NCBI RefSeq assembly: GCF_014779765.1
Contig: NZ_JACXZA010000002.1
Coordinates: 248,001 to 312,000 of the forward strand
Source: Paenibacillus terricola
Lineage (GTDB): Bacteria; Bacillota; Bacilli; Paenibacillales; Paenibacillaceae
Direction of reading: 5' to 3'
Length of the DNA: 64,000 nt
The notes below the pieces were generated by a model. That model saw nothing but the letters and a program-made list of their open reading frames with translations. It did not search any database and was not told where the DNA came from. Shown piece by piece: positions 1 through 64,000 of the stretch (its first letter is position 1; the number at the start of each line of letters is the position of its first letter). The position numbers and the translations under genes are program-made.

Positions 1-571
1 CGTCTACCGATGCAAGCTTAATGCCCATTTTTTCAGCGCGCTCTTCCGTCAGGAACGGATCGTAGCCGAGGATTTCCATGCCGAATGCTTTAGCGCGTTT
101 AGCAACTTCGCTGCCGATACGGCCCATGCCCATAACGCCGAGCACTTTGTTGCGAAGCTCTACGCCGAGGAACGATTTGCGATCCCATACGCCGCCAACC
201 GTCTTCAGGTAAGCTTGTGGAATGTGGCGAGCAACAGCCATCATCATCGCGAACGTATGTTCACAAGTCGTGATTGTGTTGCCGTCCGGTGCGTTGATAA
301 CGATAATACCACGTTGAGTAGCAGCTTCCAGATCGATGTTGTCAACGCCTACGCCTGCACGGCCGACAACTTTCAGTTTCTTGCCTGCTTCCATGATGCG
401 TGGTGTAACGCGTGTTTGGCTGCGAACGAGCAGAGCATCGTATTCGCCGATGATGGCAACGAGTTCGTCTTCGCTTAAACCAGGTTTTTTGTCAACGATA
501 ACGTCTGATGCATCTACAAGCTTCTGAATGCCGAGGTCACTGATTGGATCCGATACTAACACTTTAAACAT
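1..571 (-). CDS. serA: D-3-phosphoglycerate dehydrogenase, N-terminal part (cut by window edge)
   Basis: Catalyses the first step of serine synthesis, NAD-dependent oxidation of 3-phosphoglycerate. About 190 N-terminal residues are present. They begin MFKVLVSDPISDLG and contain the substrate-domain stretch VGRAGVGVDNID, the motif NAPDGNT and the Rossmann glycine motif GMGRIG, all typical of SerA. The ATG at 571 is preceded by a good ribosome site (GGAGGC, about 9 bases upstream). The nucleotide-binding domain is cut and any ACT domain lies outside the window. It is transcribed divergently from the rhodanese gene. Family assignment is firm; whether it is the long or short SerA form cannot be seen. 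Confidence 0.95.
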   Translation of the reverse strand, partial: MFKVLVSDPISDLGIQKLVDASDVIVDKKPGLSEDELVAIIGEYDALLVRSQTRVTPRIMEAGKKLKVVGRAGVGVDNIDLEAATQRGIIVINAPDGNTITTCEHTFAMMMAVARHIPQAYLKTVGGVWDRKSFLGVELRNKVLGVMGMGRIGSEVAKRAKAFGMEILGYDPFLTEERAEKMGIKLASVD

Positions 572-772
572 GTGGAAACTGCCTCCTGTCTGAATGTGAA
601 AAGAATGGTGTTGCAGTGAATATGTAGGAAAAACTCCATGTTGGAGTCATTCGACCAATAGGATGATGACGAATTGGTTCGAGGAAAAACATCGTCTCAA
701 TACGATAACGAGTATCGGAACGAAAGCCTGTCCAAGCGAAAAAATGATTCGTCATTTCTCATAACGCTTATT

Positions 773-802
773 ATTTTAAAGTAGTTAACAGGTGGAATGC
801 AA
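773..802 (-). promoter_or_regulatory. Possible serA promoter
   Basis: Read on the minus strand, TTGCAT and TAAAAT are separated by 18 bases, an acceptable SigA pair. This would give serA a leader of about 190 nt. The leader contains a short perfect hairpin (ACTCC-atgtt-GGAGT, around 635-650) followed on the minus strand by a run of five T, which could be a weak attenuator. The -35 box is poor, so confidence is low. Confidence 0.35.
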
Positions 803-870
803 TGCCGAAACTTGCCGATACGTGAATTTTCCGATATGATTCATTCAACGTCATAGGGAGGGAAAACGCT

Positions 871-1197
871 GTGAATCGATGGGAAAATATTGATGCGGAC
901 AAGCTTCTAGAACGGCTTGCCAATGGATCGGTGAAGCCAGAACAAATCATTGACGTCCGCGAGCATCATGAATGGGACTATTATCGGCTTGAAGGAACAA
1001 CACATATTCCTATGAGTATCTTTCCGGAGCAGCTTGCTTCTATAACACAAGAAGAATCATGGTACATATTATGCGGACATGGTGTTCGTAGTGTAGCTGT
1101 ATGCCGCTATATGCAAGAAAACGGCTACGACGCGCTCCACAACATCGTGGGCGGCATCGCAGCCGTAGCAGAACTTAAAGGGTTTCAGTATGACTGA
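871..1197 (+). CDS. Rhodanese-like domain protein
   Basis: Single-domain rhodanese of 108 residues, likely cytoplasmic, the type that carries sulfane sulfur on an active-site cysteine. The pattern IIDVREHHEW near residues 26-35 and the active-site loop CGHGVRS (Cys68) mark the fold. The start is GTG at 871, chosen because AGGGAGG lies 8 bases upstream. It stands alone, divergent from serA and facing the next gene tail to tail. The real sulfur donor and acceptor cannot be read from sequence; it may act in sulfur transfer or thiol stress. Confidence 0.85.
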   Translation: MNRWENIDADKLLERLANGSVKPEQIIDVREHHEWDYYRLEGTTHIPMSIFPEQLASITQEESWYILCGHGVRSVAVCRYMQENGYDALHNIVGGIAAVAELKGFQYD

Positions 1198-1212
1198 TTA
1201 ATTATGTAGATG

Positions 1213-2130
1213 TTATGCTTCATCAGATAAGAAGAACGGCAACTGCGGAAGCAGCTGCTTCGCATATTGGTTCACCATGCTGCTCTTGAAATCTCCGCTG
1301 CGCACTGCTTTCGTATCAATCAACAGCTCGGAGATAGGACCAATTAGGTCGTACTTCAACTTAGCAGCTTGTCCCGAGCTAATGAATTCATCGATGCGGC
1401 TGCTCAAGTCCTGCGGATAGTAATTAACGACTGTGCCTGAAGCTAAGATGAGATCGGCGCTAAGTTTATTCTTTACGATAAGAGGCAGCGATTTCCATAC
1501 CGATATTTTCATCGTGCCAGGCAATTCGTTTACTTGTACAATGTCGGAATTGATCGTTCGAGCCCATTGAACCATTGCATTATAATAGGATTGCTGACCT
1601 TGCAGTGACTTGTTTACCGCTGATTTATAATCAGTGTCCTTGCGCATTGCGGCAAGAATCTGTGCAACAGATTGCCCCTCTTTGCTGGTAGACAGCCGTT
1701 TGGATACGGATTGGAATGATGCGATGCTCTTCAGCAACTGCTGCTGGGATTGTTCCAGCGGAGTAGATGTTGGCATGCTCACTGCCGATACTTCATTGAA
1801 TGTTTTCTGAGATAGAGAAGCCAGTCGTTTCAGCTCAGTAGGCAAATCGGTTGTTTGCCTTGCGTTTGCATTCTCGACAACTGCTATCCATTCGGATTGA
1901 AATTCACGATAAGGCATAAATACAGTATGATAGTAGGATACGAGATCTTGCTGCTGAAGCGTGCCTGAGACGGGCTTTTTATCCGTTGATTCTTTACTTG
2001 CTTCCAGCTGCGTTGTCGTTCGATTCTTTCCGACCTCTACGCCGAAGAAGAAAGCACCTGCAGCGCATACCAGCATGAATAGGAACCCAAGGCTAACTAG
2101 CATTTCAGAACGAGACAAGCTCTTATTCAT
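1213..2130 (-). CDS. Membrane-anchored hypothetical protein
   Basis: 305 residues, not recognised. One hydrophobic segment near residues 10-30 (ending FFFGVEVG) looks like an uncleaved N-terminal anchor, leaving a large, mostly helical, Gln/Ser-rich domain probably outside the cell. No catalytic motif was seen. It lies tail to tail with the rhodanese gene and is divergent from the CPBP protease gene. The coding frame is clean with no internal stops and the codon use matches neighbours, so it is probably a real gene of Paenibacillus-restricted type. Confidence 0.7.
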   Translation of the reverse strand: MNKSLSRSEMLVSLGFLFMLVCAAGAFFFGVEVGKNRTTTQLEASKESTDKKPVSGTLQQQDLVSYYHTVFMPYREFQSEWIAVVENANARQTTDLPTELKRLASLSQKTFNEVSAVSMPTSTPLEQSQQQLLKSIASFQSVSKRLSTSKEGQSVAQILAAMRKDTDYKSAVNKSLQGQQSYYNAMVQWARTINSDIVQVNELPGTMKISVWKSLPLIVKNKLSADLILASGTVVNYYPQDLSSRIDEFISSGQAAKLKYDLIGPISELLIDTKAVRSGDFKSSMVNQYAKQLLPQLPFFLSDEA

Positions 2131-2271
2131 TCGGATAAATCCCCTTCACAATATGGTAGTATATATAAGAGTGAATATGTTGTAATGGCTCGAATAAAGT
2201 CGAATGTGGTACTAGTATAGGCGATTAAAGGAAAAAAGGGAATACAACGTTTTCAGGACAGGCGGTTGGTT

Positions 2272-2871
2272 ATGAAAAAATTCGACATTAAAAAAATTAA
2301 GCTTCGCCAAGTGTCTGTGGACCAAATTGATGACAAGCTTTTACTGATTAATTTGTATCTAACACAACTGCTTACACTTATTATCGGAATTGTATGGTTA
2401 TTATTTCAGCATCGAAATCCAATTCATTTGTTACAATTTCCGGAGCAGTCCAATTTCTGGATGTATGGGGTTGGATTAACGGCCGTTGTTATTGCGGTTG
2501 ATGTACTAATTAGCAAGTTTGTGCCTGATCATGCTTCCGATGATGGCGGCGTGAATGAGCGGTTATTTAGAAAACGTCCCGTATGGCACATCGTGGTCAT
2601 GTCGTTTATTGTCGCAGTTTGCGAGGAAATGTTGTTTCGAGGTGCGATGCAGCAATCATTTGGTCCATATTGGGTAAGTATCATTTTCGCTGCAATTCAT
2701 GTTCGCTATTTGCGCCACTGGATACCAACAGGACTCGTCTTCTCGATCAGCTACGGACTCGGATGGATTTATATACAGAGCGGAACGCTGTGGGCGCCGA
2801 TACTTACCCATTTTCTAGTCGATACCATTATGGGACTTATTATTCGGTTTCGGAGGTACGATGAAGAATGA
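2272..2871 (+). CDS. CPBP family intramembrane metalloprotease
   Basis: Multi-pass membrane protein of about 199 residues in the CPBP (CAAX protease / bacteriocin-processing) family. The first family motif EEMLFRG, a second motif FAAIH and a third histidine motif ILTHFLVD are all present, so the predicted metal or general-base residues are intact. ATG 2272 is preferred over the in-frame TTG 2266 because AGGCGG ends 6 bases before it. Its stop overlaps the next start by four bases (ATGA), so the two are translationally coupled. The substrate is unknown; relatives process prenylated proteins, bacteriocins or anti-sigma factors. Confidence 0.85.
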   Translation: MKKFDIKKIKLRQVSVDQIDDKLLLINLYLTQLLTLIIGIVWLLFQHRNPIHLLQFPEQSNFWMYGVGLTAVVIAVDVLISKFVPDHASDDGGVNERLFRKRPVWHIVVMSFIVAVCEEMLFRGAMQQSFGPYWVSIIFAAIHVRYLRHWIPTGLVFSISYGLGWIYIQSGTLWAPILTHFLVDTIMGLIIRFRRYDEE

Positions 2872-3104
2872 GCAGGATGGCGAAGTATGGTTCGAGGCGA
2901 GCTCGGACTAGCAGCGAACAGCAGCAAGCGAGCGCAGATGAATACACAGAGGATGAAGAAAACGGCCTGCCGCCCAGACGTAAAACTCACCCGTCTAATA
3001 AGCAGCAGACCGCTCAGATTTTCTACAATGCACTTATTTTTATTTTTCTAATCCTAATCGTTACATTATTCTGGTTTGGCAAACAATTGCATTCCCCGTC
3101 CTAG
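2868..3104 (+). CDS. Small single-pass membrane protein
   Basis: 78 residues, overlapping the CPBP protease gene by four bases. The first half is basic then acidic and low in complexity (Arg/Ser/Gln/Glu). The second half carries one strong transmembrane helix (about residues 52-70, rich in Ile, Leu and Phe), suggesting a C-tail anchored protein. It is not a known family to me. Co-expression with the protease is very likely, so it could be a partner or substrate, but that is inference. Confidence 0.65.
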   Translation: MSRMAKYGSRRARTSSEQQQASADEYTEDEENGLPPRRKTHPSNKQQTAQIFYNALIFIFLILIVTLFWFGKQLHSPS

Positions 3105-3127
3105 CCCTACCCGGGCAGGACTTTTTT
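3098..3127 (+). terminator. Rho-independent terminator after the CPBP pair
   Basis: GTCCT-a-GCCC pairs with GGGC-AGGAC across a short loop, followed by six T. The stop codon of the upstream gene lies inside the 5' arm. On the minus strand there is no T run, so it serves the plus-strand pair. Confidence 0.8.
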
Positions 3128-4092
3128 CATTTAGCTGCTGTTGCTGATGCATCAGCAGTAGCTGCAGTTGTATCGGACTCGATCTGGATGGTATCAGGGT
3201 CGATGAAGCCATATCCTTTGGCTTCCAACTTCGTCAGCAATTCGTCGAGCGCTTCTATCGTCCAAGGAAGTTCATGCATCAGAATGTTAGCTCCTGAATG
3301 CAGCTGCTCCAATACGTTTGCAATGACGGCATCGGGTTTGTTTTTGTTTTTGGTGTCCCAGTCAAGTGAACCGTTCGACCAAGTCATGTACAGCATGCCG
3401 TGATCCTTTACATAGCTGCGAACCGTATCATTGCCAGAACCGAATGGAGGACGGAAGAACTTCGGCGCTTCACCGATAATATCCTCGACTTGTTTGCTGA
3501 CATCCCCGATCTGTTTCTCAATTGATTCCTTGTTCTCTTTCTTCAGATCAATATGATCCCACGAATGGTTGCCGACAGTCTGACCGCGATCGTGAATGAG
3601 CTTCACGAGTTCAGGATGAACTTTGACGCGATATCCGTTAACGAAGAAGATCGCTTTGGCTTTATGTTTATCCAGAATGTCGAGCATCTCCTTAACCTGT
3701 TTCTCATCTTTCGGGCCATCGTCGAACGTTAAGAGGACAACTTTATCCGTTGTCGTTGTTTTGTCAATTGGAACGAAACGATATACCTTGCTCATTCGAT
3801 ATAGCTTTACTTGTTCCGCTTGGGTTGGTGTTGTCTCATCAGTAGGCGTTGGATCTGTCGTCCCGGTCGCTGGCGGATTCGTTGTAGTACCGCCGGACGT
3901 GCTGCCTGAAGAATCTGGTGTAACAGCAGTTGAGTCAGGAACGGAAGTATCCGGCTGTTTGTCGGGTACGTCTAACGTCTGTTCGGCGGCAGGCGGTGTT
4001 GTTTGCTTCGTAGTGTCCTTGCCAGCTGCTCCGCAGGCAGCAAGTGCGAGAGCAAGCGTAAGGGGAACAGATGCTTTCAGCATGCGTTTCAT
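3127..4092 (-). CDS. Polysaccharide deacetylase lipoprotein (NodB homology)
   Basis: Exported lipoprotein of 321 residues that probably removes acetyl groups from peptidoglycan or another cell-wall glycan. A lipobox LAAC places the lipidated cysteine at residue 20. A Thr/Pro/Ser-rich linker of about 70 residues follows, then the NodB domain with LTFDDGP (metal-binding Asp), NHSWDH (two metal His) and RPPFG. These intact motifs support activity. The tail is Ala/Thr-rich. ATG 4092 has GGAGGTCC about 8 bases upstream. Its exact substrate is not determinable; a PdaA-like role is possible but the linker and lipid anchor differ. Confidence 0.9.
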   Translation of the reverse strand: MKRMLKASVPLTLALALAACGAAGKDTTKQTTPPAAEQTLDVPDKQPDTSVPDSTAVTPDSSGSTSGGTTTNPPATGTTDPTPTDETTPTQAEQVKLYRMSKVYRFVPIDKTTTTDKVVLLTFDDGPKDEKQVKEMLDILDKHKAKAIFFVNGYRVKVHPELVKLIHDRGQTVGNHSWDHIDLKKENKESIEKQIGDVSKQVEDIIGEAPKFFRPPFGSGNDTVRSYVKDHGMLYMTWSNGSLDWDTKNKNKPDAVIANVLEQLHSGANILMHELPWTIEALDELLTKLEAKGYGFIDPDTIQIESDTTAATADASATAAK

Positions 4093-4291
4093 GGGGTTCG
4101 GACCTCCGTCTGATATGTGATGATGATCTTGTTTAACCTTCTTAAGAACACGCCCTTCATTGTATCATATTTTGCTGGGCGGATCGTATGCGTTTTTTCC
4201 TGTATTTCACGCGGTTAACGAAACAAGCTAAGCGCACACTAAGGTCGAAACGTAATGATTATGGATATGAATAGAAGGAGTCGATCCCATT

Positions 4292-4666
4292 ATGAGAATG
4301 AGTGGGTTTATCATTGGTGGATTGCTTGGCATGGCCGCAGCATTATATGCATCCCGCAAGCGTCCAGGTATGGCAGCATGGGCGGTTGATGCGACAGGCG
4401 ATTTGATGTCTTCAGCGAGAAAAAGGTTGATGGGACGCGTCATGGAGCGTAAGCTTAGCTCTTGGACGAAGGAGGCTGCGGATGCAACCCCAAAGCGGTC
4501 CGCCGCTTCCGCCGGCAATTCCGCCGCCGCATGGCAGCAAATCGGCGCGCTCATTGAGAGCGATCCTGAGGTGAAGCGGGAGACGGAAGCGATTATGAAA
4601 TCAACGGCAAGCGGCAGCGAAGGCAGCAGCTTGACCCATATGGGCAGCAGCCCAACTACGCATTAA
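4292..4666 (+). CDS. Hypothetical protein with N-terminal membrane helix
   Basis: 124 residues, with start ATG 4292 behind GAAGGAG. The N-terminus has a short glycine-rich hydrophobic helix (IIGGLLGMAAALYA), then a positively charged stretch. The remainder is Ala/Ser/Lys-rich and probably helical. No family is recognised. A 108-codon reading frame on the opposite strand overlaps it, but only this one has a ribosome site and a terminator directly behind it. The function is unknown. Confidence 0.65.
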   Translation: MRMSGFIIGGLLGMAAALYASRKRPGMAAWAVDATGDLMSSARKRLMGRVMERKLSSWTKEAADATPKRSAASAGNSAAAWQQIGALIESDPEVKRETEAIMKSTASGSEGSSLTHMGSSPTTH

Positions 4667-4698
4667 GGCCAAAGTCAGCATCAATACTAGCATTCAGA

Positions 4699-4746
4699 GG
4701 GTCACCCTATCGCCAAAACATTGGCGAATAGGGCTGATCCTTTTTT
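4699..4746 (+). terminator. Rho-independent terminator
   Basis: Long stem: GGGTCA pairs with TGATCC (one G-T wobble), then CCCTAT with ATAGGG and CGCCAA with TTGGCG around an AACA loop, followed by TTTTTT. It ends transcription of the hypothetical gene before mecA. Confidence 0.85.
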
Positions 4747-4866
4747 GTCTGCAATAGTGCAATCATAGGGCGGACATGGTAACATAGGAATATGGCATGA
4801 GGGAATCACACATCATGTATGTTCTCATACCTTGTTATAACAGATGCTGCATAGGAGGATCCTGTC

Positions 4867-5481
4867 ATGAAAATCGAACGGCTGAGCCAAGATAAAATAC
4901 GCATATTTCTGACGTTCGACGACCTACTGGAGCGAGGCATTCAGAAGGAGGACATGTGGCGGGAAATTCCGAAGGTGAATGAGCTTTTCAGTGAAATGAT
5001 GGATCAAGCTCATTCGGAACTCGGGTTTGAGGCCAGTGGTCCGCTTGCTGTAGAGGTGTTCGCACTTCCCGCTCAGGGTATGGTGGTGATCGTCACACGC
5101 GGCAAGTTGAATGTACACGCGGATGATTCCGTCCATGAGGATGATGAATCGGACGAAGATGTGTACGAGATGGAAGTAACGCTAGAACAGAGCGACATGG
5201 TTATGTACGCCTTCCGCGATTTCGAGGATGTTATAGCTGTCGGACGACAGTTAAGTCAGTCGGAATTGACTGATGACGGAAGACTGTTCGCTTACAACGG
5301 CAAGTACATTATGGCAATCGATCCAACCAGTATCGATCCATCTAGACATAATGCACTCATAGCGCTTCTCGCCGAATTCGGTGAAGCGACCTCGGTGACG
5401 GAGGCTGTACTTGAAGAGTATGGCAAGGTCATCATGAACGAGGGAGCCGTTCGCCAGCTATGTCAATATTTTTCCTTCTAA
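4867..5481 (+). CDS. mecA: Adaptor protein MecA
   Basis: 204 residues. MecA recruits substrates such as ComK to the ClpC/ClpP protease, so it controls competence and protein quality. The start MKIERLSQDKIRIFLTFDDL is characteristic of the N-terminal substrate-binding domain. A short acidic linker near residues 90-100 (EDDESDED) separates it from the C-terminal ClpC-binding domain, which ends in a Phe-rich tail. The ATG is preceded by AGGAGG. It is a single gene bounded by terminators on both sides. In B. subtilis mecA is not in this neighbourhood, so its position here is a lineage trait. Confidence 0.92.
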   Translation: MKIERLSQDKIRIFLTFDDLLERGIQKEDMWREIPKVNELFSEMMDQAHSELGFEASGPLAVEVFALPAQGMVVIVTRGKLNVHADDSVHEDDESDEDVYEMEVTLEQSDMVMYAFRDFEDVIAVGRQLSQSELTDDGRLFAYNGKYIMAIDPTSIDPSRHNALIALLAEFGEATSVTEAVLEEYGKVIMNEGAVRQLCQYFSF

Positions 5482-5494
5482 GCGGAATCAGATA

Positions 5495-5540
5495 AAGAGC
5501 ATCCTGCGCCAGCCCTTAACGTGCGCGGATGCTCTTTTTT
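5495..5540 (+). terminator. mecA terminator
   Basis: AAGAGCATCC and GGATGCTCTT form a 10-bp stem, extended inward by GCGC/GCGC, followed by six T. Confidence 0.9.
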
Positions 5541-5564
5541 AGCCACTCATAGAGTTACACCCCT

Positions 5565-5613
5565 ACCTCTAATCAGGTCGTTCATCATCTGAAGACCATG
5601 ATAGAGGTTTTTT
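5565..5613 (+). terminator. Second terminator-like hairpin before the glutamate dehydrogenase gene
   Basis: ACCTCTA-ATCA-GGTC pairs with GACC-a-TGAT-TAGAGGT, followed by a T run (5608-5613). No gene lies between this and the mecA terminator. It is either a back-up terminator or part of a leader attenuator for the downstream dehydrogenase. Confidence 0.7.
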
Positions 5614-5636
5614 CTTCTTGTCTAACTGTCGGCTTT

Positions 5637-5759
5637 AGCCAGCTTTCAGAAGGCTTCCTGCATATGCAGGCTAAGCATCGACGATACTAACACAGATAGA
5701 AGGCTGGCTGACATTTCCTATTCATATGCGACGATTGCTGATGATGCAGCTTGAGCTGC
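5637..5759 (+). promoter_or_regulatory. Structured leader upstream of glutamate dehydrogenase
   Basis: Within 280 bases without a gene there are three nested or adjacent dyads. AGCCAGCTTT (5637-5646) pairs with AAGGCTGGCT (5700-5709), enclosing a perfect 14-bp palindrome CCTGCATATGCAGG (5657-5670). GCAGC-ttga-GCTGC follows at 5746-5759. No known riboswitch motif is recognised. It could be an RNA leader or protein operators. The region ends at AAGGGGGAG, the ribosome site of the next gene. Confidence 0.45.
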
Positions 5760-5820
5760 TGTTACCGTCTCCAACAAGACACGGCAGCGATTATCGCAAT
5801 TACTTAAGGGGGAGTATGAG

Positions 5821-7071
5821 ATGACGACACCTGATGCAACGAATGTGCTGCATTCTACGCAAATAGTTATTGAACAAGCGCTCCGCAGACTCGGCTACAG
5901 TGATAGTATGGTTGAATTGCTAAGAGAGCCGATGCGTGTTCTTACCGTTCGAATACCTGTACGAATGGATGACGGAACAACCAAAGTATTTACCGGCTAC
6001 CGCGCTCAGCACAATGATGCGGTTGGTCCGACCAAAGGCGGCGTACGATTTCATCCGGATGTGAACGAGATTGAAGTTAAAGCGCTTTCGATATGGATGA
6101 CGCTTAAGTGCGGCATTGCAGATCTACCTTATGGCGGCGGCAAAGGTGGCGTAATCTGTGATCCGCGCAAAATGTCAATGCGAGAGCTTGAGCTTCTCAG
6201 CCGCGGGTATGTGAGGGCGATCAGTCAAATTGTCGGGCCGAACAAGGACATTCCGGCGCCTGATGTCATGACCAATGCTCAAATTATGGCTTGGATGCTG
6301 GATGAATACAGTCGCATTCGCGAATTCGATTCGCCGGGTTTTATCACGGGCAAACCGTTAGTACTGGGTGGCTCGAGAGGCCGCGAGACCGCGACTGCTC
6401 GCGGTGTAGCCATAATGATTGCAGAAGCGCTTCGGATGAAAGGGATTCCTTTGAAAGGTGCCCGGGTAGTCGTACAAGGCTTCGGCAACGCAGGAAGTTA
6501 TCTTGCCAAATTCATGTATGATGCCGGTGCTGTCGTAATAGGTATTTCCGATGTGCACGGGGCATTGTATAATGAAAACGGGCTCGATATTCCGGACCTG
6601 TTAGATAAACGGGATTCTTTCGGCGGCGTAACGAATCTATTCAATCAGACCATTACGAATGATCAGCTGTTGGAATTAGATTGCGATGTGCTGGTACCAG
6701 CTGCAATCGAGAATCAAATTACAGAGCAGAACGCCCCGAATATTAAAGCAAGTGTAATTGTTGAGGCGGCTAATGGCCCTACAACACTAGAGGCAACTCG
6801 AATTGTTACGGAACGCGGCATTCTGCTTGTACCGGATGTGCTTGCAAGTGCAGGCGGTGTGATTGTATCCTACTTTGAGTGGGTACAGAATAATCAGGGC
6901 TATTACTGGTCGGAAGAAGAGGTTGATCAGAAGCTGGAGTGGATGATGCTGAAGGGCTTCCGCCAAGTCTACGAAATACACCAGACACGCAAGATCGATA
7001 TGCGCCTTGCTGCTTATGTGGCAGGTGTGCGCAAGACGGCAGAGGCGACGCGACTGCGCGGCTGGGTCTAA
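5821..7071 (+). CDS. gudB: NAD(P)-dependent glutamate dehydrogenase (Glu/Leu/Phe/Val family)
   Basis: 416 residues; interconverts glutamate and 2-oxoglutarate plus ammonia in the cytoplasm. The substrate-site motif GPTKGGVRFHP and the catalytic-lysine motif PYGGGKGGV are both intact, and the Rossmann motif VVQGFGNAGS is present near residue 220. Length matches the hexameric class. ATG 5821 follows AAGGGGGAG. gudB occupies the same place before prsW in B. subtilis, supporting a GudB/RocG-type catabolic role. It is behind a structured leader, so RNA-level control is possible. No insertion like the cryptic B. subtilis gudB duplication was noticed. Confidence 0.92.
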   Translation: MTTPDATNVLHSTQIVIEQALRRLGYSDSMVELLREPMRVLTVRIPVRMDDGTTKVFTGYRAQHNDAVGPTKGGVRFHPDVNEIEVKALSIWMTLKCGIADLPYGGGKGGVICDPRKMSMRELELLSRGYVRAISQIVGPNKDIPAPDVMTNAQIMAWMLDEYSRIREFDSPGFITGKPLVLGGSRGRETATARGVAIMIAEALRMKGIPLKGARVVVQGFGNAGSYLAKFMYDAGAVVIGISDVHGALYNENGLDIPDLLDKRDSFGGVTNLFNQTITNDQLLELDCDVLVPAAIENQITEQNAPNIKASVIVEAANGPTTLEATRIVTERGILLVPDVLASAGGVIVSYFEWVQNNQGYYWSEEEVDQKLEWMMLKGFRQVYEIHQTRKIDMRLAAYVAGVRKTAEATRLRGWV

Positions 7072-7106
7072 CACATTTTATAAGAGACGAAGGGGTGGGA
7101 AGAGGA

Positions 7107-7799
7107 ATGCTGTTTTCGGTACTAACAGCGGCAATAGCGCCGGGCGTTTTCCTTCTCACTTATTTATATTTGAAGGATAAGTATGAAGCGGAACCGATTC
7201 ATATGGTTGTGCGAATGTTCTTAATTGGTGTCCTGCTGCTGCTTCCGATCATGATCATTCAGCGCGGACTCGAGATTTGGCTGGGCGATAATCCTGTTCT
7301 CCATGCATTTGGCCTAGCGGGTGCTGTGGAGGAAAGCTTAAAGTGGTTCGTCCTGTATCACATCATCTATAATCACACAGAGTTCGACGAGCCTTACGAC
7401 GGTATTGTGTACGCTGCATCCATTTCGTTAGGATTCGCAACGCTGGAGAACGTTCTGTACGCATTAACGCTGCCAGCGGATTTCGGCAGTCTGATGTTTC
7501 GAGCGCTGCTGCCTGTGTCAGGACATGCGTTGTTCGGCATAACGATGGGCTATTACATGGGGAAAGCCAAATTTGCTTCTCCGGCCAGGTCTTCCCGCTA
7601 TATGACGATGTCGCTGCTGCTTCCAATTTTGTTCCATGGTTTATACGATTGGGTGCTGACGTATTTCGACCGAGAATGGGTATGGATCATTCCGCCGTTC
7701 ATGGCAATCATGTGGATCTGGGCGCACAAAAATATGCAGAGAGCTTCGAATCGTTCGCCATTTCGCTTCCTGCCTAGGGAAGACGAGGTTAAATTGTAG
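7107..7799 (+). CDS. prsW: PrsW-type glutamic intramembrane protease
   Basis: About 230 residues, multi-pass membrane protein. In B. subtilis PrsW makes the first cut in the anti-sigma factor RsiW, releasing SigW. The family motifs are visible in order: EESLKW, FATLEN, GHALFG and HGLYDW, with catalytic glutamates and histidines intact. ATG 7107 is preferred, with AAGGGG about 11 bases upstream; an in-frame GTG at 7095 is possible. It follows gudB by 35 bases and probably shares its transcript. The window also encodes an ECF sigma/anti-sigma pair at 42.3 kb, a conceivable but unproven target system. Confidence 0.9.
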   Translation: MLFSVLTAAIAPGVFLLTYLYLKDKYEAEPIHMVVRMFLIGVLLLLPIMIIQRGLEIWLGDNPVLHAFGLAGAVEESLKWFVLYHIIYNHTEFDEPYDGIVYAASISLGFATLENVLYALTLPADFGSLMFRALLPVSGHALFGITMGYYMGKAKFASPARSSRYMTMSLLLPILFHGLYDWVLTYFDREWVWIIPPFMAIMWIWAHKNMQRASNRSPFRFLPREDEVKL

Positions 7800-7853
7800 T
7801 TTTCCCGTTCATACTGGATTCCGTAATGGTTATTCAGGAGGGACGATCGAGGA

Positions 7854-8012
7854 ATGGCGGGAGAACGAGTTAAAGTAAGAATTCGCTGCAATGTATGCGG
7901 GGAGAAATTTGTGCTCCGCGGCAAGCGCGAGAAGGAAAGAATCGACACGGGCTTTAAACAATGCATCTGCAACAACGTATACGACTTCGAAATTGAAGAG
8001 CAGCCGGTATAG
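7854..8012 (+). CDS. Small zinc-ribbon-like protein
   Basis: 52 residues, start ATG 7854 with CAGGAGGG 11 bases upstream. It has two cysteine pairs, CNVC near residues 12-15 and CIC near 37-39, spaced as in a small zinc knuckle, with many basic residues between and an acidic tail. It is short and easily missed, but the ribosome site, position between prsW and ypeB and paired cysteines argue that it is translated. The function is unknown; it may bind nucleic acid or a partner protein. Confidence 0.65.
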   Translation: MAGERVKVRIRCNVCGEKFVLRGKREKERIDTGFKQCICNNVYDFEIEEQPV

Positions 8013-8123
8013 ACCATGAACCGCATATGAACATTCGTGGCAATTGCAGGCACGTTCGGTGAATAAAGCTTCTTTCGGTAATCCAAACTAAGGTCAGGTT
8101 TGGGACAGAAAGGAGCTTTTGTC

Positions 8124-9485
8124 ATGTATAAACGTCTGAGTGCGATTATGTTTCCACTCGTAACACTGCTCTGTATCGGTTCAATTTATTGGGGATACCA
8201 AGAGCATCAGGAGAAAAACTCGATTCTCATAAAAGCTGAAAACCAATATCAGCGCGCTTTTCACGATTTAAGCTATCACGTCCAGCAAGTACATAAACAG
8301 CTGGGCAACACGCTTGCTGTGAATTCCAAATCGCAGGCTTATCATCGCAAAGGGCTGATCAATGTCTGGCGTCTCACAAGCCAAGCACAGAATGAAGTCA
8401 ATCAACTGCCACTGACGCTGCTTCCTTTCAATACGACTGAAGAGTTCCTGTCCCGCATCTCTAACTTTGCTTACAAAACAGCGATTAGGGATTTGTCCAA
8501 AAATCCGCTGACGGATGATGAATTCAAGACGCTGAAAGCACTATACCAGCGTTCGGACGAAATTTCGAATAACCTGCTTACGATGCAGGATAAAGTGTTG
8601 TCGAATCATCTGCGCTGGATGGATGTTGAGGTTGCGCTCGCATCGGAGAAGTCGGTAAATGATAATACGATTATCGACGGCTTCAAGACGGTGGACAAGA
8701 AGGTTAGCGAATACCCGGAATTAAACTGGGGACCATCCGTTGCAAGCATGTATCAGAAGCGTACGGTCAAAATGCTTCAAGGAAATAACGTTACGCCAGA
8801 AGAGATCAAGAAGAAGGCTGCAGAGTTTCTAGGACTTGACTCGGGTGCTGATATTCGTGTGGTAGAGAATGGACAAGGCACAGAATATTCATCGTACTCA
8901 GCGACGGTGAACATCAGCGGCAGCAGCGATAAAGGCAAGAAGAACGGTGATAAGATCGAGCTTGATTTTACGCAAAAGGGCGGTCTTCTCATCTGGTACA
9001 TGAATCCGCGTGATGTAAGCAATAAGACGATCGGACTTAAGGAAGCGCGTCAGAAGGCTGAGGAGTTCCTGAATAGCCATGGCTATAAAGGGATGAAGCC
9101 AGCGAGCTACGATGAGAACGGCAATGACGGAGTAATCACCTTTGTCGCAACGCAAGACGGCGTGCTTATTTATCCAGAGAAGCTAACTGTAAAGGTAGCG
9201 CTGGACAATGGCGAGATTGTCGGATTGCAGGCATCTGATTATGTGTACGAGCATCATGCACGCAAATTGCCGAAGCCTAAGATTACGAAGGAAGCAGCTC
9301 GTCAAGCGCTCAATCCAGACATGAAAATACGGTCCCAATCGCTGGCGCTGATCCTTAACGAGATGAGCGAAGAGACACTCTGCTATGAATTTACAGGCAC
9401 GATCAACAAAGAAGGCTACAAAATCTATATCAATGCAGAAACCGGCGTCGAAGAATCGATAGAAGAAATGCCGGAGCTCAAATAA
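8124..9485 (+). CDS. ypeB: Germination protein YpeB
   Basis: 453 residues, exported or anchored by an N-terminal helix (about residues 7-24). YpeB stabilises and localises the cortex-lytic enzyme SleB in the spore. The N-terminal helical domain is followed by three PepSY-type repeats in the C-terminal half, seen as repeated segments beginning EEIKKKAAEF, LKEARQKAEE and TKEAARQAL. ATG 8124 follows AAAGGAG. In Bacillus it is the second gene of sleB-ypeB, but here no sleB precedes it; the small zinc-ribbon gene does. It is probably expressed in the forespore, though no promoter was assigned. Confidence 0.92.
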   Translation: MYKRLSAIMFPLVTLLCIGSIYWGYQEHQEKNSILIKAENQYQRAFHDLSYHVQQVHKQLGNTLAVNSKSQAYHRKGLINVWRLTSQAQNEVNQLPLTLLPFNTTEEFLSRISNFAYKTAIRDLSKNPLTDDEFKTLKALYQRSDEISNNLLTMQDKVLSNHLRWMDVEVALASEKSVNDNTIIDGFKTVDKKVSEYPELNWGPSVASMYQKRTVKMLQGNNVTPEEIKKKAAEFLGLDSGADIRVVENGQGTEYSSYSATVNISGSSDKGKKNGDKIELDFTQKGGLLIWYMNPRDVSNKTIGLKEARQKAEEFLNSHGYKGMKPASYDENGNDGVITFVATQDGVLIYPEKLTVKVALDNGEIVGLQASDYVYEHHARKLPKPKITKEAARQALNPDMKIRSQSLALILNEMSEETLCYEFTGTINKEGYKIYINAETGVEESIEEMPELK

Positions 9486-9549
9486 AAGTAAACGACAAGC
9501 ACGTGTTCAATATGTAAGTTTCGATATGGCTCCCCACTATTCGACGTGT

Positions 9550-9555
9550 TATAAT
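9550..9555 (+). promoter_or_regulatory. Extended -10 promoter for motI
   Basis: TATAAT preceded by TG one base upstream (TGTTATAAT) forms an extended -10. No good -35 is seen 17 bases upstream. It lies 23 bases before the motI start. Confidence 0.5.
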
Positions 9556-9577
9556 CGCCGTATGGGAGGGGAGCCGT

Positions 9578-10237
9578 TTGCTGCCAAAAATCAATCAAGT
9601 GATCCAATTCCAGTTCGTTGCTGCTCTGCAGCAGGGTGAGGAACTGGAGTTCGAATACAAGACGCGTATTGCCGATGAGCGCGATGACGACTTCTGCGTC
9701 GAGATGTTTATTCACGAACGGACCGGGAGGTTTAAGCGACCTTTAATAGGGGATGCATTGACCGCGGTGTATGTGAATGAAGAAGGCGTTCAACATTTCT
9801 TTGAAACGCAGGTCACAGGCTTTATTAACGACACGGTTCAGCTTATTCGGATTCAGAAGCCGGATCTGGCCTCCATTACGAAGACGCAGCGCAGAAACTA
9901 TTTGCGTGTTGCGGCGACTCTAGAAGTCGCTGCATTGACTCCGGATGGGGATCGATTCAATGCATTGACGGATGATGTCGGGGGTGGCGGTGTTTCGTTT
10001 ATTTGTGAAGGTTCTACTAAGCTGGAAGAAGCGAATCTGCTAGACTGCTGGCTACTGCTATCATACAAGAATGGCACAATCGAACACGCATCGTTCCAAG
10101 CTTCAATTGTTCGTTTGAATACGCTATCAACCGGACGACTGCATGTAATGGCCAAGTTCGAGAACATTACCAATTCAGATCGCCAGAAGATTATCCGCTA
10201 CTGCTTCGAGCGGCAGCTTGATTTCCGCAACCGCTAA
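9578..10237 (+). CDS. motI: c-di-GMP receptor / flagellar brake, YcgR-PilZ protein
   Basis: 219 residues. MotI (YpfA) binds cyclic di-GMP and disengages the flagellar stator. An N-terminal YcgR-like beta domain (residues 1-95) precedes a PilZ domain that begins with the c-di-GMP arginine motif QRRNYLR. The second PilZ motif, usually D/N-x-S-x-x-G, reads DVGGGG here, with glycine in place of serine. The start is TTG 9578 behind a strong GGGAGGGGAG. Position before cmk matches B. subtilis ypfA. The arginine motif is intact, so ligand binding is likely retained. Confidence 0.9.
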   Translation: MLPKINQVIQFQFVAALQQGEELEFEYKTRIADERDDDFCVEMFIHERTGRFKRPLIGDALTAVYVNEEGVQHFFETQVTGFINDTVQLIRIQKPDLASITKTQRRNYLRVAATLEVAALTPDGDRFNALTDDVGGGGVSFICEGSTKLEEANLLDCWLLLSYKNGTIEHASFQASIVRLNTLSTGRLHVMAKFENITNSDRQKIIRYCFERQLDFRNR

Positions 10238-10307
10238 TCGCGAATAAGCTTGTTTGTGATCGGATATCCTACGTCTAACCGCCAATAATAGGAAGGTGTG
10301 ATGAAGG

Positions 10308-10583
10308 ATGGATGATATACACGTACATAAAAGAGGTCCTAAGCAGCAGAAATCTGCGACCGATAAGTCGGTGTCGCTCGACAATGAAAGCAAGGAACGC
10401 GAACGGTATGGAAAACTGTCAGAGGACGTCAGCCGAGTACTTCGTAACATCGTCCTGACGCTCCTTGTTTTGGTCATTTTATCCCAGTTCGCGTTGCGTT
10501 CCGATGGGATTCGACAGCATCTGTCAAACGCCGAAAAACTAGAAGGAATGCCGTTTCAGAAGGCTGGCCGTGCTTTGCATTGA
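10308..10583 (+). CDS. Small single-pass membrane protein (ypfB position)
   Basis: 91 residues. The first half is charged (Lys, Asp, Glu, Arg) and the second half has one transmembrane helix around residues 49-64, followed by a short basic tail. It sits where ypfB lies in B. subtilis, between motI and cmk, but sequence similarity cannot be judged by eye. ATG 10308 follows AAGGTGTGATG. No function is known. Confidence 0.6.
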   Translation: MDDIHVHKRGPKQQKSATDKSVSLDNESKERERYGKLSEDVSRVLRNIVLTLLVLVILSQFALRSDGIRQHLSNAEKLEGMPFQKAGRALH

Positions 10584-10613
10584 GGAATGCAGTGTGGTAT
10601 AATTTTCACGTTC

Positions 10614-10634
10614 GCAGGCTGAGCCTGCTTTTTT
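10614..10634 (+). terminator. Terminator before cmk
   Basis: GCAGGCT-g-AGCCTGC followed by TTTTTT. A TATAAT at 10598-10603 sits just upstream, but a transcript from it would terminate almost at once, so the hairpin is best read as the end of the preceding gene. Confidence 0.75.
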
Positions 10635-10699
10635 CTTGAGAGGTAAACGGGAGCAGCGGGCGTATATCGTGAGGCTGATCTCAGTAGGGGGGTTCGCTG

Positions 10700-11401
10700 T
10701 TGGTATTGCAACCAGACGGCGGCCGGGACCGGATCAACATCGCGATTGACGGACCCGCGGGAGCTGGCAAGAGTACAGTTGCCCGTAAAGTCGCCGAAAC
10801 ACTAAACTACATTTACATTGATACTGGCGCAATGTACAGAGCAGTAACGCTAAGCGCGCTTAACAATGGCATCAAGGCGGATGACAAGGAGGCGCTCAGC
10901 CGACATGCTGAGAGCATTGACATTACGTTAATGCCAAGTGAGGCTGGACAGGTTGTACGGTTGAACGGAGAAGACGTTACAACGGCAATCCGATCGCGTG
11001 AAGTTACGCTTCATGTATCGCAAGTATCGGCTGTAGAACGCGTGCGGCTGCGCCTAGTAGCCATGCAGCGGCAATTGGCGCATAACAAAGGCGTCGTGAT
11101 GGATGGACGCGACATCGGATCACATGTACTGCCAGGTGCAGAGCTGAAGGTATTCCTTACGGCATCTGTAGAAGAACGTGCGCTACGGCGGTTCAAGGAA
11201 TTGAATGGCCGAGACGGCATCTCACTGGAGCAGTTGGAGCGAGAGATCGCAGAGCGGGATCGGAAAGACCAGGAACGGGAGATTTCGCCTTTAGTATGTG
11301 CACCGGATGCGATTGTACTCGATAGCACATCGATGACGATCGATGAAGTTGCGGACAACATCGTCAATTTAAGTAGAACCAAATTGGCGGAGGCGAAGTA
11401 A
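10700..11401 (+). CDS. cmk: Cytidylate kinase
   Basis: 233 residues; phosphorylates CMP and dCMP in nucleotide salvage and lipid precursor supply. The P-loop DGPAGAGKST is near residues 17-26, the YIDTGAMYRA nucleoside-site motif follows, and VMDGRDIG is intact. The start is TTG 10700, decided by GTAGGGGGG 8 bases upstream. It forms a compact run with plsC (3-base gap) and the S1-domain gene, an order kept across Firmicutes. Confidence 0.95.
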   Translation: MVLQPDGGRDRINIAIDGPAGAGKSTVARKVAETLNYIYIDTGAMYRAVTLSALNNGIKADDKEALSRHAESIDITLMPSEAGQVVRLNGEDVTTAIRSREVTLHVSQVSAVERVRLRLVAMQRQLAHNKGVVMDGRDIGSHVLPGAELKVFLTASVEERALRRFKELNGRDGISLEQLEREIAERDRKDQEREISPLVCAPDAIVLDSTSMTIDEVADNIVNLSRTKLAEAK

Positions 11402-11404
11402 ACT

Positions 11405-11974
11405 ATGATATACATCTTTTGTCGTGCCGTTCTGCGCCTTCTATATGGGCTATTGTTCCGGTTGGAAGCGCAAGGACGGGAGCATGTGCCCACTGAAGGT
11501 CCTGTTATTCTCTGTTCGAATCATCTCAGCAACTTTGATCCGCCTACGATTGGGATTAAGCTCGATCGCAAAGTTCAGTTTATGGCGAAGAAAGAACTGT
11601 TCGACATTCCGCTCTTCGGTAAGCTGATTCATTCGCTAGGCGCATTCCCTGTAAAGCGCGGGGGCGTCAGCAAGGAAGCGATTCGCGCGTCGCTTGATCT
11701 GCTCAAATCCGGCGGCATGATGGGTATTTTCCCTGAAGGAACACGGAAGAGCAGTGGAGAAGCAGCGAAGAAGGGTGCAGCCATGATTGCACTTCGCAGC
11801 GGCGCTGTAATCGTACCGGTCTTTATTGATGGAAATTATAAACTATTTCGTAAAACGGTAGTTCGTTACGGACCACCAGTCGATCTGTCCGATATTGTAG
11901 CTGATCCTTCTTCGGATTCGTTGGAACGTGTAACTGAGCGGATCATGAGCCATATCTGGGCACTTCGCAAATAA
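11405..11974 (+). CDS. plsC: 1-acyl-sn-glycerol-3-phosphate acyltransferase
   Basis: 189 residues, peripheral or singly anchored membrane enzyme of phosphatidic acid synthesis. The acyltransferase HX4D motif NHLSNFDP and the glycerol-phosphate motif FPEGTR are present, and the N-terminus is hydrophobic. It starts three bases after cmk, so it is co-transcribed. plsY, the preceding pathway step, is also in this window (15.9 kb). Confidence 0.92.
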   Translation: MIYIFCRAVLRLLYGLLFRLEAQGREHVPTEGPVILCSNHLSNFDPPTIGIKLDRKVQFMAKKELFDIPLFGKLIHSLGAFPVKRGGVSKEAIRASLDLLKSGGMMGIFPEGTRKSSGEAAKKGAAMIALRSGAVIVPVFIDGNYKLFRKTVVRYGPPVDLSDIVADPSSDSLERVTERIMSHIWALRK

Positions 11975-12061
11975 AGTTTTAAACGCTGTTCCCGGGCTGT
12001 TTCAATCGGATCGGGCAGGTTTAAATAAATGTTGGGGTATGAATTGAGGAGGTAATTTTCC

Positions 12062-13294
12062 ATGTCAGAAGAAACGAAGATTGAAGAAACCGCAGCAGCG
12101 GAAACGATCAGCCAAGATGCTTTGGACAACATCGTATCATTGAAGAAGGGCGATACGGTCAAAGGCACGATTGTCAAAATCGAAGACAACCAAGCTACAG
12201 TTAGCCTTGGATATAAATATGACGGCGTGATTCCGCTGCGCGAACTGTCGTCTGTACAACTCGACAACGCATCCACGGCGGTTCAGCTTGGCCAAGAGGT
12301 TGAACTGAAAGTCGTCAGCATCGACGACGAGAAAGAAAAACTCGTGCTCTCCAAACGTGCCATCGATGGAGAAAAAGCATGGGAAGAACTGCAAAGCAAA
12401 TTCGAGAGCGGCGAAGCATTCGAAGTTGTTGTTGCTGACGTAGTCAAAGGCGGCCTTGTGGCTGACGTAGGCGTGCGCGGCTTCATTCCAGCTTCGATGG
12501 TTGAGCGCCACTTCGTAGAAGATTTCAGCGACTACAAAGGCCGCACGCTCCGCGTGAAAGTGAAAGAAATCGACCGCGAGAACAACAAGGTCATTCTTTC
12601 GGCTAAAGAAGTTCTTGAAGCTGAATTCGAAGCTAACAAACAAAAAATTATGGCATCGCTTGAGCCAGGCCAAGAGCTTGACGGCACGGTTCAACGCCTG
12701 ACGCCATTCGGCGCATTCGTAGATATCGGTGGTATCGACGGACTCGTTCACGTATCCGAGATTTCGTGGTCGCACGTTGCTCATCCGAAGGATGCAGTTT
12801 CCGAAGGCCAATCGGTTCGCGTGAAAGTGCTTAAAGTTGATCCTTCAGCAGGCAAAATCAGCCTGAGCATGAAAGCAGCTCAACCAGGTCCTTGGGATCT
12901 GGCAACGAACAGCTTCAATACTGGTGACATTGTAACAGGTACGGTTCGTCGTATCGTTGACTTCGGTGCATTCATCGAGATCGCACCGGGCGTTGAGGGC
13001 CTTGTACACATTTCCCAAATCGCACACCGCCACGTGGCAACGCCGTTCGAAGTGCTCAAAGAGGGTCAAGAAGTGAAAGCGAAAGTTCTCGACTTCAACC
13101 CAGCACAAAAACGCGTTTCCCTGAGCATCAAAGAAACGGAAGAAGCTCCAGAACAAGCACCGCGTGCTGAACGCAGCGAGCGTCCTGCCCGTGCGCCTAA
13201 AGAAGACCACAGCGCAGCAATTGCCGCTAACAACCAAAGCCTGAGCTTCACGCTGGGTGAGCGTTTCGGCGACAAACTGAGCAAATTCAAGTGA
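12062..13294 (+). CDS. rpsA: 30S ribosomal protein S1-like protein, four S1 domains
   Basis: 410 residues; RNA-binding protein homologous to B. subtilis YpfD. Four S1 (OB-fold) domains are visible, starting around residues 28 (GDTVKGTIVKI), 115, 202 (GQELDGTVQRL) and 287 (GDIVTGTVRRI). The last two carry the canonical PFGAFVDI/DFGAFIEI and GLVHVSEIS/GLVHISQI signatures, while the second is divergent. A Pro/Arg/Glu-rich tail follows. The ribosome site GAGGAGGT is very strong. In low-GC Gram-positives this protein is not essential S1 in the E. coli sense; its precise role is uncertain. Confidence 0.9.
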   Translation: MSEETKIEETAAAETISQDALDNIVSLKKGDTVKGTIVKIEDNQATVSLGYKYDGVIPLRELSSVQLDNASTAVQLGQEVELKVVSIDDEKEKLVLSKRAIDGEKAWEELQSKFESGEAFEVVVADVVKGGLVADVGVRGFIPASMVERHFVEDFSDYKGRTLRVKVKEIDRENNKVILSAKEVLEAEFEANKQKIMASLEPGQELDGTVQRLTPFGAFVDIGGIDGLVHVSEISWSHVAHPKDAVSEGQSVRVKVLKVDPSAGKISLSMKAAQPGPWDLATNSFNTGDIVTGTVRRIVDFGAFIEIAPGVEGLVHISQIAHRHVATPFEVLKEGQEVKAKVLDFNPAQKRVSLSIKETEEAPEQAPRAERSERPARAPKEDHSAAIAANNQSLSFTLGERFGDKLSKFK

Positions 13295-13335
13295 TTCACG
13301 CTTCGGCATCAGCCGAATGGTGAGTTCGAAAAAGA

Positions 13336-13376
13336 AAGTCCCCTTATCCGTAATTAGTGGATTTGGGGGCTTTTTT
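13336..13376 (+). terminator. Terminator after the S1-domain gene
   Basis: AAGTCCCC..ATCC pairs with GGAT..GGGGGCTT, followed by TTTTTT. Confidence 0.85.
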
Positions 13377-13600
13377 GCATATTAAATGTTTCATCTCGTC
13401 ATTCGTGTTTAAAAATGTATATGCGGGAGATATCGACATATAGTCCGTATAGTCGAATCTTCGCCCATTCTTCCTATCGGATTCGACACAATCATCTATT
13501 CAAGCTGCGATGGCTTAAGGACCCTCGCTAGAAGGTGGGCACAAGCGGGTAGAAGTGTATTGCACAGCGCATAATAGGGGCATGCGAGGTGAATAGTGCA

Positions 13601-14263
13601 ATGAATGCCGGTTATTTGTCGATGGGGCTTACACTTATTTTCTTCATCTTATTCTCAACTGGCTGGAAAGAATTGATTGCAGAGCGGATTCCAATGCCTT
13701 ATCTGACGCTAATCGCATCAGGTTGTATACTGTTAGCCCCATTCTCTTTATCGTTCGACCGATGGATGAATGGGCATGGCAGCATGTCGATCCAGTTATC
13801 CGTATGCTGGCTTACGGCTTGGGCGATTGTTGGGATGTTATTCTATCGGCAGGAAGGGACCCTGCAACGGGTATATGTGTTGTTTGCCTCCTTATTAGCA
13901 GCAATGATGGGCGGATGGCTCCGCATTCTGTATTTGAATGACCCTGTGCTTATTTTTTATCATGTGACTTTGGATGCGGCCTTCATGACGGGCATCTCTG
14001 CTGTTCTGATGGCACCTGCAAGCAGCCCGCTGCGGTTGATTGTCGTTACGTTCGCATCTGTGCTGCAACCCATACTTGTAGGCTGGCTTCGGCCAGGACA
14101 TCCGATGGATGGAATCAGGATCGGCTCCTTGACGTGGTGGGACAGCTATCTGCTTGCGTTGTGCACCACTTGCGTACTCGGATTGCTGTTTCGGACAATG
14201 CGGGTGGCTGCTGAGAAATGGCGGCTCAGGTTCGCTGGCAGCGGCGGAGGGGAAGAATCGTGA
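13601..14263 (+). CDS. yphA: YphA family membrane protein
   Basis: 220 residues with six or seven hydrophobic segments and no soluble domain. In B. subtilis yphA sits between the S1-like gene and der, as here, so the assignment rests on position plus topology. ATG 13601 is chosen because GAGGTG lies 9 bases upstream; a GTG at 13589 in frame overlaps that site and is less likely. The function is unknown. The 200 bases upstream hold no other gene; only a partial dyad CGAC..GTCG near 13434-13455 was seen. Confidence 0.7.
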   Translation: MNAGYLSMGLTLIFFILFSTGWKELIAERIPMPYLTLIASGCILLAPFSLSFDRWMNGHGSMSIQLSVCWLTAWAIVGMLFYRQEGTLQRVYVLFASLLAAMMGGWLRILYLNDPVLIFYHVTLDAAFMTGISAVLMAPASSPLRLIVVTFASVLQPILVGWLRPGHPMDGIRIGSLTWWDSYLLALCTTCVLGLLFRTMRVAAEKWRLRFAGSGGGEES

Positions 14264-14267
14264 TTAA

Positions 14268-14284
14268 TTTTTTGAACGACCTCC
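14268..14284 (+). repeat. Remnant of a dispersed-repeat right end
   Basis: TTTTTTGAACGACCTCC matches the right end of the complete repeat copies (GACTTTTTGAACGACCTCT) and lies just before copy 1, immediately after the yphA stop. It suggests an earlier insertion at the same site, now mostly lost. Confidence 0.55.
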
Positions 14285-14294
14285 TAAAATACGT

Positions 14295-14461
14295 GTTCAA
14301 AAAATTCGGTTTTCAGCACCGAGAAGGTTGGATCAAGCGGGGAACGAGGATCGGAGCGTAGTGAAGTGCTACGTGAGAACCGGAAGTCACAGCTTCATCC
14401 AAGATTCGATGTCGATTATACTTCTTGTGATGCTTCGTGATCAAAAGCGGACTTTTTGAAC
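14295..14461 (+). repeat. MITE-like dispersed repeat, copy 1
   Basis: 167-base non-coding element with terminal inverted repeats GTTCAAAAAattC / GACTTTTTGAAC. It shares long blocks with copy 2: TTTTCAGCACCGAGAAGG near the left end, CAAGATTCGATGTCGA in the middle and GCTTCGTGATCAAAAG near the right end. It lies between yphA and der. It has no reading frame for a transposase, so it would be a non-autonomous element if mobile. Confidence 0.75.
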
Positions 14462-14545
14462 GACCTCTAATATGAAATGTTAGCCAAGCTGTTTGTTTTT
14501 TGTTATAGTGATAGTCGTGAGTATGATCGAAGGAGTTGGAATGTT

Positions 14546-15868
14546 ATGGCAAGACCCGTTATTGCAATAGTCGGACGGCCGAATGTGGGGAAGTCCACCA
14601 TCTTTAATCGGGTCATCGGCGACCGGCTGGCCATCGTAGAAGATAAACCGGGTGTAACCCGTGATCGGATCTATGGAACCGGCGAGTGGAGCGGCAGAGC
14701 GTTCAGCATTGTCGATACTGGCGGTATCGAGATCGATGGCGAAGACGAGATCATGAAATCGGTTCGGATGCAGGCTGAGCTTGCAATCGAGGAAGCCGAT
14801 GTAATTATATTCATGGTAGATGCAAAAGCCGGAATGACCCATGCGGATGATGAAGTAGCACAGATGCTATTCCGTTCGCATAAACCCGTTGTCGTAGCGG
14901 TTAACAAAGTGGATAACTTCAACCGCATGGATGACGTATACGAGTTTTATGGACTTGGCTTCGGAACGCCTGTAGCGATTTCCGGCTCTCATGGCACAGG
15001 TATCGGCGATCTGCTGGATGCTGCAATTGAGAAGCTGCCGGAGCAGGTGGACGAGGTATATGATGAGGATGTAATCCGTGTCGCACTGATTGGCCGACCG
15101 AATGTCGGCAAATCGTCGCTCGTTAATGCGCTTTTAGGAGAAGAGCGCGTTATCGTGAGCGATATTGCAGGCACAACGCGCGATGCAATCGATACGCCTT
15201 TCGAACGCGACGGTCAGAAGTATGTATTAATCGATACGGCCGGTATGCGTAAGCGCGGCAAAGTCTATGAGACGACCGAGAAATACAGCGTTATGCGCTC
15301 GATGAAAGCAATCGAACGCGCGGATGTCGTTCTTATTCTTATCAATGGCGAGGAAGGCATCATCGATCAAGACAAGCATATTGCCGGCTATGCGCATGAG
15401 GCAGGCAAGGCTAGTGTGTTTGTCGTGAACAAGTGGGATGTTGTAGAGAAAGATGAGAAGACGATGCAGTTGTTCACGGAGGATCTTCGCGATAACTTCC
15501 TGTTCATGCACTATGCGCCAATCGTTTATCTTTCCGCCAAAACAAAACAACGCTTACATAAGCTGTTGCCGGTGGTGAACCACGTTTCGGAGCAGCATGC
15601 GTTGCGGATTCAAACCCACGTTCTTAACGATGTCATCTCCGACGCGGTTGCGATCAATCCTCCGCCTACGGATAAAGGCAAACGTCTGCGCATCAACTAT
15701 GCGACGCAGGTAGCCACGAAGCCGCCGACGATTGTCATCTTCGTCAATGATCCCGAGATTATGCACTTCTCGTATGAACGGTACTTGGAGAACAAAATCC
15801 GTGCAGCCTTCAACTTCGATGGCACGCCGGTTCGTTTGTTCACAAGACGCAAGTCCGATTCGGATTAA
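14546..15868 (+). CDS. der: Ribosome biogenesis GTPase Der (EngA)
   Basis: 440 residues, essential GTPase in 50S assembly. It has two tandem G domains: the first with GRPNVGKST near residue 9 and VNKVDN, the second with GRPNVGKSS near residue 183, DTAGMRKRG and VNKWD. A KH-like C-terminal domain follows. ATG 14546 gives the standard [12 protein letters not shown] start and has AAGGAG 10 bases upstream; a longer upstream reading is unsupported. The nearest downstream genes are plsY and gpsA. Confidence 0.97.
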
Positions 15869-15938
15869 GAGCGTTGACGGTTGACATACGCACTATAATC
15901 GACTAGTCGTTTGGCTAGACAAGTAGGGGAGAACGAGC

Positions 15939-16541
15939 TTGTTGAACGCAGTCATAGCGGTAATTATCAGTTATTTGTTAGGTTCGGTATCATTCAGTAT
16001 TGTCATTGCACGTCTGGTGAAAGGGATCGATATTCGCCAGCACGGCAGCGGCAATGCGGGTGCGACGAACACTTTGCGTGTTCTGGGGAAAGGTCCGGGC
16101 ATTGCGGTTTTCATCCTTGATATTGCGAAGGGTGTAGCTGCAGTCTGGATCGGGCATGCATTGAATGGCGGCTATGAGTCTTGGGCACCGGTATTGTGCG
16201 GCCTTGCAGCCATTGTTGGTCATAACTGGCCCGTATGGTTCCGCTTCAAGGGCGGCAAAGGGATTGCAACAACGGTTGGTGTCATTGCAACGCTGGCATT
16301 CATTCCTGCGCTTATTGCTGGTGTAGTTGCAATCGCTGTTATCGCTACTACACGTTATGTCTCGGTTGGCTCCCTTCTGTTCGCAGCGCTTGTTCCTATC
16401 GGAATCGGCATCATGACGGGCAGCGGACCGATGCTTTGGGCAAGCTTGCTTATTTGTGTATTTGCTTTTGTACGCCACCGTTCCAATCTAGTGAAGCTTG
16501 TACAAGGCAAAGAGAACAAGCTGGGTACGAAGAGAGGTTAG
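15939..16541 (+). CDS. plsY: Acyl-phosphate:glycerol-3-phosphate acyltransferase
   Basis: 200 residues, multi-pass membrane enzyme that makes lysophosphatidic acid from acyl-phosphate and glycerol-3-phosphate. Family motifs are present: GSVSFS near the N-terminus, GSGNAGATNTLR, GHNWPVWFRFKGGKG and a C-terminal RHRSNL. The start is TTG 15939 with AGGGGAG about 8 bases upstream. It is 8 bases from gpsA, which makes its glycerol-3-phosphate substrate; in B. subtilis plsY is elsewhere, so this pairing is a sensible local rearrangement. Confidence 0.95.
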   Translation: MLNAVIAVIISYLLGSVSFSIVIARLVKGIDIRQHGSGNAGATNTLRVLGKGPGIAVFILDIAKGVAAVWIGHALNGGYESWAPVLCGLAAIVGHNWPVWFRFKGGKGIATTVGVIATLAFIPALIAGVVAIAVIATTRYVSVGSLLFAALVPIGIGIMTGSGPMLWASLLICVFAFVRHRSNLVKLVQGKENKLGTKRG

Positions 16542-16548
16542 GGTATAT

Positions 16549-17607
16549 ATGAAGACTGGTAATGAAGTGGGCCAGCGTAAAGCTGCTGTTCTTGTTGCCG
16601 GCAGTTGGGGCACAGCGCTTGCTATGGTACTCAGTGATAACGGATACCAGGTCACATTATGGACGCGCAACGAATCGCAGGCAGAGGAAATCAACACATT
16701 GCATAAGAACGGCAAATATTTGCAGGATTGCCTACTACCCGATTCGCTTTCTGCTTCGAACTCGATGGCGCAGGCGTTGGAGGGAGCGGAGCTCGTATTG
16801 TTCGCTTCGACTTCATCGGCAATGCGTGAAATCGCCAAGCAAGCTGCACCATATGTATCATCCGATGCGCTTATCGTACATGCCACCAAAGGCTTTGAAG
16901 GCGATACTTTGAAGCGTATGACGACTGTATTATCGGAAGAGCTTGGCCGACCGGAAGAAACGCTTGTCGTTCTGTCCGGTCCAAGCCACGCAGAAGAAGT
17001 AGCGAAGCGGATGCCGACAACGGTAGTCGTTGCATCTGCAGATCAAGCAAGAGCCGAGCAAGCACAGGACAGCTTCATTAATAATTATTTCCGTGTGTAT
17101 ACGAACCCGGATTTAATTGGCGTTGAAGTTGGAGGCGCAATTAAGAACATTATTGCTCTGGGCGCCGGCATGTCTGACGGCCTAGGGTTCGGTGCCAATG
17201 CTAAGGCTGCGCTGTTGACGCGCGGACTTGCAGAGATAAGCCGCCTGGGTACGGCAATGGGGGCGAATGCGCTGACGTTTGCCGGATTGGCTGGTGTCGG
17301 GGACCTTGTCGTGACATGTACGAGTAATCTGAGCCGCAATTGGCGTGCAGGACATAAGCTGGCGCAAGGCATACCGCTCGATGAAGTGCTTGAGCAGATG
17401 GGCATGGTGGTCGAAGGCGTTAAGACGACGAAAGCCGCTAGGTACTTGTCTGAGAAGTACAATGTCGAGATGCCGATCGCAGATCAGCTGTACAGCGTTC
17501 TGTTCGAGGGCTGCGAGCCGAATACAGCCGTGAATAGGCTGATGGGTCGTGGACGAACACACGAAAGCGAGCAGGTTGCTCAGGACTGGGGCCTACACCA
17601 AAGCTAA
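16549..17607 (+). CDS. gpsA: NAD(P)-dependent glycerol-3-phosphate dehydrogenase
   Basis: 352 residues; reduces dihydroxyacetone phosphate to glycerol-3-phosphate for phospholipids. The dinucleotide motif reads VAGSWGTALA: the first glycine of the usual GAGSWG is Val16. The catalytic-lysine motif GGAIKNIIA and GANAKAAL are intact. ATG 16549 follows AGAGAGG. The Val substitution is directly in the nucleotide-binding loop and could be a lineage variant. It lies downstream of plsY in one transcript. Confidence 0.93.
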   Translation: MKTGNEVGQRKAAVLVAGSWGTALAMVLSDNGYQVTLWTRNESQAEEINTLHKNGKYLQDCLLPDSLSASNSMAQALEGAELVLFASTSSAMREIAKQAAPYVSSDALIVHATKGFEGDTLKRMTTVLSEELGRPEETLVVLSGPSHAEEVAKRMPTTVVVASADQARAEQAQDSFINNYFRVYTNPDLIGVEVGGAIKNIIALGAGMSDGLGFGANAKAALLTRGLAEISRLGTAMGANALTFAGLAGVGDLVVTCTSNLSRNWRAGHKLAQGIPLDEVLEQMGMVVEGVKTTKAARYLSEKYNVEMPIADQLYSVLFEGCEPNTAVNRLMGRGRTHESEQVAQDWGLHQS

Positions 17608-17654
17608 TGCCCTCTCATATGATGCTAGCAGCGTACGATTCGCATTAAAGTGCG

Positions 17655-17823
17655 AGTTCAAAAAAGTCGGATTTTCAGCACCGAGAAGGTTGCGAGAACC
17701 TGAAAAAGGAGGAGCGGAGTGTAGGCAAAACCTACATGAGCACCGGACTTCGAAGGTGAACGCAAGATTCGATGTCGAATAGCTTCTTGGCTTGCTTCGT
17801 GATCAAAAGACGACTTTTTGAAC
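17655..17823 (+). repeat. MITE-like dispersed repeat, copy 2
   Basis: 169 bases in the same orientation as copy 1, with ends GTTCAAAAAAGTC and GACTTTTTGAAC. It fills most of the gpsA-spoVIF gap. Internal blocks GAGCGGAGTGTAGGC and CCGGACTTCGAAGGTGAACG are shared with copy 3, while the TTTTCAGCACCGAG block is shared with copy 1. Confidence 0.78.
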
Positions 17824-17874
17824 AACCTCTTAAAGAATCGAAGTTGCAGCGCTTGGAGAGGAGGCGGCGGGTAG

Positions 17875-18156
17875 ATGGGCAACGATAAAAACCTGTCGAA
17901 AGACGTTCTGAATGCCGTCAACAAGAAAACGGGCAAGGCGATATCGGAATCGGAAGTGAAGAAGATTGCGAGCGGCGTAACGGCAAGCACGCTGCAGAGC
18001 GAGGCAGAGCTGACGAAGTTGATCAAACAAGTATCCTCAATGGCTAAAGTTCCGGTCAGCGACAAGACGATTAACGATATCGTGAAGGCTGTTAAAGCAA
18101 GCGGCATGAATATGAACAATATCGAAACGATTATGAAGATGATGATTAAAAAGTGA
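17875..18156 (+). CDS. spoVIF: Stage VI sporulation protein F
   Basis: 93 residues, small helical protein. In B. subtilis SpoVIF (YjcC) is a mother-cell coat-assembly factor associated with GerE-dependent expression. Recognised by the N-terminal half (LSKDVLNAVNKKTG, SESEVKKIASGV) and a Met/Asn-rich tail. The ribosome site GAGAGGAGG is strong. Family assignment is from memory of the sequence pattern, moderate to good. It lies between a repeat and a strong terminator, so it is probably a single-gene transcript. Confidence 0.75.
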   Translation: MGNDKNLSKDVLNAVNKKTGKAISESEVKKIASGVTASTLQSEAELTKLIKQVSSMAKVPVSDKTINDIVKAVKASGMNMNNIETIMKMMIKK

Positions 18157-18212
18157 CGGCTGCCTTGCCGATGCACCGATTCGGTCATGGCTTTCACACA
18201 TAGGGAAAGGCT

Positions 18213-18257
18213 AAACGGCGCCGTCAGTGTATGACGGTTAGCCGTTTCTTTTTTTTG
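18213..18257 (+). terminator. spoVIF terminator
   Basis: AAACGGC and GCCGTTT form the outer stem, CCGTCA and TGACGG the inner one, followed by a long T run. Confidence 0.88.
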
Positions 18258-18283
18258 TTCATAATACTGTCTGATCCATCGGT

Positions 18284-18311
18284 GGGACAAACAGGCATGT
18301 TCTGCTATAAT
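18284..18311 (+). promoter_or_regulatory. Promoter for the DUF2768-ferredoxin run
   Basis: GGGACA and an extended -10 (TGCTATAAT) are separated by 16 bases. It lies about 70 bases before the DUF2768 gene. Confidence 0.5.
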
Positions 18312-18382
18312 AGTACGGAAAGATTCGACATAACAACAAGATGCACGGTTGGTAGAATCGTTAGGACGTGAGGTGAATCGGA

Positions 18383-18565
18383 ATGGATCCTATGACGAAG
18401 ATGTGGATATCGTTTCTGGGCATTGGCTTGATGGCGTTTGCGGCGTTTCTAATATCGTTCGCCAGATATAAGACGAAAGGTGCGGTACGAGCTGTATTGT
18501 CGCTTATTGCATTCGTCATGCTCATATTTGGATTTATATATGGCGCATTCACTGTATTTACATAA
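18383..18565 (+). CDS. DUF2768 small membrane protein (YphE-like)
   Basis: 60 residues with two transmembrane helices (about 8-26 and 34-56) joined by a short basic loop. The length, the MDPMTKMW start and the position near spoIVA match the DUF2768 family, to which B. subtilis YphE belongs. ATG 18383 follows GTGAGGTG. The function is unknown. It starts the run leading to two ferredoxins and a YphF-like lipoprotein. Confidence 0.75.
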   Translation: MDPMTKMWISFLGIGLMAFAAFLISFARYKTKGAVRAVLSLIAFVMLIFGFIYGAFTVFT

Positions 18566-18580
18566 GAAGAGGTTGAGCAT

Positions 18581-18877
18581 ATGCTGGAGTTAAAAGGAAG
18601 ATCCAAAACAGCGGTCATCGAGCCGATAACAGGGCAATCCATTCTTGATTTGGCGCTTAAGGCGAATGTCGATTGGCAGTTCTCTTGTTCGCGTGGCACT
18701 TGTGCCCGCTGCAGATGCCTTGTCACGGAAGGCATGGAGCTGCTCGGTGAGATTACGGACGAAGAATGGGATCGGCTGGAGCCTGAGGAGTTCGATGAAG
18801 GCTATCGACTCGGCTGCCAAGCTATCGTCGTTTCAACGGAAGGACGTATCACAGCTATTAATAAGCCGTATTTTTGA
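18581..18877 (+). CDS. 2Fe-2S ferredoxin (plant-type, first of two)
   Basis: 98 residues, electron carrier with a single 2Fe-2S cluster. Cluster ligands follow the Cx4Cx2C pattern at Cys36, Cys41 and Cys44, with the fourth in LGCQ at Cys79. An extra cysteine, Cys46, is present. The region between ligands is acidic. It is 15 bases after the DUF2768 gene and 71 bases before the second ferredoxin. The redox partner is unknown; nothing in the immediate context is an obvious reductase. Confidence 0.88.
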   Translation: MLELKGRSKTAVIEPITGQSILDLALKANVDWQFSCSRGTCARCRCLVTEGMELLGEITDEEWDRLEPEEFDEGYRLGCQAIVVSTEGRITAINKPYF

Positions 18878-18948
18878 GATATGGAGGATGCATTCGCTGG
18901 CGGCTTACTCATTCGAATGAGCAGCTGCTATACGCTCGGAGGAACGCG

Positions 18949-19317
18949 ATGAATACGAACAATAACGTCTATGAAGTAACGTTTCAGCCTAGCGGAAAAA
19001 AGGCGATGATCAAACGAGGTACGACAGTGCTGGATGCGGCGAGGCGTGCCGGCTTGCCGATTGTGACGCGCTGCGGCGGCAAGGCATCCTGTATGATGTG
19101 CAAGGTTCGCCATGTGGGAGAGAACCGTTTCGGATTGTCGCCGACCGGTGATAATGAACTGCGCAAGCTTGGCAGCTTGCATGAGGAAGGCTATCGGCTT
19201 GGCTGTCAGGCGAAAGTTACGGGGCCGGTTGAACTGATGCTGCCGGAGGATCCGCTGCGTGCGGCCGTACGCAAGCTGCTGGAGCAGCAGAATGATGATG
19301 ATAATACGTTATGGTAG
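18949..19317 (+). CDS. 2Fe-2S ferredoxin (second of two, Cx5Cx2C type)
   Basis: 122 residues. Cluster ligands are Cys42, Cys48, Cys51 (Cx5Cx2C, an adrenodoxin-like spacing) and Cys86 in the same GYRLGCQ context as the first ferredoxin. ATG 18949 is chosen because CGGAGGA lies 8 bases upstream; an upstream in-frame ATG at 18874 would add unrelated residues and has no good ribosome site. The shared GYRLGCQ points to common descent with the neighbour, but the ligand spacing differs, so the two may not be interchangeable. Confidence 0.85.
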   Translation: MNTNNNVYEVTFQPSGKKAMIKRGTTVLDAARRAGLPIVTRCGGKASCMMCKVRHVGENRFGLSPTGDNELRKLGSLHEEGYRLGCQAKVTGPVELMLPEDPLRAAVRKLLEQQNDDDNTLW

Positions 19318-19335
19318 AAATGGAGCTGTAAGGCT

Positions 19336-20103
19336 ATGCAACGAGGAATACGTCTGGCAGCAGCCAGCCGTCGTTTCGTTCGCCGGGGAGGAGCAGCGCT
19401 CGTGCTGCTTCTCTTCATGACGACTGCAACAGGCTGCTTATATCCGAAGGACCAGTTGGTTCAGAATCAAATACCTGCCAAAGATGCAGTGCTTAATGCG
19501 CAAACGGTCATCAATCAGTATTTTACTGATACGGGCATGCTCCCCATTGTAACGAGCGGTGCTGAAACGCCTGTATATGAGAAATATCGGGTAGACTGGG
19601 CGAAACTGAAGAGCCGTCATTACATATCCGATCCGCCATCACAAGCGTTCGAAGGCGGAGGTCACTATTATTACATCATCATTAACGAAGAGACGACTCG
19701 TCAAGTGAAGCTGATGGATATTGCGATGTATCAGCAGGTAAGCGACATTCAGCGCTGGATGGATGATTATGCGCTTAATGACGCGAAGGCGGAGCTGCCG
19801 AAGAAGGAAGAAGCTTATCCAGGTTATTACCGCATTGATTTCGGCAAGCTGGGCCAGAAAGAGCCTGAACTGCTCTCCATTTACAGCGGCAGATCCATCT
19901 CACCAATGATCGATGATCGTGGCAAAGTGTATCTGGACTACGGCCTCGATATCGCACAAGCGGTGCAGAAGAGCGGCACAACACCGCAAGACGGTGATGA
20001 TGTACGGGAGTTTCTAGCACAGTCTACCGACCTTGTGCCGGTGAAATCGCCTCCTTATACTTGGGTGAATGGCGAGCCACAGGCTCAGTCGGATACCAAA
20101 TAA
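19336..20103 (+). CDS. YphF-like lipoprotein
   Basis: 255 residues with an unusually long basic N-region, a hydrophobic core and a lipobox TATGC placing the lipidated Cys at residue 34. The exported domain is rich in Tyr and Asp (for example GGHYYYIII) without a catalytic motif I recognise. Position just before spoIVA matches B. subtilis yphF. The function is unknown. Confidence 0.7.
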   Translation: MQRGIRLAAASRRFVRRGGAALVLLLFMTTATGCLYPKDQLVQNQIPAKDAVLNAQTVINQYFTDTGMLPIVTSGAETPVYEKYRVDWAKLKSRHYISDPPSQAFEGGGHYYYIIINEETTRQVKLMDIAMYQQVSDIQRWMDDYALNDAKAELPKKEEAYPGYYRIDFGKLGQKEPELLSIYSGRSISPMIDDRGKVYLDYGLDIAQAVQKSGTTPQDGDDVREFLAQSTDLVPVKSPPYTWVNGEPQAQSDTK

Positions 20104-20131
20104 GAACCGAATTAGAATAGTATTTTGAGAG

Positions 20132-20185
20132 AGAACTTTGTTGCGAACAGCGCTTGATGCGCCAGACGTAATAAAGTTCTTTTTT
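20132..20185 (+). terminator. Terminator before spoIVA
   Basis: AGAACTTT and AAAGTTCT form an 8-bp stem around a large loop, then T5. It separates the ferredoxin-lipoprotein run from spoIVA. The following 200 bases hold no gene and should contain the sporulation promoter of spoIVA; I could not place a convincing SigE pair. Confidence 0.75.
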
Positions 20186-20392
20186 AGTATAACAGGGCAT
20201 ATAAGTGATTCGTGGAAGGCCGGGCGCGCTGCGGATAGGGAGAAATGTTCATGAAGTAAGTGTGCATATTTGTCCTCCTAACGCAATAAGATGTTACTAG
20301 TCCAAAATGTTGTACGAGTAGAGTCGCTAGCCTGCCCCTCTTGTCCGGTGGAGATGGCGGCGTACCGGAATATCAATTGGGAGGGATATTGA

Positions 20393-21871
20393 GTGGAAAA
20401 AGTGGACATTTTTAAAGACATTGCCGAACGGACCGGCGGTGATATTTACCTCGGTGTTGTCGGCGCTGTCCGCACCGGCAAATCAACCTTTATTAAACGT
20501 TTCATGGAGACGGTCGTGCTTCCCAATATAACGAATGATGCTGACCGTGTCCGTGCGATTGATGAATTACCGCAAAGCGCTGCTGGCAAAACGATTATGA
20601 CGACGGAACCGAAATTCGTCCCTAATCAGGCGGTTAAGCTGAAGGTGGCGGAAGGACTTGAGGTTAACATTCGTCTGGTCGACTGTGTAGGCTATGCGGT
20701 TCAAGGTGCGAAAGGCTATGAGGACGAGAACGGTCCTCGCATGATTACGACACCTTGGTTCGAAGAACCGATTCCGTTCCAAGAAGCTGCGGAGATCGGT
20801 ACGCGTAAAGTCATTCAAGAGCATTCGACGCTAGGCGTCGTCGTAACAACGGACGGATCGATTGCTGAAATTCCGCGCAGCTCGTACATCGAAGCTGAGG
20901 AGCGGGTTGTCGGCGAACTCAAGGAAGTCGGTAAGCCGTTCGTCCTCATCATCAACTCGACTCGTCCACGCAGTGAAGAAACGCAGCAGCTGCGCAGCGA
21001 GCTTCAAGCCAAATATGATATTCCAGTCATGGCGCTGAGTGCAGCGTCGATGGGCGAAGATGAAGTGGTATCGGTACTCCGCGAAGTGCTCTACGAGTTC
21101 CCGGTACACGAAGTTAACGTTAACCTCCCTAGCTGGGTTATGGTGCTCAGCGACAACCATTGGCTGCGTACGAATTATGAGAATTCGGTTCGCGACACAG
21201 TGAAGGATATTCGCAGACTTCGCGATGTGGACCGCGTCGTTACACAATTCATGGATTATGACTTCATAGCACGTGCCGGCCTTAGCGGCATGAATATGGG
21301 TCAAGGCGTCGCAGAGATCGATCTGTATGCGCCTGATGAGCTGTATGACCAAATTCTGATGGAAGTCGTAGGCGTCGAAATTCGAGGCAAGGATCATCTG
21401 CTGCAGCTCATGCAGGAATTCGCACATGCGAAGCGGGAGTACGATCGATTCGCAGAAGCGCTCGAGATGGTCAAGACGACTGGCTACGGCATCGCCGCAC
21501 CATCGCTTGCCGAGATGGCGCTTGATGAGCCGGAACTGATCCGTCAAGGCTCGAGGTTTGGCGTAAGGCTGAAAGCTACAGCGCCGTCGATCCATATGAT
21601 CCGCGTGGACGTCGAATCCGAATTCGCGCCGATTATCGGTACCGAGAAGCAGAGTGAAGAGCTTGTCCGGTACTTGATGCAGGACTTCGAGAACGATCCG
21701 ATCAAGATCTGGGAGTCCGATATTTTCGGCAGATCGCTGCACTCGATCGTTCGAGAAGGCATTCAAGGGAAAATCGCGATGATGCCGGACAATGCCCGTT
21801 ACAAGCTGCAGGAAACGCTTGGCCGGATTATTAACGAAGGCTCTGGCGGTTTGATTGCAATCATACTCTAA
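20393..21871 (+). CDS. spoIVA: Stage IV sporulation protein A
   Basis: 492 residues, the ATPase that polymerises on the forespore surface and anchors the spore coat. It begins MEKVDIFKDIAERTGGDIYLG and has Walker A GAVRTGKST near residue 23, with the C-terminus ending in hydrophobic residues (LIAIIL) as expected for the SpoVM/SpoVID-interacting end. The start is GTG 20393 with GGGAGGG 8 bases upstream. It is monocistronic between two terminators. It is highly conserved and firmly marks an endospore former. Confidence 0.98.
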   Translation: MEKVDIFKDIAERTGGDIYLGVVGAVRTGKSTFIKRFMETVVLPNITNDADRVRAIDELPQSAAGKTIMTTEPKFVPNQAVKLKVAEGLEVNIRLVDCVGYAVQGAKGYEDENGPRMITTPWFEEPIPFQEAAEIGTRKVIQEHSTLGVVVTTDGSIAEIPRSSYIEAEERVVGELKEVGKPFVLIINSTRPRSEETQQLRSELQAKYDIPVMALSAASMGEDEVVSVLREVLYEFPVHEVNVNLPSWVMVLSDNHWLRTNYENSVRDTVKDIRRLRDVDRVVTQFMDYDFIARAGLSGMNMGQGVAEIDLYAPDELYDQILMEVVGVEIRGKDHLLQLMQEFAHAKREYDRFAEALEMVKTTGYGIAAPSLAEMALDEPELIRQGSRFGVRLKATAPSIHMIRVDVESEFAPIIGTEKQSEELVRYLMQDFENDPIKIWESDIFGRSLHSIVREGIQGKIAMMPDNARYKLQETLGRIINEGSGGLIAIIL

Positions 21872-21888
21872 CCGATAGGCTTAAGCGT

Positions 21889-21933
21889 AAAACCGCCTTC
21901 TCTATGCCTCCGCGGCTGCGAGAAGGCGGTTTT
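21889..21933 (+). terminator. spoIVA terminator
   Basis: AAAACCGCCTTCTC pairs perfectly with GAGAAGGCGGTTTT; the last T of the stem doubles as the T run. Confidence 0.9.
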
Positions 21934-22119
21934 ATGTGCGCTTATTCGTGACAATTCGTAACGTGGCAGCAGGTAAGGCCTAGAAAATGTAACACATACT
22001 TGTAATTGAGAATCGGCTGTATTACTATAAGTTTGTTCGCCTCAGGTATATTTTCGCAACATTCGGAGAAACAGAAGATAATGAAACGTCCCACGCTGCC
22101 ATCAGGGGAGGTGAAACCA

Positions 22120-22395
22120 TTGAATAAAACGGATCTGATTGCTAAAGTGGCTGAGTTGACAGATTTGTCGAAGAAGGATGCGACGAAAGCAGTTGACGCT
22201 GTATTCGACGCGATTTCCGACGCGCTCCAAACGGGTGATAAAGTCCAGCTGGTAGGGTTCGGCAACTTCGAAGTTCGCGAGCGTCAAGCTCGTAAAGGAC
22301 GCAACCCGCAAACGGGCGAAGAAATCGATATCCCTGCAAGCAAAATGCCTGCTTTCAAACCAGGCAAATCGTTGAAAGACCTTTGCTCCAACTAA
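22120..22395 (+). CDS. hbs: DNA-binding protein HU
   Basis: 91 residues, the abundant nucleoid protein. It starts [21 protein letters not shown] and carries the signature [21 protein letters not shown] with the DNA-intercalating proline arm, ending in KPGKSLKD. The start is TTG 22120, set by GGGGAGGTGA 7 bases upstream; a reading from ATG 22081 would add 13 atypical residues. spoIVA-hbs-mtrB order is as in B. subtilis. Confidence 0.95.
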
Positions 22396-22407
22396 TTATA
22401 TTCGCGA

Positions 22408-22437
22408 ACGTCCGGCAGACTATCTTCCGGGCGTTTT
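22408..22437 (+). terminator. hbs terminator
   Basis: ACGTCCGG and CCGGGCGT (one T-G wobble) around a 10-base loop, followed by T5. Confidence 0.75.
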
Positions 22438-22470
22438 TCATTGTCTGGGCCTTCAGTCGGGTCCGTTCTA

Positions 22471-22500
22471 TTGACATCGTATACACAGTTCTGATAGAGT
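22471..22500 (+). promoter_or_regulatory. Promoter of mtrB
   Basis: Perfect -35 TTGACA (22471-22476), an 18-base spacer and TAGAGT as -10. The expected transcript start is near 22507, giving mtrB a leader of about 115 nt. Confidence 0.6.
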
Positions 22501-22544
22501 CAATTTTGCGTAAATCGTGTAGTACATTACATAACGAAGTTTGC

Positions 22545-22581
22545 ACTGCTTCTTGCTTCGCTGCGAAAGGAGCAGTTTTTT
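22545..22581 (+). terminator. Terminator inside the mtrB leader (possible attenuator)
   Basis: ACTGCTTCTT pairs with AAGGAGCAGT (one wobble), followed by TTTTTT. It is located after the promoter at 22471 and before the mtrB start at 22623, and hbs already has its own terminator, so this one probably regulates mtrB. Confidence 0.6.
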
Positions 22582-22622
22582 GTAGGCATTAGCGGTTATC
22601 CGCGATATAGGGAGGGTGCGGC

Positions 22623-22850
22623 ATGGAAAACAATAACAACCAAGGCGAATACATTGTTGTGAAGGCTAAGGAACAAGGCGTCGTCGTCATTGGACTGACA
22701 CGTGGCACCGATACGAAATTCCACCACACGGAGAAGCTTGATCGGGGCGAAGTGTTCATTTTTCAATTTACCGATCATACATCAGCCATCAAGATCCGTG
22801 GTAAAGCGACTGTCTTGACGAAGTATGGGACGATCGAAACGGATAACTAA
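22623..22850 (+). CDS. mtrB: Tryptophan RNA-binding attenuator protein TRAP
   Basis: 75 residues. TRAP forms an 11-subunit ring that, with tryptophan bound, wraps RNA carrying GAG/UAG triplets and causes trp operon termination. Recognised by the sequence around [32 protein letters not shown] and [16 protein letters not shown], including the Lys and Arg residues that contact RNA. ATG 22623 follows AGGGAGGGTG. In B. subtilis it follows mtrA (folE); here mtrA is absent and mtrB has its own promoter and a leader terminator. A likely target lies at 32.1 kb. Confidence 0.95.
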
Positions 22851-22995
22851 ACAGTAAAAGAAGTGCTGCAGGCAATGCCTGCTTTTTTTGTTGTTCACGG
22901 TATTGGAATGACATTCAGCTTCGAATCGTACAATAAGAGGAAGAACAAGCTGGCCGCTGCAAGGGAATGCGGTCAAGCGAAAGCGGGGATCCTCT

Positions 22996-23601
22996 ATGCC
23001 GTTTGGCCGATCGATGCTGGCTATGAGTCTGGTTACAGCTTTAATTACAGGAATGCTGATGTTTATTCACCCACATGAAGCGGCGCCGGTGCTGCGAGAT
23101 ATGACTCCGACACAAGCCGCTGAGAAACGGTTGACGAATACAAATCTCGTGGACTGGCTGTTGACGCTCTCGCTGCATGCGAAGCTGAAACGGGTAGATT
23201 GGTCTTCAACGACGTTGTCGCTTGATTTGATCATACCGGATGACGAAACGCTTGATGATGAGGCGGTTCAAACGCTGATGAAGGATGCGGAGCAGATCTG
23301 GCAAATGTCATTCCTTCAGCTGTCGAATGTAAATCGTGTGCTGCTTCGCATCGGGGAGATGCCTCAGTCGACTGCGACCGGTATGTTCGAGCGTTCGCTG
23401 AGCCAGAATCGGTCAGGCTACCGGCTGCTGCTTGCGGCGGACGTGAGACGGACCGATCGTTGGATCGGACTAGGCGAAGAGGGCTGGCATGGCATTGAGA
23501 ATGCGGAGACCGATTCGTACTGGCGCAACCGGCTGCGCATGTCCTTCACGCCGCTGTGGCAGTCGAAGCGCAATGCAGCTTTTATTGATCAGCAGCAGTG
23601 A
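22996..23601 (+). CDS. Hypothetical exported or anchored protein
   Basis: 201 residues, not recognised. The N-terminal hydrophobic segment (about residues 8-24) is a signal anchor or signal peptide; the rest is soluble and mixed alpha/beta. ATG 22996 has AGCGGGGA upstream. It sits between mtrB and hepS, where B. subtilis has no equivalent that I can name. The frame is clean and codon use is like its neighbours. The function is unknown. Confidence 0.65.
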   Translation: MPFGRSMLAMSLVTALITGMLMFIHPHEAAPVLRDMTPTQAAEKRLTNTNLVDWLLTLSLHAKLKRVDWSSTTLSLDLIIPDDETLDDEAVQTLMKDAEQIWQMSFLQLSNVNRVLLRIGEMPQSTATGMFERSLSQNRSGYRLLLAADVRRTDRWIGLGEEGWHGIENAETDSYWRNRLRMSFTPLWQSKRNAAFIDQQQ

Positions 23602-23678
23602 ATAAGGTGACTGAATTGCCTCCTGTAGCAATATCGTGAACAACAAGAGCATGCGTAGGCGCGAAGGCCTGTTTGTGC

Positions 23679-23684
23679 TATAAT
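23679..23684 (+). promoter_or_regulatory. Extended -10 promoter for the menaquinone cluster
   Basis: TATAAT preceded by TG plus one base (TGCTATAAT); no clear -35. It lies 55 bases before hepS and could start the hepS-to-hepT transcript. Confidence 0.5.
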
Positions 23685-23738
23685 AGTTTAGATAATTGGA
23701 CAGCAAGCATTGCTGCTCTGTTCGGAGGCTTTCTTAAG

Positions 23739-24611
23739 ATGATACATGACCGAATCGTACAACTTACTCGCAAATACACCGAGCATGACATGCTTTCGTT
23801 ATATGCGGAATTGCCTGCTTTTCCAGAAGCGCGCATTCGACTGCTTGCTGCATGTTTGAATGCATATGGCAAGGAGAAAGAGCATCATGAGCTATACGCT
23901 GTCGTTGTTGCTCTCGTTCAGATGGGCCTCGACACACATGATCGAATAGACACGAGCACCACCCAGCTATCGGAGCGTGCGATGCGCACAAGACAATTGA
24001 ATGTGCTGGGCGGCGACTATTACAGCAGTAGGTTCTACAATCTGCTTGCTCAAGCTGGCAAGGTCGGAATGGTTCGTAAGCTGAGCGAAGCGGTGTGCGA
24101 AGTCAATCGATTAAAAATGGATTTCTATACGCAACAGCAGCAACTTCTGATGTCGGCAGAACAGTATGTTGGCTACAGCGCATCAATCAAATCAGAGCTG
24201 TTCCGCGGATTTGATGAATTGCTCGAAGAGCCGTTATCCAGCCATTGGAACGACTTGCTTACTACAGTCTCTCGTTGTGAAACCATTCACGAGGAATGGC
24301 AGCGAGCTCGACAACGGCAGCAGTTGACAGGCTGGGGATACTGGTACGTCGTACAGAATGGATCGCGTGAAGACCGGCAGCTATTGGAAGAACTTGTTGG
24401 CTCAGATACTGGCCAGCAGGCAAGCATGGAGCTGGCAAGCAGTTTCCGGATACCGGAGATGCTTGAGGAGATGCTTGCACGACAAGTGGAACAATTCAAG
24501 ACAGCGGTAGAACGTCTGACGAATAGTCAGTGCACGGGTGAATTGAACAGTATTGCAGACACATTCTTGCAATCGCTGGCAGAACCCGTGATGCATAACG
24601 AGATGAGGTGA
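23739..24611 (+). CDS. hepS: Heptaprenyl diphosphate synthase component I
   Basis: 290 residues, the small non-catalytic subunit that sets chain length with HepT to build the C35 side chain of menaquinone-7. Recognised by the middle block [15 protein letters not shown], diagnostic for HepS. It has no aspartate-rich catalytic motif, as expected. ATG 23739 follows CGGAGG. It stands at the head of a six-gene cluster ending with hepT. Confidence 0.88.
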
Positions 24612-24615
24612 CAGC

Positions 24616-25335
24616 GTGGATACGCATTCCAAGGAAACACATGTGCAGTCTGTCTTTCAGAAGATTGCTCCCAAATATGATCTAATGAATGATCTAATTA
24701 GTTTTCGCCGTCATAAAGCGTGGCGTAAGTTTACGATGAAGCAAATGAACGTACAGCCAGGAGCTACGGCTATCGACTTGTGCTGCGGCACTTGCGATTG
24801 GACGATTGCAATTGCAAAGGCAAGCCAGAGCGGCCGCACTGTCGGGCTTGATTTTAGCTCAAACATGCTTGAGGTAGGTAAGACGAAGGTAGACAAAGAA
24901 GGGCTCAACAGCCAGATCGAGCTCGTACAGGGCAATGCGATGGAGCTTCCATTCCCTGACAATTCCTTTGATTATGCAACGATTGGGTTCGGCCTGCGCA
25001 ATGTGCCGGACTATTCGCGTGTGCTGCAGGAGATGCAGCGCGTCGTGAAGCCGGGCGGTCGTGTTGTTTGTTTGGAAGTGTCCAAGCCGACCTGGCAGCC
25101 GTTCAAAGGCATGTATAATTTTTATTTCGAACGAATTCTACCGTTTATGGGACGCGTTGTGGCAAAGAGCTATGAGCAATACAAATGGCTGCCTGAATCG
25201 CTCAGGGCGTTTCCGGGACGCGAACAACTAGCGCAGATGTTTAGAGATACCGGTCTGCAGAACGTACAAGCCTTTCCTTTGACGGGTGGCGTCGCTGCGC
25301 TGCATATCGGCGTAAAGGGGAAAGACAAGCAATGA
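24616..25335 (+). CDS. menG: Demethylmenaquinone methyltransferase
   Basis: 239 residues; SAM-dependent C-methylation, the last step to menaquinone. The SAM motif [11 protein letters not shown] and the UbiE signatures ([26 protein letters not shown]) are present. The start is GTG 24616 with GAGGTGA five bases upstream, directly after hepS. It overlaps the next gene by four bases. Confidence 0.95.
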
Positions 25336-26207
25336 TACGCAAAATACGCATCTTCTTAGAAATGATCAAGTTTGAACATACGATTTTTGCTTTGCCATTC
25401 GCATTTATGGGCGCCATTCTTGGCGGTATCGTCGAGAACGACAAGCTTCCTGCTTGGTCAGAGATCGGATGGATTATTCTTGCCATGGTCGGCGCTCGCA
25501 GTGCTGCCATGGGACTTAACCGGCTTATTGACGCTGGCATTGACGCACTTAATCCGCGAACGGAGAAACGTGCAATACCAGCTGGTTTGTTGAAGATCGG
25601 AGAAGTTATTGTATTCATTATCGTTTCATTCGCTTTGCTGATTTGGGCTTCTACGCAGTTGAATCCGCTGTGTGTTCAACTGATGCCGATTGCTGTATTC
25701 ATGCTTGTGCTGTACTCCTACACGAAGCGCTTCACTTGGCTGTGTCACGTCGTTCTCGGCCTGACGATCGGATTGTCGCCGCTTGGCGCTTGGGTGGCAG
25801 TAACCGGCAAGTTCGATGCAGCAGCGTGGGTTCTGTACGCCGCAGTTGCTTTGTGGCTTGCAGGTTTCGATACGGTATACGCTACGCAGGACTTTGAGTT
25901 TGACCGGAAGCATAAAGTACATTCCATCCCAGCGCGCTTCGGCATCAGTCGTGCGCTATGGATTGCGCGTTCGTTCCATATCGCAACAGCAATTTGCTTT
26001 GCTTCTCTTGTTATTCTGACGAATCTAAGCTGGCTATTCTTGGTTGGAACGATTATTGCTATCATTATTTTGTTCTATCAACATTGGCTGGTTCGTCCGA
26101 ACGACTTGAGCCGCGTTCAAATCGCCTTCTTCCCAATGAACGGAACGCTTAGCGTCGTGTTATTCGCCTTTACACTCTTGGATGTACTGGTGCTTCATCA
26201 ATGGTAA
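25332..26207 (+). CDS. UbiA-family prenyltransferase, probable menaquinone (MqnP-type)
   Basis: 291 residues with eight or nine transmembrane helices. The first aspartate-rich region [15 protein letters not shown] and the second ([16 protein letters not shown]) define the UbiA family. Placed between menG, a UbiX-type gene and mqnA, it most likely prenylates 1,4-dihydroxy-6-naphthoate in the futalosine route rather than making ubiquinone, which Firmicutes lack. It overlaps both neighbours by a few bases, so translation is coupled. Confidence 0.88.
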
Positions 26208-26845
26208 ACGGACTGCAGCACGGGGCAGCTGCGCGGCCTCCTCGTTGGGTAGTCGGCATTACGGGCGCAAGCGGCTCCATCTATGGTATTCGATTGATTG
26301 AGGTGCTTCTCCGTGAGGGTGCCGAAGTTCATGTCGTTGTGACAGATGCCGGATGGAGGGTTCTGAAAGAGGAGCTTGGCTGGGACGTCACGCGGCGACA
26401 GGCCGCGCTTGATGAAAGATTCAGCCAAGTGGAAGGTGGAGGTCGCTTGACCTTCCACCCGAACGCAGATATCGGCGCTTCGATTGCCAGCGGATCGTTC
26501 CGAGTTGACGGCATGATCATCATGCCCTGCTCGATGGGAACGCTCGCTTCGATCGCTCATGGCATATCGGATGATCTGATGACAAGGGCAGCGGATGTCA
26601 TGATGAAAGAAGGGCGTCAGCTCATCATCGTGCCAAGAGAAACGCCTCTGCATGCGATTCACCTTGAGAATATGCTGACACTCGCTAGAATGGGCGTTAA
26701 GCTTGTGCCGGCGATGCCGGCTTTTTACTTTGGGCCGCAAAGTATAGATGACCTGGTCGATTTCTTGGTTGGCAAAGTACTTGACATCATGGCGATTGAA
26801 CACCGCCTATTCAAGAGATGGGGAGGTGAAGGACATGCGGAATGA
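26201..26845 (+). CDS. ubiX: Flavin prenyltransferase, UbiX type
   Basis: 214 residues; UbiX attaches a dimethylallyl group to FMN, giving prenyl-FMN used by UbiD-type decarboxylases. Motifs: VVGITGASGSIYG (FMN phosphate site), PCSMGTLASIAHG and LIIVPRETPL. The start ATG 26201 overlaps the prenyltransferase stop. In the futalosine route a UbiX/UbiD pair removes the carboxylate from the naphthoate intermediate; the UbiD partner is not in this window. There is a 12-15 residue N-terminal extension before the core. Confidence 0.9.
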   Translation: MVNGLQHGAAARPPRWVVGITGASGSIYGIRLIEVLLREGAEVHVVVTDAGWRVLKEELGWDVTRRQAALDERFSQVEGGGRLTFHPNADIGASIASGSFRVDGMIIMPCSMGTLASIAHGISDDLMTRAADVMMKEGRQLIIVPRETPLHAIHLENMLTLARMGVKLVPAMPAFYFGPQSIDDLVDFLVGKVLDIMAIEHRLFKRWGGEGHAE

Positions 26846-27671
26846 AGTACCGCTGTCCGTTGGCCGCATCGATTATGCGAATGCATGGCCATTATTCCAT
26901 TATGCTACGAATGATGTGCTTGCGCCGCATGGCGCGCATATCGTCTCCCGCATTCCTGCACAGTTGAACCGCGCTCTGATGGATGGCGAACTGGCAATGT
27001 CTGCTGTTTCGTCGTTCGCTTATGCGTATAACGCTGATCAATATATGCTGCTTCCCGATCTATCGGTAAGCTCTGAAGGTACCGTGCATTCCATCCTGCT
27101 CTTCTCGAAGAAGCCGCTAGATGAGGTGCGTAACGGCCGCATTGCGCTGACGAATACGTCCGCAACTTCAGTCAACTTGCTCAAAATTCTAATGACCTGC
27201 TACCTAGAGGGCAATCCTTCTTACGAAACGATGGAGCCAGACCTTGATCGTATGCTCGAGCATGCGGATGCTGCGCTTCTCATTGGCGACACTGCGATTC
27301 ATGCTTCATGGCTGGACAAAGGGCTTGAAGTGTTCGACCTAGGCGAGATGTGGCATCGTTTCACCGGCTATGGAATGACCTATGCTGTCGTAGCTGTTCG
27401 TAAGGAAGCGGCGTCTGAACATCATGATGGGATTGAAGCCGTACATCGTGCTATGATAGATAGTAAAAATAAGAGCTTGTTTGATCTTAGTCCGCTCGTA
27501 CGTCAAGCGTGTGAACAGCTTGGCGGTACGCCGGACTATTGGCATCATTATTTTCAGACACTCAAATATGATTTCGGGCAGCGAAGGCAGGAAGGGCTTC
27601 GGCTGTACTTCCGTTACGCCGCTCAGTTAGGGCTGCTCGAACGAGAACCGGAACTCGCATTTTTTCAATAG
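26835..27671 (+). CDS. mqnA: Chorismate dehydratase MqnA (menaquinone, futalosine pathway)
   Basis: 278 residues. MqnA removes water from chorismate to give 3-[(1-carboxyvinyl)oxy]benzoate, the entry to the futalosine pathway. The N-terminus (SVGRIDYANAWPLF), the substrate loop MSAVSSFAYA and the block LTNTSATSVNLLK are typical. ATG 26835 is chosen for GGGAGGTG seven bases upstream; it overlaps ubiX by 11 bases. It has a periplasmic-binding-protein-like fold without a signal peptide. It competes with TrpE and AroH, encoded 4-6 kb downstream, for chorismate. Confidence 0.92.
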   Translation: MRNEVPLSVGRIDYANAWPLFHYATNDVLAPHGAHIVSRIPAQLNRALMDGELAMSAVSSFAYAYNADQYMLLPDLSVSSEGTVHSILLFSKKPLDEVRNGRIALTNTSATSVNLLKILMTCYLEGNPSYETMEPDLDRMLEHADAALLIGDTAIHASWLDKGLEVFDLGEMWHRFTGYGMTYAVVAVRKEAASEHHDGIEAVHRAMIDSKNKSLFDLSPLVRQACEQLGGTPDYWHHYFQTLKYDFGQRRQEGLRLYFRYAAQLGLLEREPELAFFQ

Positions 27672-27729
27672 CTCTTGTCATGCTTACGAAGTTGGTTTTG
27701 CATTAGCAAAACCTTAAGGATGGAACCCA

Positions 27730-28704
27730 ATGAAACTAATGGATATATTCGCCCGGATGAAGGGCGATCTCAACGTAATCGAATCGGAGCTCGCGAAGGC
27801 GGTGACGTCGGATCATACGATGATGACGGAGACGTCGGTGCACTTGCTGAAGGCAGGCGGCAAACGGATTCGTCCCGTTATCGTGCTTCTCTCCGGCAAG
27901 TTCGGCCATTACAATCTCGACGTAATGAAGTGGGTAGCCGTGCCACTGGAATTGATTCATATGGCATCGCTAGTCCATGATGACGTCATTGATGATGCCG
28001 AGACCCGCCGCGGCCAATTGACCGTCAAGTCCAAGTGGGACAATCGGATTGCGATGTATACGGGCGATTACATTCACGGCAAAGCGCTCACGGTGGCGAC
28101 GCAGCTGGATAACCCGCGTATTCATCAGATCTTGTCCAAAGCAATGGTTGAGATGTGCATTGGAGAGATGGAGCAGATTCGTGACTTCTTCAATACGGAA
28201 CAATCGATTCGTCGTTACCTGCTGCGTATCCGTCGCAAGACGGCGCTGCTTATCGCAATTAGCTGCCAGCTCGGTGCGATTGCCGCAGGGGTGAGCGAGA
28301 AGGTATCGAATCAGTTGTATCGATACGGCTACAACGTCGGGATGACGTTCCAAATTCGCGATGACCTTCTTGATTTATGCGGAACAGCCAAACAGATCGG
28401 CAAACCGCCGGGCTCTGATATTCGCCAAGGCAACATGACGCTGCCAGTTCTTATCGCTCTGCAGGAACAAGCCATTCGCGTTCCGCTGCTGCAAGAGATT
28501 AAACGAATTCGAGAGTCGGACGGAACGGCTAACACGACCGAAGCGATTCGACTCATTCGCGGCAGTCGCGGCATTGAACAATCCGAGCAGCTTGCAGAAC
28601 GATATATTCAGAAAGCGTTGGCTGCTTTAGAAGGACTTCCCGATATTCCGGCGAAGAAAAGCTTGCGGGATATCGCTCATTTTGTGAATAAGCGCAATTA
28701 TTAA
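27730..28704 (+). CDS. hepT: Heptaprenyl diphosphate synthase component II
   Basis: 324 residues, the catalytic subunit with the two aspartate-rich motifs of trans-prenyl synthases: first VHDDVIDDAETRRG near residue 80, second IRDDLLDLCG near residue 208. ATG 27730 follows AAGGATGG. It pairs with HepS encoded four genes upstream. hepS-menG-hepT order is the Bacillus one, with three futalosine-type genes inserted between menG and hepT. Confidence 0.95.
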   Translation: MKLMDIFARMKGDLNVIESELAKAVTSDHTMMTETSVHLLKAGGKRIRPVIVLLSGKFGHYNLDVMKWVAVPLELIHMASLVHDDVIDDAETRRGQLTVKSKWDNRIAMYTGDYIHGKALTVATQLDNPRIHQILSKAMVEMCIGEMEQIRDFFNTEQSIRRYLLRIRRKTALLIAISCQLGAIAAGVSEKVSNQLYRYGYNVGMTFQIRDDLLDLCGTAKQIGKPPGSDIRQGNMTLPVLIALQEQAIRVPLLQEIKRIRESDGTANTTEAIRLIRGSRGIEQSEQLAERYIQKALAALEGLPDIPAKKSLRDIAHFVNKRNY

Positions 28705-28739
28705 GTTACGGTTCGGTTATGTGAAAGGGGTAAGAGACG

Positions 28740-29183
28740 ATGGAGAGAACATTTCTGATGATAAAGCCGGATGGCGTGCAGCGGGGATTAATTGGTGAAA
28801 TCGTCGGGCGCTTCGAGCGCAAAGGGCTGAAGCTCATTGCGAGCAAGATGATGCTGATTAGCCCGGAGCTTGCGGAGCGTCATTATGCTGAGCATAAGGG
28901 TAAGTCGTTCTACGAGCCATTAATTGAATTCACGACATCCGGACCGGTATTCGCTATGGTGTGGGAAGGGGACAATGTTATTGCCCTGACCCGCGCGCTG
29001 ATCGGGAAGACGGATGCGGTAGAAGCGCTGCCGGGCACGATTCGCTCGGATTACGCGGTACATACAAGGTTCAACCTGATTCACGGTTCGGATTCAATCG
29101 ACAATGCAGAACGCGAGATTGCACTGTTCTTCGCACCTGAACAACTTATCGATTATGAGTTGACGATTCAACGTTGGATCTAG
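28740..29183 (+). CDS. ndk: Nucleoside diphosphate kinase
   Basis: 147 residues; balances nucleoside triphosphate pools through a phospho-histidine. It begins [18 protein letters not shown] and carries the active-site NLIHGSDS (NxxH-G-S-D). The segment before it, [10 protein letters not shown], departs from the common GDYGV-x-x-GRN but keeps the arginine. Full length. It lies between hepT and cheR as in B. subtilis. Confidence 0.95.
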
Positions 29184-29218
29184 TGCGACATAAGCAGTCA
29201 TGACAGGAGGATGCCAGC

Positions 29219-29998
29219 TTGGTGGATGCGGATTATGACAAGTTCGTGGAGCAGATCAAGAAACGAACCGCAATCGATCTCGGGCAGTACAAAGAAACGC
29301 AGATGAAACGTCGTCTAACGACGCTAAGACAGAAGCATGGATTTAGTACATTTGCAGCATACCTTGACGCTCTGGCGCGCGAGTCAGCTCTCATGGATGA
29401 GTTTCTAGACCGGATGACAATTAACGTATCTGAGTTCTGGCGCAATCCGAATCGATGGGCGATGCTCGAGGAACGATTTCTGCCCGAACTGCTGTCCGGC
29501 GGCAATCGGATAGCCATCTGGAGCGCAGCTTGCTCTACTGGTGACGAGCCTTATACGACGGCGATGATCTTGGATCGAATGGGCGCATTGAACCGCGCGA
29601 CGATTACGGCGACAGACCTCGATCAGAACGTAATCAAGAAAGCGCAGAGCGGCCTGTATCAGGATCGTTCGGTCCGCGATGTGCCCAAGCCGTATTTGAA
29701 CCAATATTTTACGCGCGACGGCGATATCTATTCGGTTGATGATCGGATCAAACGTGCCATTCGATACAAGCAGCACAATTTGCTTCATGATTCTTATGGC
29801 GGCCCCTATGATTTGATCATCTGCCGCAACGTTATGATCTACTTCACGGAAGAAGCGAAGCATCAGATCTACCAGCGGTTCTCGAATGCACTGAAGCCGG
29901 GTGGCATTCTGTTCGTCGGAAGCACGGAGCAGATATTCACTCCGCAGCAGTATAATTTCGAGACGGCTGAAACGTTCTTTTATCGGAAAAAAGTTTGA
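29219..29998 (+). CDS. cheR: Chemotaxis protein methyltransferase CheR
   Basis: 259 residues; methylates glutamates on chemoreceptors using SAM. The N-terminal helical domain with the receptor-binding arginine block (QMKRRLTTLRQKHG), the MTINVSEFWRN motif, the SAM loop SAACSTGDEPYT and the CRNVMIYF motif are all present. The start is TTG 29219 behind CAGGAGG. With motI (9.6 kb) it shows the organism is motile. Confidence 0.95.
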   Translation: MVDADYDKFVEQIKKRTAIDLGQYKETQMKRRLTTLRQKHGFSTFAAYLDALARESALMDEFLDRMTINVSEFWRNPNRWAMLEERFLPELLSGGNRIAIWSAACSTGDEPYTTAMILDRMGALNRATITATDLDQNVIKKAQSGLYQDRSVRDVPKPYLNQYFTRDGDIYSVDDRIKRAIRYKQHNLLHDSYGGPYDLIICRNVMIYFTEEAKHQIYQRFSNALKPGGILFVGSTEQIFTPQQYNFETAETFFYRKKV

Positions 29999-30126
29999 AG
30001 GTTCTCGTTATCGCTCCCATTCATCAGCACTCTTTCGCTCATATCAGCTGCACGAAGACGAATGTATGACAGCACCATCTTGTTGCTATACTAGGTTAAT
30101 GGAATCGAACGCCATGGAGGGACAAG

Positions 30127-30294
30127 ATGGATAAGCGCAAAGCGTTCGCAGCATACCGGCGCGGGTGGATTACGATCTCGGAATGTGCGCAAATTGTCGG
30201 TATGAGCTGTGAACAGCTTCGTACGGTAATGGATGGTCCGGGATCGGTCATCGAGCCGCCGGAACGTAATGAACGTACGTCAGTCATGCGATAA
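30127..30294 (+). CDS. Small protein with possible helix-turn-helix
   Basis: 55 residues, start ATG 30127 with GGAGGG six bases upstream and a strong terminator 22 bases after the stop, so it looks like a real transcription unit. The middle (WITISECAQIVGMSCEQLR) fits a DNA-binding helix-turn-helix of the excisionase/MerR type, but the protein is too short for more. It occupies the place where B. subtilis carries the chorismate synthase gene. The function is unknown. Confidence 0.55.
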   Translation: MDKRKAFAAYRRGWITISECAQIVGMSCEQLRTVMDGPGSVIEPPERNERTSVMR

Positions 30295-30315
30295 TTATCG
30301 GATCGGATTAAGCTG

Positions 30316-30345
30316 AACCAGCTGCTTCTAAGCAGCTGGTTTTTT
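30316..30345 (+). terminator. Terminator before aroB
   Basis: AACCAGCTGCT and AGCAGCTGGTT form a perfect 11-bp stem with a four-base loop, then T6. Confidence 0.92.
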
Positions 30346-30425
30346 GCTTCTGCAAGGTCTGTTTCAAAGGCTGTCAATGGCGCAGAAACCTTGCCCTATC
30401 AGCCTGTTCGCACACTTGACGTTTC

Positions 30426-30454
30426 TTGTCAAACCGAAGGGGCTGTACTATAAT
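30426..30454 (+). promoter_or_regulatory. aroB promoter
   Basis: TTGTCA and TATAAT at the ideal 17-base spacing, about 70 bases before the aroB start and after a terminator. It probably drives aroB-aroH. Confidence 0.75.
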
Positions 30455-30522
30455 TAGCAAAGATGTTACGGGTATATTCATTGCCGGGCTTCCAATAGCC
30501 GGTGAAGGGAGCGCAATGATAA

Positions 30523-31644
30523 GTGAACGGTACGAATGTAGTTAGAGAACTTACGGTTGATTTGGGCGAACGCTCCTATCCGATTTACATAGGAGAAGGT
30601 CTTCTCCAGGAGACTTCCGATTATCTTGAGAAGCATGGTGTAACCAAGAAATCGCCGCTCATGATCATTACAGACGATCATATTGCGCCGTTATATTTGG
30701 ATTCACTGGTATCGATTCTGTCAAGCGCAGGCTATAAGGTCACATCGGCTGTTGTACCTGCGGGCGAAGGCTCGAAGTCGCTGACGATGTTCGAAGATTT
30801 GATTACGAAGGCGCTTGATGCAGGACTTGACCGCAAATCGACGATTATCGCATTAGGCGGCGGTGTTGTAGGCGATCTTGCAGGTTATGTGGCAGCAGCA
30901 TATATGCGCGGCATTCGTTTCGTACAGATTCCAACAACGATTCTTGCGCACGACAGCAGTGTAGGCGGCAAGGTTGCTGTCAACCATCCGCATGCGAAGA
31001 ATATTATCGGCGCATTCCATCAGCCAGCATTCGTGTTGTTTGACTTGAACACGCTGCAATCGCTGCCGCTGCGCCAAGTGCAATGCGGCCTTGCGGAAGT
31101 AATCAAGCACGGCCTTATCTGGGACGCGTCCTTCGTCGACTGGTGCGATGAGAACATGGACAAGCTGCTCGCGCTTGATCCTGAAGCGCTTGGTTATGCG
31201 TTGTATAAAGGCTGCAGCGTTAAAGCGGCAGTCGTATCGGTCGATGAGCGTGAAGGCGGCCTGCGTGCCATCCTGAACCTGGGTCATACGATTGGCCATG
31301 CGCTTGAAGCGGTCGCTGGCTACGGTGAGCTTACGCATGGTGAAGCCATTGCAATCGGCATGATTGGATCTGCGCTTGTTGGGGTGAAGCTTGGTGCGCC
31401 GCAAGACGTGTACGATGTGACGAAACGCGTGTTTGGCAAGTCCGGCCTGCCGGTACGTTTGCCAGAGCATTTTGACACAGATGCCATTATGCGTGCAATG
31501 ATGCACGATAAGAAGTTTACGGAAGGCAGCATTGTCTATGTCGTGCCAACCGCAATCGGCCGGGTTGAGGTTCGTTCGGATGTAGCAGCCTCGCTCGTGC
31601 GTGAGACAGTAGAACAATTGAAACAGGAGGCCGATTGGCAATGA
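30523..31644 (+). CDS. aroB: 3-dehydroquinate synthase
   Basis: 373 residues; second shikimate-pathway step, converting DAHP to 3-dehydroquinate with NAD and a divalent metal. Motifs: IALGGGVVGDLAGYVA (NAD), AHDSSVGGKVAVNHPHAKN, GLAEVIKHGLI and LNLGHTIGHALEA with the metal-binding histidines. The start is GTG 30523, with GAAGGGAG about ten bases upstream. An ATG at 30516 is out of frame. It overlaps aroH by four bases. Confidence 0.97.
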   Translation: MNGTNVVRELTVDLGERSYPIYIGEGLLQETSDYLEKHGVTKKSPLMIITDDHIAPLYLDSLVSILSSAGYKVTSAVVPAGEGSKSLTMFEDLITKALDAGLDRKSTIIALGGGVVGDLAGYVAAAYMRGIRFVQIPTTILAHDSSVGGKVAVNHPHAKNIIGAFHQPAFVLFDLNTLQSLPLRQVQCGLAEVIKHGLIWDASFVDWCDENMDKLLALDPEALGYALYKGCSVKAAVVSVDEREGGLRAILNLGHTIGHALEAVAGYGELTHGEAIAIGMIGSALVGVKLGAPQDVYDVTKRVFGKSGLPVRLPEHFDTDAIMRAMMHDKKFTEGSIVYVVPTAIGRVEVRSDVAASLVRETVEQLKQEADWQ

Positions 31645-32009
31645 GTGTACGTGGAGTTCGCGGCGCCGTCACGGTAGAGCGCAATGAAGAAGGTCAAATT
31701 CTTGATGCAACAGTTGAATTGTTCAATGCGATCGTAGCAGAGAACGGATTCGCTCCAGAAGATATTTGCAGCGTATTGATTACGGTAACAGGCGAGTTGG
31801 ATTCGACCTTCCCTGCCAAAGCCATTCGAGTAATGCCAGGCTGGGAGCTTGTACCCGTAACATGCGCATTGGAAATTCCGGTTAAAGGCAGCTTGGAGAA
31901 ATGCATCCGTTTCATGCTCCATGTGAATACGACGAAGACGCAGGCCGAGATTAAACACGTCTATCTGAGAGGCGCGCGCTTGCTTCGTCCCGATCTGTCC
32001 AAAGCGTAA
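31641..32009 (+). CDS. aroH: Chorismate mutase, AroH type
   Basis: 122 residues; converts chorismate to prephenate for Phe and Tyr. This is the B. subtilis-type monofunctional trimeric fold, recognised by the start VRGVRGAVTVE, active-site arginine in that block and IRVMPGWELVPVTC. ATG 31641 overlaps the aroB stop (ATGA) and has CAGGAGG ten bases upstream. tyrA, the next step to tyrosine, lies at 40.6 kb. Confidence 0.95.
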   Translation: MSVRGVRGAVTVERNEEGQILDATVELFNAIVAENGFAPEDICSVLITVTGELDSTFPAKAIRVMPGWELVPVTCALEIPVKGSLEKCIRFMLHVNTTKTQAEIKHVYLRGARLLRPDLSKA

Positions 32010-32040
32010 TTGACGAATGGTTTCATGTGAGATTTTCTCA

Positions 32041-32069
32041 TTGACGTTCGTTAGTAGACGATGTATAGT
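32041..32069 (+). promoter_or_regulatory. trp operon promoter
   Basis: TTGACG, 17 bases, TATAGT: a near-consensus SigA promoter just after aroH. The predicted transcript starts near 32076, giving a trpE leader of about 325 nt. Confidence 0.75.
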
Positions 32070-32144
32070 TATACCAAGTTAAGTCGTTATTAGAACGTAA
32101 GTAGAGCAGTACAGACGAGGCAAGATAGAAGCAGTACAGACCGT

Positions 32145-32208
32145 GAGCAGTAGAAGCTAACGGTAGAGATGAGCAGAGCTGAGTATAGAAGAGATAAGCT
32201 TAGTTGAG
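32145..32208 (+). promoter_or_regulatory. TRAP-binding site: eleven NAG triplets in the trp leader
   Basis: Triplets start at 32145, 32151, 32164, 32171, 32176, 32181, 32186, 32191, 32196, 32201 and 32206. All are GAG or TAG except the AAG at 32196. From 32171 onward they recur at exact five-base spacing, i.e. triplet plus two-base spacer, the arrangement TRAP rings bind. Additional scattered TAG/GAG occur from 32091. mtrB at 22.6 kb encodes the ligand protein. Eleven triplets match the 11-subunit ring. Confidence 0.85.
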
Positions 32209-32347
32209 CGATTGATGAATGGACTTTGTTGAGGATTGTGGCATGTATTCCTAGGGATAATTAGGAATTATGCGGGCATTCTATCATCAAGGCACATTTC
32301 TTTCCTCGTATTCTCTCTTTGTATGCACTCATCCTACATGTTAAGCT
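32197..32347 (+). promoter_or_regulatory. Possible trp antiterminator pairing
   Basis: AGCTTAGT (32197-32204), inside the TRAP site, can pair with GTTAAGCT (32340-32347), which overlaps the 5' arm of the terminator. TRAP bound to the triplets would block this pairing and free the terminator. The pairing is eight bases with two wobbles. An intervening hairpin ATTCCTA/TAGGAAT is at about 32247-32268. The model is inference from base pairing. Confidence 0.5.
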
Positions 32348-32371
32348 CCTGCCATCGGCAGGAGCTTTTTT
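32343..32371 (+). terminator. trp leader terminator (attenuator)
   Basis: AAGCTCCTGCC-atc-GGCAGGAGCTT is a perfect 11-bp stem with a T run, ending 31 bases before the trpE start and after the trp promoter, so it acts within the trp leader rather than ending aroH. Confidence 0.92.
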
Positions 32372-32402
32372 AATTCAGATGAACACGAGGGAGAGATCCG
32401 CT

Positions 32403-33977
32403 ATGAACAACGAGCTGCAGCAAGTCATTCAACTAGCTGGTACGTACAACCTGATTCCAATCGTCCGCCACACGATGGCAGACACGGAAACACCGATTCG
32501 CGTGTTTCAACATTTCTACAAGGAGCGCAATGCGTTCCTGCTGGAAAGTGTGGAGGGCGGCGTACAATGGGCTCGTTATTCGTTCATCGGCACGGATCCA
32601 TTCCTTCTTCTATATGGCAAGAACGGCACGATGATTCTGGAGCAGCAGGGAGTGAAGACAGAGCTTCATGACAAGCCGCTCGAACTGCTCAAAGCGAAAC
32701 TGCGGTCCTATCGCAGCCCGCAGATCAAAGACCTTCCGCCATTCACTGGCGGTGCAATCGGCTTCTTCGGTTACGATCTGCTGCAATATTATGAGAAGCT
32801 GCCGAAGCATCGCGTTGATGATCTCAATATGAACGATCTGCAATTCATGTTCTGCGATCAAGTCATCGTCTTCGATCATATGAAGCAGCAAATTCAAGTA
32901 ATCGGCAACGTTCATATCGAAGAAGGCGCAACGGATCAGCAGATCCAAGCCGCATATGAAGCGACATGCGTTCGCATCGATGCGACGATCGAGAAGCTGC
33001 AGCAGCCGCTTCCGATGCAAATGACGAGCGGCGGACCGATTCCGCAAGATCCGGATCTCGGCGATGTGCAGTCGAACATGACGAAAGAGAAGTTCATATC
33101 GAATGTAGATGCAGCGAAGGAATATATTCGCGCCGGCGATATTTTCCAAGTAGTGCTTTCCCAACGCTTCAGTATTGAAACGGAAGTAGATCCGCTGCAT
33201 GTATACCGCGTGCTTCGCACGATGAACCCATCGCCATATATGTATTACCTGAAGCTTGACGATGAGATTATTGTAGGAACATCGCCGGAAGCGCTCGTTA
33301 AGGTCGAAGGAGACAAAGTTGAAACCCGTCCAATCGCGGGTACACGTCCAAGAGGCCGTACGCCGGAAGAAGATGCGGCACTAGAAGTCGAACTGCTGGC
33401 AGATGAGAAGGAACGCGCTGAACATCTGATGCTGGTTGACCTGGGCCGCAACGATATTGGCCGTGTCTCGGAGTTTGGTTCGGTTCACTGCGATTCCTAT
33501 ATGGAGATTGAGCGGTATTCGCACGTTATGCACATCGTATCGAATGTTAGCGGCAAGCTGCGTCAGGATAAAGACTTCTTCGATGCTTTCATCTCCTGCT
33601 TGCCAGCAGGTACGGTATCAGGCGCTCCTAAGCTTCGCGCTATGGAGATTATTGCAGAGTTTGAGAATGAATCGCGCGGCGCTTACGCAGGTGCGATTGG
33701 TTATCTCGGATTCGGCGGAAGCCTGAATACTTGCATCACGATTCGGACAATTATTTTCAAGAACGGCAAAGCGTATGTACAAGCTGGAGCAGGCATCGTA
33801 TGGGATTCGGTTCCGGAGAAGGAATACGAAGAGACGGTTAACAAAGCGAAAGCAAGCTTGAAGGCGATTCGGACAGCAGAGCTTCTGTTCGCGAGCGAGA
33901 AACGTACAACTGTTCAGGCGGGAACAACGATTAACACGGATTATGAAATGATTACGACGCAGGGGGCGAACAACTAA
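32403..33977 (+). CDS. trpE: Anthranilate synthase component I
   Basis: 524 residues; makes anthranilate from chorismate with a glutamine amidotransferase partner. Chorismate-binding motifs PSPYMYYLKL, ETRPIAGTRPRG, DLGRNDIGRVS and GTVSGAPKLRAME are intact. ATG 32403 is used, preceded by GAGGGAGAG; an upstream in-frame ATG at 32319 lies before the leader terminator and is excluded. No trpG follows; as in B. subtilis a shared PabA-type amidotransferase elsewhere is expected. It overlaps trpD by one base. Confidence 0.97.
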   Translation: MNNELQQVIQLAGTYNLIPIVRHTMADTETPIRVFQHFYKERNAFLLESVEGGVQWARYSFIGTDPFLLLYGKNGTMILEQQGVKTELHDKPLELLKAKLRSYRSPQIKDLPPFTGGAIGFFGYDLLQYYEKLPKHRVDDLNMNDLQFMFCDQVIVFDHMKQQIQVIGNVHIEEGATDQQIQAAYEATCVRIDATIEKLQQPLPMQMTSGGPIPQDPDLGDVQSNMTKEKFISNVDAAKEYIRAGDIFQVVLSQRFSIETEVDPLHVYRVLRTMNPSPYMYYLKLDDEIIVGTSPEALVKVEGDKVETRPIAGTRPRGRTPEEDAALEVELLADEKERAEHLMLVDLGRNDIGRVSEFGSVHCDSYMEIERYSHVMHIVSNVSGKLRQDKDFFDAFISCLPAGTVSGAPKLRAMEIIAEFENESRGAYAGAIGYLGFGGSLNTCITIRTIIFKNGKAYVQAGAGIVWDSVPEKEYEETVNKAKASLKAIRTAELLFASEKRTTVQAGTTINTDYEMITTQGANN

Positions 33978-35032
33978 TGACGACGTTGACGAATTCGACG
34001 ATCACGCTGGCAGGCGCGATGAACAAGCTGATCAGCGGGCAGCATCTGAACCGCGATGAAGCACAAGAAGTGATGGGCTACATCATGCGCGGCGAAGCGA
34101 CGCCTGCACAAATCGGCGGCATTGCGACTGCACTGCGTATGAAAGGCGAGACACGCGACGAAATTACAGGATTCGCCCTTGCGATGCGTGCTTATTCCAA
34201 TCATGTTATGACGGAACAGACTAACCTTCTAGATACATGCGGCACGGGCGGCTCCGGTATTCACAAATTCAATATTTCGACCTCCTCGTCCATCATCGCT
34301 GCAGCGGCTGGCGTTCGTGTAGCGAAACACGGCAACCGTGCGATGTCTGGCAAAACAGGCAGCGCGGATGTGCTGGAAGCGCTAGGCGTGAACATAACGC
34401 TGTCGCCGGAGCAAGCGGCAGCTTGTCTGAACGAGATCGGCATCGTGTTCATGTTCGCTCAGCTGTACCATCCTTCGCTGCGCCATGCGGCGGCACCGCG
34501 CAAAGAGCTTGGCATTCGGACGATTTTCAATATGCTTGGACCATTGACGAATCCAGCCGGCGCTGACCGTCAGTTGCTGGGCCTATATGATCGTACCAAG
34601 ACGGAGACGATTGCAGAAGTGCTGGGTGATCTTGGCCTGAAGCGTGCGATGGTTGTAAGCAGCCATGATGGTCTGGATGAGATCAGCATATCGGCGCCAA
34701 CGCAAATTTCGGAGCTGCAGGACGGCGTTGTACGGACGTACGATCTGACGCCGGAAGAGCTTGGATTGCGCCGTCATTCGATCGATGCGATAATTGGCGG
34801 AGAAGCTTCTGACAATGCAGCTATTATTCGATCGATTATGACGGGCCAAGAGCAGGGTGCTTATCGGGATGTTGTATTGGCGAATGCGGGTGCATGCATT
34901 TATATGGGCGGCGCTGTCAACTCGCTCAGCGAGGGCGTACAGCAGGCTGCGGCAATGATCGATTCCGGCAAAGCGCTTGCGAAGCTGGAACAGCTTATTC
35001 AAACGACGGGAGAGTTGGGACATGTTTCTTGA
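33977..35032 (+). CDS. trpD: Anthranilate phosphoribosyltransferase
   Basis: 351 residues; transfers phosphoribose to anthranilate. Motifs CGTGGSGIHKFNIST (PRPP loop), KHGNRAMSGKTGSADVLE and FAQLYHPSLRHAAAPRKELGIRT are intact. ATG 33977 overlaps the trpE stop (TAATG). The C-terminus overlaps trpC by 11 bases. Confidence 0.96.
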   Translation: MTTLTNSTITLAGAMNKLISGQHLNRDEAQEVMGYIMRGEATPAQIGGIATALRMKGETRDEITGFALAMRAYSNHVMTEQTNLLDTCGTGGSGIHKFNISTSSSIIAAAAGVRVAKHGNRAMSGKTGSADVLEALGVNITLSPEQAAACLNEIGIVFMFAQLYHPSLRHAAAPRKELGIRTIFNMLGPLTNPAGADRQLLGLYDRTKTETIAEVLGDLGLKRAMVVSSHDGLDEISISAPTQISELQDGVVRTYDLTPEELGLRRHSIDAIIGGEASDNAAIIRSIMTGQEQGAYRDVVLANAGACIYMGGAVNSLSEGVQQAAAMIDSGKALAKLEQLIQTTGELGHVS

Positions 35033-35828
35033 TCGCATCGTAGTAACGAAGAAGCAGGAAGTAGAGGAGCTGTCCGGACGGTTCTCACTTGAAGCATATG
35101 AGCGGCGTATTGCAGATATGGCGGCTACGCTCGGCTTCGAGCGTGCCGTGTCGGCAGCGGGACGCAAGCGTCCTATGGGCTTGATTGCAGAAGTAAAGAA
35201 GGCTTCCCCTTCCAAAGGGTTAATTCGTGAAGATTTCCATCCTGTTCACCTGGCGCGCGCCTACGAAGAGGCGGGTACGGATTGCATCTCGGTTCTGACG
35301 GACCGCGATTACTTCCAAGGCTCGAATGAGTACTTGCAGGCTGTTCGCCAAGCCGTTAATGTGCCGCTGCTGCGCAAAGATTTTACGATTGATTATCGTC
35401 AGATCTATGAAGCTCGTGATCTCGGCGCCGATGCAGTACTCCTCATTGCAGCCATTCTGACGAAGGAACAATTGTCGGAGTTCCACGACATTGCGAAGTC
35501 CATTGGACTTGATGCGCTTGTGGAAGTGCATGACCGCCAAGAACTCGAGACGGTATTGGAACTCGACAAGGCTACGCTCATCGGTATCAATAACCGTGAT
35601 CTGCGTTCCTTCGTGACCAATCTGAAGACGACAGAAGAGTTGATTGGCATTATTCCGAAGGGCAAAGGCATTACCCTCATTAGCGAGAGCGGTATTGCAG
35701 GCGTAGACGATATGGCTTACTTGAAATCGGTTGGAGCAGACGGTGTTCTGATCGGCGAGCATTTCATGCGCAAGCCGCATGTCGGCAATGCCATTGAGGA
35801 GCTGATGGGACCGGTGGGCGTACGATGA
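35022..35828 (+). CDS. trpC: Indole-3-glycerol phosphate synthase
   Basis: 268 residues, TIM barrel. Motifs: LIAEVKKASPSKG (catalytic Lys), ISVLTDRDYFQGS, LRKDFTIDYRQIYEAR, IGINNRDL and ISESGI. ATG 35022 gives the usual MFLDRIVVTKKQEV start, overlapping trpD; only a weak ribosome site (GAGTTGGGA), so translational coupling is likely. It overlaps trpF by four bases. Confidence 0.96.
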   Translation: MFLDRIVVTKKQEVEELSGRFSLEAYERRIADMAATLGFERAVSAAGRKRPMGLIAEVKKASPSKGLIREDFHPVHLARAYEEAGTDCISVLTDRDYFQGSNEYLQAVRQAVNVPLLRKDFTIDYRQIYEARDLGADAVLLIAAILTKEQLSEFHDIAKSIGLDALVEVHDRQELETVLELDKATLIGINNRDLRSFVTNLKTTEELIGIIPKGKGITLISESGIAGVDDMAYLKSVGADGVLIGEHFMRKPHVGNAIEELMGPVGVR

Positions 35829-36538
35829 GCGATGCTTCTCGTCCCACGGTAAGTCAGGGAACCTATACGCGGATCAAAATATGCGGGCTGCGTGACACTG
35901 CAACCATTCGTGATATGCATGATCTAGACATCGAGGCTGTTGGCTTCATATTCGCGCCGAGCAAACGGCAAGTTTCAGCAGAACAAGCTGCTGAACTCAT
36001 AGCAGAAGTGCGTGCTTGGAAAGCGCCGACTTCGTCGGGGCAAGCGCCGCTTGCGGTAGGCGTATTCGTTAATAGCGACCTCGCTTCGCTTGCGCATGCC
36101 GTGAATACGGCTTCGCTGGACGTCGTTCAGCTTCATGGCAGTGAAACGCCGGAAGACTGTGAAGCAGCGAAGCGGGAGCTTGGCGTTCAAGTGTGGAAAG
36201 TGTTCCACCTTGGCCGCGACGGAGGAGAGTCGAATGTCGTCGATGCGAAGCAGCAATTGATGCCATATAAAGGGCATGTTGATGCAGTGTTGATCGATAC
36301 GGCAGGCGGCGGAACGGGAACCGCTTTCGATTGGTCAGTCATTAATCGCTACAAGGAAGCATCCGCTGAGATTGGCGTTCCCCTCTACGTGGCGGGAGGC
36401 CTGAGTCTCGATAATGTAGAGTTCTTGGTCAAGGAATACAGCCCTGACGGTGTAGACGTCTCCAGCGGCGTTGAGACGGACGGGGTTAAAGATATCGACA
36501 AAATCAAAACATTCGTAAGAAAGGTGTGGGAAGCATGA
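35825..36538 (+). CDS. trpF: Phosphoribosylanthranilate isomerase
   Basis: 237 residues, TIM barrel. The catalytic-cysteine motif KICGLRD is near residue 19, followed by [20 protein letters not shown] and VDVSSGVE near the end. The N-terminal 15 residues are a small extension. It overlaps trpC and trpB by four bases each (ATGA), showing tight coupling. Confidence 0.95.
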
Positions 36539-37740
36539 CCCAATTACCTGACGAGAGAGGCCGGTTTGGCCAGTTCGGCGGGCGCTACGTTCCAGAGACG
36601 TTGATGAATGCGCTGAATGAGCTCGAAGAGGCATACAATATGTATTCGAAAGACCCGGAATTTCAAGCGGAGCTTCGTTATTTGCTCGACAAATATTCCG
36701 GACGTCCAACGTCGCTCTACTACGCAGAGCGGCTGACGAAGAAGCTTGGCGGCGCAAAGATCTATCTCAAGCGCGAGGACCTGAACCATACGGGTGCGCA
36801 CAAAATCAACAATACGCTTGGTCAAGGGCTCCTTGCGAAGCGTATGGGCAAAACGAAGATCATTGCAGAAACGGGCGCCGGACAACACGGTGTTGCTTCC
36901 GCCACTGTCGCGGCGCTGCTCGGTATGGAATGCAAAGTGTTCATGGGCGAAGAGGACACGAAGCGTCAACAGCTGAACGTATTCCGTATGCAGCTGCTCG
37001 GCGCAGAAGTCGTACCTGTCATGTCTGGCACTCGTACGCTTAAGGATGCATGCAACGAAACGCTTCGTTACTGGGTTAGCAACGTTGATGACACGTACTA
37101 TATTCTTGGTTCGGTTACAGGACCACATCCTTATCCGCAAATTGTCCGCGACTTCCAACGCATTATCGGCGACGAAGCTCGGGAGCAAATGTTGAAGGAA
37201 GAGGGACGTCTTCCGGACTACGTTGTCGCAGCGGTTGGCGGCGGCAGCAACGCGATCGGTATTTTCTATCCGTTCGTCGAAGATGAGTCGGTTAAGCTGA
37301 TCGGGGTAGAAGCAGCCGGCAAGGGCGTCGATACGGACGAACATGCTGCTACGATGACCAAAGGCCGTCACGGCGTCTTCCAAGGCTCGCTCAGCTATGT
37401 ACTGCAGGATGAGTACGGTCAAGTACAGCCGGCTCACTCGATTTCCGCTGGACTTGATTACCCAGGCATCGGCCCTGAGCATGCTTACCTCAAAGATTCG
37501 GGCCGTGCCAAGTATGTACCGATTACGGATGCAGAAGCTCTGGAAGCCCTTCAACTTCTATCGCGTACGGAAGGTATTCTTCCGGCATTAGAATCGGCAC
37601 ACGCGATCGCGCAGACGATCAAGCTGGCCCCAACGCTCGGCGAAGACGAGATTATCGTCGTCAGCTTGTCCGGCCGCGGCGACAAAGACGTAGAAGCGAT
37701 CATGGGCTACTTGGGAGGTGACGGCAATGAATCTCATTGA
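36535..37740 (+). CDS. trpB: Tryptophan synthase beta chain
   Basis: 401 residues, PLP enzyme condensing indole and serine. The motif [11 protein letters not shown] holds the PLP lysine; [20 protein letters not shown] and [10 protein letters not shown] are intact. ATG 36535 overlaps the trpF stop, with AAGGTGTGGG upstream. It overlaps trpA by 14 bases. Confidence 0.97.
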
Positions 37741-38539
37741 TGCAACTTTTGCTCGATTGAAGGAACAGGACGGTACTGCTCTTATCCCGTTCCTTACGAT
37801 TGGCGATCCTGATTATGCGACTTCGGTCCAAATTATCCGCAAGCTCGAAGAAGCAGGCGCCGATATGATTGAGCTCGGCGTACCTTATTCAGATCCACTA
37901 GCTGACGGGCCTGTCATTCAACGGGCTTCGGAACGTGCGCTAGCTGGCGGACAAGTGACGATTGAAGGCGTGCTCAATGTTGCTGAAGAAGCTCGCAAAA
38001 CTGGCGTTAAGCTTCCGTTCATTCTGTTCACGTACTTCAACCCTGTACTGCAGCTCGGATTTGAGCGTTTCTTCGAGCTCTGCATGGATAAGGGCATCAG
38101 CGGACTTATTATTCCGGATCTGCCGCTCGAAGAAGACGGCGACCTGCGTGAGATGGCCGAAGAGGCGAACATTCACCTCATTCCGCTCGTGGCGCCTACT
38201 TCGAAGGAACGTGTTGCTCGCATTGCAGCACGTGCCCGTGGCTTCGTCTACTGCGTATCCTCGCTAGGTGTTACTGGTGTTCGCGCCGACTTCCATGCTG
38301 GCATTGACGAGTTCCTCTCGGACGTTCGCGCTGCAGCGGAAGTGCCTATCGCGGTGGGCTTCGGCATCTCGAGCCGTGAACAGGTTGAACGCTTCAGCAA
38401 GCAGAGCGACGGCGTCATCGTCGGCAGCGCGATTGTTCGCAAGATCGAAGAGGTATTGCCGAAGCTTCGTAACGAAGCGGAGCAAGAGGCGGCGCTTGAA
38501 GAGATCAGTCAATTCGTAGCAAACTTGAAAGTCCGCTAA
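37727..38539 (+). CDS. trpA: Tryptophan synthase alpha chain
   Basis: 270 residues, cleaves indole-3-glycerol phosphate. Motifs [19 protein letters not shown] (catalytic Glu and Asp), [11 protein letters not shown] and [10 protein letters not shown] are intact. ATG 37727 is used because GGGAGGTG lies seven bases before it; the GTG at 37718 is part of that ribosome site. It is the last trp gene and is followed by a terminator. Confidence 0.96.
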
Positions 38540-38560
38540 ACGCACTTATCGATAATTGAT

Positions 38561-38597
38561 AAATCCCGATCGACCCCAGCGGCCGATCGGGATTTTT
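38561..38597 (+). terminator. trp operon terminator
   Basis: AATCCCGATCG and CGATCGGGATT form an 11-bp stem, followed by a T run. In B. subtilis hisC and tyrA are in the same supraoperon; here this terminator and a reverse-strand gene separate them from trp. Confidence 0.92.
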
Positions 38598-38615
38598 GTG
38601 TTCAGTAACAAGGGT

Positions 38616-39314
38616 TCAATCCGTCACCCAGGTTTCGCCGCCGTCATTCGTTACATAGTGAAACGTCTTCCGATCATTATCGTTGACGAATTCAATGTTT
38701 AGCGTCCCGTTCATACCGGCTTCATCCTGGAATGTAGGAGGATCTACATTGCCGTAGTTGAAGCCTTCTGGGATGGCAACGGATTGAGCGCTCCATGTTA
38801 AGCCACCGTCCGAAGTGCGATATAAAGGGACGAGCTCCTGGCCATGCTGCGAAGCGGTGATCCATCCGTTCTGATCATCACGGAAGGTAATGCCTGTGAC
38901 GTAGCCGTCGATAGTTATACTAACATCATGGACGAAGCTCCATGTATCCCCATGATCCAATGACTTATACAATCGTTTCTCCATTAGTCCCATTGCCGGA
39001 TCGGAAACCAACAGGATCCAGTCCGGAGCCGTGCTTTGCACGGAATGGAAAGAGAAATAGACATTCGATTCACTTAACTGCTGTTCCCATGGCTCTTGAA
39101 TAGGGAGCAGTTGAGCGATTTTGTCATAGGGGATGGGGGGCGTCTGCTCAGAAGGTTGACTATCTGACTGCTCAACAAGATATGACTGTATGGTTGTATC
39201 AGCATCAGTGTGTGAAGATGGTTCGATGTTTATCTCTGTTGTACTTATTACCTCGTTGCTGCACCCAGCTAGTAAGCCAACAACGAGTCCTATCAAATAC
39301 CACGCTCGTCTCAA
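38616..39314 (-). CDS. Lipoprotein with BNR/Asp-box repeats
   Basis: 232 residues. A lipobox LLAGC gives a lipidated Cys18. The exported part has three Asp-box-like repeats (SLDHGDTWSF, TSDGGLTWSA, TNDGGETWVTD), as in small sialidase-like or YCF48-like beta-propellers; there are too few for a full propeller. The start is TTG 39314 with AGGAGT about nine bases upstream. It interrupts the trp-hisC-tyrA supraoperon in the opposite direction, so it is probably a later insertion. Likely a surface-binding protein; the ligand is unknown. Confidence 0.75.
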   Translation of the reverse strand: MRRAWYLIGLVVGLLAGCSNEVISTTEINIEPSSHTDADTTIQSYLVEQSDSQPSEQTPPIPYDKIAQLLPIQEPWEQQLSESNVYFSFHSVQSTAPDWILLVSDPAMGLMEKRLYKSLDHGDTWSFVHDVSITIDGYVTGITFRDDQNGWITASQHGQELVPLYRTSDGGLTWSAQSVAIPEGFNYGNVDPPTFQDEAGMNGTLNIEFVNDNDRKTFHYVTNDGGETWVTD

Positions 39315-39536
39315 CTTATATCAACTCCTGCAATGGAATGGCATTCGATGCTAATGAATGGACGCATCAACGAAATCAATTGTTTCAGCCGAGCAGCGGG
39401 TTCAATGCTTTAACGTAATAATGCCAAGAAGCGTTGGTACGTTACTGCGTTATTTATGCTTTGCAACGTGGCGGATATGTGAGACAATATAGGATATATT
39501 GAAATTTCAACAATTGTTGATGAGGTGAATGGAGTC

Positions 39537-40637
39537 ATGCAGCCAAAAAGCAATATCGTCCATCTTCCCGTTTACCAACCGGGCAAACCAGTAGAAGACG
39601 TGAAACGGGAGCTTGGTCTCTCTGAAGTCATTAAGCTTGCTTCCAACGAGAATCCGTTCGGATGCTCCGAGCGCGCGAAGGAAGCCGTTATTTATGAAAT
39701 TTCGAACAATGCCAGCATTTATCCAGACGGCGCAAGCGTTGAACTGACGAAGAAACTCGCTGATCAACTCGGCGTTAGCACGGATAGCATTATTTTCGGC
39801 TGCGGCTCGGATGAAGTCATTCTGATGCTCGCACGCGCTTACCTCGTTCCAGGCGACGAGACGATTATGGCAGACCAGACGTTCAGCGTGTACAAGCATA
39901 ATGCCGAAGTCGAGAATGCACGCGTTATCGAAGTGCCGCTCACGAACGGCAAACACGACCTGCCGGCGATGCTGACCCATGTTACGGATCGCACGAAGCT
40001 CATCTGGGTGTGTAACCCGAACAACCCAACGGGTACCATCGTAACGAGGGATGAGATTGAATCCTTCATGAAACAAGTGCCAAGCCATGTGCTTGTCGTA
40101 TTGGACGAGGCATATGTGGAATACGTAACGGACGAATCGTTCCCGAACGGCATTGAATTGCTGTCGCAGTACAAGAACCTGATCGTACTTCGTACGTTCT
40201 CTAAGATTTTCGGCCTCGCCTCGCTGCGCATCGGTTATGGCGTTGGACATCCAGACGTTGTTCGCTCGATCAACCAAGTGCGTGAGCCATTCAATACGTC
40301 GCGTGTTGCTCAAGCGGCAGCTAGCGCTGCGCTCGACGACGTTGCATTCCTGAACGAGTGCCGCGATCGCAACTCGGAAGGTCTGAACTATCTGCGCGAG
40401 CAATTCGACCGTCTAGGTCTGTCTTACTTCGATGCTCATGGCAATTTCATTATGTTCGATACGAAGCTGCCTTCTCTCGAGGTGTTCGATGCGCTGCTCC
40501 GCAAAGGCATCATCTCCCGCGCAGGATGGGGTCACTACCCAACATACATTCGGATCACGGTCGGCAGTCGCGAGCAGAACGAGAAGTTCATTACGGCGCT
40601 GGAACAAGTACTGCAAGAAGCGGCGGTGCTTGGATAG
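39537..40637 (+). CDS. hisC: Histidinol-phosphate aminotransferase
   Basis: 366 residues, PLP enzyme used in histidine and, in Bacillus, also in aromatic amino acid synthesis. Motifs ASNENPFG, NPNNPTGT, DEAYVEY and FSKIFGLASLRIGY (PLP lysine) are intact. ATG 39537 has TGAGGTGA eight bases upstream; a GTG at 39525 is part of that site. It is three bases from tyrA, consistent with transamination of the TyrA product. Confidence 0.95.
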   Translation: MQPKSNIVHLPVYQPGKPVEDVKRELGLSEVIKLASNENPFGCSERAKEAVIYEISNNASIYPDGASVELTKKLADQLGVSTDSIIFGCGSDEVILMLARAYLVPGDETIMADQTFSVYKHNAEVENARVIEVPLTNGKHDLPAMLTHVTDRTKLIWVCNPNNPTGTIVTRDEIESFMKQVPSHVLVVLDEAYVEYVTDESFPNGIELLSQYKNLIVLRTFSKIFGLASLRIGYGVGHPDVVRSINQVREPFNTSRVAQAAASAALDDVAFLNECRDRNSEGLNYLREQFDRLGLSYFDAHGNFIMFDTKLPSLEVFDALLRKGIISRAGWGHYPTYIRITVGSREQNEKFITALEQVLQEAAVLG

Positions 40638-40640
40638 CAT

Positions 40641-41732
40641 ATGGTTAAAATCGCGATATTCGGCGTCGGGCTGATGGGCGGCTCGCTGGCACTCTGTTTT
40701 AAAGGGAAGCCAGATCTGTATGTAGTCGGTCATTCGACTCGCGAATCATCCGTACGTAAGTATCTCGAGCGAGGCGTTGTGGATTCAGCTACGACGTCTC
40801 TGCGCGAGGCGGCTGAAGACGCTGATTTTATTTTCCTGTGCGGGCCGGTAGGCAGCCTTGAATCAACTTTGAAGCAGTTGGCTGAGGTCAAGCTGAAGCC
40901 GGGCTGCATCATTACAGACGTCGGCAGCACGAAGTCGTCCGTGAACGCTTGCGCAAGATCACTTGATCTAGGCGAAGCGATATTCATTGGCGGTCATCCA
41001 ATGGCAGGCTCTGAGCGTTCAGGGGTGGAAGCAGCATCTCTCTATTTGTACGAGAATGCCTTCTATGTATTGACGCCTAATGGCACAACCCCGCCTGAAG
41101 CGGTAGAGAAGCTGAAGGAGCTTCTTGTTCATACGAAAGCGAACATCGTCATCGTGGATCCAGATGAGCATGACGATATAGTAGGCGCAATCAGTCATCT
41201 GCCGCATATGATTGCAGTCGCGCTTACGAATCAGGTCCGCCGTTACAATGACAACAATGAACTCTACTCGCAGCTAGCTGCGGGTGGATTTCGTGATATA
41301 ACGCGCATCGCCTCCAGCGATCCATCGATGTGGCGTGATATTCTTGTGGACAATCGAGATGTCTTACTGCGCTTGATTGAGGATTGGAATGAAGGCATTG
41401 AAGAGTTCGCACGTATGCTCAAAGCGGGTGATCTCGAAGGGATCGGTGAAGCCTTCCGAACGTCTGGTGAGTTCCGCAACAGCTTGCCAGAGCGACGCAA
41501 GGGAGTCATTCATGCGATCTATGAATGTTATGTTGACGTACCCGATACTCCAGGCGTTATCGGCCGGATTGCAACTGAGCTCGGCAATCGTCATATTAAC
41601 TTGAGCAATATGCAAATTATTGAGAGCAGGGAAGACGTGCCTGGCATTCTGCGACTCTCTTTCCGCAAGCAAGATGATCTCGATCAAGCCGTTATCGCGC
41701 TTGGCGAGCTGCAATATTCGGTTCATTTTTAA
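40641..41732 (+). CDS. tyrA: Prephenate dehydrogenase with ACT domain
   Basis: 363 residues; oxidises prephenate to 4-hydroxyphenylpyruvate. The NAD motif GVGLMGGSLA is at the start and GGHPMAGSERSG carries the catalytic histidine. A C-terminal ACT domain (about residues 295-363, starting DVPDTPGVIGRI) suggests feedback control by an aromatic amino acid. It follows hisC directly. aroE (EPSP synthase), which follows in B. subtilis, is not here. Confidence 0.95.
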   Translation: MVKIAIFGVGLMGGSLALCFKGKPDLYVVGHSTRESSVRKYLERGVVDSATTSLREAAEDADFIFLCGPVGSLESTLKQLAEVKLKPGCIITDVGSTKSSVNACARSLDLGEAIFIGGHPMAGSERSGVEAASLYLYENAFYVLTPNGTTPPEAVEKLKELLVHTKANIVIVDPDEHDDIVGAISHLPHMIAVALTNQVRRYNDNNELYSQLAAGGFRDITRIASSDPSMWRDILVDNRDVLLRLIEDWNEGIEEFARMLKAGDLEGIGEAFRTSGEFRNSLPERRKGVIHAIYECYVDVPDTPGVIGRIATELGNRHINLSNMQIIESREDVPGILRLSFRKQDDLDQAVIALGELQYSVHF

Positions 41733-41748
41733 AGGATCAAACAAGGAT

Positions 41749-41791
41749 AGGACTGTCCGATCTTCAATGAAGATTCGGACAGTCCTTATTT
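41749..41791 (+). terminator. hisC-tyrA terminator
   Basis: AGGACTGTCCGA and TCGGACAGTCCT form a long stem with inner TCTTC/GAAGA, then TTATTTTG. Confidence 0.85.
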
Positions 41792-41845
41792 TGTAAACCG
41801 AATAAATGTTTAAGAAGCCTATGGAAACGGGTAAGAAATAATGGC

Positions 41846-41926
41846 AAAAAAAATACCACCTCACAAAGAGGTGGTCCGCACAACGTGCGAAGTATTTGGA
41901 TAGGAGTGGAGAGAAACCATACTGTA
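41846..41926 (-). ncRNA. Candidate small RNA, about 80 nt
   Basis: A minus-strand transcript is predicted by a consensus promoter (41932-41960) and a strong terminator: ACCACCTC-tttgt-GAGGTGGT followed by A and eight T. Between them lie a small hairpin CGCAC-gtt-GTGCG and an unpaired pyrimidine-rich run TCTCTCCACTCC, which is complementary to Shine-Dalgarno-like sequence. A 19-codon frame starting ATG at about 41920 exists but has no ribosome site. No known RNA family is recognised. It could also encode a tiny peptide. Confidence 0.6.
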
Positions 41927-41931
41927 CTTTT

Positions 41932-41960
41932 ATTATATGTATACGTTTTCATTTTGTCAA
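41932..41960 (-). promoter_or_regulatory. Consensus SigA promoter for the small RNA candidate
   Basis: On the minus strand: TTGACA, 17 bases, TATAAT, i.e. both hexamers perfect at ideal spacing. There is no protein-coding gene for it to serve, and a terminator lies about 80 bases downstream. Confidence 0.8.
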
Positions 41961-42173
41961 GCGACAATCGTGAAAGCCTTTCCAAATTGATAAGATCTTT
42001 GTGAAATATTTATCCACGCAGTTCTTGTGCTGTGTTACAATACAGAAGCATTTGGCAGGAGTAAGATTGCAAAATCTGTATCTCCTATGTCGAAAGAGGC
42101 AGGAATTTAGACGCATAAGTTGAATTCATCTATAGACGAATTTGTCGTCTTCATAATTTTTTTGAGAAGCACA

Positions 42174-42198
42174 GAAACTTTTTGCTTCCGATTCGGTA
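42174..42198 (+). promoter_or_regulatory. Possible ECF-type promoter (autoregulation)
   Basis: GAAAC (42174-42178) and CGGTA (42194-42198) resemble the -35 AAC and -10 CGT signature of SigW-class ECF promoters, with a 15-16 base spacer. It lies about 50 bases before an ECF sigma gene, where such autoregulatory promoters usually are. An inverted repeat AGACGA-atttg-TCGTCT lies just upstream (42134-42150). Confidence 0.4.
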
Positions 42199-42251
42199 CA
42201 TATAGTTAGGCCGAACCGAGAAGACTCCGCAGGTGGGGAGGTTCGCCTGTC

Positions 42252-42851
42252 GTGACCGACACCCAATTAATACGAGAAATTAAGGACGGAAACGTCCAGA
42301 TGTATGCGGAATTGATGCGGCGATACCAGCGCAAGATCCTCGCTTTTATTTATCATATGCTCAAGAGCGCGAAGCTCGAGCTTATGGCGGAGGACTTATG
42401 TTCGGAAACGTTCTATAAAGCTTATAGAAGCTTGCACTCATTCCGCGAATTGGACGCGTCATTCTCGACGTGGTTATATACGATCGCTCGCAATACCGTC
42501 TTAAGTGAACTCCGCAAGCAGAAGGCGGGCAGTGTGCCGCTGGAGGAGTCGAATGTCGTTCCGTTGGCGCCGCCGGATGCTGTTCCGGAATTGCGTCTGC
42601 TTCAGAATGAACGGATGACGATGGTTCGCGAGGCGATCAACAATTTGCCTGAAAAACAGAGATCCGCACTCATACTGCGTGAATACGAGCAGCTTGATTA
42701 TCAGGAGATCGCCAGCATTCTAGGGCAGACGGTCAGTTCTGTGAAATCGCTGTTGTTCCGAGCAAGGGCGAGTGTGAAGACACAGCTCGAGCCGTATTTT
42801 GACGAGGCTGTGGTCACGGATGAGTCATATGAAGGGATGAGAACGCGATGA
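42252..42851 (+). CDS. ECF RNA polymerase sigma factor
   Basis: 199 residues. Region 2 (about residues 20-90; MAEDLCSETFYKAYRSLHSFRE and WLYTIARN) and region 4 (about 130-180; LPEKQRSALILREYEQLDYQEIA and SSVKSLLFRAR) are clear. The start is GTG 42252, with GGGGAGG 11 bases upstream. It overlaps the following anti-sigma gene by four bases. The regulated stress is unknown. It has the SigW-like general layout, but the subgroup cannot be decided by eye. Confidence 0.92.
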   Translation: MTDTQLIREIKDGNVQMYAELMRRYQRKILAFIYHMLKSAKLELMAEDLCSETFYKAYRSLHSFRELDASFSTWLYTIARNTVLSELRKQKAGSVPLEESNVVPLAPPDAVPELRLLQNERMTMVREAINNLPEKQRSALILREYEQLDYQEIASILGQTVSSVKSLLFRARASVKTQLEPYFDEAVVTDESYEGMRTR

Positions 42852-43456
42852 GATGCGACGAATGTCAAGAGAAACTCGGTCTGTATTGGGAACTCCCTGA
42901 ACAGGACGAAGATAGAACGGCTATAGACCGTCATCTCTTGGATTGTCCGGCATGCGCGGAACAATTACGATTGTGGGAAGAGAGCGATATGATCATTCGA
43001 TCGCTTTCCGGGGACTTTGAACCAGAGCTTGATGATGATTCCTACCGAATGAATAAGTCCGTGATGGATCGGATTTATGCGGATATGGAACATCTTCGAC
43101 CTGTTCATGAACGGTCCTATCGCTTCACAGCGTCATTCCGCTTCCGCAGCATTGCCCTCATCGCGTGCTGCTTAGCAATATTCGCTAGCGGACTGCTCTA
43201 TGCGATATTCGGAGATTGGGGCTCGTCCGCACAGAATATGGAGCCGATGACAGGGCTGCTCGAGACAGCAAGCGCTGGCGGTGATGGCTCTGTGCTTGGC
43301 GGCGAGTTCTATGCCGAAGTACCTGTAGCGAGTATAAGCGATCCGTTCGTGCTGAAAGTGGTGCCGACAGTGCCGCAATACTGGATCGTATTCTCTTTGT
43401 TCGGTGTGATCGCAACGCTGCTGCTTTCGAATTGGTTCGCTCGCACACGGAAATAA
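42848..43456 (+). CDS. Membrane anti-sigma factor with zinc finger
   Basis: 202 residues. The N-terminal zinc anti-sigma domain has CDEC near the start and HLLDCPAC (H-x3-C-x2-C) around residue 30. Two transmembrane helices follow: about 100-120 and 177-195. It is coupled to the ECF sigma gene by ATGA. It presumably holds the sigma factor at the membrane until a signal triggers proteolysis or a redox change. PrsW at 7.1 kb is one conceivable protease. Confidence 0.88.
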   Translation: MRCDECQEKLGLYWELPEQDEDRTAIDRHLLDCPACAEQLRLWEESDMIIRSLSGDFEPELDDDSYRMNKSVMDRIYADMEHLRPVHERSYRFTASFRFRSIALIACCLAIFASGLLYAIFGDWGSSAQNMEPMTGLLETASAGGDGSVLGGEFYAEVPVASISDPFVLKVVPTVPQYWIVFSLFGVIATLLLSNWFARTRK

Positions 43457-43504
43457 TGGATATGTTAGTTGCAGAAGTACCTCAATTGTGGAGTTGATTG
43501 CAGC

Positions 43505-44086
43505 GTGATTATAGGTCTTGTAAGACATGGTCAGACCGATTGGAATGCAGTAGGACGAATTCAAGGTCAGACGGATATTCCTTTGAACGAGGAAGGCATA
43601 CGGCAGGCGAAGGCGCTTGGCCGGCGAATCGCTAGCGAGGATCGCCAATGGGACGCAATTATTGCAAGCGATCTTCAGCGTGCCCACGAGACCGCTCGTA
43701 TAATCGCCGAGGCAGCGGATGTACCATTGCTTCCGGGGGATGAACGATTGCGAGAGCGGTATTTTGGCGAGATGGAAGGTTTAACGCGTTCAGAACGGGT
43801 TGAGCGGTTCGGCAGCGAGTGGCCGGTCGAGCATGTGAACGGTATTGAGCCGATGGAGGCTGTTCGTGAACGAGCGCATGCTTTCGTCGAACAGTGGAGA
43901 CAAGAGAAGTCTGATATGTCGCTGCTAGTCGTATCGCATGGCGGTCTAATTGCGGCACTGCTACCTTTATTATGCGAATCCATTGGAGACGATCATATCG
44001 GCAATTTGTCGTATTCCATTCTCGAATGGAATGACGAAGGTTGGACGCCTATATTGTACAACTGTACCGTACATGTAGAAGTATAA
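43505..44086 (+). CDS. Histidine phosphatase family protein
   Basis: 193 residues of the phosphoglycerate-mutase-like superfamily. The phospho-histidine motif LVRHGQTDWN is at residue 5 and the second catalytic motif VVSHGG (residue near 142) is intact; RLRERYFGEMEG carries the usual acid residue. The start is GTG 43505 with GTGGAG about 11 bases upstream. Substrate is unknown: cobalamin or sugar phosphatase (CobC/PhoE-like) and acid phosphatase are all possible. The terminator behind it closes the unit. Confidence 0.85.
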   Translation: MIIGLVRHGQTDWNAVGRIQGQTDIPLNEEGIRQAKALGRRIASEDRQWDAIIASDLQRAHETARIIAEAADVPLLPGDERLRERYFGEMEGLTRSERVERFGSEWPVEHVNGIEPMEAVRERAHAFVEQWRQEKSDMSLLVVSHGGLIAALLPLLCESIGDDHIGNLSYSILEWNDEGWTPILYNCTVHVEV

Positions 44087-44113
44087 AGAAAGAATGAAAA
44101 CTAAATTTTGAAG

Positions 44114-44149
44114 AAGACCGTTACTGCCGCAGGCGTAACGGTCTTTTTT
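44114..44149 (+). terminator. Terminator after the histidine phosphatase gene
   Basis: AAGACCGTTAC and GTAACGGTCTT form an 11-bp perfect stem, then T run. Confidence 0.93.
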
Positions 44150-44219
44150 GTGCATAACGGGTTCTACATGTTTTAAAAAGCGTCGTTCTTCCCATAATGG
44201 TAATACATTCAACGTAAGC

Positions 44220-44340
44220 GGTATGACATAGAACTCCGTTCAAAGATCCTGATGTAAATCGGTGTGACTTTGAACTCCGTTCAAAGATCCTGATGTAAAT
44301 CGGTGTGACTTTGAACTCCGTTCAAAGATCCTGATGTAAG
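44220..44340 (+). repeat. 41-bp tandem repeat, three copies, each with a hairpin
   Basis: Unit starts are at 44220, 44261 and 44302. Copies 2 and 3 are identical over their shared length, including GTGTGACTTTGAACTCC and GTTCAAAGATCC. Copy 1 differs in its first 12 bases. Each of copies 2 and 3 has the perfect inverted repeat CTTTGAAC-tcc-GTTCAAAG; copy 1 keeps only GAAC/GTTC. The array ends at the ribosome site GGAGAGG of the next gene, so it fills the promoter/leader position. Confidence 0.9.
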
Positions 44341-44352
44341 GAGAGGAATACG

Positions 44353-45576
44353 ATGAATTTGGCCGATATGCTTGGTTATGCCGACATTCAACAGCTTAAT
44401 CGGATTGCGGTTGAATATCAATGCGAATGCAACGGCAATTCCAAAAACGAATTGATTCAAACGATTCTCTCCGCCGTTAGCCGAAGGGATATTTTCGAGG
44501 AGCAGGTCAGTCGTTTAGGTTTGGAAGATTTGCGGTTTCTGAATTCTCTGTTGTTCGATACAAGATCGTCATTCAGTATGGAGGATTTGACCGCACGCAT
44601 TCAGCAAAGCAAATTCGGAGAGGAGCAGACGGGAACCGTAAGCTCAGCAGGCGAAGCTCAGCCGGCTGATTCCAAGGGGACTAGCAAGTCCAAGGCAACT
44701 GCGCAGGGCGGCGTGAAGAAACGGGCGAAGGCTGCGAATCCTGTGAAGGAGCTTACACCGCGGGACATCATCCTGAAGTTCAAGCATCAAGGCTGGTTGT
44801 TCAATGGCCTGGCAGGACCTAATCGATATATGTTCCACGTACCTGCGGACTTGAAAACAAGACTCAGAGATACGCTCGAACGCAAAATGTCTGGGATGGT
44901 TGATGCAGCTGAGGAGCCGCAGGCTTACCGGGATGAACAGGGATTGCTCAGCGAAGACTTGTACCATATGCTTCAATATGTTCAGCGGTATGAGGTGCCG
45001 ACTTCGTCGGATGGCTCCATGTATAAGCGCAACTTGCATCAGCTTATGGAGCATATGGGGGTAAGAGAATCATTCCCGCAAAAAGGGGAATGGCGGTTCG
45101 GCTATGGACGCAAGTTCCATGTTTATCCGAATCGGCTTGCTTTATTGTACGACTTTGCAGTTGACAGTAAATTGCTAGTTGAATCGCAGGAACGTCTCAT
45201 GCTCACGCAGACAGGAATAGAACGATTAGGCGAAGAGCGGATCGATGAGACGGCCAAGTTATATCGCTTCTGGCTGAAGGTGTATAAGACGCCGATTCCG
45301 AATCTGGTTGCGCTGGTCAATTGGATAGATCGGCTTGCCAGACAGTGGGTGACAGCAGAGTCGCTCCAGCGAACGTTGCTGCCTTACGTTAAACCGTATT
45401 ATTATGATACGTCCGAATCGGTCTTCGCACAGCGTATCATTGCGATGATGCTGCATTTGGGTCTTGTTCGCATCGGCGAGCATGAGAAATATGGCACGGT
45501 CATCCGAATGACTAAACTAGGAACGGCCGTAATTGGAAGCATAGGGAAAGAAGAAGCTGTACGTTCCATTCGTTAA
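44353..45576 (+). CDS. Hypothetical protein, possible winged-helix segments
   Basis: 407 residues, not recognised. The N-terminal 60 residues look like a SAP/Rho-N-type helical module (DIQQLNRIAVEYQCECNGNSKNELIQTIL). A Lys/Ala/Ser-rich linker follows (about 105-135), then a large helical part that may contain winged-helix-like units. Both features hint at nucleic-acid binding but no catalytic motif is seen. Start ATG 44353 follows AAGGAGAGG and the 41-bp repeat array. It lies where B. subtilis has ypiA. Confidence 0.7.
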   Translation: MNLADMLGYADIQQLNRIAVEYQCECNGNSKNELIQTILSAVSRRDIFEEQVSRLGLEDLRFLNSLLFDTRSSFSMEDLTARIQQSKFGEEQTGTVSSAGEAQPADSKGTSKSKATAQGGVKKRAKAANPVKELTPRDIILKFKHQGWLFNGLAGPNRYMFHVPADLKTRLRDTLERKMSGMVDAAEEPQAYRDEQGLLSEDLYHMLQYVQRYEVPTSSDGSMYKRNLHQLMEHMGVRESFPQKGEWRFGYGRKFHVYPNRLALLYDFAVDSKLLVESQERLMLTQTGIERLGEERIDETAKLYRFWLKVYKTPIPNLVALVNWIDRLARQWVTAESLQRTLLPYVKPYYYDTSESVFAQRIIAMMLHLGLVRIGEHEKYGTVIRMTKLGTAVIGSIGKEEAVRSIR

Positions 45577-45609
45577 CCGTCATTTATAGCTTACTAGACT
45601 AGCAGAACG

Positions 45610-45927
45610 TTGACAGGCGGAAGCGGGCTGCAGCGATGTGGATATCCGTATTCAGGACACTCGCGGTTAATCGTAGTCTCCTGTCCTATAGGCAGAGGCA
45701 CATTCATTGGAATGGGGGGCCTTCGTACGGACGGAGCAGAGATCGGTGAATATGATTTAGTAGGAGCCGGTTCAATTGTAACCGAGAACAAAAAGATTCC
45801 ACCTATACTCTTTCTCTTACGATCACCCGCCAAAGTCGTCAAAGAATGGACCGAGGACGATTTGCAGCGCATGAGAAAGACGATGGAAAGCAACGTGGTG
45901 AAAGGAAAAGAATATAGGATCTCTTAA
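45610..45927 (+). pseudogene. Degraded gamma-carbonic anhydrase family gene
   Basis: The last 75 residues (IGRGTFIGMGGLRTDG, EIGEYDLVGAGSIVTENKKIPP, SPAKVVKEWTEDDLQ) match the C-terminal left-handed beta-helix and tail of gamma-carbonic anhydrase-like hexapeptide proteins. The family is usually 170-180 residues; here the first half is missing. Upstream, fragments in two different frames (for example DIRIQDTR in one, GYPYSGH in another) resemble scrambled pieces of the missing half. No ribosome site or good start codon. Best read as a pseudogene with deletion and frameshift. Confidence 0.65.
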
Positions 45928-45948
45928 CCCCGGTTGGAGGTGTATCCT

Positions 45949-46137
45949 ATGGACAAAATGAAAGCAACGTATGAGACAATGCTGGGATTGGCGGCAGAGA
46001 TGGTGTTGGACGATGCGGTTCTGAAATTTCGTACCGAACGGATTTATCGTGATATCGATCTAGCATTAGCTAGCGGAGATGAGGATACGTTCCATCGATT
46101 GGCAGAACAATTGAACGCACTCCGTCTTTCTCATTAG
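45949..46137 (+). CDS. IDEAL domain protein
   Basis: 62 residues. The short C-terminal region (VLKFRTERIYRDIDLALASGDEDTFHRLAEQLNAL) matches the IDEAL domain found at the end of several Bacillus proteins, including YpiB. Here it is nearly the whole protein, so the UPF0302 part of YpiB is absent. ATG 45949 follows TTGGAGGTG. It lies before the ypiF-like gene, as ypiB does in B. subtilis. The function is unknown. Confidence 0.75.
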   Translation: MDKMKATYETMLGLAAEMVLDDAVLKFRTERIYRDIDLALASGDEDTFHRLAEQLNALRLSH

Positions 46138-46163
46138 CCGGCTGCGACGATTGCTGAGTTTAG

Positions 46164-46205
46164 AATAGCCTGATGTCCGTCTTGGCGCGGTGCAGGCTAT
46201 TTTTG
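46164..46205 (+). terminator. Terminator after the IDEAL gene
   Basis: AATAGCCTG and CAGGCTATT around a 20-base loop, then TTTTG. Confidence 0.8.
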
Positions 46206-46283
46206 TGCGGAATGGGTTGGCAAACGAAGCCAGTCGCGGTACGATGGGAGGATGACAGCATATCGTAAGGAAAGGGAGATCCG

Positions 46284-46703
46284 ATGAAATTCAGCGAGAT
46301 TGAAAGCAGCAAGTGGGACGAGCTCAAGCCTTATCTGGATACGTGCTTATTGCCTGTGACAGGTTTAACGGGCTTGGAGACACCAGCAGAAGCTACGAAA
46401 GCATTAGAAGATTTGAGAGATGTGATGGACGGCATTGAAATTCCGTTCAAAGGAAGAGTTGTTACATACCCGGCTTGTCATTATACAGGTGAAGATGTAG
46501 GACATGCTGTCGTTGAGCAGCTATGCGCTTCGCTCAAGCAGATAGGTTTCCGCTATATAATAGTAGTTACTGCTCGGTTAACGAATTTGACGACAGCATC
46601 CGCGGATCTTATCTTCGCGCCAACCGAGACGGGAGAAGTTCCCTCTGCTGAGCAAATTGGACAGGGAATCCGTTCCATGTGGACGCCTTCTATCCATGTC
46701 TAG
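46284..46703 (+). CDS. ypiF: DUF2487 protein (YpiF-like)
   Basis: 139 residues, soluble. Position immediately upstream of qcrA and the block AGRVVTYPACHYTG-like (FKGRVVTYPACHY) match the DUF2487/YpiF family. ATG 46284 has AAAGGGAG seven bases upstream. It is suspected to help the bc complex or its regulation by location alone; no direct evidence is in the sequence. Confidence 0.75.
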   Translation: MKFSEIESSKWDELKPYLDTCLLPVTGLTGLETPAEATKALEDLRDVMDGIEIPFKGRVVTYPACHYTGEDVGHAVVEQLCASLKQIGFRYIIVVTARLTNLTTASADLIFAPTETGEVPSAEQIGQGIRSMWTPSIHV

Positions 46704-46849
46704 CCAATCTGATGCATAATATATTCCTATTATGGGGAAAACAATGTTGATGTCATGAGTTAGGGGATTAGGTTCCCGTGTAATTGTGACAATTTCATAA
46801 CAAAAAATGAAACGCTTTTGCATCGGTCAAATTAACGTCTTCCATATTC

Positions 46850-46878
46850 TTGACGCTCCCATACACCTAGGATATTAT
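46850..46878 (+). promoter_or_regulatory. qcr operon promoter
   Basis: TTGACG, 17 bases, TATTAT, about 80 bases before the qcrA start. It is a strong SigA-type candidate for qcrABC. Confidence 0.7.
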
Positions 46879-46959
46879 AGAAAATGTCTTAGTTCGTCCA
46901 CGGTTTTGTCACTTTGGACAAGACGGGAGATATGGTTGGCAAAGGGGGTAGAACAGAAG

Positions 46960-47475
46960 ATGAGCAATCACGAAGGTCAAAAACCGGTGCGCAAAGAAAT
47001 GTCCCGGCGTCAATTTTTGTCGTATACACTCGGCGGAACGACCGCTTTTATGGCTGGCGGCGTCGCGCTTCCGATGATTCGATTCGCTGTCGATCCGCTC
47101 TTGCAGAAGAAAGAAGAGAGCGCGTTCATTAAAGTGACTGAAGAAGCGAAAATTACGAACGATCCGGTGGAATACAAATTCAAAATCCATCAAGTTGACG
47201 GCTGGTACGAGAGTGAAGCGGAGCTTGTCGCATGGATTTCGAAAGACGCGAACGGAAACATTTTTGCACTATCGCCTGTGTGCAAACACTTGGGATGTAC
47301 CATTGGTTGGAATACGGAGAACAGCGATCAATACGTTTGTCCGTGCCACGGTGCACACTATACCAGAGATGGTAAGAACCTGAGCGTTGCGCCAAATCCA
47401 CTTGACGAGTACGAAGTGAAGCTGGATGGCGGATTTATTTATCTCGGTCCAATTAAGCCGAATACGCGTGTATAA
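46960..47475 (+). CDS. qcrA: Menaquinol-cytochrome c reductase Rieske iron-sulfur subunit
   Basis: 171 residues. The 2Fe-2S ligands lie in CKHLGC and CPCHGAH (two Cys and two His). The N-terminus has SRRQF followed by a hydrophobic anchor, typical of Tat-exported Rieske proteins. ATG 46960 has AAAGGGGGT ten bases upstream; an in-frame upstream ATG at 46807 overlaps the promoter and is rejected. The first gene of qcrABC, passing electrons from menaquinol to cytochrome c. Confidence 0.95.
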   Translation: MSNHEGQKPVRKEMSRRQFLSYTLGGTTAFMAGGVALPMIRFAVDPLLQKKEESAFIKVTEEAKITNDPVEYKFKIHQVDGWYESEAELVAWISKDANGNIFALSPVCKHLGCTIGWNTENSDQYVCPCHGAHYTRDGKNLSVAPNPLDEYEVKLDGGFIYLGPIKPNTRV

Positions 47476-47492
47476 AGGAGGCGCATAGTCAG

Positions 47493-48164
47493 ATGTTTAA
47501 AGCTGTATACAACTGGATTGACGAACGTCTCGATGTTGCGCCGTTGTGGAGAGACGTAGCGGATCATGAAGTGCCTGAGCACGTAAACCCTGCGCACCAT
47601 TTCTCCGCATTCGTGTACTGCTTCGGCGGCTTGACGTTTTTCATCACAGTCATCCAAATTCTTTCCGGTATGTTCCTGACGATGTACTTCGTACCGGACA
47701 TTAACAATGCTTATGCGAGTGTCGATTACCTGCAGCACAAAGTTGCATTCGGCGGTATCGTTCGCGGTATGCACCACTGGGGCGCTAGTCTTGTAATCGT
47801 TATGATGTTCTTACATACCCTGCGCGTCTTCTTCACCGGTTCTTACAAAGCACCGCGCGAAATGAACTGGGTTGTGGGGATGCTTATTTTCTTCGTTATG
47901 CTTGGTCTCGGTTTCACGGGTTACTTGCTCCCTTGGGACAACAAAGCTTATTACGCTACGAAGGTCGGCATGCAAATTGCTGAATCCGTTCCATACATCG
48001 GTGTCTATCTGAAAGAACTGATGCAGGGCGGTACGATCGTAGGTGCGCAGACGCTGACGCGCTTCTTCGCGATTCACGTCTTCTTCCTGCCAGGCGCATT
48101 GCTCGCTCTGCTCGCAGGCCACTTCTTCATGATTCGTAAGCAAGGCATTTCGGGACCGCTATAA
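47493..48164 (+). CDS. qcrB: Menaquinol-cytochrome c reductase cytochrome b6 subunit
   Basis: 223 residues, four transmembrane helices, holding two b hemes. The heme-ligand histidines are visible in GGIVRGMHHWGASLV and RFFAIHVFFLPG, and the quinol-site region LPWDNKAYYATKVG is intact. ATG 47493 follows AAGGAGG. It is the short b6-type, with the remaining helices encoded by qcrC, as in Bacillus. Confidence 0.96.
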   Translation: MFKAVYNWIDERLDVAPLWRDVADHEVPEHVNPAHHFSAFVYCFGGLTFFITVIQILSGMFLTMYFVPDINNAYASVDYLQHKVAFGGIVRGMHHWGASLVIVMMFLHTLRVFFTGSYKAPREMNWVVGMLIFFVMLGLGFTGYLLPWDNKAYYATKVGMQIAESVPYIGVYLKELMQGGTIVGAQTLTRFFAIHVFFLPGALLALLAGHFFMIRKQGISGPL

Positions 48165-48183
48165 GCGAAGGGAGGTTATTACG

Positions 48184-49056
48184 ATGGCGCATGGTCATAA
48201 ATCTGACGAGAAAATCGTCTACGTAGGAGACTCCCGCATACGCAAGCGGACGAACAAAAACAGCGTACCGCCCGACTATACGGCATTCCCAGGCAAATCG
48301 GAAGTATTCATTCCGAACTTCCTGCTTAAAGAATGGCTCGTTGGCTGCGTTGTACTTGTTGGCTTCCTCGTATTGACGATCTCTGAGGCTCCGCCACTCG
48401 GTTATCCGGCGGATCCAACGAATACTGCTTTTATTCCGATGCCGGACTGGTACTTCCTGTTCCTGTATCAATACTTGAAATATCCTTATGCATCTGGTGA
48501 TTATGTCGTACTCGGTTCCGTATTCGTTCCAGGTATCGCGTTTGGCGCGCTCCTGCTTGCTCCATTCCTGGATACAGGCAAAGAACGCCGCTTCTATCGC
48601 CGCCCGGTAACTTCGGCACTAATGATTCTGTCTCTAATCTCACTTGTATACTTGACGAAAGTATCATGGGATCACTATCAGCACGAACTGGAGATCACGA
48701 ATACGGTTCCAGAGCATATCGAGCGTGAAGAGAAAGCTCGTGAAGCTGCTGAGAAGGGCGAATCGTTCAGCGCGGTTAAGAAAGAAGAGCCTGTGGCACT
48801 CGTTGATGCAAATGACCCAGCAATGGACATTGCGAAAGCAGCGAAGTGCATCACTTGTCACTCTCCTGACTTGAACGGTAACCCCAAAGCTAAGGTTCCT
48901 TCACTTCACGGTATCGGGGATGTTTATTCCAAGGAAGAGCTGGTAAATATCGTAACGAACGGTAATGGCGGTATGCCATCGTTCAAAGATACGCTTTCGG
49001 CTGCAGAGATTGACCAGCTTACGACTTGGCTGGCTAAGCAGAAGAAAGCTCAATAA
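48184..49056 (+). CDS. qcrC: Menaquinol-cytochrome c reductase cytochrome b/c subunit
   Basis: 290 residues. The N-terminal part is subunit IV-like with the PDWYF motif and three transmembrane helices. The C-terminal domain has a covalent heme c site CITCH near residue 223, with the distal ligand Met in GGMPSF. This b-c fusion is characteristic of Firmicutes bc complexes. It follows qcrB by 19 bases; a terminator closes the operon. Confidence 0.96.
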   Translation: MAHGHKSDEKIVYVGDSRIRKRTNKNSVPPDYTAFPGKSEVFIPNFLLKEWLVGCVVLVGFLVLTISEAPPLGYPADPTNTAFIPMPDWYFLFLYQYLKYPYASGDYVVLGSVFVPGIAFGALLLAPFLDTGKERRFYRRPVTSALMILSLISLVYLTKVSWDHYQHELEITNTVPEHIEREEKAREAAEKGESFSAVKKEEPVALVDANDPAMDIAKAAKCITCHSPDLNGNPKAKVPSLHGIGDVYSKEELVNIVTNGNGGMPSFKDTLSAAEIDQLTTWLAKQKKAQ

Positions 49057-49069
49057 GGCTGTACAACAG

Positions 49070-49101
49070 AACCTGACCGTCATCTTAGCGGTCAGGTTTT
49101 T
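49070..49101 (+). terminator. qcr operon terminator
   Basis: AACCTGACCG and CGGTCAGGTT form a 10-bp stem, then a T run. Confidence 0.9.
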
Positions 49102-49178
49102 CGCAATTAGATAATGGTTATGTGCGGACGATCCTTCATTAAGGAGGAGATATCGTCTAGCCGAGAGGAGTATGTATA

Positions 49179-49826
49179 TTGCCGCTTCGTTGGTATTGGA
49201 GTCGCGAGTTTCTGACGTCACAGCGTATGTTGTGGACGCTGCTCATTGTCAATGTGCTGGGTACCATCTACGGTTATATCTGGTATGGAGATCAGATTGT
49301 CTGGACCGCATCTCATAAGCCATTATGGATGCTGCCTTTCGTTCCGGACAGCCCGACGGCAAGTTTATTCTTCTCTTTATCGCTTGTTTATTTGCTCGTT
49401 CAGTCGCAGCCTAAGACGGCAATCGGACGTGTGATCCGTTACCTTATTGAAGCGCTTGGGGTTGCTACGTCGGTGAAGTATGGCATTTGGGCAGTTGCGA
49501 TGATTGTAGCTGGCGTATCGGAAGGTTCGCCGATGGGCTGGCAGGATTGGATGTTGATCGCCTCGCATCTTGGAATGGCTGTAGAAGGGTTGCTATTCCT
49601 TCGTTTTATGTCGGTTGGATCCGCGGCAGTAGGAGCAGCTGTAGGGTGGCTGCTGCTTAATGACGTTGTTGACTATCGATTTGATGTGTTTCCATGGCTG
49701 CCTCAGCCGTTATATGATCATCTGCCTATCGTTTGCATCTGCACATTTGGTCTCACTTTATTCAGTTGGATCGTTACGAATGCAGCGATTGTTCTTCGGG
49801 ATGCGCACCGAAGTGCATTTCGTTAG
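49179..49826 (+). CDS. ypjA: DUF1405 membrane protein (YpjA)
   Basis: 215 residues, six or seven transmembrane helices. Family signature includes NVLGTIYGYIWYG near residue 25 and LNDVVDYRFDVFPWLP. The start is TTG 49179 with GAGAGGAG eight bases upstream. The same position after qcrC as in B. subtilis. The function is unknown. Confidence 0.85.
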   Translation: MPLRWYWSREFLTSQRMLWTLLIVNVLGTIYGYIWYGDQIVWTASHKPLWMLPFVPDSPTASLFFSLSLVYLLVQSQPKTAIGRVIRYLIEALGVATSVKYGIWAVAMIVAGVSEGSPMGWQDWMLIASHLGMAVEGLLFLRFMSVGSAAVGAAVGWLLLNDVVDYRFDVFPWLPQPLYDHLPIVCICTFGLTLFSWIVTNAAIVLRDAHRSAFR

Positions 49827-49925
49827 TGGATAGCTAGTCTATCTTGGGCAGTCTCTTCATAAGCTAGAATGAATGCGGTAGCAGGAGAAGCACTCGCAAC
49901 TGCAATAGCTGTGGAGGGATGTCAC

Positions 49926-50846
49926 GTGAGAAAGAGATGGCTGGTCGCTTGTATGCTAAGCCTTATGCTGACCGTGGTGCTTATTGGAGCAGCGGCGGCA
50001 GCAGCTCCATCAGAGCGTACGGCAACATCGATTTCGACTAGTTCGACATGGCAGCGAGTGCAACGCTCAGCAGATGCCATTTATGAGGCTTCAACAGCGG
50101 GTAATCGACAGGCGGCTTATTATGCAGGTCAGCAGCTATCCAGCCAGTTGAAGGAACTATTAGAGGCAGAACGCTTAAACGAGTCGAGCCAGCTCCAGGC
50201 GATTTATCGAGAGGCCAAGCTTATGCTTGCCAATATTGAACAGAAGAAATCTGCTGTTCTATGGAGGCCGCAGGCAACCCGAATTAAGCTTGCTGTGGAT
50301 GCAGCAGGCGCACAATCGGTCGGCCTCGCGAGCAATGCGATGTGGCTGCAATACGAACCTATAATCGAAGAAGATATCGCACGCATTCGGCAAGCAATCA
50401 ATATACGTAATGCGCAAGCGTATGCTTCAGCATCCGCAATGCTGCATACGCTGCAGGAGCACACAGATCGGATCGCCATTGCAGCAGCAATAGCGGACAA
50501 ATCAACCGAAATGAACGCATTGCTGAATAGTGTTACCTATATGTCGCGTCTCCTTAATGCAGGGGAGCGAGGTACAATTGCCTCGCAGTTGTCGCAGCAA
50601 GTGCTGGCGCCTGTCGAGGCAGCGACGGCTGCCTTGTTCAGCGGCAATGCAGAGCGGGAAGAACCGGTCATCGCGCCAATCGGTGGCGGTGTACCGCATC
50701 GTTGGATTTTCGGTATCTCCTCACTCATCTCAAGCTTGCTTGCTTATGTGTCCTGGCGCAAATACAAGCATACGCCTTATGCAATAATGAACAAAAGCGA
50801 AGCAGGCAGCCAGACGCCATTATATTTGAAGCGTAAGATTAAATGA
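49926..50846 (+). CDS. ypjB: Sporulation protein YpjB
   Basis: 306 residues. A signal segment at residues 1-25 is followed by a long Ala/Gln-rich, probably helical exported domain and a C-terminal transmembrane helix (about 267-285). YpjB is a SigE-regulated sporulation protein in B. subtilis of unknown role. GTG 49926 is chosen because GGAGGG lies seven bases upstream; earlier in-frame starts lack one. Assignment relies on order (ypjA-ypjB) and topology. Confidence 0.75.
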   Translation: MRKRWLVACMLSLMLTVVLIGAAAAAAPSERTATSISTSSTWQRVQRSADAIYEASTAGNRQAAYYAGQQLSSQLKELLEAERLNESSQLQAIYREAKLMLANIEQKKSAVLWRPQATRIKLAVDAAGAQSVGLASNAMWLQYEPIIEEDIARIRQAINIRNAQAYASASAMLHTLQEHTDRIAIAAAIADKSTEMNALLNSVTYMSRLLNAGERGTIASQLSQQVLAPVEAATAALFSGNAEREEPVIAPIGGGVPHRWIFGISSLISSLLAYVSWRKYKHTPYAIMNKSEAGSQTPLYLKRKIK

Positions 50847-50855
50847 TGAAGCAAT

Positions 50856-50919
50856 AAGACAGCCCTGAAGGATTGAAAGAACGTTACTAGACGTTCTTTC
50901 TCCTTCAGGGCTGTTTTGG
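50856..50919 (+). terminator. Terminator between convergent ypjB and YitT-family genes
   Basis: ACAGCCCTGAAGG pairs with CCTTCAGGGCTGT, with a second internal stem AGAACGT/ACGTTCT, then TTTT. It probably serves ypjB and may also slow the convergent gene. Confidence 0.8.
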
Positions 50920-50952
50920 TTCCCACACATAAGTAGGTTTGACCGCGCATCG

Positions 50953-51822
50953 TTACTCGTCTTCTTTAAACCCTTCACCCAGGACATCATGTACATCATT
51001 GATTACAATGAAGGCGCGCGGATCAATCGATTTGACGATTTCTCTCAGCGTTCGTACCTCTTGCCGATTCACAACGCAATACACGATATACTTGTGCGAG
51101 CGAGAATAAGCGCCAATCGCCGGGATTAGCGTTACACCACGATCCATTTTCTCGGTTACGCGCGAAGCAATGTCTTCGCCCGCATTCGTAATGATGGAGA
51201 CCGCTTTGGCTGCATAAGCGCCTTCTTGAATGAAATCGATCACGCGGGAGGCAATAAACACGGTTACGAGCGTGTACAACACCTTTTCCTTCGGAATGTA
51301 AAGCAATGCAAGACCGATAATGACTAGATCGAGGCCAAGAATGACTTGTCCCATGCTCCAGCCCTTCCACTTTCCAACAATTCGGGCAATAATATCGACG
51401 CCGCCGGTCGTTCCGCCGAATCGGAAGGTGATGCCAAGTCCTAAGCCAAGCGTGACCCCGGCATATAAAGCGGCGAGTATGTAGTCTTTGTCGGTCTGGA
51501 ATGGAACGATCCAGTCATGTGCGATTGCGCGTTCGATCAATGCTAGAAAAACGGATAAACTCACCGTTCCGAATATGGTATATGCCATTTGGCCTTTGCC
51601 GAGCATTTTGAGTCCCAATAAGAATAATGGAATGTTCAGCACTAGCGTCGAAATGGACAACGGCGCGCCTGCAGCATAATTGAGAAGTACGCCGATACCC
51701 GTAACGCCACCTTCCATAAGCTGGTTCGGGATAACGAAATAATGGAGCCCGAAAGCATAAATGGCGGTACCAGCCATAATAGGAACAAGCGATTTGGCTT
51801 GCTGCCATAGTTTGCTTATCAT
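50953..51822 (-). CDS. ypjC: YitT family membrane protein (YpjC-like)
   Basis: 289 residues. Five or six transmembrane helices with the glycine-rich repeat (GVTLGLGLGITFRFGGTTGGVDI) and a C-terminal cytosolic DUF2179 domain from about residue 210 (DRGVTLIPAIGAYS, RSHKYIVYCVVN). Start at 51822 because AAGGAGG lies eight bases upstream; the longer reading lacks one. Transport or signalling role unknown. Confidence 0.85.
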   Translation of the reverse strand: MISKLWQQAKSLVPIMAGTAIYAFGLHYFVIPNQLMEGGVTGIGVLLNYAAGAPLSISTLVLNIPLFLLGLKMLGKGQMAYTIFGTVSLSVFLALIERAIAHDWIVPFQTDKDYILAALYAGVTLGLGLGITFRFGGTTGGVDIIARIVGKWKGWSMGQVILGLDLVIIGLALLYIPKEKVLYTLVTVFIASRVIDFIQEGAYAAKAVSIITNAGEDIASRVTEKMDRGVTLIPAIGAYSRSHKYIVYCVVNRQEVRTLREIVKSIDPRAFIVINDVHDVLGEGFKEDE

Positions 51823-52000
51823 TGCGTTGCCTCCTTGTAGATCGTCCAATTATAAAGATGACGGGAAGTGTGCATATCGAGCACGAAGCTTCTAATTAGT
51901 ATGCTGCTTTTACGGAAGTTTGAAAACCATTGTTTTCAATGCCGCTTTAGGCTAACATATAGAATAATCCGCCAGTGGCGATTTAAAGAAAGGAATGCAT

Positions 52001-52330
52001 ATGGCCGATAAATCATTATCCGACATCCAGCGTGAAGTGGATGCCTACATATCGCAATTCAAGGAAGGTTATTTCAGCCCGCTTGCCTTAATGGCAAGAA
52101 TGACGGAGGAAGTCGGAGAGCTGGCACGCGAAATTAATCATCATTATGGCGAGAAGCCGAAGAAACCAGACGAGGCCGATAATTCGGTCGAGATGGAGTT
52201 AGGCGACTGTCTGTTTATTCTGTGCTGCTTTGCGAATTCACTCGGAATTGATCTGACACAAGCTCATGATGCTGTCATGAATAAATTCAATACGCGCGAC
52301 GCCAATCGGTGGACGCGGAAGGACAGCTAA
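52001..52330 (+). CDS. ypjD: MazG-type nucleotide pyrophosphohydrolase
   Basis: 109 residues. Catalytic-site motif EEVGELAREI (EExxE) and the second acidic motif ELGDCLFILC (ExxD) are intact, giving the metal-binding cradle of the all-alpha NTP pyrophosphatases. It probably hydrolyses non-canonical nucleotides. ATG 52001 is used, with AAAGGA six bases upstream; ATG 51995 abuts that site. Position before dapB is as for B. subtilis ypjD. Confidence 0.9.
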   Translation: MADKSLSDIQREVDAYISQFKEGYFSPLALMARMTEEVGELAREINHHYGEKPKKPDEADNSVEMELGDCLFILCCFANSLGIDLTQAHDAVMNKFNTRDANRWTRKDS

Positions 52331-52402
52331 ACTAGCGCCGTAACGCCGAATGAATCCTTCACATATGCTGTACCACAACCGGTGTACAAGGGGGGTGGGC
52401 AT

Positions 52403-52948
52403 ATGGAAGGGGACGATTGCCTCAAGCAGGCATACGAATGTATTCTGCAGAACGATTTCGAAGGTGCCATCCTATGGTTTGAACGGGCGATTGCCGCCGA
52501 CCCGAACAATGCTTCTTATTATTATAGGTGCTCCATTTCATATGGCAGAAGCGGTAAGTGGGAGCGTGCTCTTCATTACGCGGTGAAGGCCGTAGAGCTG
52601 GAGCCCGAACAGAAGGCGCATATTTATCAGCTCCATACCGTGCAAGCCAGGTTGTTGGTGTTGTCCGGCAAACAGGAGCTTGGCAAACAACCGCCTGATG
52701 CATCGATTGCAGCAGCAACGCTGCAAGAAGCGGTGGAGTTGGATCCGCTTAGCTTTGAAGCCTATTATTGGCTGGCCAAAGCATTCGTACTGCTTAATCG
52801 GTTGGATGAAGCCATGCGATTTGCATTAGAAGCACTTCGTCTGAATCCATCAGATGATGAAGCGAGGTCGTTATTCGCTGAGATAAGCCGGAAGAAACGG
52901 GCGATGCGGTATCGTCATCAGAGAAGACAAAGAAGAAGGAACAGGTGA
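52403..52948 (+). CDS. TPR repeat protein
   Basis: 181 residues with three or four tetratricopeptide units: about 8-40 (LWFERAIAADPNN), 45-76, 95-125 (LQEAVELDPLSF) and 130-160 (ALEALRLNPSD). Ends in a very basic Arg-rich tail (RRQRRRNR). It is a likely protein-interaction scaffold. ATG 52403 follows AAGGGGGGTG. It sits between the MazG and dapB genes, where B. subtilis has none that I know of. Confidence 0.8.
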   Translation: MEGDDCLKQAYECILQNDFEGAILWFERAIAADPNNASYYYRCSISYGRSGKWERALHYAVKAVELEPEQKAHIYQLHTVQARLLVLSGKQELGKQPPDASIAAATLQEAVELDPLSFEAYYWLAKAFVLLNRLDEAMRFALEALRLNPSDDEARSLFAEISRKKRAMRYRHQRRQRRRNR

Positions 52949-52955
52949 ATTGAGA

Positions 52956-53762
52956 ATGACAACGAAACCCATTCATGTAGCAGTAGCAGGAGCTAGCGGA
53001 CGCATGGGCCGCGAAGTCGTAAAAATGGTGTTGGATGAAGCGGATTTCGTATTGACCGCGGCGTCTGCCCGTTCTGCAGGACCGGTCGACGCCGGCACTT
53101 TTGTTGGTAAGCCAGCATGCGGCGTAATGTTCAGCTCGACACTGGAGGAAGCACTGGATAGCGGCCCGATTGATGTACTCGTCGACTTCACGGTTCCACA
53201 TGCGGTATACGAGAACGCCAAGGCAGCCATCTCCCGCGGCATCCGCCCGGTTATCGGCGCTACAGGCCTATCGCCAGAACAGATCGACGAATTGGACAAG
53301 TTGTGCAAAGATCGCGGCATTGGCGGACTGATTGCACCAAACTTCTCGATTGGCGCAATTCTGATGATGCAGTTCGCTGCGCAGGCGTCCAAATATTTTC
53401 CAAACCTCGAAATTATCGAATATCACGGCGACCAGAAGCTGGATGCACCATCTGGCACATCGATCAAGACGGCCGAGCTTATCTCCAAAGTGCGTGAAGA
53501 GCATCGTCAAGGCAATCCGAATGAGGAAGAGACGATTGAAGGCGCGCGCGGCGGATATTACAACGGTTTCCGTATACATAGCGTAAGGCTGCCAGGCGTA
53601 TTCGCCCAGCAGGAAGTAATCTTTGGCGCATTCGGCCAGTCGCTCAAGATCCGCCACGATTCGTATGACCGCGCAGGCTATATGCCTGGCGTCGCAGTAG
53701 CAGTTCGTAAAGTTATGGGCTATGAGGGTATGATCTACGGTTTTGAACATCTAATGGATTAA
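52956..53762 (+). CDS. dapB: 4-hydroxy-tetrahydrodipicolinate reductase
   Basis: 268 residues; NAD(P)H-dependent step to lysine, diaminopimelate and, in spores, dipicolinate. Motifs [12 protein letters not shown] (Rossmann), [19 protein letters not shown] and the catalytic [15 protein letters not shown] (His and Lys) are intact. ATG 52956 has AGGTGA seven bases upstream; the in-frame TTG at 52950 is not favoured. Confidence 0.97.
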
Positions 53763-53790
53763 CCAACAGTCGGAGAGGGGAACGTCAGCT

Positions 53791-54216
53791 ATGTTACATA
53801 TTGCTTTTATTGCTCACGATCGCAAGAAAGAGGAAATGGTTAACTTCGTAACAGCTTACGAGCATGTGTTCAAAAGTTTCCAGCTTTATTCGACGGGAAC
53901 GACGGGTCAGCGGATTATGGAAAATACGTCGCTCCAAATTCACCGCTTCTGTTCGGGTCCGCTCGGCGGCGACCAGCAGATCGGTGCATTGGTAGCGGAG
54001 AACACGATGGATTTCATTATATTCCTGCGTGATCCGCTCATGGCACAGCCGCACGAGCCGGACATTATTGCCCTTCTGCGTCTTTGCGATGTGCAAGGCA
54101 TTCCGGTTGCTACGAACATTGCGACGGCCGAGCTGCTTGTTAAGGCGCTTGAGCGCGGTGATTTTGCTTGGCGAGAGCTCGTACATAAGTATAAGCCGGA
54201 GTCGATGCAGCCATGA
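53791..54216 (+). CDS. mgsA: Methylglyoxal synthase
   Basis: 141 residues; converts dihydroxyacetone phosphate to methylglyoxal when phosphate is short. Motifs [33 protein letters not shown] with catalytic Asp and IFLRDPL are intact. ATG 53791 follows GAGAGGGG. It overlaps bshB1 by four bases. Its neighbours build the thiol that detoxifies its product. Confidence 0.96.
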
Positions 54217-54929
54217 GCAAGATAGAAGGAGCCGGACTGGACAAGCTCGACATCTTGATCTTTGGCGCACATCCCGACGATGCGGAGATTGGGATGTCCG
54301 GAACAATTGTTAAGCATATTCAGGCTGGCTATCGCGTAGGGATGTGCGACCTCACGGAAGCGGAGATGTCGTCGAATGGAACAGTCGAGCTTCGGAGACA
54401 GGAGGCTGCTGCGGCTTCCGAGATTCTTGGATTGACGGTTCGGTCGAATCTGGGACTGCCTGATCGCGGACTTGGCGCTGAAGGTCATGTTGAAGCGATT
54501 ACGGCCGAAATCCGCAAGCAACGTCCGCGTATCGTATTCGCTCCTTATTGGAACGATCGCCATCCTGATCATAATCGCTGCAGCGCGCTTGTTGAGGAAG
54601 CCGTATTCAATGCGAAGCTTCGCCGCTATTTGCCTCATATAGAGGCAGTTACAGTCGAACAGCTTATCTTTTATTATATCAATGATGTGGAAGATGTACG
54701 GCTTGCGGTAGACGTCTCGGACGTGTATGAGAGCAAGCTGGATTCGCTTCGTGCATACCGTTCTCAATTCGAGGCGGTAACGCAGGGCGAAGACCGTGTC
54801 GCAACTCCGCTAACGGGCGGGTATGTCGATCGGGTTGAAGCACGCGATCGCTTGCTCGGACAAGCGCGCGGCTGGTCCTATGCGGAAGGGTTTACGACGA
54901 AGAAGCCCCATACTGTGGCCCTATTCTAG
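54213..54929 (+). CDS. bshB1: Bacillithiol biosynthesis deacetylase BshB1
   Basis: 238 residues; deacetylates GlcNAc-malate, the second step of bacillithiol synthesis. The zinc motif AHPDDAEIG and the second ligand region HPDHNRC are intact. Start ATG 54213 overlaps mgsA (ATGA). bshB1-bshA order matches B. subtilis ypjG-ypjH. The cysteine-adding enzyme bshC is not in the window. Confidence 0.95.
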
Positions 54930-55037
54930 AGATATAACGAACTTAAAACGTCCTATTGAATGATGCCAAGGGCAATGACATAGGATATTTAACATAACTG
55001 TGGATACAACAATTTGTAATCCGGGGAGTTGCGAACC

Positions 55038-56204
55038 GTGACGAGGAAATTAAAAATCGGCATCACGTGTTACCCGTCGCTAGGCGGCTCAGGTGTCGTG
55101 GCAACCGAGCTCGGAAAACTGCTGGCTGAAAAAGGACATGAGATCCATTTTATAACACACAGCGTACCGTTTCGGCTTGGAAAATTTCATAAAAATATTT
55201 TCTACCATGAAGTTGAAGTAAACGATTATTATGTGTTCCGTTATCCGCCATATGATCTAGCGCTCGCTAGCAAAATGGCGCAGGTGGTGCAGATGCAGGA
55301 GCTCGATCTTCTGCATGTCCATTATGCAGTGCCTCATGCGATTTGCGCCTATCTGGCGAAGCAAATGGTCGGCAATCAGCTGAAGACGGTAACGACGCTT
55401 CATGGCACGGATATTACCGTCCTGGCACAGGATGAATCGTTGAAGGATTTGATCCGTCTTGCGATTAATAGCAGCGACAGCGTAACAGCTGTATCCGCTG
55501 ACCTGATTAACGAAACGCGCGAGCTTCTCGACATTACGAGAGAGATCGATTTGACCTATAATTTTGTAGACAAACGTATTTATTATCCGCGCGAATGCCA
55601 ATCGCTGAAGGCGGACTATGCGCCGAATGGCGAGAAGCTGCTCATGCATATCTCGAACTTCCGTCCGGTGAAACGGATCAGCGACGTTGTTGATGTGTTC
55701 GCCCGTGTGGAGAAGGCAATGCCCGACACGAAGCTGCTGCTCGTCGGGGAAGGGCCGGAGCTGACGAAGGCTCAGTGCCAGATCAATAAGTTGGGCTTGG
55801 AGAACAAGGTGCATTTCCTTGGCAAGCAGGATGATGTCGCTCAAATTATTTCGATCGCAGATCTAATGCTGCTTCCTTCGGAGAAGGAAAGCTTTGGTCT
55901 TGTCGCACTCGAAGCAATGGCTTGCGGTGTGCCAACGATCGGATCGATGGCTGGCGGCATCCCAGAGCTCGTGACGCATGGGAAGACAGGTTTCTTGTCC
56001 CCTATTGGCGATACGAAGTCGATGGCGGAGAACGCGATTAAGCTGCTGTCTGATCCTGATATGTTCCGACAGTTCCGCGAAGCTTGCATTCAGCGGGCGC
56101 GTCTGGAATTCTGTAATGACTTGATTACGGCGCAGTATGAACAGATCTATTATCGGACGCTTGGCATAGAAGTGGACATTCCGATGCCGGTCTGCTCGGA
56201 ATAG
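55038..56204 (+). CDS. bshA: N-acetyl-alpha-D-glucosaminyl L-malate synthase BshA
   Basis: 388 residues, GT4 glycosyltransferase that starts bacillithiol synthesis from UDP-GlcNAc and malate. Motifs: CYPSLGGSGVVATELG near the start, HISNFRPVKR, LLLVGEGPE and PSEKESFGLVALEAMACG. The start is GTG 55038 with GGGGAG nine bases upstream; TTG 55029 abuts the site. A 110-base gap before it contains an imperfect hairpin (TCCTATTGA.. /..ATAGGA, 54954-54985). Confidence 0.95.
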   Translation: MTRKLKIGITCYPSLGGSGVVATELGKLLAEKGHEIHFITHSVPFRLGKFHKNIFYHEVEVNDYYVFRYPPYDLALASKMAQVVQMQELDLLHVHYAVPHAICAYLAKQMVGNQLKTVTTLHGTDITVLAQDESLKDLIRLAINSSDSVTAVSADLINETRELLDITREIDLTYNFVDKRIYYPRECQSLKADYAPNGEKLLMHISNFRPVKRISDVVDVFARVEKAMPDTKLLLVGEGPELTKAQCQINKLGLENKVHFLGKQDDVAQIISIADLMLLPSEKESFGLVALEAMACGVPTIGSMAGGIPELVTHGKTGFLSPIGDTKSMAENAIKLLSDPDMFRQFREACIQRARLEFCNDLITAQYEQIYYRTLGIEVDIPMPVCSE

Positions 56205-56213
56205 GAGCAGGTT

Positions 56214-57680
56214 ATGACGGGACCGTACCACAATGCGGAGATGAAGCAGGCATTGTCTGTACTCGAGACGCTGCGTCAGAACGGATATGAAGCTGTATTC
56301 GTCGGCGGATGCGTACGAGACGTTATCGTGGGTAGACCGCTTACGGATATTGATATCGCCACTTCGGCGCTGCCGGAGACGGTCATGTCGATCTTCGAAC
56401 GTACCGTTCCGACCGGTCTGGCGCACGGCACCGTTACCGTACTGCTTAATGAACAGAGTTATGAAGTAACCACTTACCGGAGCGAGGCGGCGTATGATGA
56501 TCATCGCCGTCCTTCTGGCGTCTCGTTCATTCCGAATCTCGATGGCGACTTGCTTCGCAGGGATTTTACAATGAACGCGATGGCGATACGCAGTGATGGT
56601 TCTCTTATAGATCTGTATGGTGGAATGAACGATATCCAAGCGGGTGTCATTCGGTGTGTAGGTGTGGCAGATGAACGCTTCCGCGAGGATGCGTTGCGTA
56701 TGATACGGGCGATCCGATTCGCATCTACTTTCGGTTATAAGATTGCGCTGAGCGCATGGCGCGCCATTCGTCGCAATCGCGACCTGCTGCAGTATGTGGC
56801 GATGGAGCGAATCAGCATCGAGCTTGACAAAATGGTCGGCGGCGCCGGCCCTCACCGCGCCGCCGCCTGGCTCGCGGCAAGCGGGCTCTTGCCGCTCGCC
56901 CGCGACCCGCTGCCGCCTAGCTTCGCACAGGCGGGCAGCGCCCGCGATCGCGGCGTACCGCCGCTTACGGCAGCGCTGACGCAGCTGCCGAACAAGGACG
57001 ACCGCTGGGCGGCCGTCTTCCTGGCGCTCCGTCTATCGCCGGATGACGCCGAGGAGACGCTGCAGCGCCTGCGCTTCCCGGTTCGCCGCACAGCGTCGAT
57101 AAGGTCGGTCGTCCTCATGCATGCGGCGGCTTCGCCGCTCGCCGAGACAGCGCCTGCGATGCCACAGCTGGCATCGCAGGCACTATCGCAACCGGCGCCG
57201 TTTGACGCCGCATCAGCTGCTCTGCAGCCTCAAGCAGCAGGGATTGCGTCTGAAGAGCCGACGCAACCCCTGCTAGTGCCTTCGGCTGCATCGCAGCCAA
57301 CCCCCCAGCACCGCGTCCAATGGGTCGACGCGGTGCTTCGCCTCGGCACAGAAGCCGCCGAGGCATGGCTGCGCATTGCGCGCGTCTACGCTGACGCGCA
57401 CGGTGCGCTTGGCGGAGCACCGCTATCGCGTGACGCCCTAGAGCTGCTCGCCAGCGAGTTAGCCGCGCTGCCTTGTACGACCGTGCGGCAGCTTGCCGTT
57501 AATGGCGGCGATCTCGGGACAAGCCTACGACTTAAGCCAGGCCCTCGAACAGGCGAACTGCTGAATGCGCTGCTGCGTGCAACAGCTTTGGGAGAAGTAC
57601 CTAATGAGCGTGAAGCGCTGCTTACGCTTGCGCAATCTATGGAAGAGGAACGGATGAACGATGGCGAACACCATTCTTGA
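56214..57680 (+). CDS. cca: CCA tRNA nucleotidyltransferase with a palindrome-rich expansion
   Basis: 488 residues; adds CCA to tRNA 3' ends. The N-terminal head has FVGGCVRD, DIDIATSA (metal DxD) and LLRRDFTMNAMA, with RFREDALRMIRAIRFAS in the neck, all intact. Family members are usually about 400-420 residues; the excess is in the C-terminal half, around residues 300-366, which is Ala/Pro/Gln-rich. That stretch (57.1-57.4 kb) and 56.87 kb are markedly richer in G+C than neighbours and hold several perfect inverted repeats, without breaking the frame. It overlaps birA by 20 bases. Confidence 0.92.
   Translation: MTGPYHNAEMKQALSVLETLRQNGYEAVFVGGCVRDVIVGRPLTDIDIATSALPETVMSIFERTVPTGLAHGTVTVLLNEQSYEVTTYRSEAAYDDHRRPSGVSFIPNLDGDLLRRDFTMNAMAIRSDGSLIDLYGGMNDIQAGVIRCVGVADERFREDALRMIRAIRFASTFGYKIALSAWRAIRRNRDLLQYVAMERISIELDKMVGGAGPHRAAAWLAASGLLPLARDPLPPSFAQAGSARDRGVPPLTAALTQLPNKDDRWAAVFLALRLSPDDAEETLQRLRFPVRRTASIRSVVLMHAAASPLAETAPAMPQLASQALSQPAPFDAASAALQPQAAGIASEEPTQPLLVPSAASQPTPQHRVQWVDAVLRLGTEAAEAWLRIARVYADAHGALGGAPLSRDALELLASELAALPCTTVRQLAVNGGDLGTSLRLKPGPRTGELLNALLRATALGEVPNEREALLTLAQSMEEERMNDGEHHS
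57120..57400 (+). repeat. Cluster of perfect inverted repeats inside cca
   Basis: Arms: CCTGCGATGCCA/TGGCATCGCAGG (57153-57180), TTGCGTC/GACGCAA (57244-57266), GCACCGCGTC/GACGCGGTGC (57308-57336) and GCGCGTC/GACGCGC (57380-57399). One more, GCGGCAAG/CTTGCCGC, lies at 56874-56895. Such a density within coding sequence is not explained by protein constraint. Confidence 0.8.
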
Positions 57681-58638
57681 GCTGCTCGATCAAGAGCAGG
57701 GACAATATGTGTCAGGTGAAGCGATTAGCCGAACGCTTAACGTGAGCCGAACAGCGGTCTGGAAGCAGATTCGCAAGCTGGAGGAGCAGGGCTATGTCAT
57801 TGAAGCATCCCGCAAGCTAGGGTATCGGCTTCTATTCAAGCCTGAGCCATTATCGCTCGATAAGCTGAACGAATTGTTGAAGACGAAGCGGTTCGCACGT
57901 GAAGTACGGCTGTTCAATGAAGTCGATTCTACGCAGAACGAAGCGCAGCGCTGGGCAGAAGCGGGAGCGCCGGAAGGCGCACTTGTTATTGCGGAGCAGC
58001 AGCAAAGCGGCCGCGGTCGTATGGGACGCTCATGGGTGTCGCCCTATACGAAGGGGATCTGGATGAGTACGGTTCTCCGTCCGAGCACGCCGATTCATTG
58101 CGCTCCTCAGTTGACGCTTCTTACAGCAGTTGCGTTATGCCGTAGTCTGCGCAGAACGACCGAGCTTGAGATTGGCATCAAGTGGCCGAATGATCTGCTC
58201 ATCAATGGTCGCAAAATCAGCGGCATTCTTCTGGAGTCCGCTGCAGAAGACGAACGGATTAAATATATCGTCGCCGGTACGGGCATCAGCGTGAATTTGG
58301 ATCCAACAGATTACCCGGAGGAGCTGCTGGAACGGGCCACTTCACTATCCATCCAAGCGGGTCGCAAATTCTCGCGGGAAACTGTAATTGCTGATTTCAT
58401 GCTCGAATGGGAGCAGTTGTATGATTTGTACTTGAACGAAGGATTCGGTCCGATCGGCACACTATGGGAGGCACTCTCCGTATCGCTTCATAAGCCCGTT
58501 ACGATTCAGACGCCTCAAGGCGATTTGTCAGGCCGGGCCATTGGTTTGCATGAGAGCGGAGCCATACAGCTTCAATTGGACAGCGGAGAGGTCCGGCTCG
58601 TCTTCTCCGGCGAGATGGGACAACCGAAGGAACAATAG
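57661..58638 (+). CDS. birA: Bifunctional biotin ligase / biotin operon repressor
   Basis: 325 residues. A winged helix-turn-helix (about residues 15-60, SGEAISRTLNVSRTAVWKQIRKLEEQG) precedes the ligase domain with SGRGRMGRSW (biotinyl-AMP loop), IKWPNDLLING and GTGISVNLD. It both biotinylates carboxylases and represses biotin genes. Start ATG 57661 lies in the end of cca. Order cca-birA-panBCD is as in B. subtilis. Confidence 0.96.
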   Translation: MANTILELLDQEQGQYVSGEAISRTLNVSRTAVWKQIRKLEEQGYVIEASRKLGYRLLFKPEPLSLDKLNELLKTKRFAREVRLFNEVDSTQNEAQRWAEAGAPEGALVIAEQQQSGRGRMGRSWVSPYTKGIWMSTVLRPSTPIHCAPQLTLLTAVALCRSLRRTTELEIGIKWPNDLLINGRKISGILLESAAEDERIKYIVAGTGISVNLDPTDYPEELLERATSLSIQAGRKFSRETVIADFMLEWEQLYDLYLNEGFGPIGTLWEALSVSLHKPVTIQTPQGDLSGRAIGLHESGAIQLQLDSGEVRLVFSGEMGQPKEQ

Positions 58639-58750
58639 ACAAGGGCTGGTACTATCGCTTTTAACGCTTACAAGAAATTGCACTTTCTGAATGGTGGGTT
58701 CCAACAGGGGCGTAGCCTATAAAGTTAGGTCTGGGTACAGAGGTTGCAAA

Positions 58751-59007
58751 GGGGCGAAGCCCCTTAATCAGGTCGAGCATCGACCAAGAGCGTGTCCCGT
58801 AGGGACGACAAGCGGCTTAACAGCACGCACTTCGGTTCGAGCATCGATCACAAACTCCATCAACCGCCGTATCCTAGGTCCGTCCATCATAAAGCGTGTC
58901 CCGAACAGGGACGAAAGCGAGCACGCGCACCAAAAGCAACTAGAATGCGAGTCCCGGAGTCCAGAGGGCGGAGTCCTTTGGGGCCCTCCCTCTTTGGAGA
59001 GGGAGGG
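58751..59007 (+). repeat. Hairpin-rich non-coding module after birA
   Basis: Five perfect hairpins in 260 bases: GGGGC-gaa-GCCCC (58751-58763), GGTCGA-gca-TCGACC (58771-58785), GTCCC-gta-GGGAC (58794-58806), GTCCC-gaaca-GGGAC (58898-58912) and CCCTCCCTCT-ttgg-AGAGGGAGGG (58984-59007). The third and fourth sit in a repeated context (GCGTGTCCCG..AGGGACGA). No gene is convincing here; a 141-codon frame has no ribosome site. It could be a structured RNA or a decayed mobile element. Confidence 0.6.
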
Positions 59008-59029
59008 TTTGGGTGGGTGTGGAGTAGAA

Positions 59030-59058
59030 TTTACGCCATCCTATTTATTTGCTATAAT
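59030..59058 (+). promoter_or_regulatory. Promoter candidate upstream of panBCD
   Basis: TTTACG, 17 bases, TATAAT. It would read through the dispersed repeat copy 3 and the leader terminator toward panB, 515 bases downstream. Confidence 0.45.
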
Positions 59059-59141
59059 CGTGGTACGCAAGGCGGTATCCGCTTGGAATTGCACTTGCGA
59101 TCATGTACGGAGTTAAGCCCAAGTATTGCCATTAAGAGGTA

Positions 59142-59413
59142 GTTCAAAAAGTCCGCTTGTGATCACGAAGTAAGTCAGGAAGTTAATTCGACGTCGAAGC
59201 TTGCGTTCACCTTCGGAGTCCGGGGATTATGCTTCCGATGCAGGTTTCCGCTGGAAACCTTGTATCATGTAGGGTTAGCCTACACTCCGTTCCTCCTGAA
59301 GTTATTTGCGGATACTTCAAGTGTTACTACCTGCGAGCAAATAACTGCTTCGTAAGCATAAGCTGTTCAGGTTCTCGCAATTTTCTCGATGCTGACAACC
59401 GAACTTTTCGAAC
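59142..59413 (-). repeat. MITE-like dispersed repeat, copy 3 (longer, inverted)
   Basis: 272 bases, opposite orientation to copies 1 and 2, with ends GTTCAAAAAGTC and, degraded, CGAACTTTTCGAAC. Read on the minus strand it shares GCGAGAACCTGAA, GGAGTGTAGGC, CTCCGAAGGTGAACGCAAG and TTCGTGATCA with copy 2. About 100 extra bases include two further inverted repeats: GGTTTCC/GGAAACC and GTTATTTGC/GCAAATAAC. Confidence 0.75.
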
Positions 59414-59449
59414 ACGCACAGTAAGGCAACTGCGCACTCTGCTCTGAGC

Positions 59450-59535
59450 CGTTAGGGACCGAGACAGAAGGAAGCATTAAGTAACATGTTCCTTTATCGT
59501 TAGGGACCTTTTTAGCGCGGCTAAAAGGTTTTTTT
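59450..59535 (+). promoter_or_regulatory. panB leader with direct repeats and terminator
   Basis: CGTTAGGGACC occurs at 59450-59460 and again at 59498-59508. The second copy runs into the terminator stem ACCTTTTTAGC (59506-59516) / GCTAAAAGGT (59520-59529), followed by TTTTTTT. As nothing upstream is coding for 860 bases, the terminator most likely acts as an attenuator for panBCD. The effector is unknown. Confidence 0.5.
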
Positions 59536-59572
59536 GTGTTTATCCTATACTTTAAAGGGGATGAAGCGAATC

Positions 59573-60472
59573 ATGGCACAACCGTTAACGATCACGAAGA
59601 TGAAGAAAATGAAGCAAGATCGCAATCCGATTACCGTTCTGACCGCGTACGACTATCCGTCGTCCAAATTGGCAGAGGAAGCGGGAATCGACGTCATTCT
59701 TGTTGGCGATTCACTTGGCAATGCCGTACTCGGTTACGATACGACGATTCCAGTGACGCTTGACGACATGGTGTACCATACGCGTTCGGTTCGCAGAGGG
59801 GCGCTTAATACTTTTGTCGTTGCGGATATGCCATTTATGACGTACCGGATTGGACGGGAAGCAACGCTTCGGAATGCCGCAAGACTGCTGCAAGAAGGTC
59901 TAGCGAACGCGGTGAAGATGGAAGGCGGCGAGGATATCGCAGATGAGGTACAGGCGCTTGTACACGCCGGAGTGCCTGTCATGGGACATCTGGGCCTTAC
60001 ACCGCAGTCGATCAATCAGATTGGCGGCTACAAAATTCAAGGTAAATTAGAGCAAGAGGCCGAGCAGCTGCTTCGAGATGCTAAAGCTCTCGAGGCTGCC
60101 GGCGCATTCGCAATCGTATTAGAGCTTGTGACAGAGCCGATTGCAGAAGCAATCAGCAAGGAGCTGTCCATTCCGACGATTGGAATTGGCGCTGGACGCG
60201 GTTGTGACGGCCAAGTTCTTGTTTTTCATGATATATTGCAATATTCATCGCCCTATCGCGAGAAGCGCTTCGTGAAGACGTACGCAGATATCGGCACGAC
60301 GATCCGCAGTGCGATTGGCGCCTATGTATCGGATGTCAAAACAGGCGCGTTTCCAGAAGAAAAGCATACGTTCCAGCTTGAGCCTGGCACCGTTGTATTG
60401 CCGCACCTTTATGGTTCGGGAAGCAATCCGGACAATGAATCGACGAAGCAAGAAAGGAAGCAGACGACATGA
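59573..60472 (+). CDS. panB: Ketopantoate hydroxymethyltransferase
   Basis: 299 residues, first committed step of pantothenate synthesis. Motifs: VLTAYDYPSSKLAEEAG, LVGDSLGNAVLGYDTT (metal Asp), MGHLGLTPQSIN and IGIGAGRGCDGQVLV are intact. ATG 59573 is preferred over ATG 59561, which abuts the AAAGGGG ribosome site. A 20-residue Ser/Asn-rich tail follows the core. It overlaps panC by four bases. Confidence 0.96.
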   Translation: MAQPLTITKMKKMKQDRNPITVLTAYDYPSSKLAEEAGIDVILVGDSLGNAVLGYDTTIPVTLDDMVYHTRSVRRGALNTFVVADMPFMTYRIGREATLRNAARLLQEGLANAVKMEGGEDIADEVQALVHAGVPVMGHLGLTPQSINQIGGYKIQGKLEQEAEQLLRDAKALEAAGAFAIVLELVTEPIAEAISKELSIPTIGIGAGRGCDGQVLVFHDILQYSSPYREKRFVKTYADIGTTIRSAIGAYVSDVKTGAFPEEKHTFQLEPGTVVLPHLYGSGSNPDNESTKQERKQTT

Positions 60473-61362
60473 TTACGATTTGCCGTACGAAACAGCAGCT
60501 GCGTCAAGCGCTGGAAGAGCGAAGAAAGCAGCAGCCGGGACTCACGACAGGTTTCGTTCCGACGATGGGGTATTTGCATGAAGGTCACGCAAGTCTTATT
60601 CGACGCTCGGTAGCGGAATGCGATATTACGGTGCTCAGCATCTTCGTAAATCCGCTCCAATTCGGTCCTAATGAAGACTTTGACCGCTATCCGCGTGATG
60701 AACAACGTGACTTGGCGCTAGCAGAAGAGAATGGCGCAGATATTGCATTTCTGCCAACGGTAGAAGAGATGTATCCGTCGAAGCCGCTTACGCGTCTTAC
60801 GGTTGATATCGTTACAGATCGGTTGTGCGGCGCATCGCGTCCGGGCCACTTTGACGGCGTTGGTGTTGTCGTCAGCAAGCTGTTCAATCTCGTCCAGCCG
60901 CAACGCGCGTATTTCGGAATGAAAGATGCACAGCAGGTTGCGGTCATTCGCCGGATGACCGACGATCTAGATATGCCAATTAAGATTGTTCCATGCGATA
61001 TCGTACGGGAGCCAGATGGCTTGGCCCTTAGCTCGCGCAACGTATATCTAAGCGCGGAGGAGCGTTCACAAGCGCTTGTCCTATCCCGGTCTCTAGCGAA
61101 AGCGAAGGAGATCGGTGAGACAGCAACGATGACCGTTCAAGGCTTAATCGATGAGGTGTCTAACCATATTCGCCAGTCGCCGCTGGCAACTATTGATTAT
61201 GTCGAGCTGCTTGCCTATCCGAACCTGACGCCGCTTGCGCCAACAGAGCTGCTTGCTGATATACATGGCGAACTGCTGCTGGCGGTCGCGGTGAAATTCG
61301 GACGCACACGCCTGATCGACAACCGGATTTTGAGCTTTTCGGAGGTGACAATCGATGTTTAG
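60469..61362 (+). CDS. panC: Pantothenate synthetase
   Basis: 297 residues; joins pantoate and beta-alanine with ATP. Motifs [15 protein letters not shown] (nucleotide), [18 protein letters not shown] and [13 protein letters not shown] are intact. It overlaps panB by four and panD by eight bases, so panBCD is one coupled unit. Confidence 0.97.
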
Positions 61363-61738
61363 AACGATGATGAAATCGAAGCTGCACCGCGCGACGGTTA
61401 CGGAGGCCAACCTCAATTATGTCGGCAGCATTACGATCGATGAGGATTTGATGGATGCCGGTAATTTGTGGGAAAATGAGAAAGTACAGATCGTGAACAA
61501 TAACAATGGCGCACGTCTGGAGACTTATGTAATTAAAGGACCTAGAGGTTCTGGCGTTATTTGCTTGAATGGCGCAGCGGCTCGCCTGGTTCAGCCTGGA
61601 GATAAAGTCATTATTATTTCTTATGCCATGATGACAGAAGAGGAAGCACGCCGTTATAAGCCAACAATTGTTATCCTTGACGAGAATAATGAGCAGCTTC
61701 AATCGCTGGATCAAGAAATTCACTCCGTCATTCTGTAA
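61355..61738 (+). CDS. panD: Aspartate 1-decarboxylase
   Basis: 127 residues, pyruvoyl enzyme making beta-alanine. The self-cleavage site is in NYVGSITID (Gly-Ser at 24-25) and the start [21 protein letters not shown] is standard. Ends panBCD. A 160-base gap follows with one imperfect hairpin (GTTGCGG/CCGCAAC near 61774-61798) and no T run. Confidence 0.97.
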
Positions 61739-61899
61739 CACGATGCGCTGCCAGCGCTGTGTAAAGGCTGGGTTGCGGTATGAAATGAGCTCCCGCAACA
61801 AAGAATGAGTTTAAAGGCCGGTCAATCAAGTTGGCCTTATCCATTTACCATCGACCGGTATCGTTCTACACTCATTCTTACGTAAAGGCGGGTGCCGTT

Positions 61900-62661
61900 A
61901 TGTTTGCGCATCTGTTCGCGACGATGAACGACAAGTTGGACGAAATTAAGCAGCTGTATCCGCGGGTTAATGGCGCCAAGCGTGACCATTTGAACAAGCA
62001 GCTGGATGTTCTGAAAGCAATGAGCGATTCCATTGTCGAGCATTGGCTGTTGTTCGAAGAGAAGCTTGCTGACTTTTATGATGATCTGAAGGAACAGCCA
62101 TCCATGCCGGTCACGAAGCAGACACCGCCTTACACGGCTACGGCTGCTGCCGCCTCCAAGGAGGTTCAAGCTTCGCAAGCGGAACAGGCAGCGACTCAGC
62201 AAGTGTCCGCGCCGTCTGGAGCCGCCAAAGAGCTGGAACAATGGAACTTCCCGTCCGATACCGCTGTTTTCATTTCGAGAGGGCAAGGTTACTTCAAGCT
62301 TCACATGTTCAGTCATGCAGCGGATGAGCTTCATAAAGCGATTAACCTTTCGCCAGAGTGCCAGCTCGCCCATCTATTCATGGCCATGACCCTTATGCAC
62401 ATGCAGCGTTGGGTTGATGCAGAACAGCATTTCCAGATTCTAATATCACTCACGGACCATGCCAAATGGCGCGCAATCGGTTATAATGCTCTCGGGTGCA
62501 TTCAAGCGGTGCATATGAATTTGGAACTTGCAGAGCAGTTTTTTCTAAAAGCGCATGAAGCGGATCCCAGCTTTGCTGATTCATTAATGAATTTAAAATG
62601 CTGCAAGGAACGAAACGGTTCATTGTCGCTTCGATTCGGAAGCGCAGAGCTGATTCGTTAG
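61900..62661 (+). CDS. TPR repeat protein
   Basis: 253 residues. An N-terminal helical region (residues 1-60) is followed by an Ala/Gln/Thr-rich linker (about 65-115) and two or three tetratricopeptide units from about 125 (GQGYFKLHMFSHAADELHKAINLSPE and LGCIQAVHMNLELAEQFFLKAHEADPS). ATG 61900 follows AAAGGCGGGTG. It lies between panD and dinG. The partner is unknown. The linker resembles the low-complexity stretch in cca in composition, but shares no repeat I can see. Confidence 0.75.
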   Translation: MFAHLFATMNDKLDEIKQLYPRVNGAKRDHLNKQLDVLKAMSDSIVEHWLLFEEKLADFYDDLKEQPSMPVTKQTPPYTATAAAASKEVQASQAEQAATQQVSAPSGAAKELEQWNFPSDTAVFISRGQGYFKLHMFSHAADELHKAINLSPECQLAHLFMAMTLMHMQRWVDAEQHFQILISLTDHAKWRAIGYNALGCIQAVHMNLELAEQFFLKAHEADPSFADSLMNLKCCKERNGSLSLRFGSAELIR

Positions 62662-62689
62662 GAGAGTTAGGAGAGGACTTGGAACGCGG

Positions 62690-64000
62690 ATGAGATTTGC
62701 CATACTCGATTTGGAAACGACAGGCCATCAAGCCGACGATGAGATTATTCAAATCGGCATCGTCGTGCTAAACGAGGAGCTGAGCGTAGCAGATACGTTC
62801 AGCTCCTTCGTGCGACCAGGAAAAGCGATACCTTCGTTCATTACAGGCCTCACCGGCATTACGGATGAAATGGTGAAAGATGCCCCTGTATTGGAGGATG
62901 TACTGCCTGAGGTCGTCAAGCTGCTCGGAGACGCAATCCTTGTGGCGCATAATGTCGGGTTCGACGCCCACTTCTTAAACCGCGAGCTTGATCGCTGCGG
63001 TTATAGCCCTTTTACAGGCCGCAGGCTTGATACGGTCGATATGCTTCGCATGTTGTATCCGACTCTGCCGTCGTACCAACTGGGCGCTGTCTCAGAGGCA
63101 TTCGGCATAACGCATGAGCGGGCGCATCAGGCAGACAGCGATGCGGAAGCAACATCGCTGTTGTTCGCTGCATGCATGCACAAGCTGCAGGAGCTTCCGC
63201 TGCTTAGTCTGCAGCGGCTGGGGGAGCTATTCAACGGCTATGACGATCTAAGCTGGCTCATTCAGACGACTCTTCAGGAGAAGGAACGTGAGACATCGCT
63301 CGACCTTCAGTCGCATGTGTACTTCAATCAGCTTGCAATGAAAACTTCAGACTGGGCAGAGCTTCAACCAGCCCGGGAAGATATGGATGAAGAAGCGATC
63401 AGCAAAATGACGTTCGAGCAATTTATGGATGGTGTGCGTGACAGATTCCGAGCGATGATGAACGATTATGAAGAACGCGAAGCACAGTCGATCATGTTCG
63501 ATGAGGTGCATAAGGCGCTCGATAATGAACGGCATTTGCTCATTGAAGCAGGTACAGGAACAGGCAAGTCGCTCGGCTACTTGCTGCCATCGTTATTTTA
63601 CGGCGTGAAGGAGAACAAGAAGATCGTCGTCAGTACGCACACGATCAACTTGCAAGAGCAGCTGCGCCAGCGGGATATCCCGTTGTTGCAAGAGGTTGCG
63701 CCATTCCCGTTCCGGGCAGCGATATTCAAGGGGCGGGGCAACTACATCTGCCTGCGTAAGTTTGACACGAAGCTGCGGATGCGGGAGTATGTATCTCCGA
63801 ATGAAGATCTCATGACCGCAGCGCAGATGATTATATGGCTGGGCGAGACGGGTACAGGAGATCAAGAGGAATTGAACTTCGGCAACAAAGGCGGGGAGTT
63901 CTGGGAAACCGTAGCAAGCGATGCTGATTCCTGTCTTAACCGAGCTTGTCCTTGGTTCAAACGCTGCTTCTATCATCGGGCGAAACATGAAGCGAATATT
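62690..64000 (+). CDS. dinG: DinG-family helicase with N-terminal 3'-5' exonuclease domain (cut by window edge)
   Basis: 437 residues are present and the frame is open to the window end. Residues 1-170 are a DnaQ-like exonuclease with FAILDLETTGH (DxE), AHNVGFDAHFL and the final HQADSDAEAT (HxxxxD). The helicase part has Walker A EAGTGTGKSLGYLLP near residue 288. Cysteines at YICLRKF and in SCLNRACPWFKRC follow the four-cysteine 4Fe-4S pattern of XPD/DinG helicases. ATG 62690 follows GGAGAGG. It is last in the conserved panBCD-dinG order. Confidence 0.93.
   Translation, partial: MRFAILDLETTGHQADDEIIQIGIVVLNEELSVADTFSSFVRPGKAIPSFITGLTGITDEMVKDAPVLEDVLPEVVKLLGDAILVAHNVGFDAHFLNRELDRCGYSPFTGRRLDTVDMLRMLYPTLPSYQLGAVSEAFGITHERAHQADSDAEATSLLFAACMHKLQELPLLSLQRLGELFNGYDDLSWLIQTTLQEKERETSLDLQSHVYFNQLAMKTSDWAELQPAREDMDEEAISKMTFEQFMDGVRDRFRAMMNDYEEREAQSIMFDEVHKALDNERHLLIEAGTGTGKSLGYLLPSLFYGVKENKKIVVSTHTINLQEQLRQRDIPLLQEVAPFPFRAAIFKGRGNYICLRKFDTKLRMREYVSPNEDLMTAAQMIIWLGETGTGDQEELNFGNKGGEFWETVASDADSCLNRACPWFKRCFYHRAKHEANI

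Follow-up and report, generated by a model that had tools for sequence, protein, structure and literature searches.

A predicted long-range TRAP attenuator ahead of trpEDCFBA in Paenibacillus terricola

The leader of trpE in Paenibacillus terricola raises the question of how TRAP might govern a terminator that lies far beyond its putative binding site. The window, by which we mean the whole 64,000-nucleotide stretch of DNA that was analysed, carries an aro-trp cluster (Table 1) in which 393 nt separate aroH from trpE, and this gap contains a promoter, NAG triplets and a terminator. The gene at 34977-35828, named by its position and sequence, is presumably trpC, and the nearest named relative found was P. 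cellulosilyticus (96% for TrpE). A first-pass annotation of this DNA had proposed that trpE is subject to TRAP attenuation with a long-range antiterminator, and this is well supported: a TRAP gene is present, as are an array and a terminator, and all three are conserved in relatives. From sequence and folding models, we put the probability that this leader is a TRAP-dependent transcription attenuator of trpEDCFBA with a long-range switch at roughly 0.8.

Table 1. Features of the trp leader and associated genes, with window coordinates and the basis of each assignment.
Feature	Position	Strand	Basis
mtrB (TRAP, 75 aa)	22623-22850	+	PF02081, E 6.3e-39
aroB and aroH (aro-trp cluster)	30523-32009	+	DHQ synthase and CM_1 domain matches
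trp promoter, TTGACG-17-TATAGT	32041-32069	+	10/12 consensus matches
Upstream NAG cluster TAG CAG CAG GAG AAG, five-base spacing	32102-32124	+	chain count
Possible hairpin CCGT...ACGG between the two NAG clusters	32141-32163	+	fold; weak
Predicted antiterminator, 5' half	32150-32173	+	22 pairs, 21 in minimum-energy fold
Putative main TRAP-binding array, nine NAG at exact five-base spacing	32166-32208	+	chain count, shuffles, relatives
Possible antiterminator extension, pairs with 32315-32326	32183-32193	+	duplex prediction only
Intervening region, self-folding	32209-32327	+	-32.5 kcal/mol alone
Candidate sequestering sequence for trpE ribosome-binding site	32302-32318	+	fold; CTCTC invariant 6/6
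Predicted antiterminator, 3' half, overlaps terminator 5' arm	32328-32352	+	folding, genus consensus
Terminator, 11-bp stem AAGCTCCTGCC/GGCAGGAGCTT and T run	32343-32371	+	sequence, folding
Shine-Dalgarno region of trpE	32387-32395	+	direct sequence reading
trpE	32403-33977	+	PF04715 and PF00425
trpD, trpC, trpF, trpB, trpA	33977-38539	+	Pfam matches for D, F, B, A

Chorismate synthase (aroC/aroF) was not seen between cheR and aroB in the window, where 29998-30523 leaves only about 520 nt. In three genomes (G002, G004 and G005) a 1086-bp chorismate synthase match lies no more than about 3 kb from trpE, on the contig that carries it; in two others (G000 and G001) the sole match is another, shorter one on a separate contig, and G003 has both. 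It looks as if a second copy replaces the chorismate synthase of the aro-trp cluster.

The leaders compared below were drawn from the family and from beyond it. For the family, 78 genomes were taken from the 181 with a TrpE match, representing 17 of 19 genera (g5 and g10 are missing), and together with 80 named loci and the window they gave 159 leaders, 135 of them distinct over the last 250 nt; 134 were used, G073 being left out as one without a detected terminator. Outside the family, 62 genomes were chosen, 57 had TrpE, and 40 leaders were fetched, 13 from the order and 27 from the class; one order leader (G198) had no terminator, leaving 12. Arrays and terminators were called by one script for all groups rather than by hand. 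The four clade alignments (n = 6, 19, 19 and 6 leaders) were chosen by the analyst, and four initially listed leaders were omitted from that of clade B before aligning.

The main array (GAG GAG GAG GAG TAG GAG AAG TAG GAG) is the longest chain of NAG triplets at exact five-base spacing on either strand of the 64 kb, and a chain of nine was reached in none of 5000 dinucleotide-preserving shuffles of 32145-32210. The eight triplets reported earlier from 32171 to 32208 are all present, and a ninth in phase, GAG 32166, had been missed; of three more that had been added to them, TAG 32151 is in phase, but GAG 32145 is out of phase and TAG 32164 overlaps GAG 32166. The second-longest chain, the five triplets of the upstream cluster, lies within the same trpE leader, and outside that leader the longest, among the matches listed for both strands of the 64 kb, has four. 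Because a five-triplet chain was reached in 72 of 5000 shuffles of 32076-32163, the upstream cluster alone is only suggestive; NAG-GAG-AAG at five-base spacing is found there in all six genus members, with a first N that varies between C, T and G, as would be expected for a TRAP site. Altogether, 32076-32208 holds 30 NAG triplets, not all usable at once, so that arriving at exactly eleven depends on which of them are counted. Between TAG 32151 and GAG 32206 there are twelve five-base slots, ten of them occupied by NAG (32156 and 32161 lack it); read after the fact, such a register would suit a 12-mer.

Phased arrays recur in relatives, in keeping with the first-pass annotation, which had made its proposal depend on conservation of the phasing. 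Chains of at least five triplets at exact spacing were found within the last 650 nt of 125 of the 134 family leaders, as compared with 4 of 2680 dinucleotide shuffles, and within the last 330 nt of 113 (6 of 2680 shuffles). In four leaders of genus g7 (L081, L082, L083 and L087) the array is weak and lies some 430-570 nt ahead of trpE, and the terminator is a different one of 13 bp; control of trpE may differ in these. At the start of trpG, no phased NAG array was found in six genus members (L246-L251). Searching the own genome for the phased NAG pattern gave 8 and 5 matches on the two strands, and a pattern control gave 9 and 9. Short phased runs lie at L016 1959-1991 and L017 1996-2038 (minus), one adjoining the 3' end of what we take to be an mnmA-like ORF and the other overlapping the start of a presumed methyltransferase-like ORF; with the control yielding as many matches, we set these extra patterns aside as chance-like or unproven.

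The promoter and the terminator placed around these triplets by the first-pass annotation were likewise found. Shuffled regions hold a mean of 1.5 sites as good as the promoter, and its hexamers, with a spacing of 17-18, are kept in all six genus members. The terminator stem (32343-32367), which runs into the T run, has 11 pairs, 7 of them GC, and an energy of -19.2 kcal/mol; the median terminator energy is -15.5 kcal/mol in the family and -13.1 kcal/mol in other Bacilli. One could envision that this terminator merely ends the aroB-aroH transcript and that the purine-rich leader is incidental, since the terminator lies after aroH and would stop readthrough from that side too. However, a genus-conserved promoter stands between aroH and the terminator, and the phased triplets go beyond chance and recur in relatives, so we give this explanation very little credence. 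Another kind of tryptophan attenuator, under T-box or leader-peptide control, would belong to classes that are common for amino-acid operons. No Rfam family reached its gathering threshold in the window, the T-box model included, and at E up to 10 the region 31950-32450 gave only three weak, unrelated Rfam matches, none of them to the T-box model. Within 32070-32402 there is no TGGTGG, and the one plus-strand ORF of at least 6 aa with a Trp codon (45 aa, TTG start) has just one such codon. We consider control of this kind extremely improbable.

As annotated, TRAP is encoded in the window itself, by an mtrB gene with a strong domain match (Table 1) that is present as a single copy in the own genome. 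The TRAP gene was found in all six genus genomes, in all 197 family genomes searched and in 120 of 161 genomes drawn from the class, 13 of which belong to the family. A TrpE match at 1e-100 was absent from 16 of these 197 family genomes (g5 and g7), though TRAP was present in every one. The first-pass annotation had equated eleven triplets with the ring size of TRAP, and this equation is not supported: at B. subtilis positions 15 and 72 the window TRAP has K and T, a published 12-mer signature, and nine triplets are exactly phased, with further phased ones upstream (32102-32124). The cited portion of PMC3184956 associates K15 and T72 with the B. halodurans ring of 12 subunits and also notes the combination for Paenibacillus. 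Of the solved chains that hold a single copy, 3zzl (the B. halodurans 12-mer) matches best; higher scores go to two tandem two-copy chains. We infer from its sequence that the window TRAP would form a 12-mer ring. The number of subunits may differ between members of the family, since among 37 translated TRAP loci (7, two of them the window's own, plus the best 30 of the family matches) position 15 is E or H, or position 72 is S, in some other genera. Anti-TRAP (rtpA, PF15777) was not found in the own genome; the sole match among the 59 genomes searched, 36 of them from the family, came from one family genome (G028, E 5.7e-14).

Folding suggests how binding at the array could reach the terminator. 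In nascent RNA extending up to the terminator 5' arm, 32150-32173 pairs with 32328-32352 in a predicted 22-bp helix with small bulges, the 5' half of which overlaps triplets 32164-32173, and the predicted antiterminator and terminator folds are mutually exclusive. When the leader was folded with and without 32145-32208 blocked, as had been proposed, the mean antiterminator probability in RNA to 32360 was 0.88 free and 0.00 blocked; of the pairs sampled, most inner ones reached 0.85-0.89, two outer ones 0.63-0.64, and 32158-32343 stood at 0.41. After its 3' arm has emerged, the terminator reaches an equilibrium probability of 0.97-0.99 with or without the block, so the switch would have to be kinetic, decided during transcription. 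The stability of the nascent leader is ordinary (z = -1.12; 27 of 200 shuffles are as good).

Other pairings of the leader were considered as well. The first-pass annotation had assigned AGCTTAGT, within the array, to the terminator 5' arm, and this pairing is possible on paper, but as an antiterminator it is rejected: its probability in the nascent ensemble is 0.00, and the duplex of this stretch comes to -6.7 vs -25.5 kcal/mol. A first guess that GCAGAGCT (32173-32180) pairs with the terminator arm was superseded by the 32150-32173 helix. The possible extension of the helix (32183-32193 with 32315-32326) is absent from both the genus RNAalifold consensus and the nascent minimum-energy fold. 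The sequence of the intervening region is poorly kept in the genus; its folding may bring the antiterminator halves together. A hairpin at 32141-32163 would compete with the antiterminator 5' half, and in alignment A1 it has 91.7% of cells paired and one two-sided change, as compared with 66.7% for a +3 slide and with 160 of 500 shuffles that equal it.

Given no structure, RNAalifold predicts 21 long-range pairs for the nascent leaders of the genus, of which 15 are shared with the window's 22-bp helix, and the outer six use 32147-32153 instead of the window's 32150-32157. In this consensus 96.8% of cells are paired, against 30-44% when slid, and there are two two-sided changes; with six sequences, the covariation shuffle control is weak (43/500). 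Clade B, also of six members, has a 20-pair counterpart by RNAalifold, and its shuffle control (322/500) gives no covariation signal because the members are too alike. For the two 19-leader groups the RNAalifold consensus has only nine and six long-range pairs, at -0.29 and -3.17 kcal/mol; none shows a two-sided change, and all of them link the array to the stretch immediately preceding the terminator arm, short of the arm itself.

The arm region, defined as the terminator arm and the preceding 20 nt, pairs with the array at a mean probability of 0.64 over the 134 leaders, vs 0.50 and 0.53 for shuffled arrays; the native value exceeds the mean of mono-shuffles in 122 leaders and of block shuffles in 118, the leaders being non-independent. 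A probability above 0.5 was reached by 116 of the 134 native leaders and by 928 of 1608 and 1021 of 1608 shuffled arrays, many of which also pair because purine arrays fit pyrimidine-rich partners. Against shuffled 5' regions, duplex energies have a mean z of only -0.96. Cross-genus complementarity of the six loop-proximal terminator-arm bases to the array was negative (30 of 128 for the own array vs 136 of 640 for others), perhaps because bulged helices and repeats defeat exact 6-mers, and where along the array the arm's partner lies did not distinguish the family from other Bacilli (p = 0.66). That several tests of the RNA helix are weak or negative is what one might see if bound TRAP itself induced termination and the RNA switch were secondary, as in a B. 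subtilis-type system; TRAP and an array are present here, and B. subtilis TRAP terminates even with the attenuator deleted, according to the cited part of PMC3913778. However, the array here ends 134 nt before the terminator, the terminator is a strong one (11 bp, 7 GC and a T run), and the antiterminator register is kept in the genus. We thus regard direct induction of termination by TRAP as unlikely, and prefer attenuation through the long-range RNA switch.

The distance in question is the 134 bases between 32208 and 32343, close to the figure of about 130 nt that had earlier been remarked on as unlike B. subtilis, and it is no peculiarity of the window. From the last triplet to the terminator, the 134 family leaders have a median gap of 124.5 nt and the 12 leaders from the order's other families one of 110 nt, vs 22 nt for the 27 from other Bacilli. 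The gap is at least 47 nt long in all 12 of those other order leaders and in every family leader but one (133 of 134, the exception being G076); among other Bacilli, 3 of 27 have so long a gap and are the exceptions in the class. In our sample, these medians and counts make the remote terminator a feature of the order, with exceptions, and a long-range version of the TRAP attenuator appears to characterise the order.

In the attenuator that we favour, a TRAP ring, probably a 12-mer, would bind the array at 32166-32208 when tryptophan is plentiful, perhaps together with upstream triplets, and would occupy the antiterminator 5' half (32150-32173). The 3' half (32328-32352) would then be left free, its last part would form the terminator at 32343-32371, and transcription would halt before trpE. 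Under tryptophan scarcity, TRAP would remain unbound, and the two halves would pair across about 154 nt in the interval after the terminator 5' arm has emerged and before the 3' arm does, so that the polymerase would read through. Translation may be touched too: in the folded leader the Shine-Dalgarno region (32386-32397) pairs with 32295-32325 at a mean probability of 0.69, and this pairing falls to 0.0 when the antiterminator is forced, yet the Shine-Dalgarno region is then only 39% unpaired, and blocking the array alone leaves the pairing unchanged at 0.69. The pairing is similar to the B. subtilis hairpin at the ribosome site, and control of trpE translation is a guess from the folding model. 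A broader scheme, which we hold tentatively and think somewhat doubtful as a whole, would extend remote TRAP attenuation to the entire order: a 12-mer would read one or two NAG clusters and act purely via an RNA helix spanning more than 100 nt on a strong terminator beyond the protein's reach, while the same helix would free the trpE ribosome site and anti-TRAP would be unneeded.

The TRAP attenuator itself is already known, and judged by sequence all of its defining features are found here; what is new is the architecture, in which the putative array lies far from the terminator in most sampled leaders of the order. Titles and abstract openings among the literature matches listed report no TRAP leader in Paenibacillus, an absence that says little because subscription literature is thinly covered there, and the cited main text of an RNA-seq study of P. 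riograndensis (PMC5670726) has neither trpE nor tryptophan.

Like the trp leader of B. subtilis, this one combines an mtrB-encoded TRAP with NAG triplets having two- or three-base spacers, a competing antiterminator and terminator ahead of trpE, and possible sequestration of the ribosome site. Unlike it, it has nine exactly phased triplets and a second cluster, its predicted antiterminator 5' half lies at the start of the phased array, and anti-TRAP was not found in its own genome. B. subtilis trpG has a TRAP site, in contrast to trpG here, where no phased site was seen. The distance from array to terminator is 134 nt as compared with about 16 in B. subtilis, where the array ends near +91. The terminator is strong here and weak in B. 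subtilis, in which it lies at +108 to +133, with 4 GC among 10 pairs and a broken U run, in the cited part of PMC3913778. Having the terminator right after the triplets belongs to the B. subtilis version and is no part of the TRAP mechanism as such. B. halodurans shares with the window a TRAP with K15 and T72 and an excess of NAG triplets over subunits (19 there, in the cited portion of PMC3184956; 30 NAG here); unlike the one described here, its terminator is weak, with mismatches (PMC3913778, cited part), and a long-range architecture goes unmentioned in the cited text. For B. subtilis, whether TRAP acts through RNA switching or has a more direct role in termination is open, because its weak terminator is efficient only when TRAP is bound, and termination persists when that terminator is deleted (PMC3913778, cited part). 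Here, with a strong terminator and a putative TRAP site more than 100 nt apart in most sampled leaders of the order, the two roles would be separated by nature, which makes the question of RNA switch versus direct TRAP action directly testable, and the order offers natural candidates for 12-mer TRAP, together with their arrays, for comparison.
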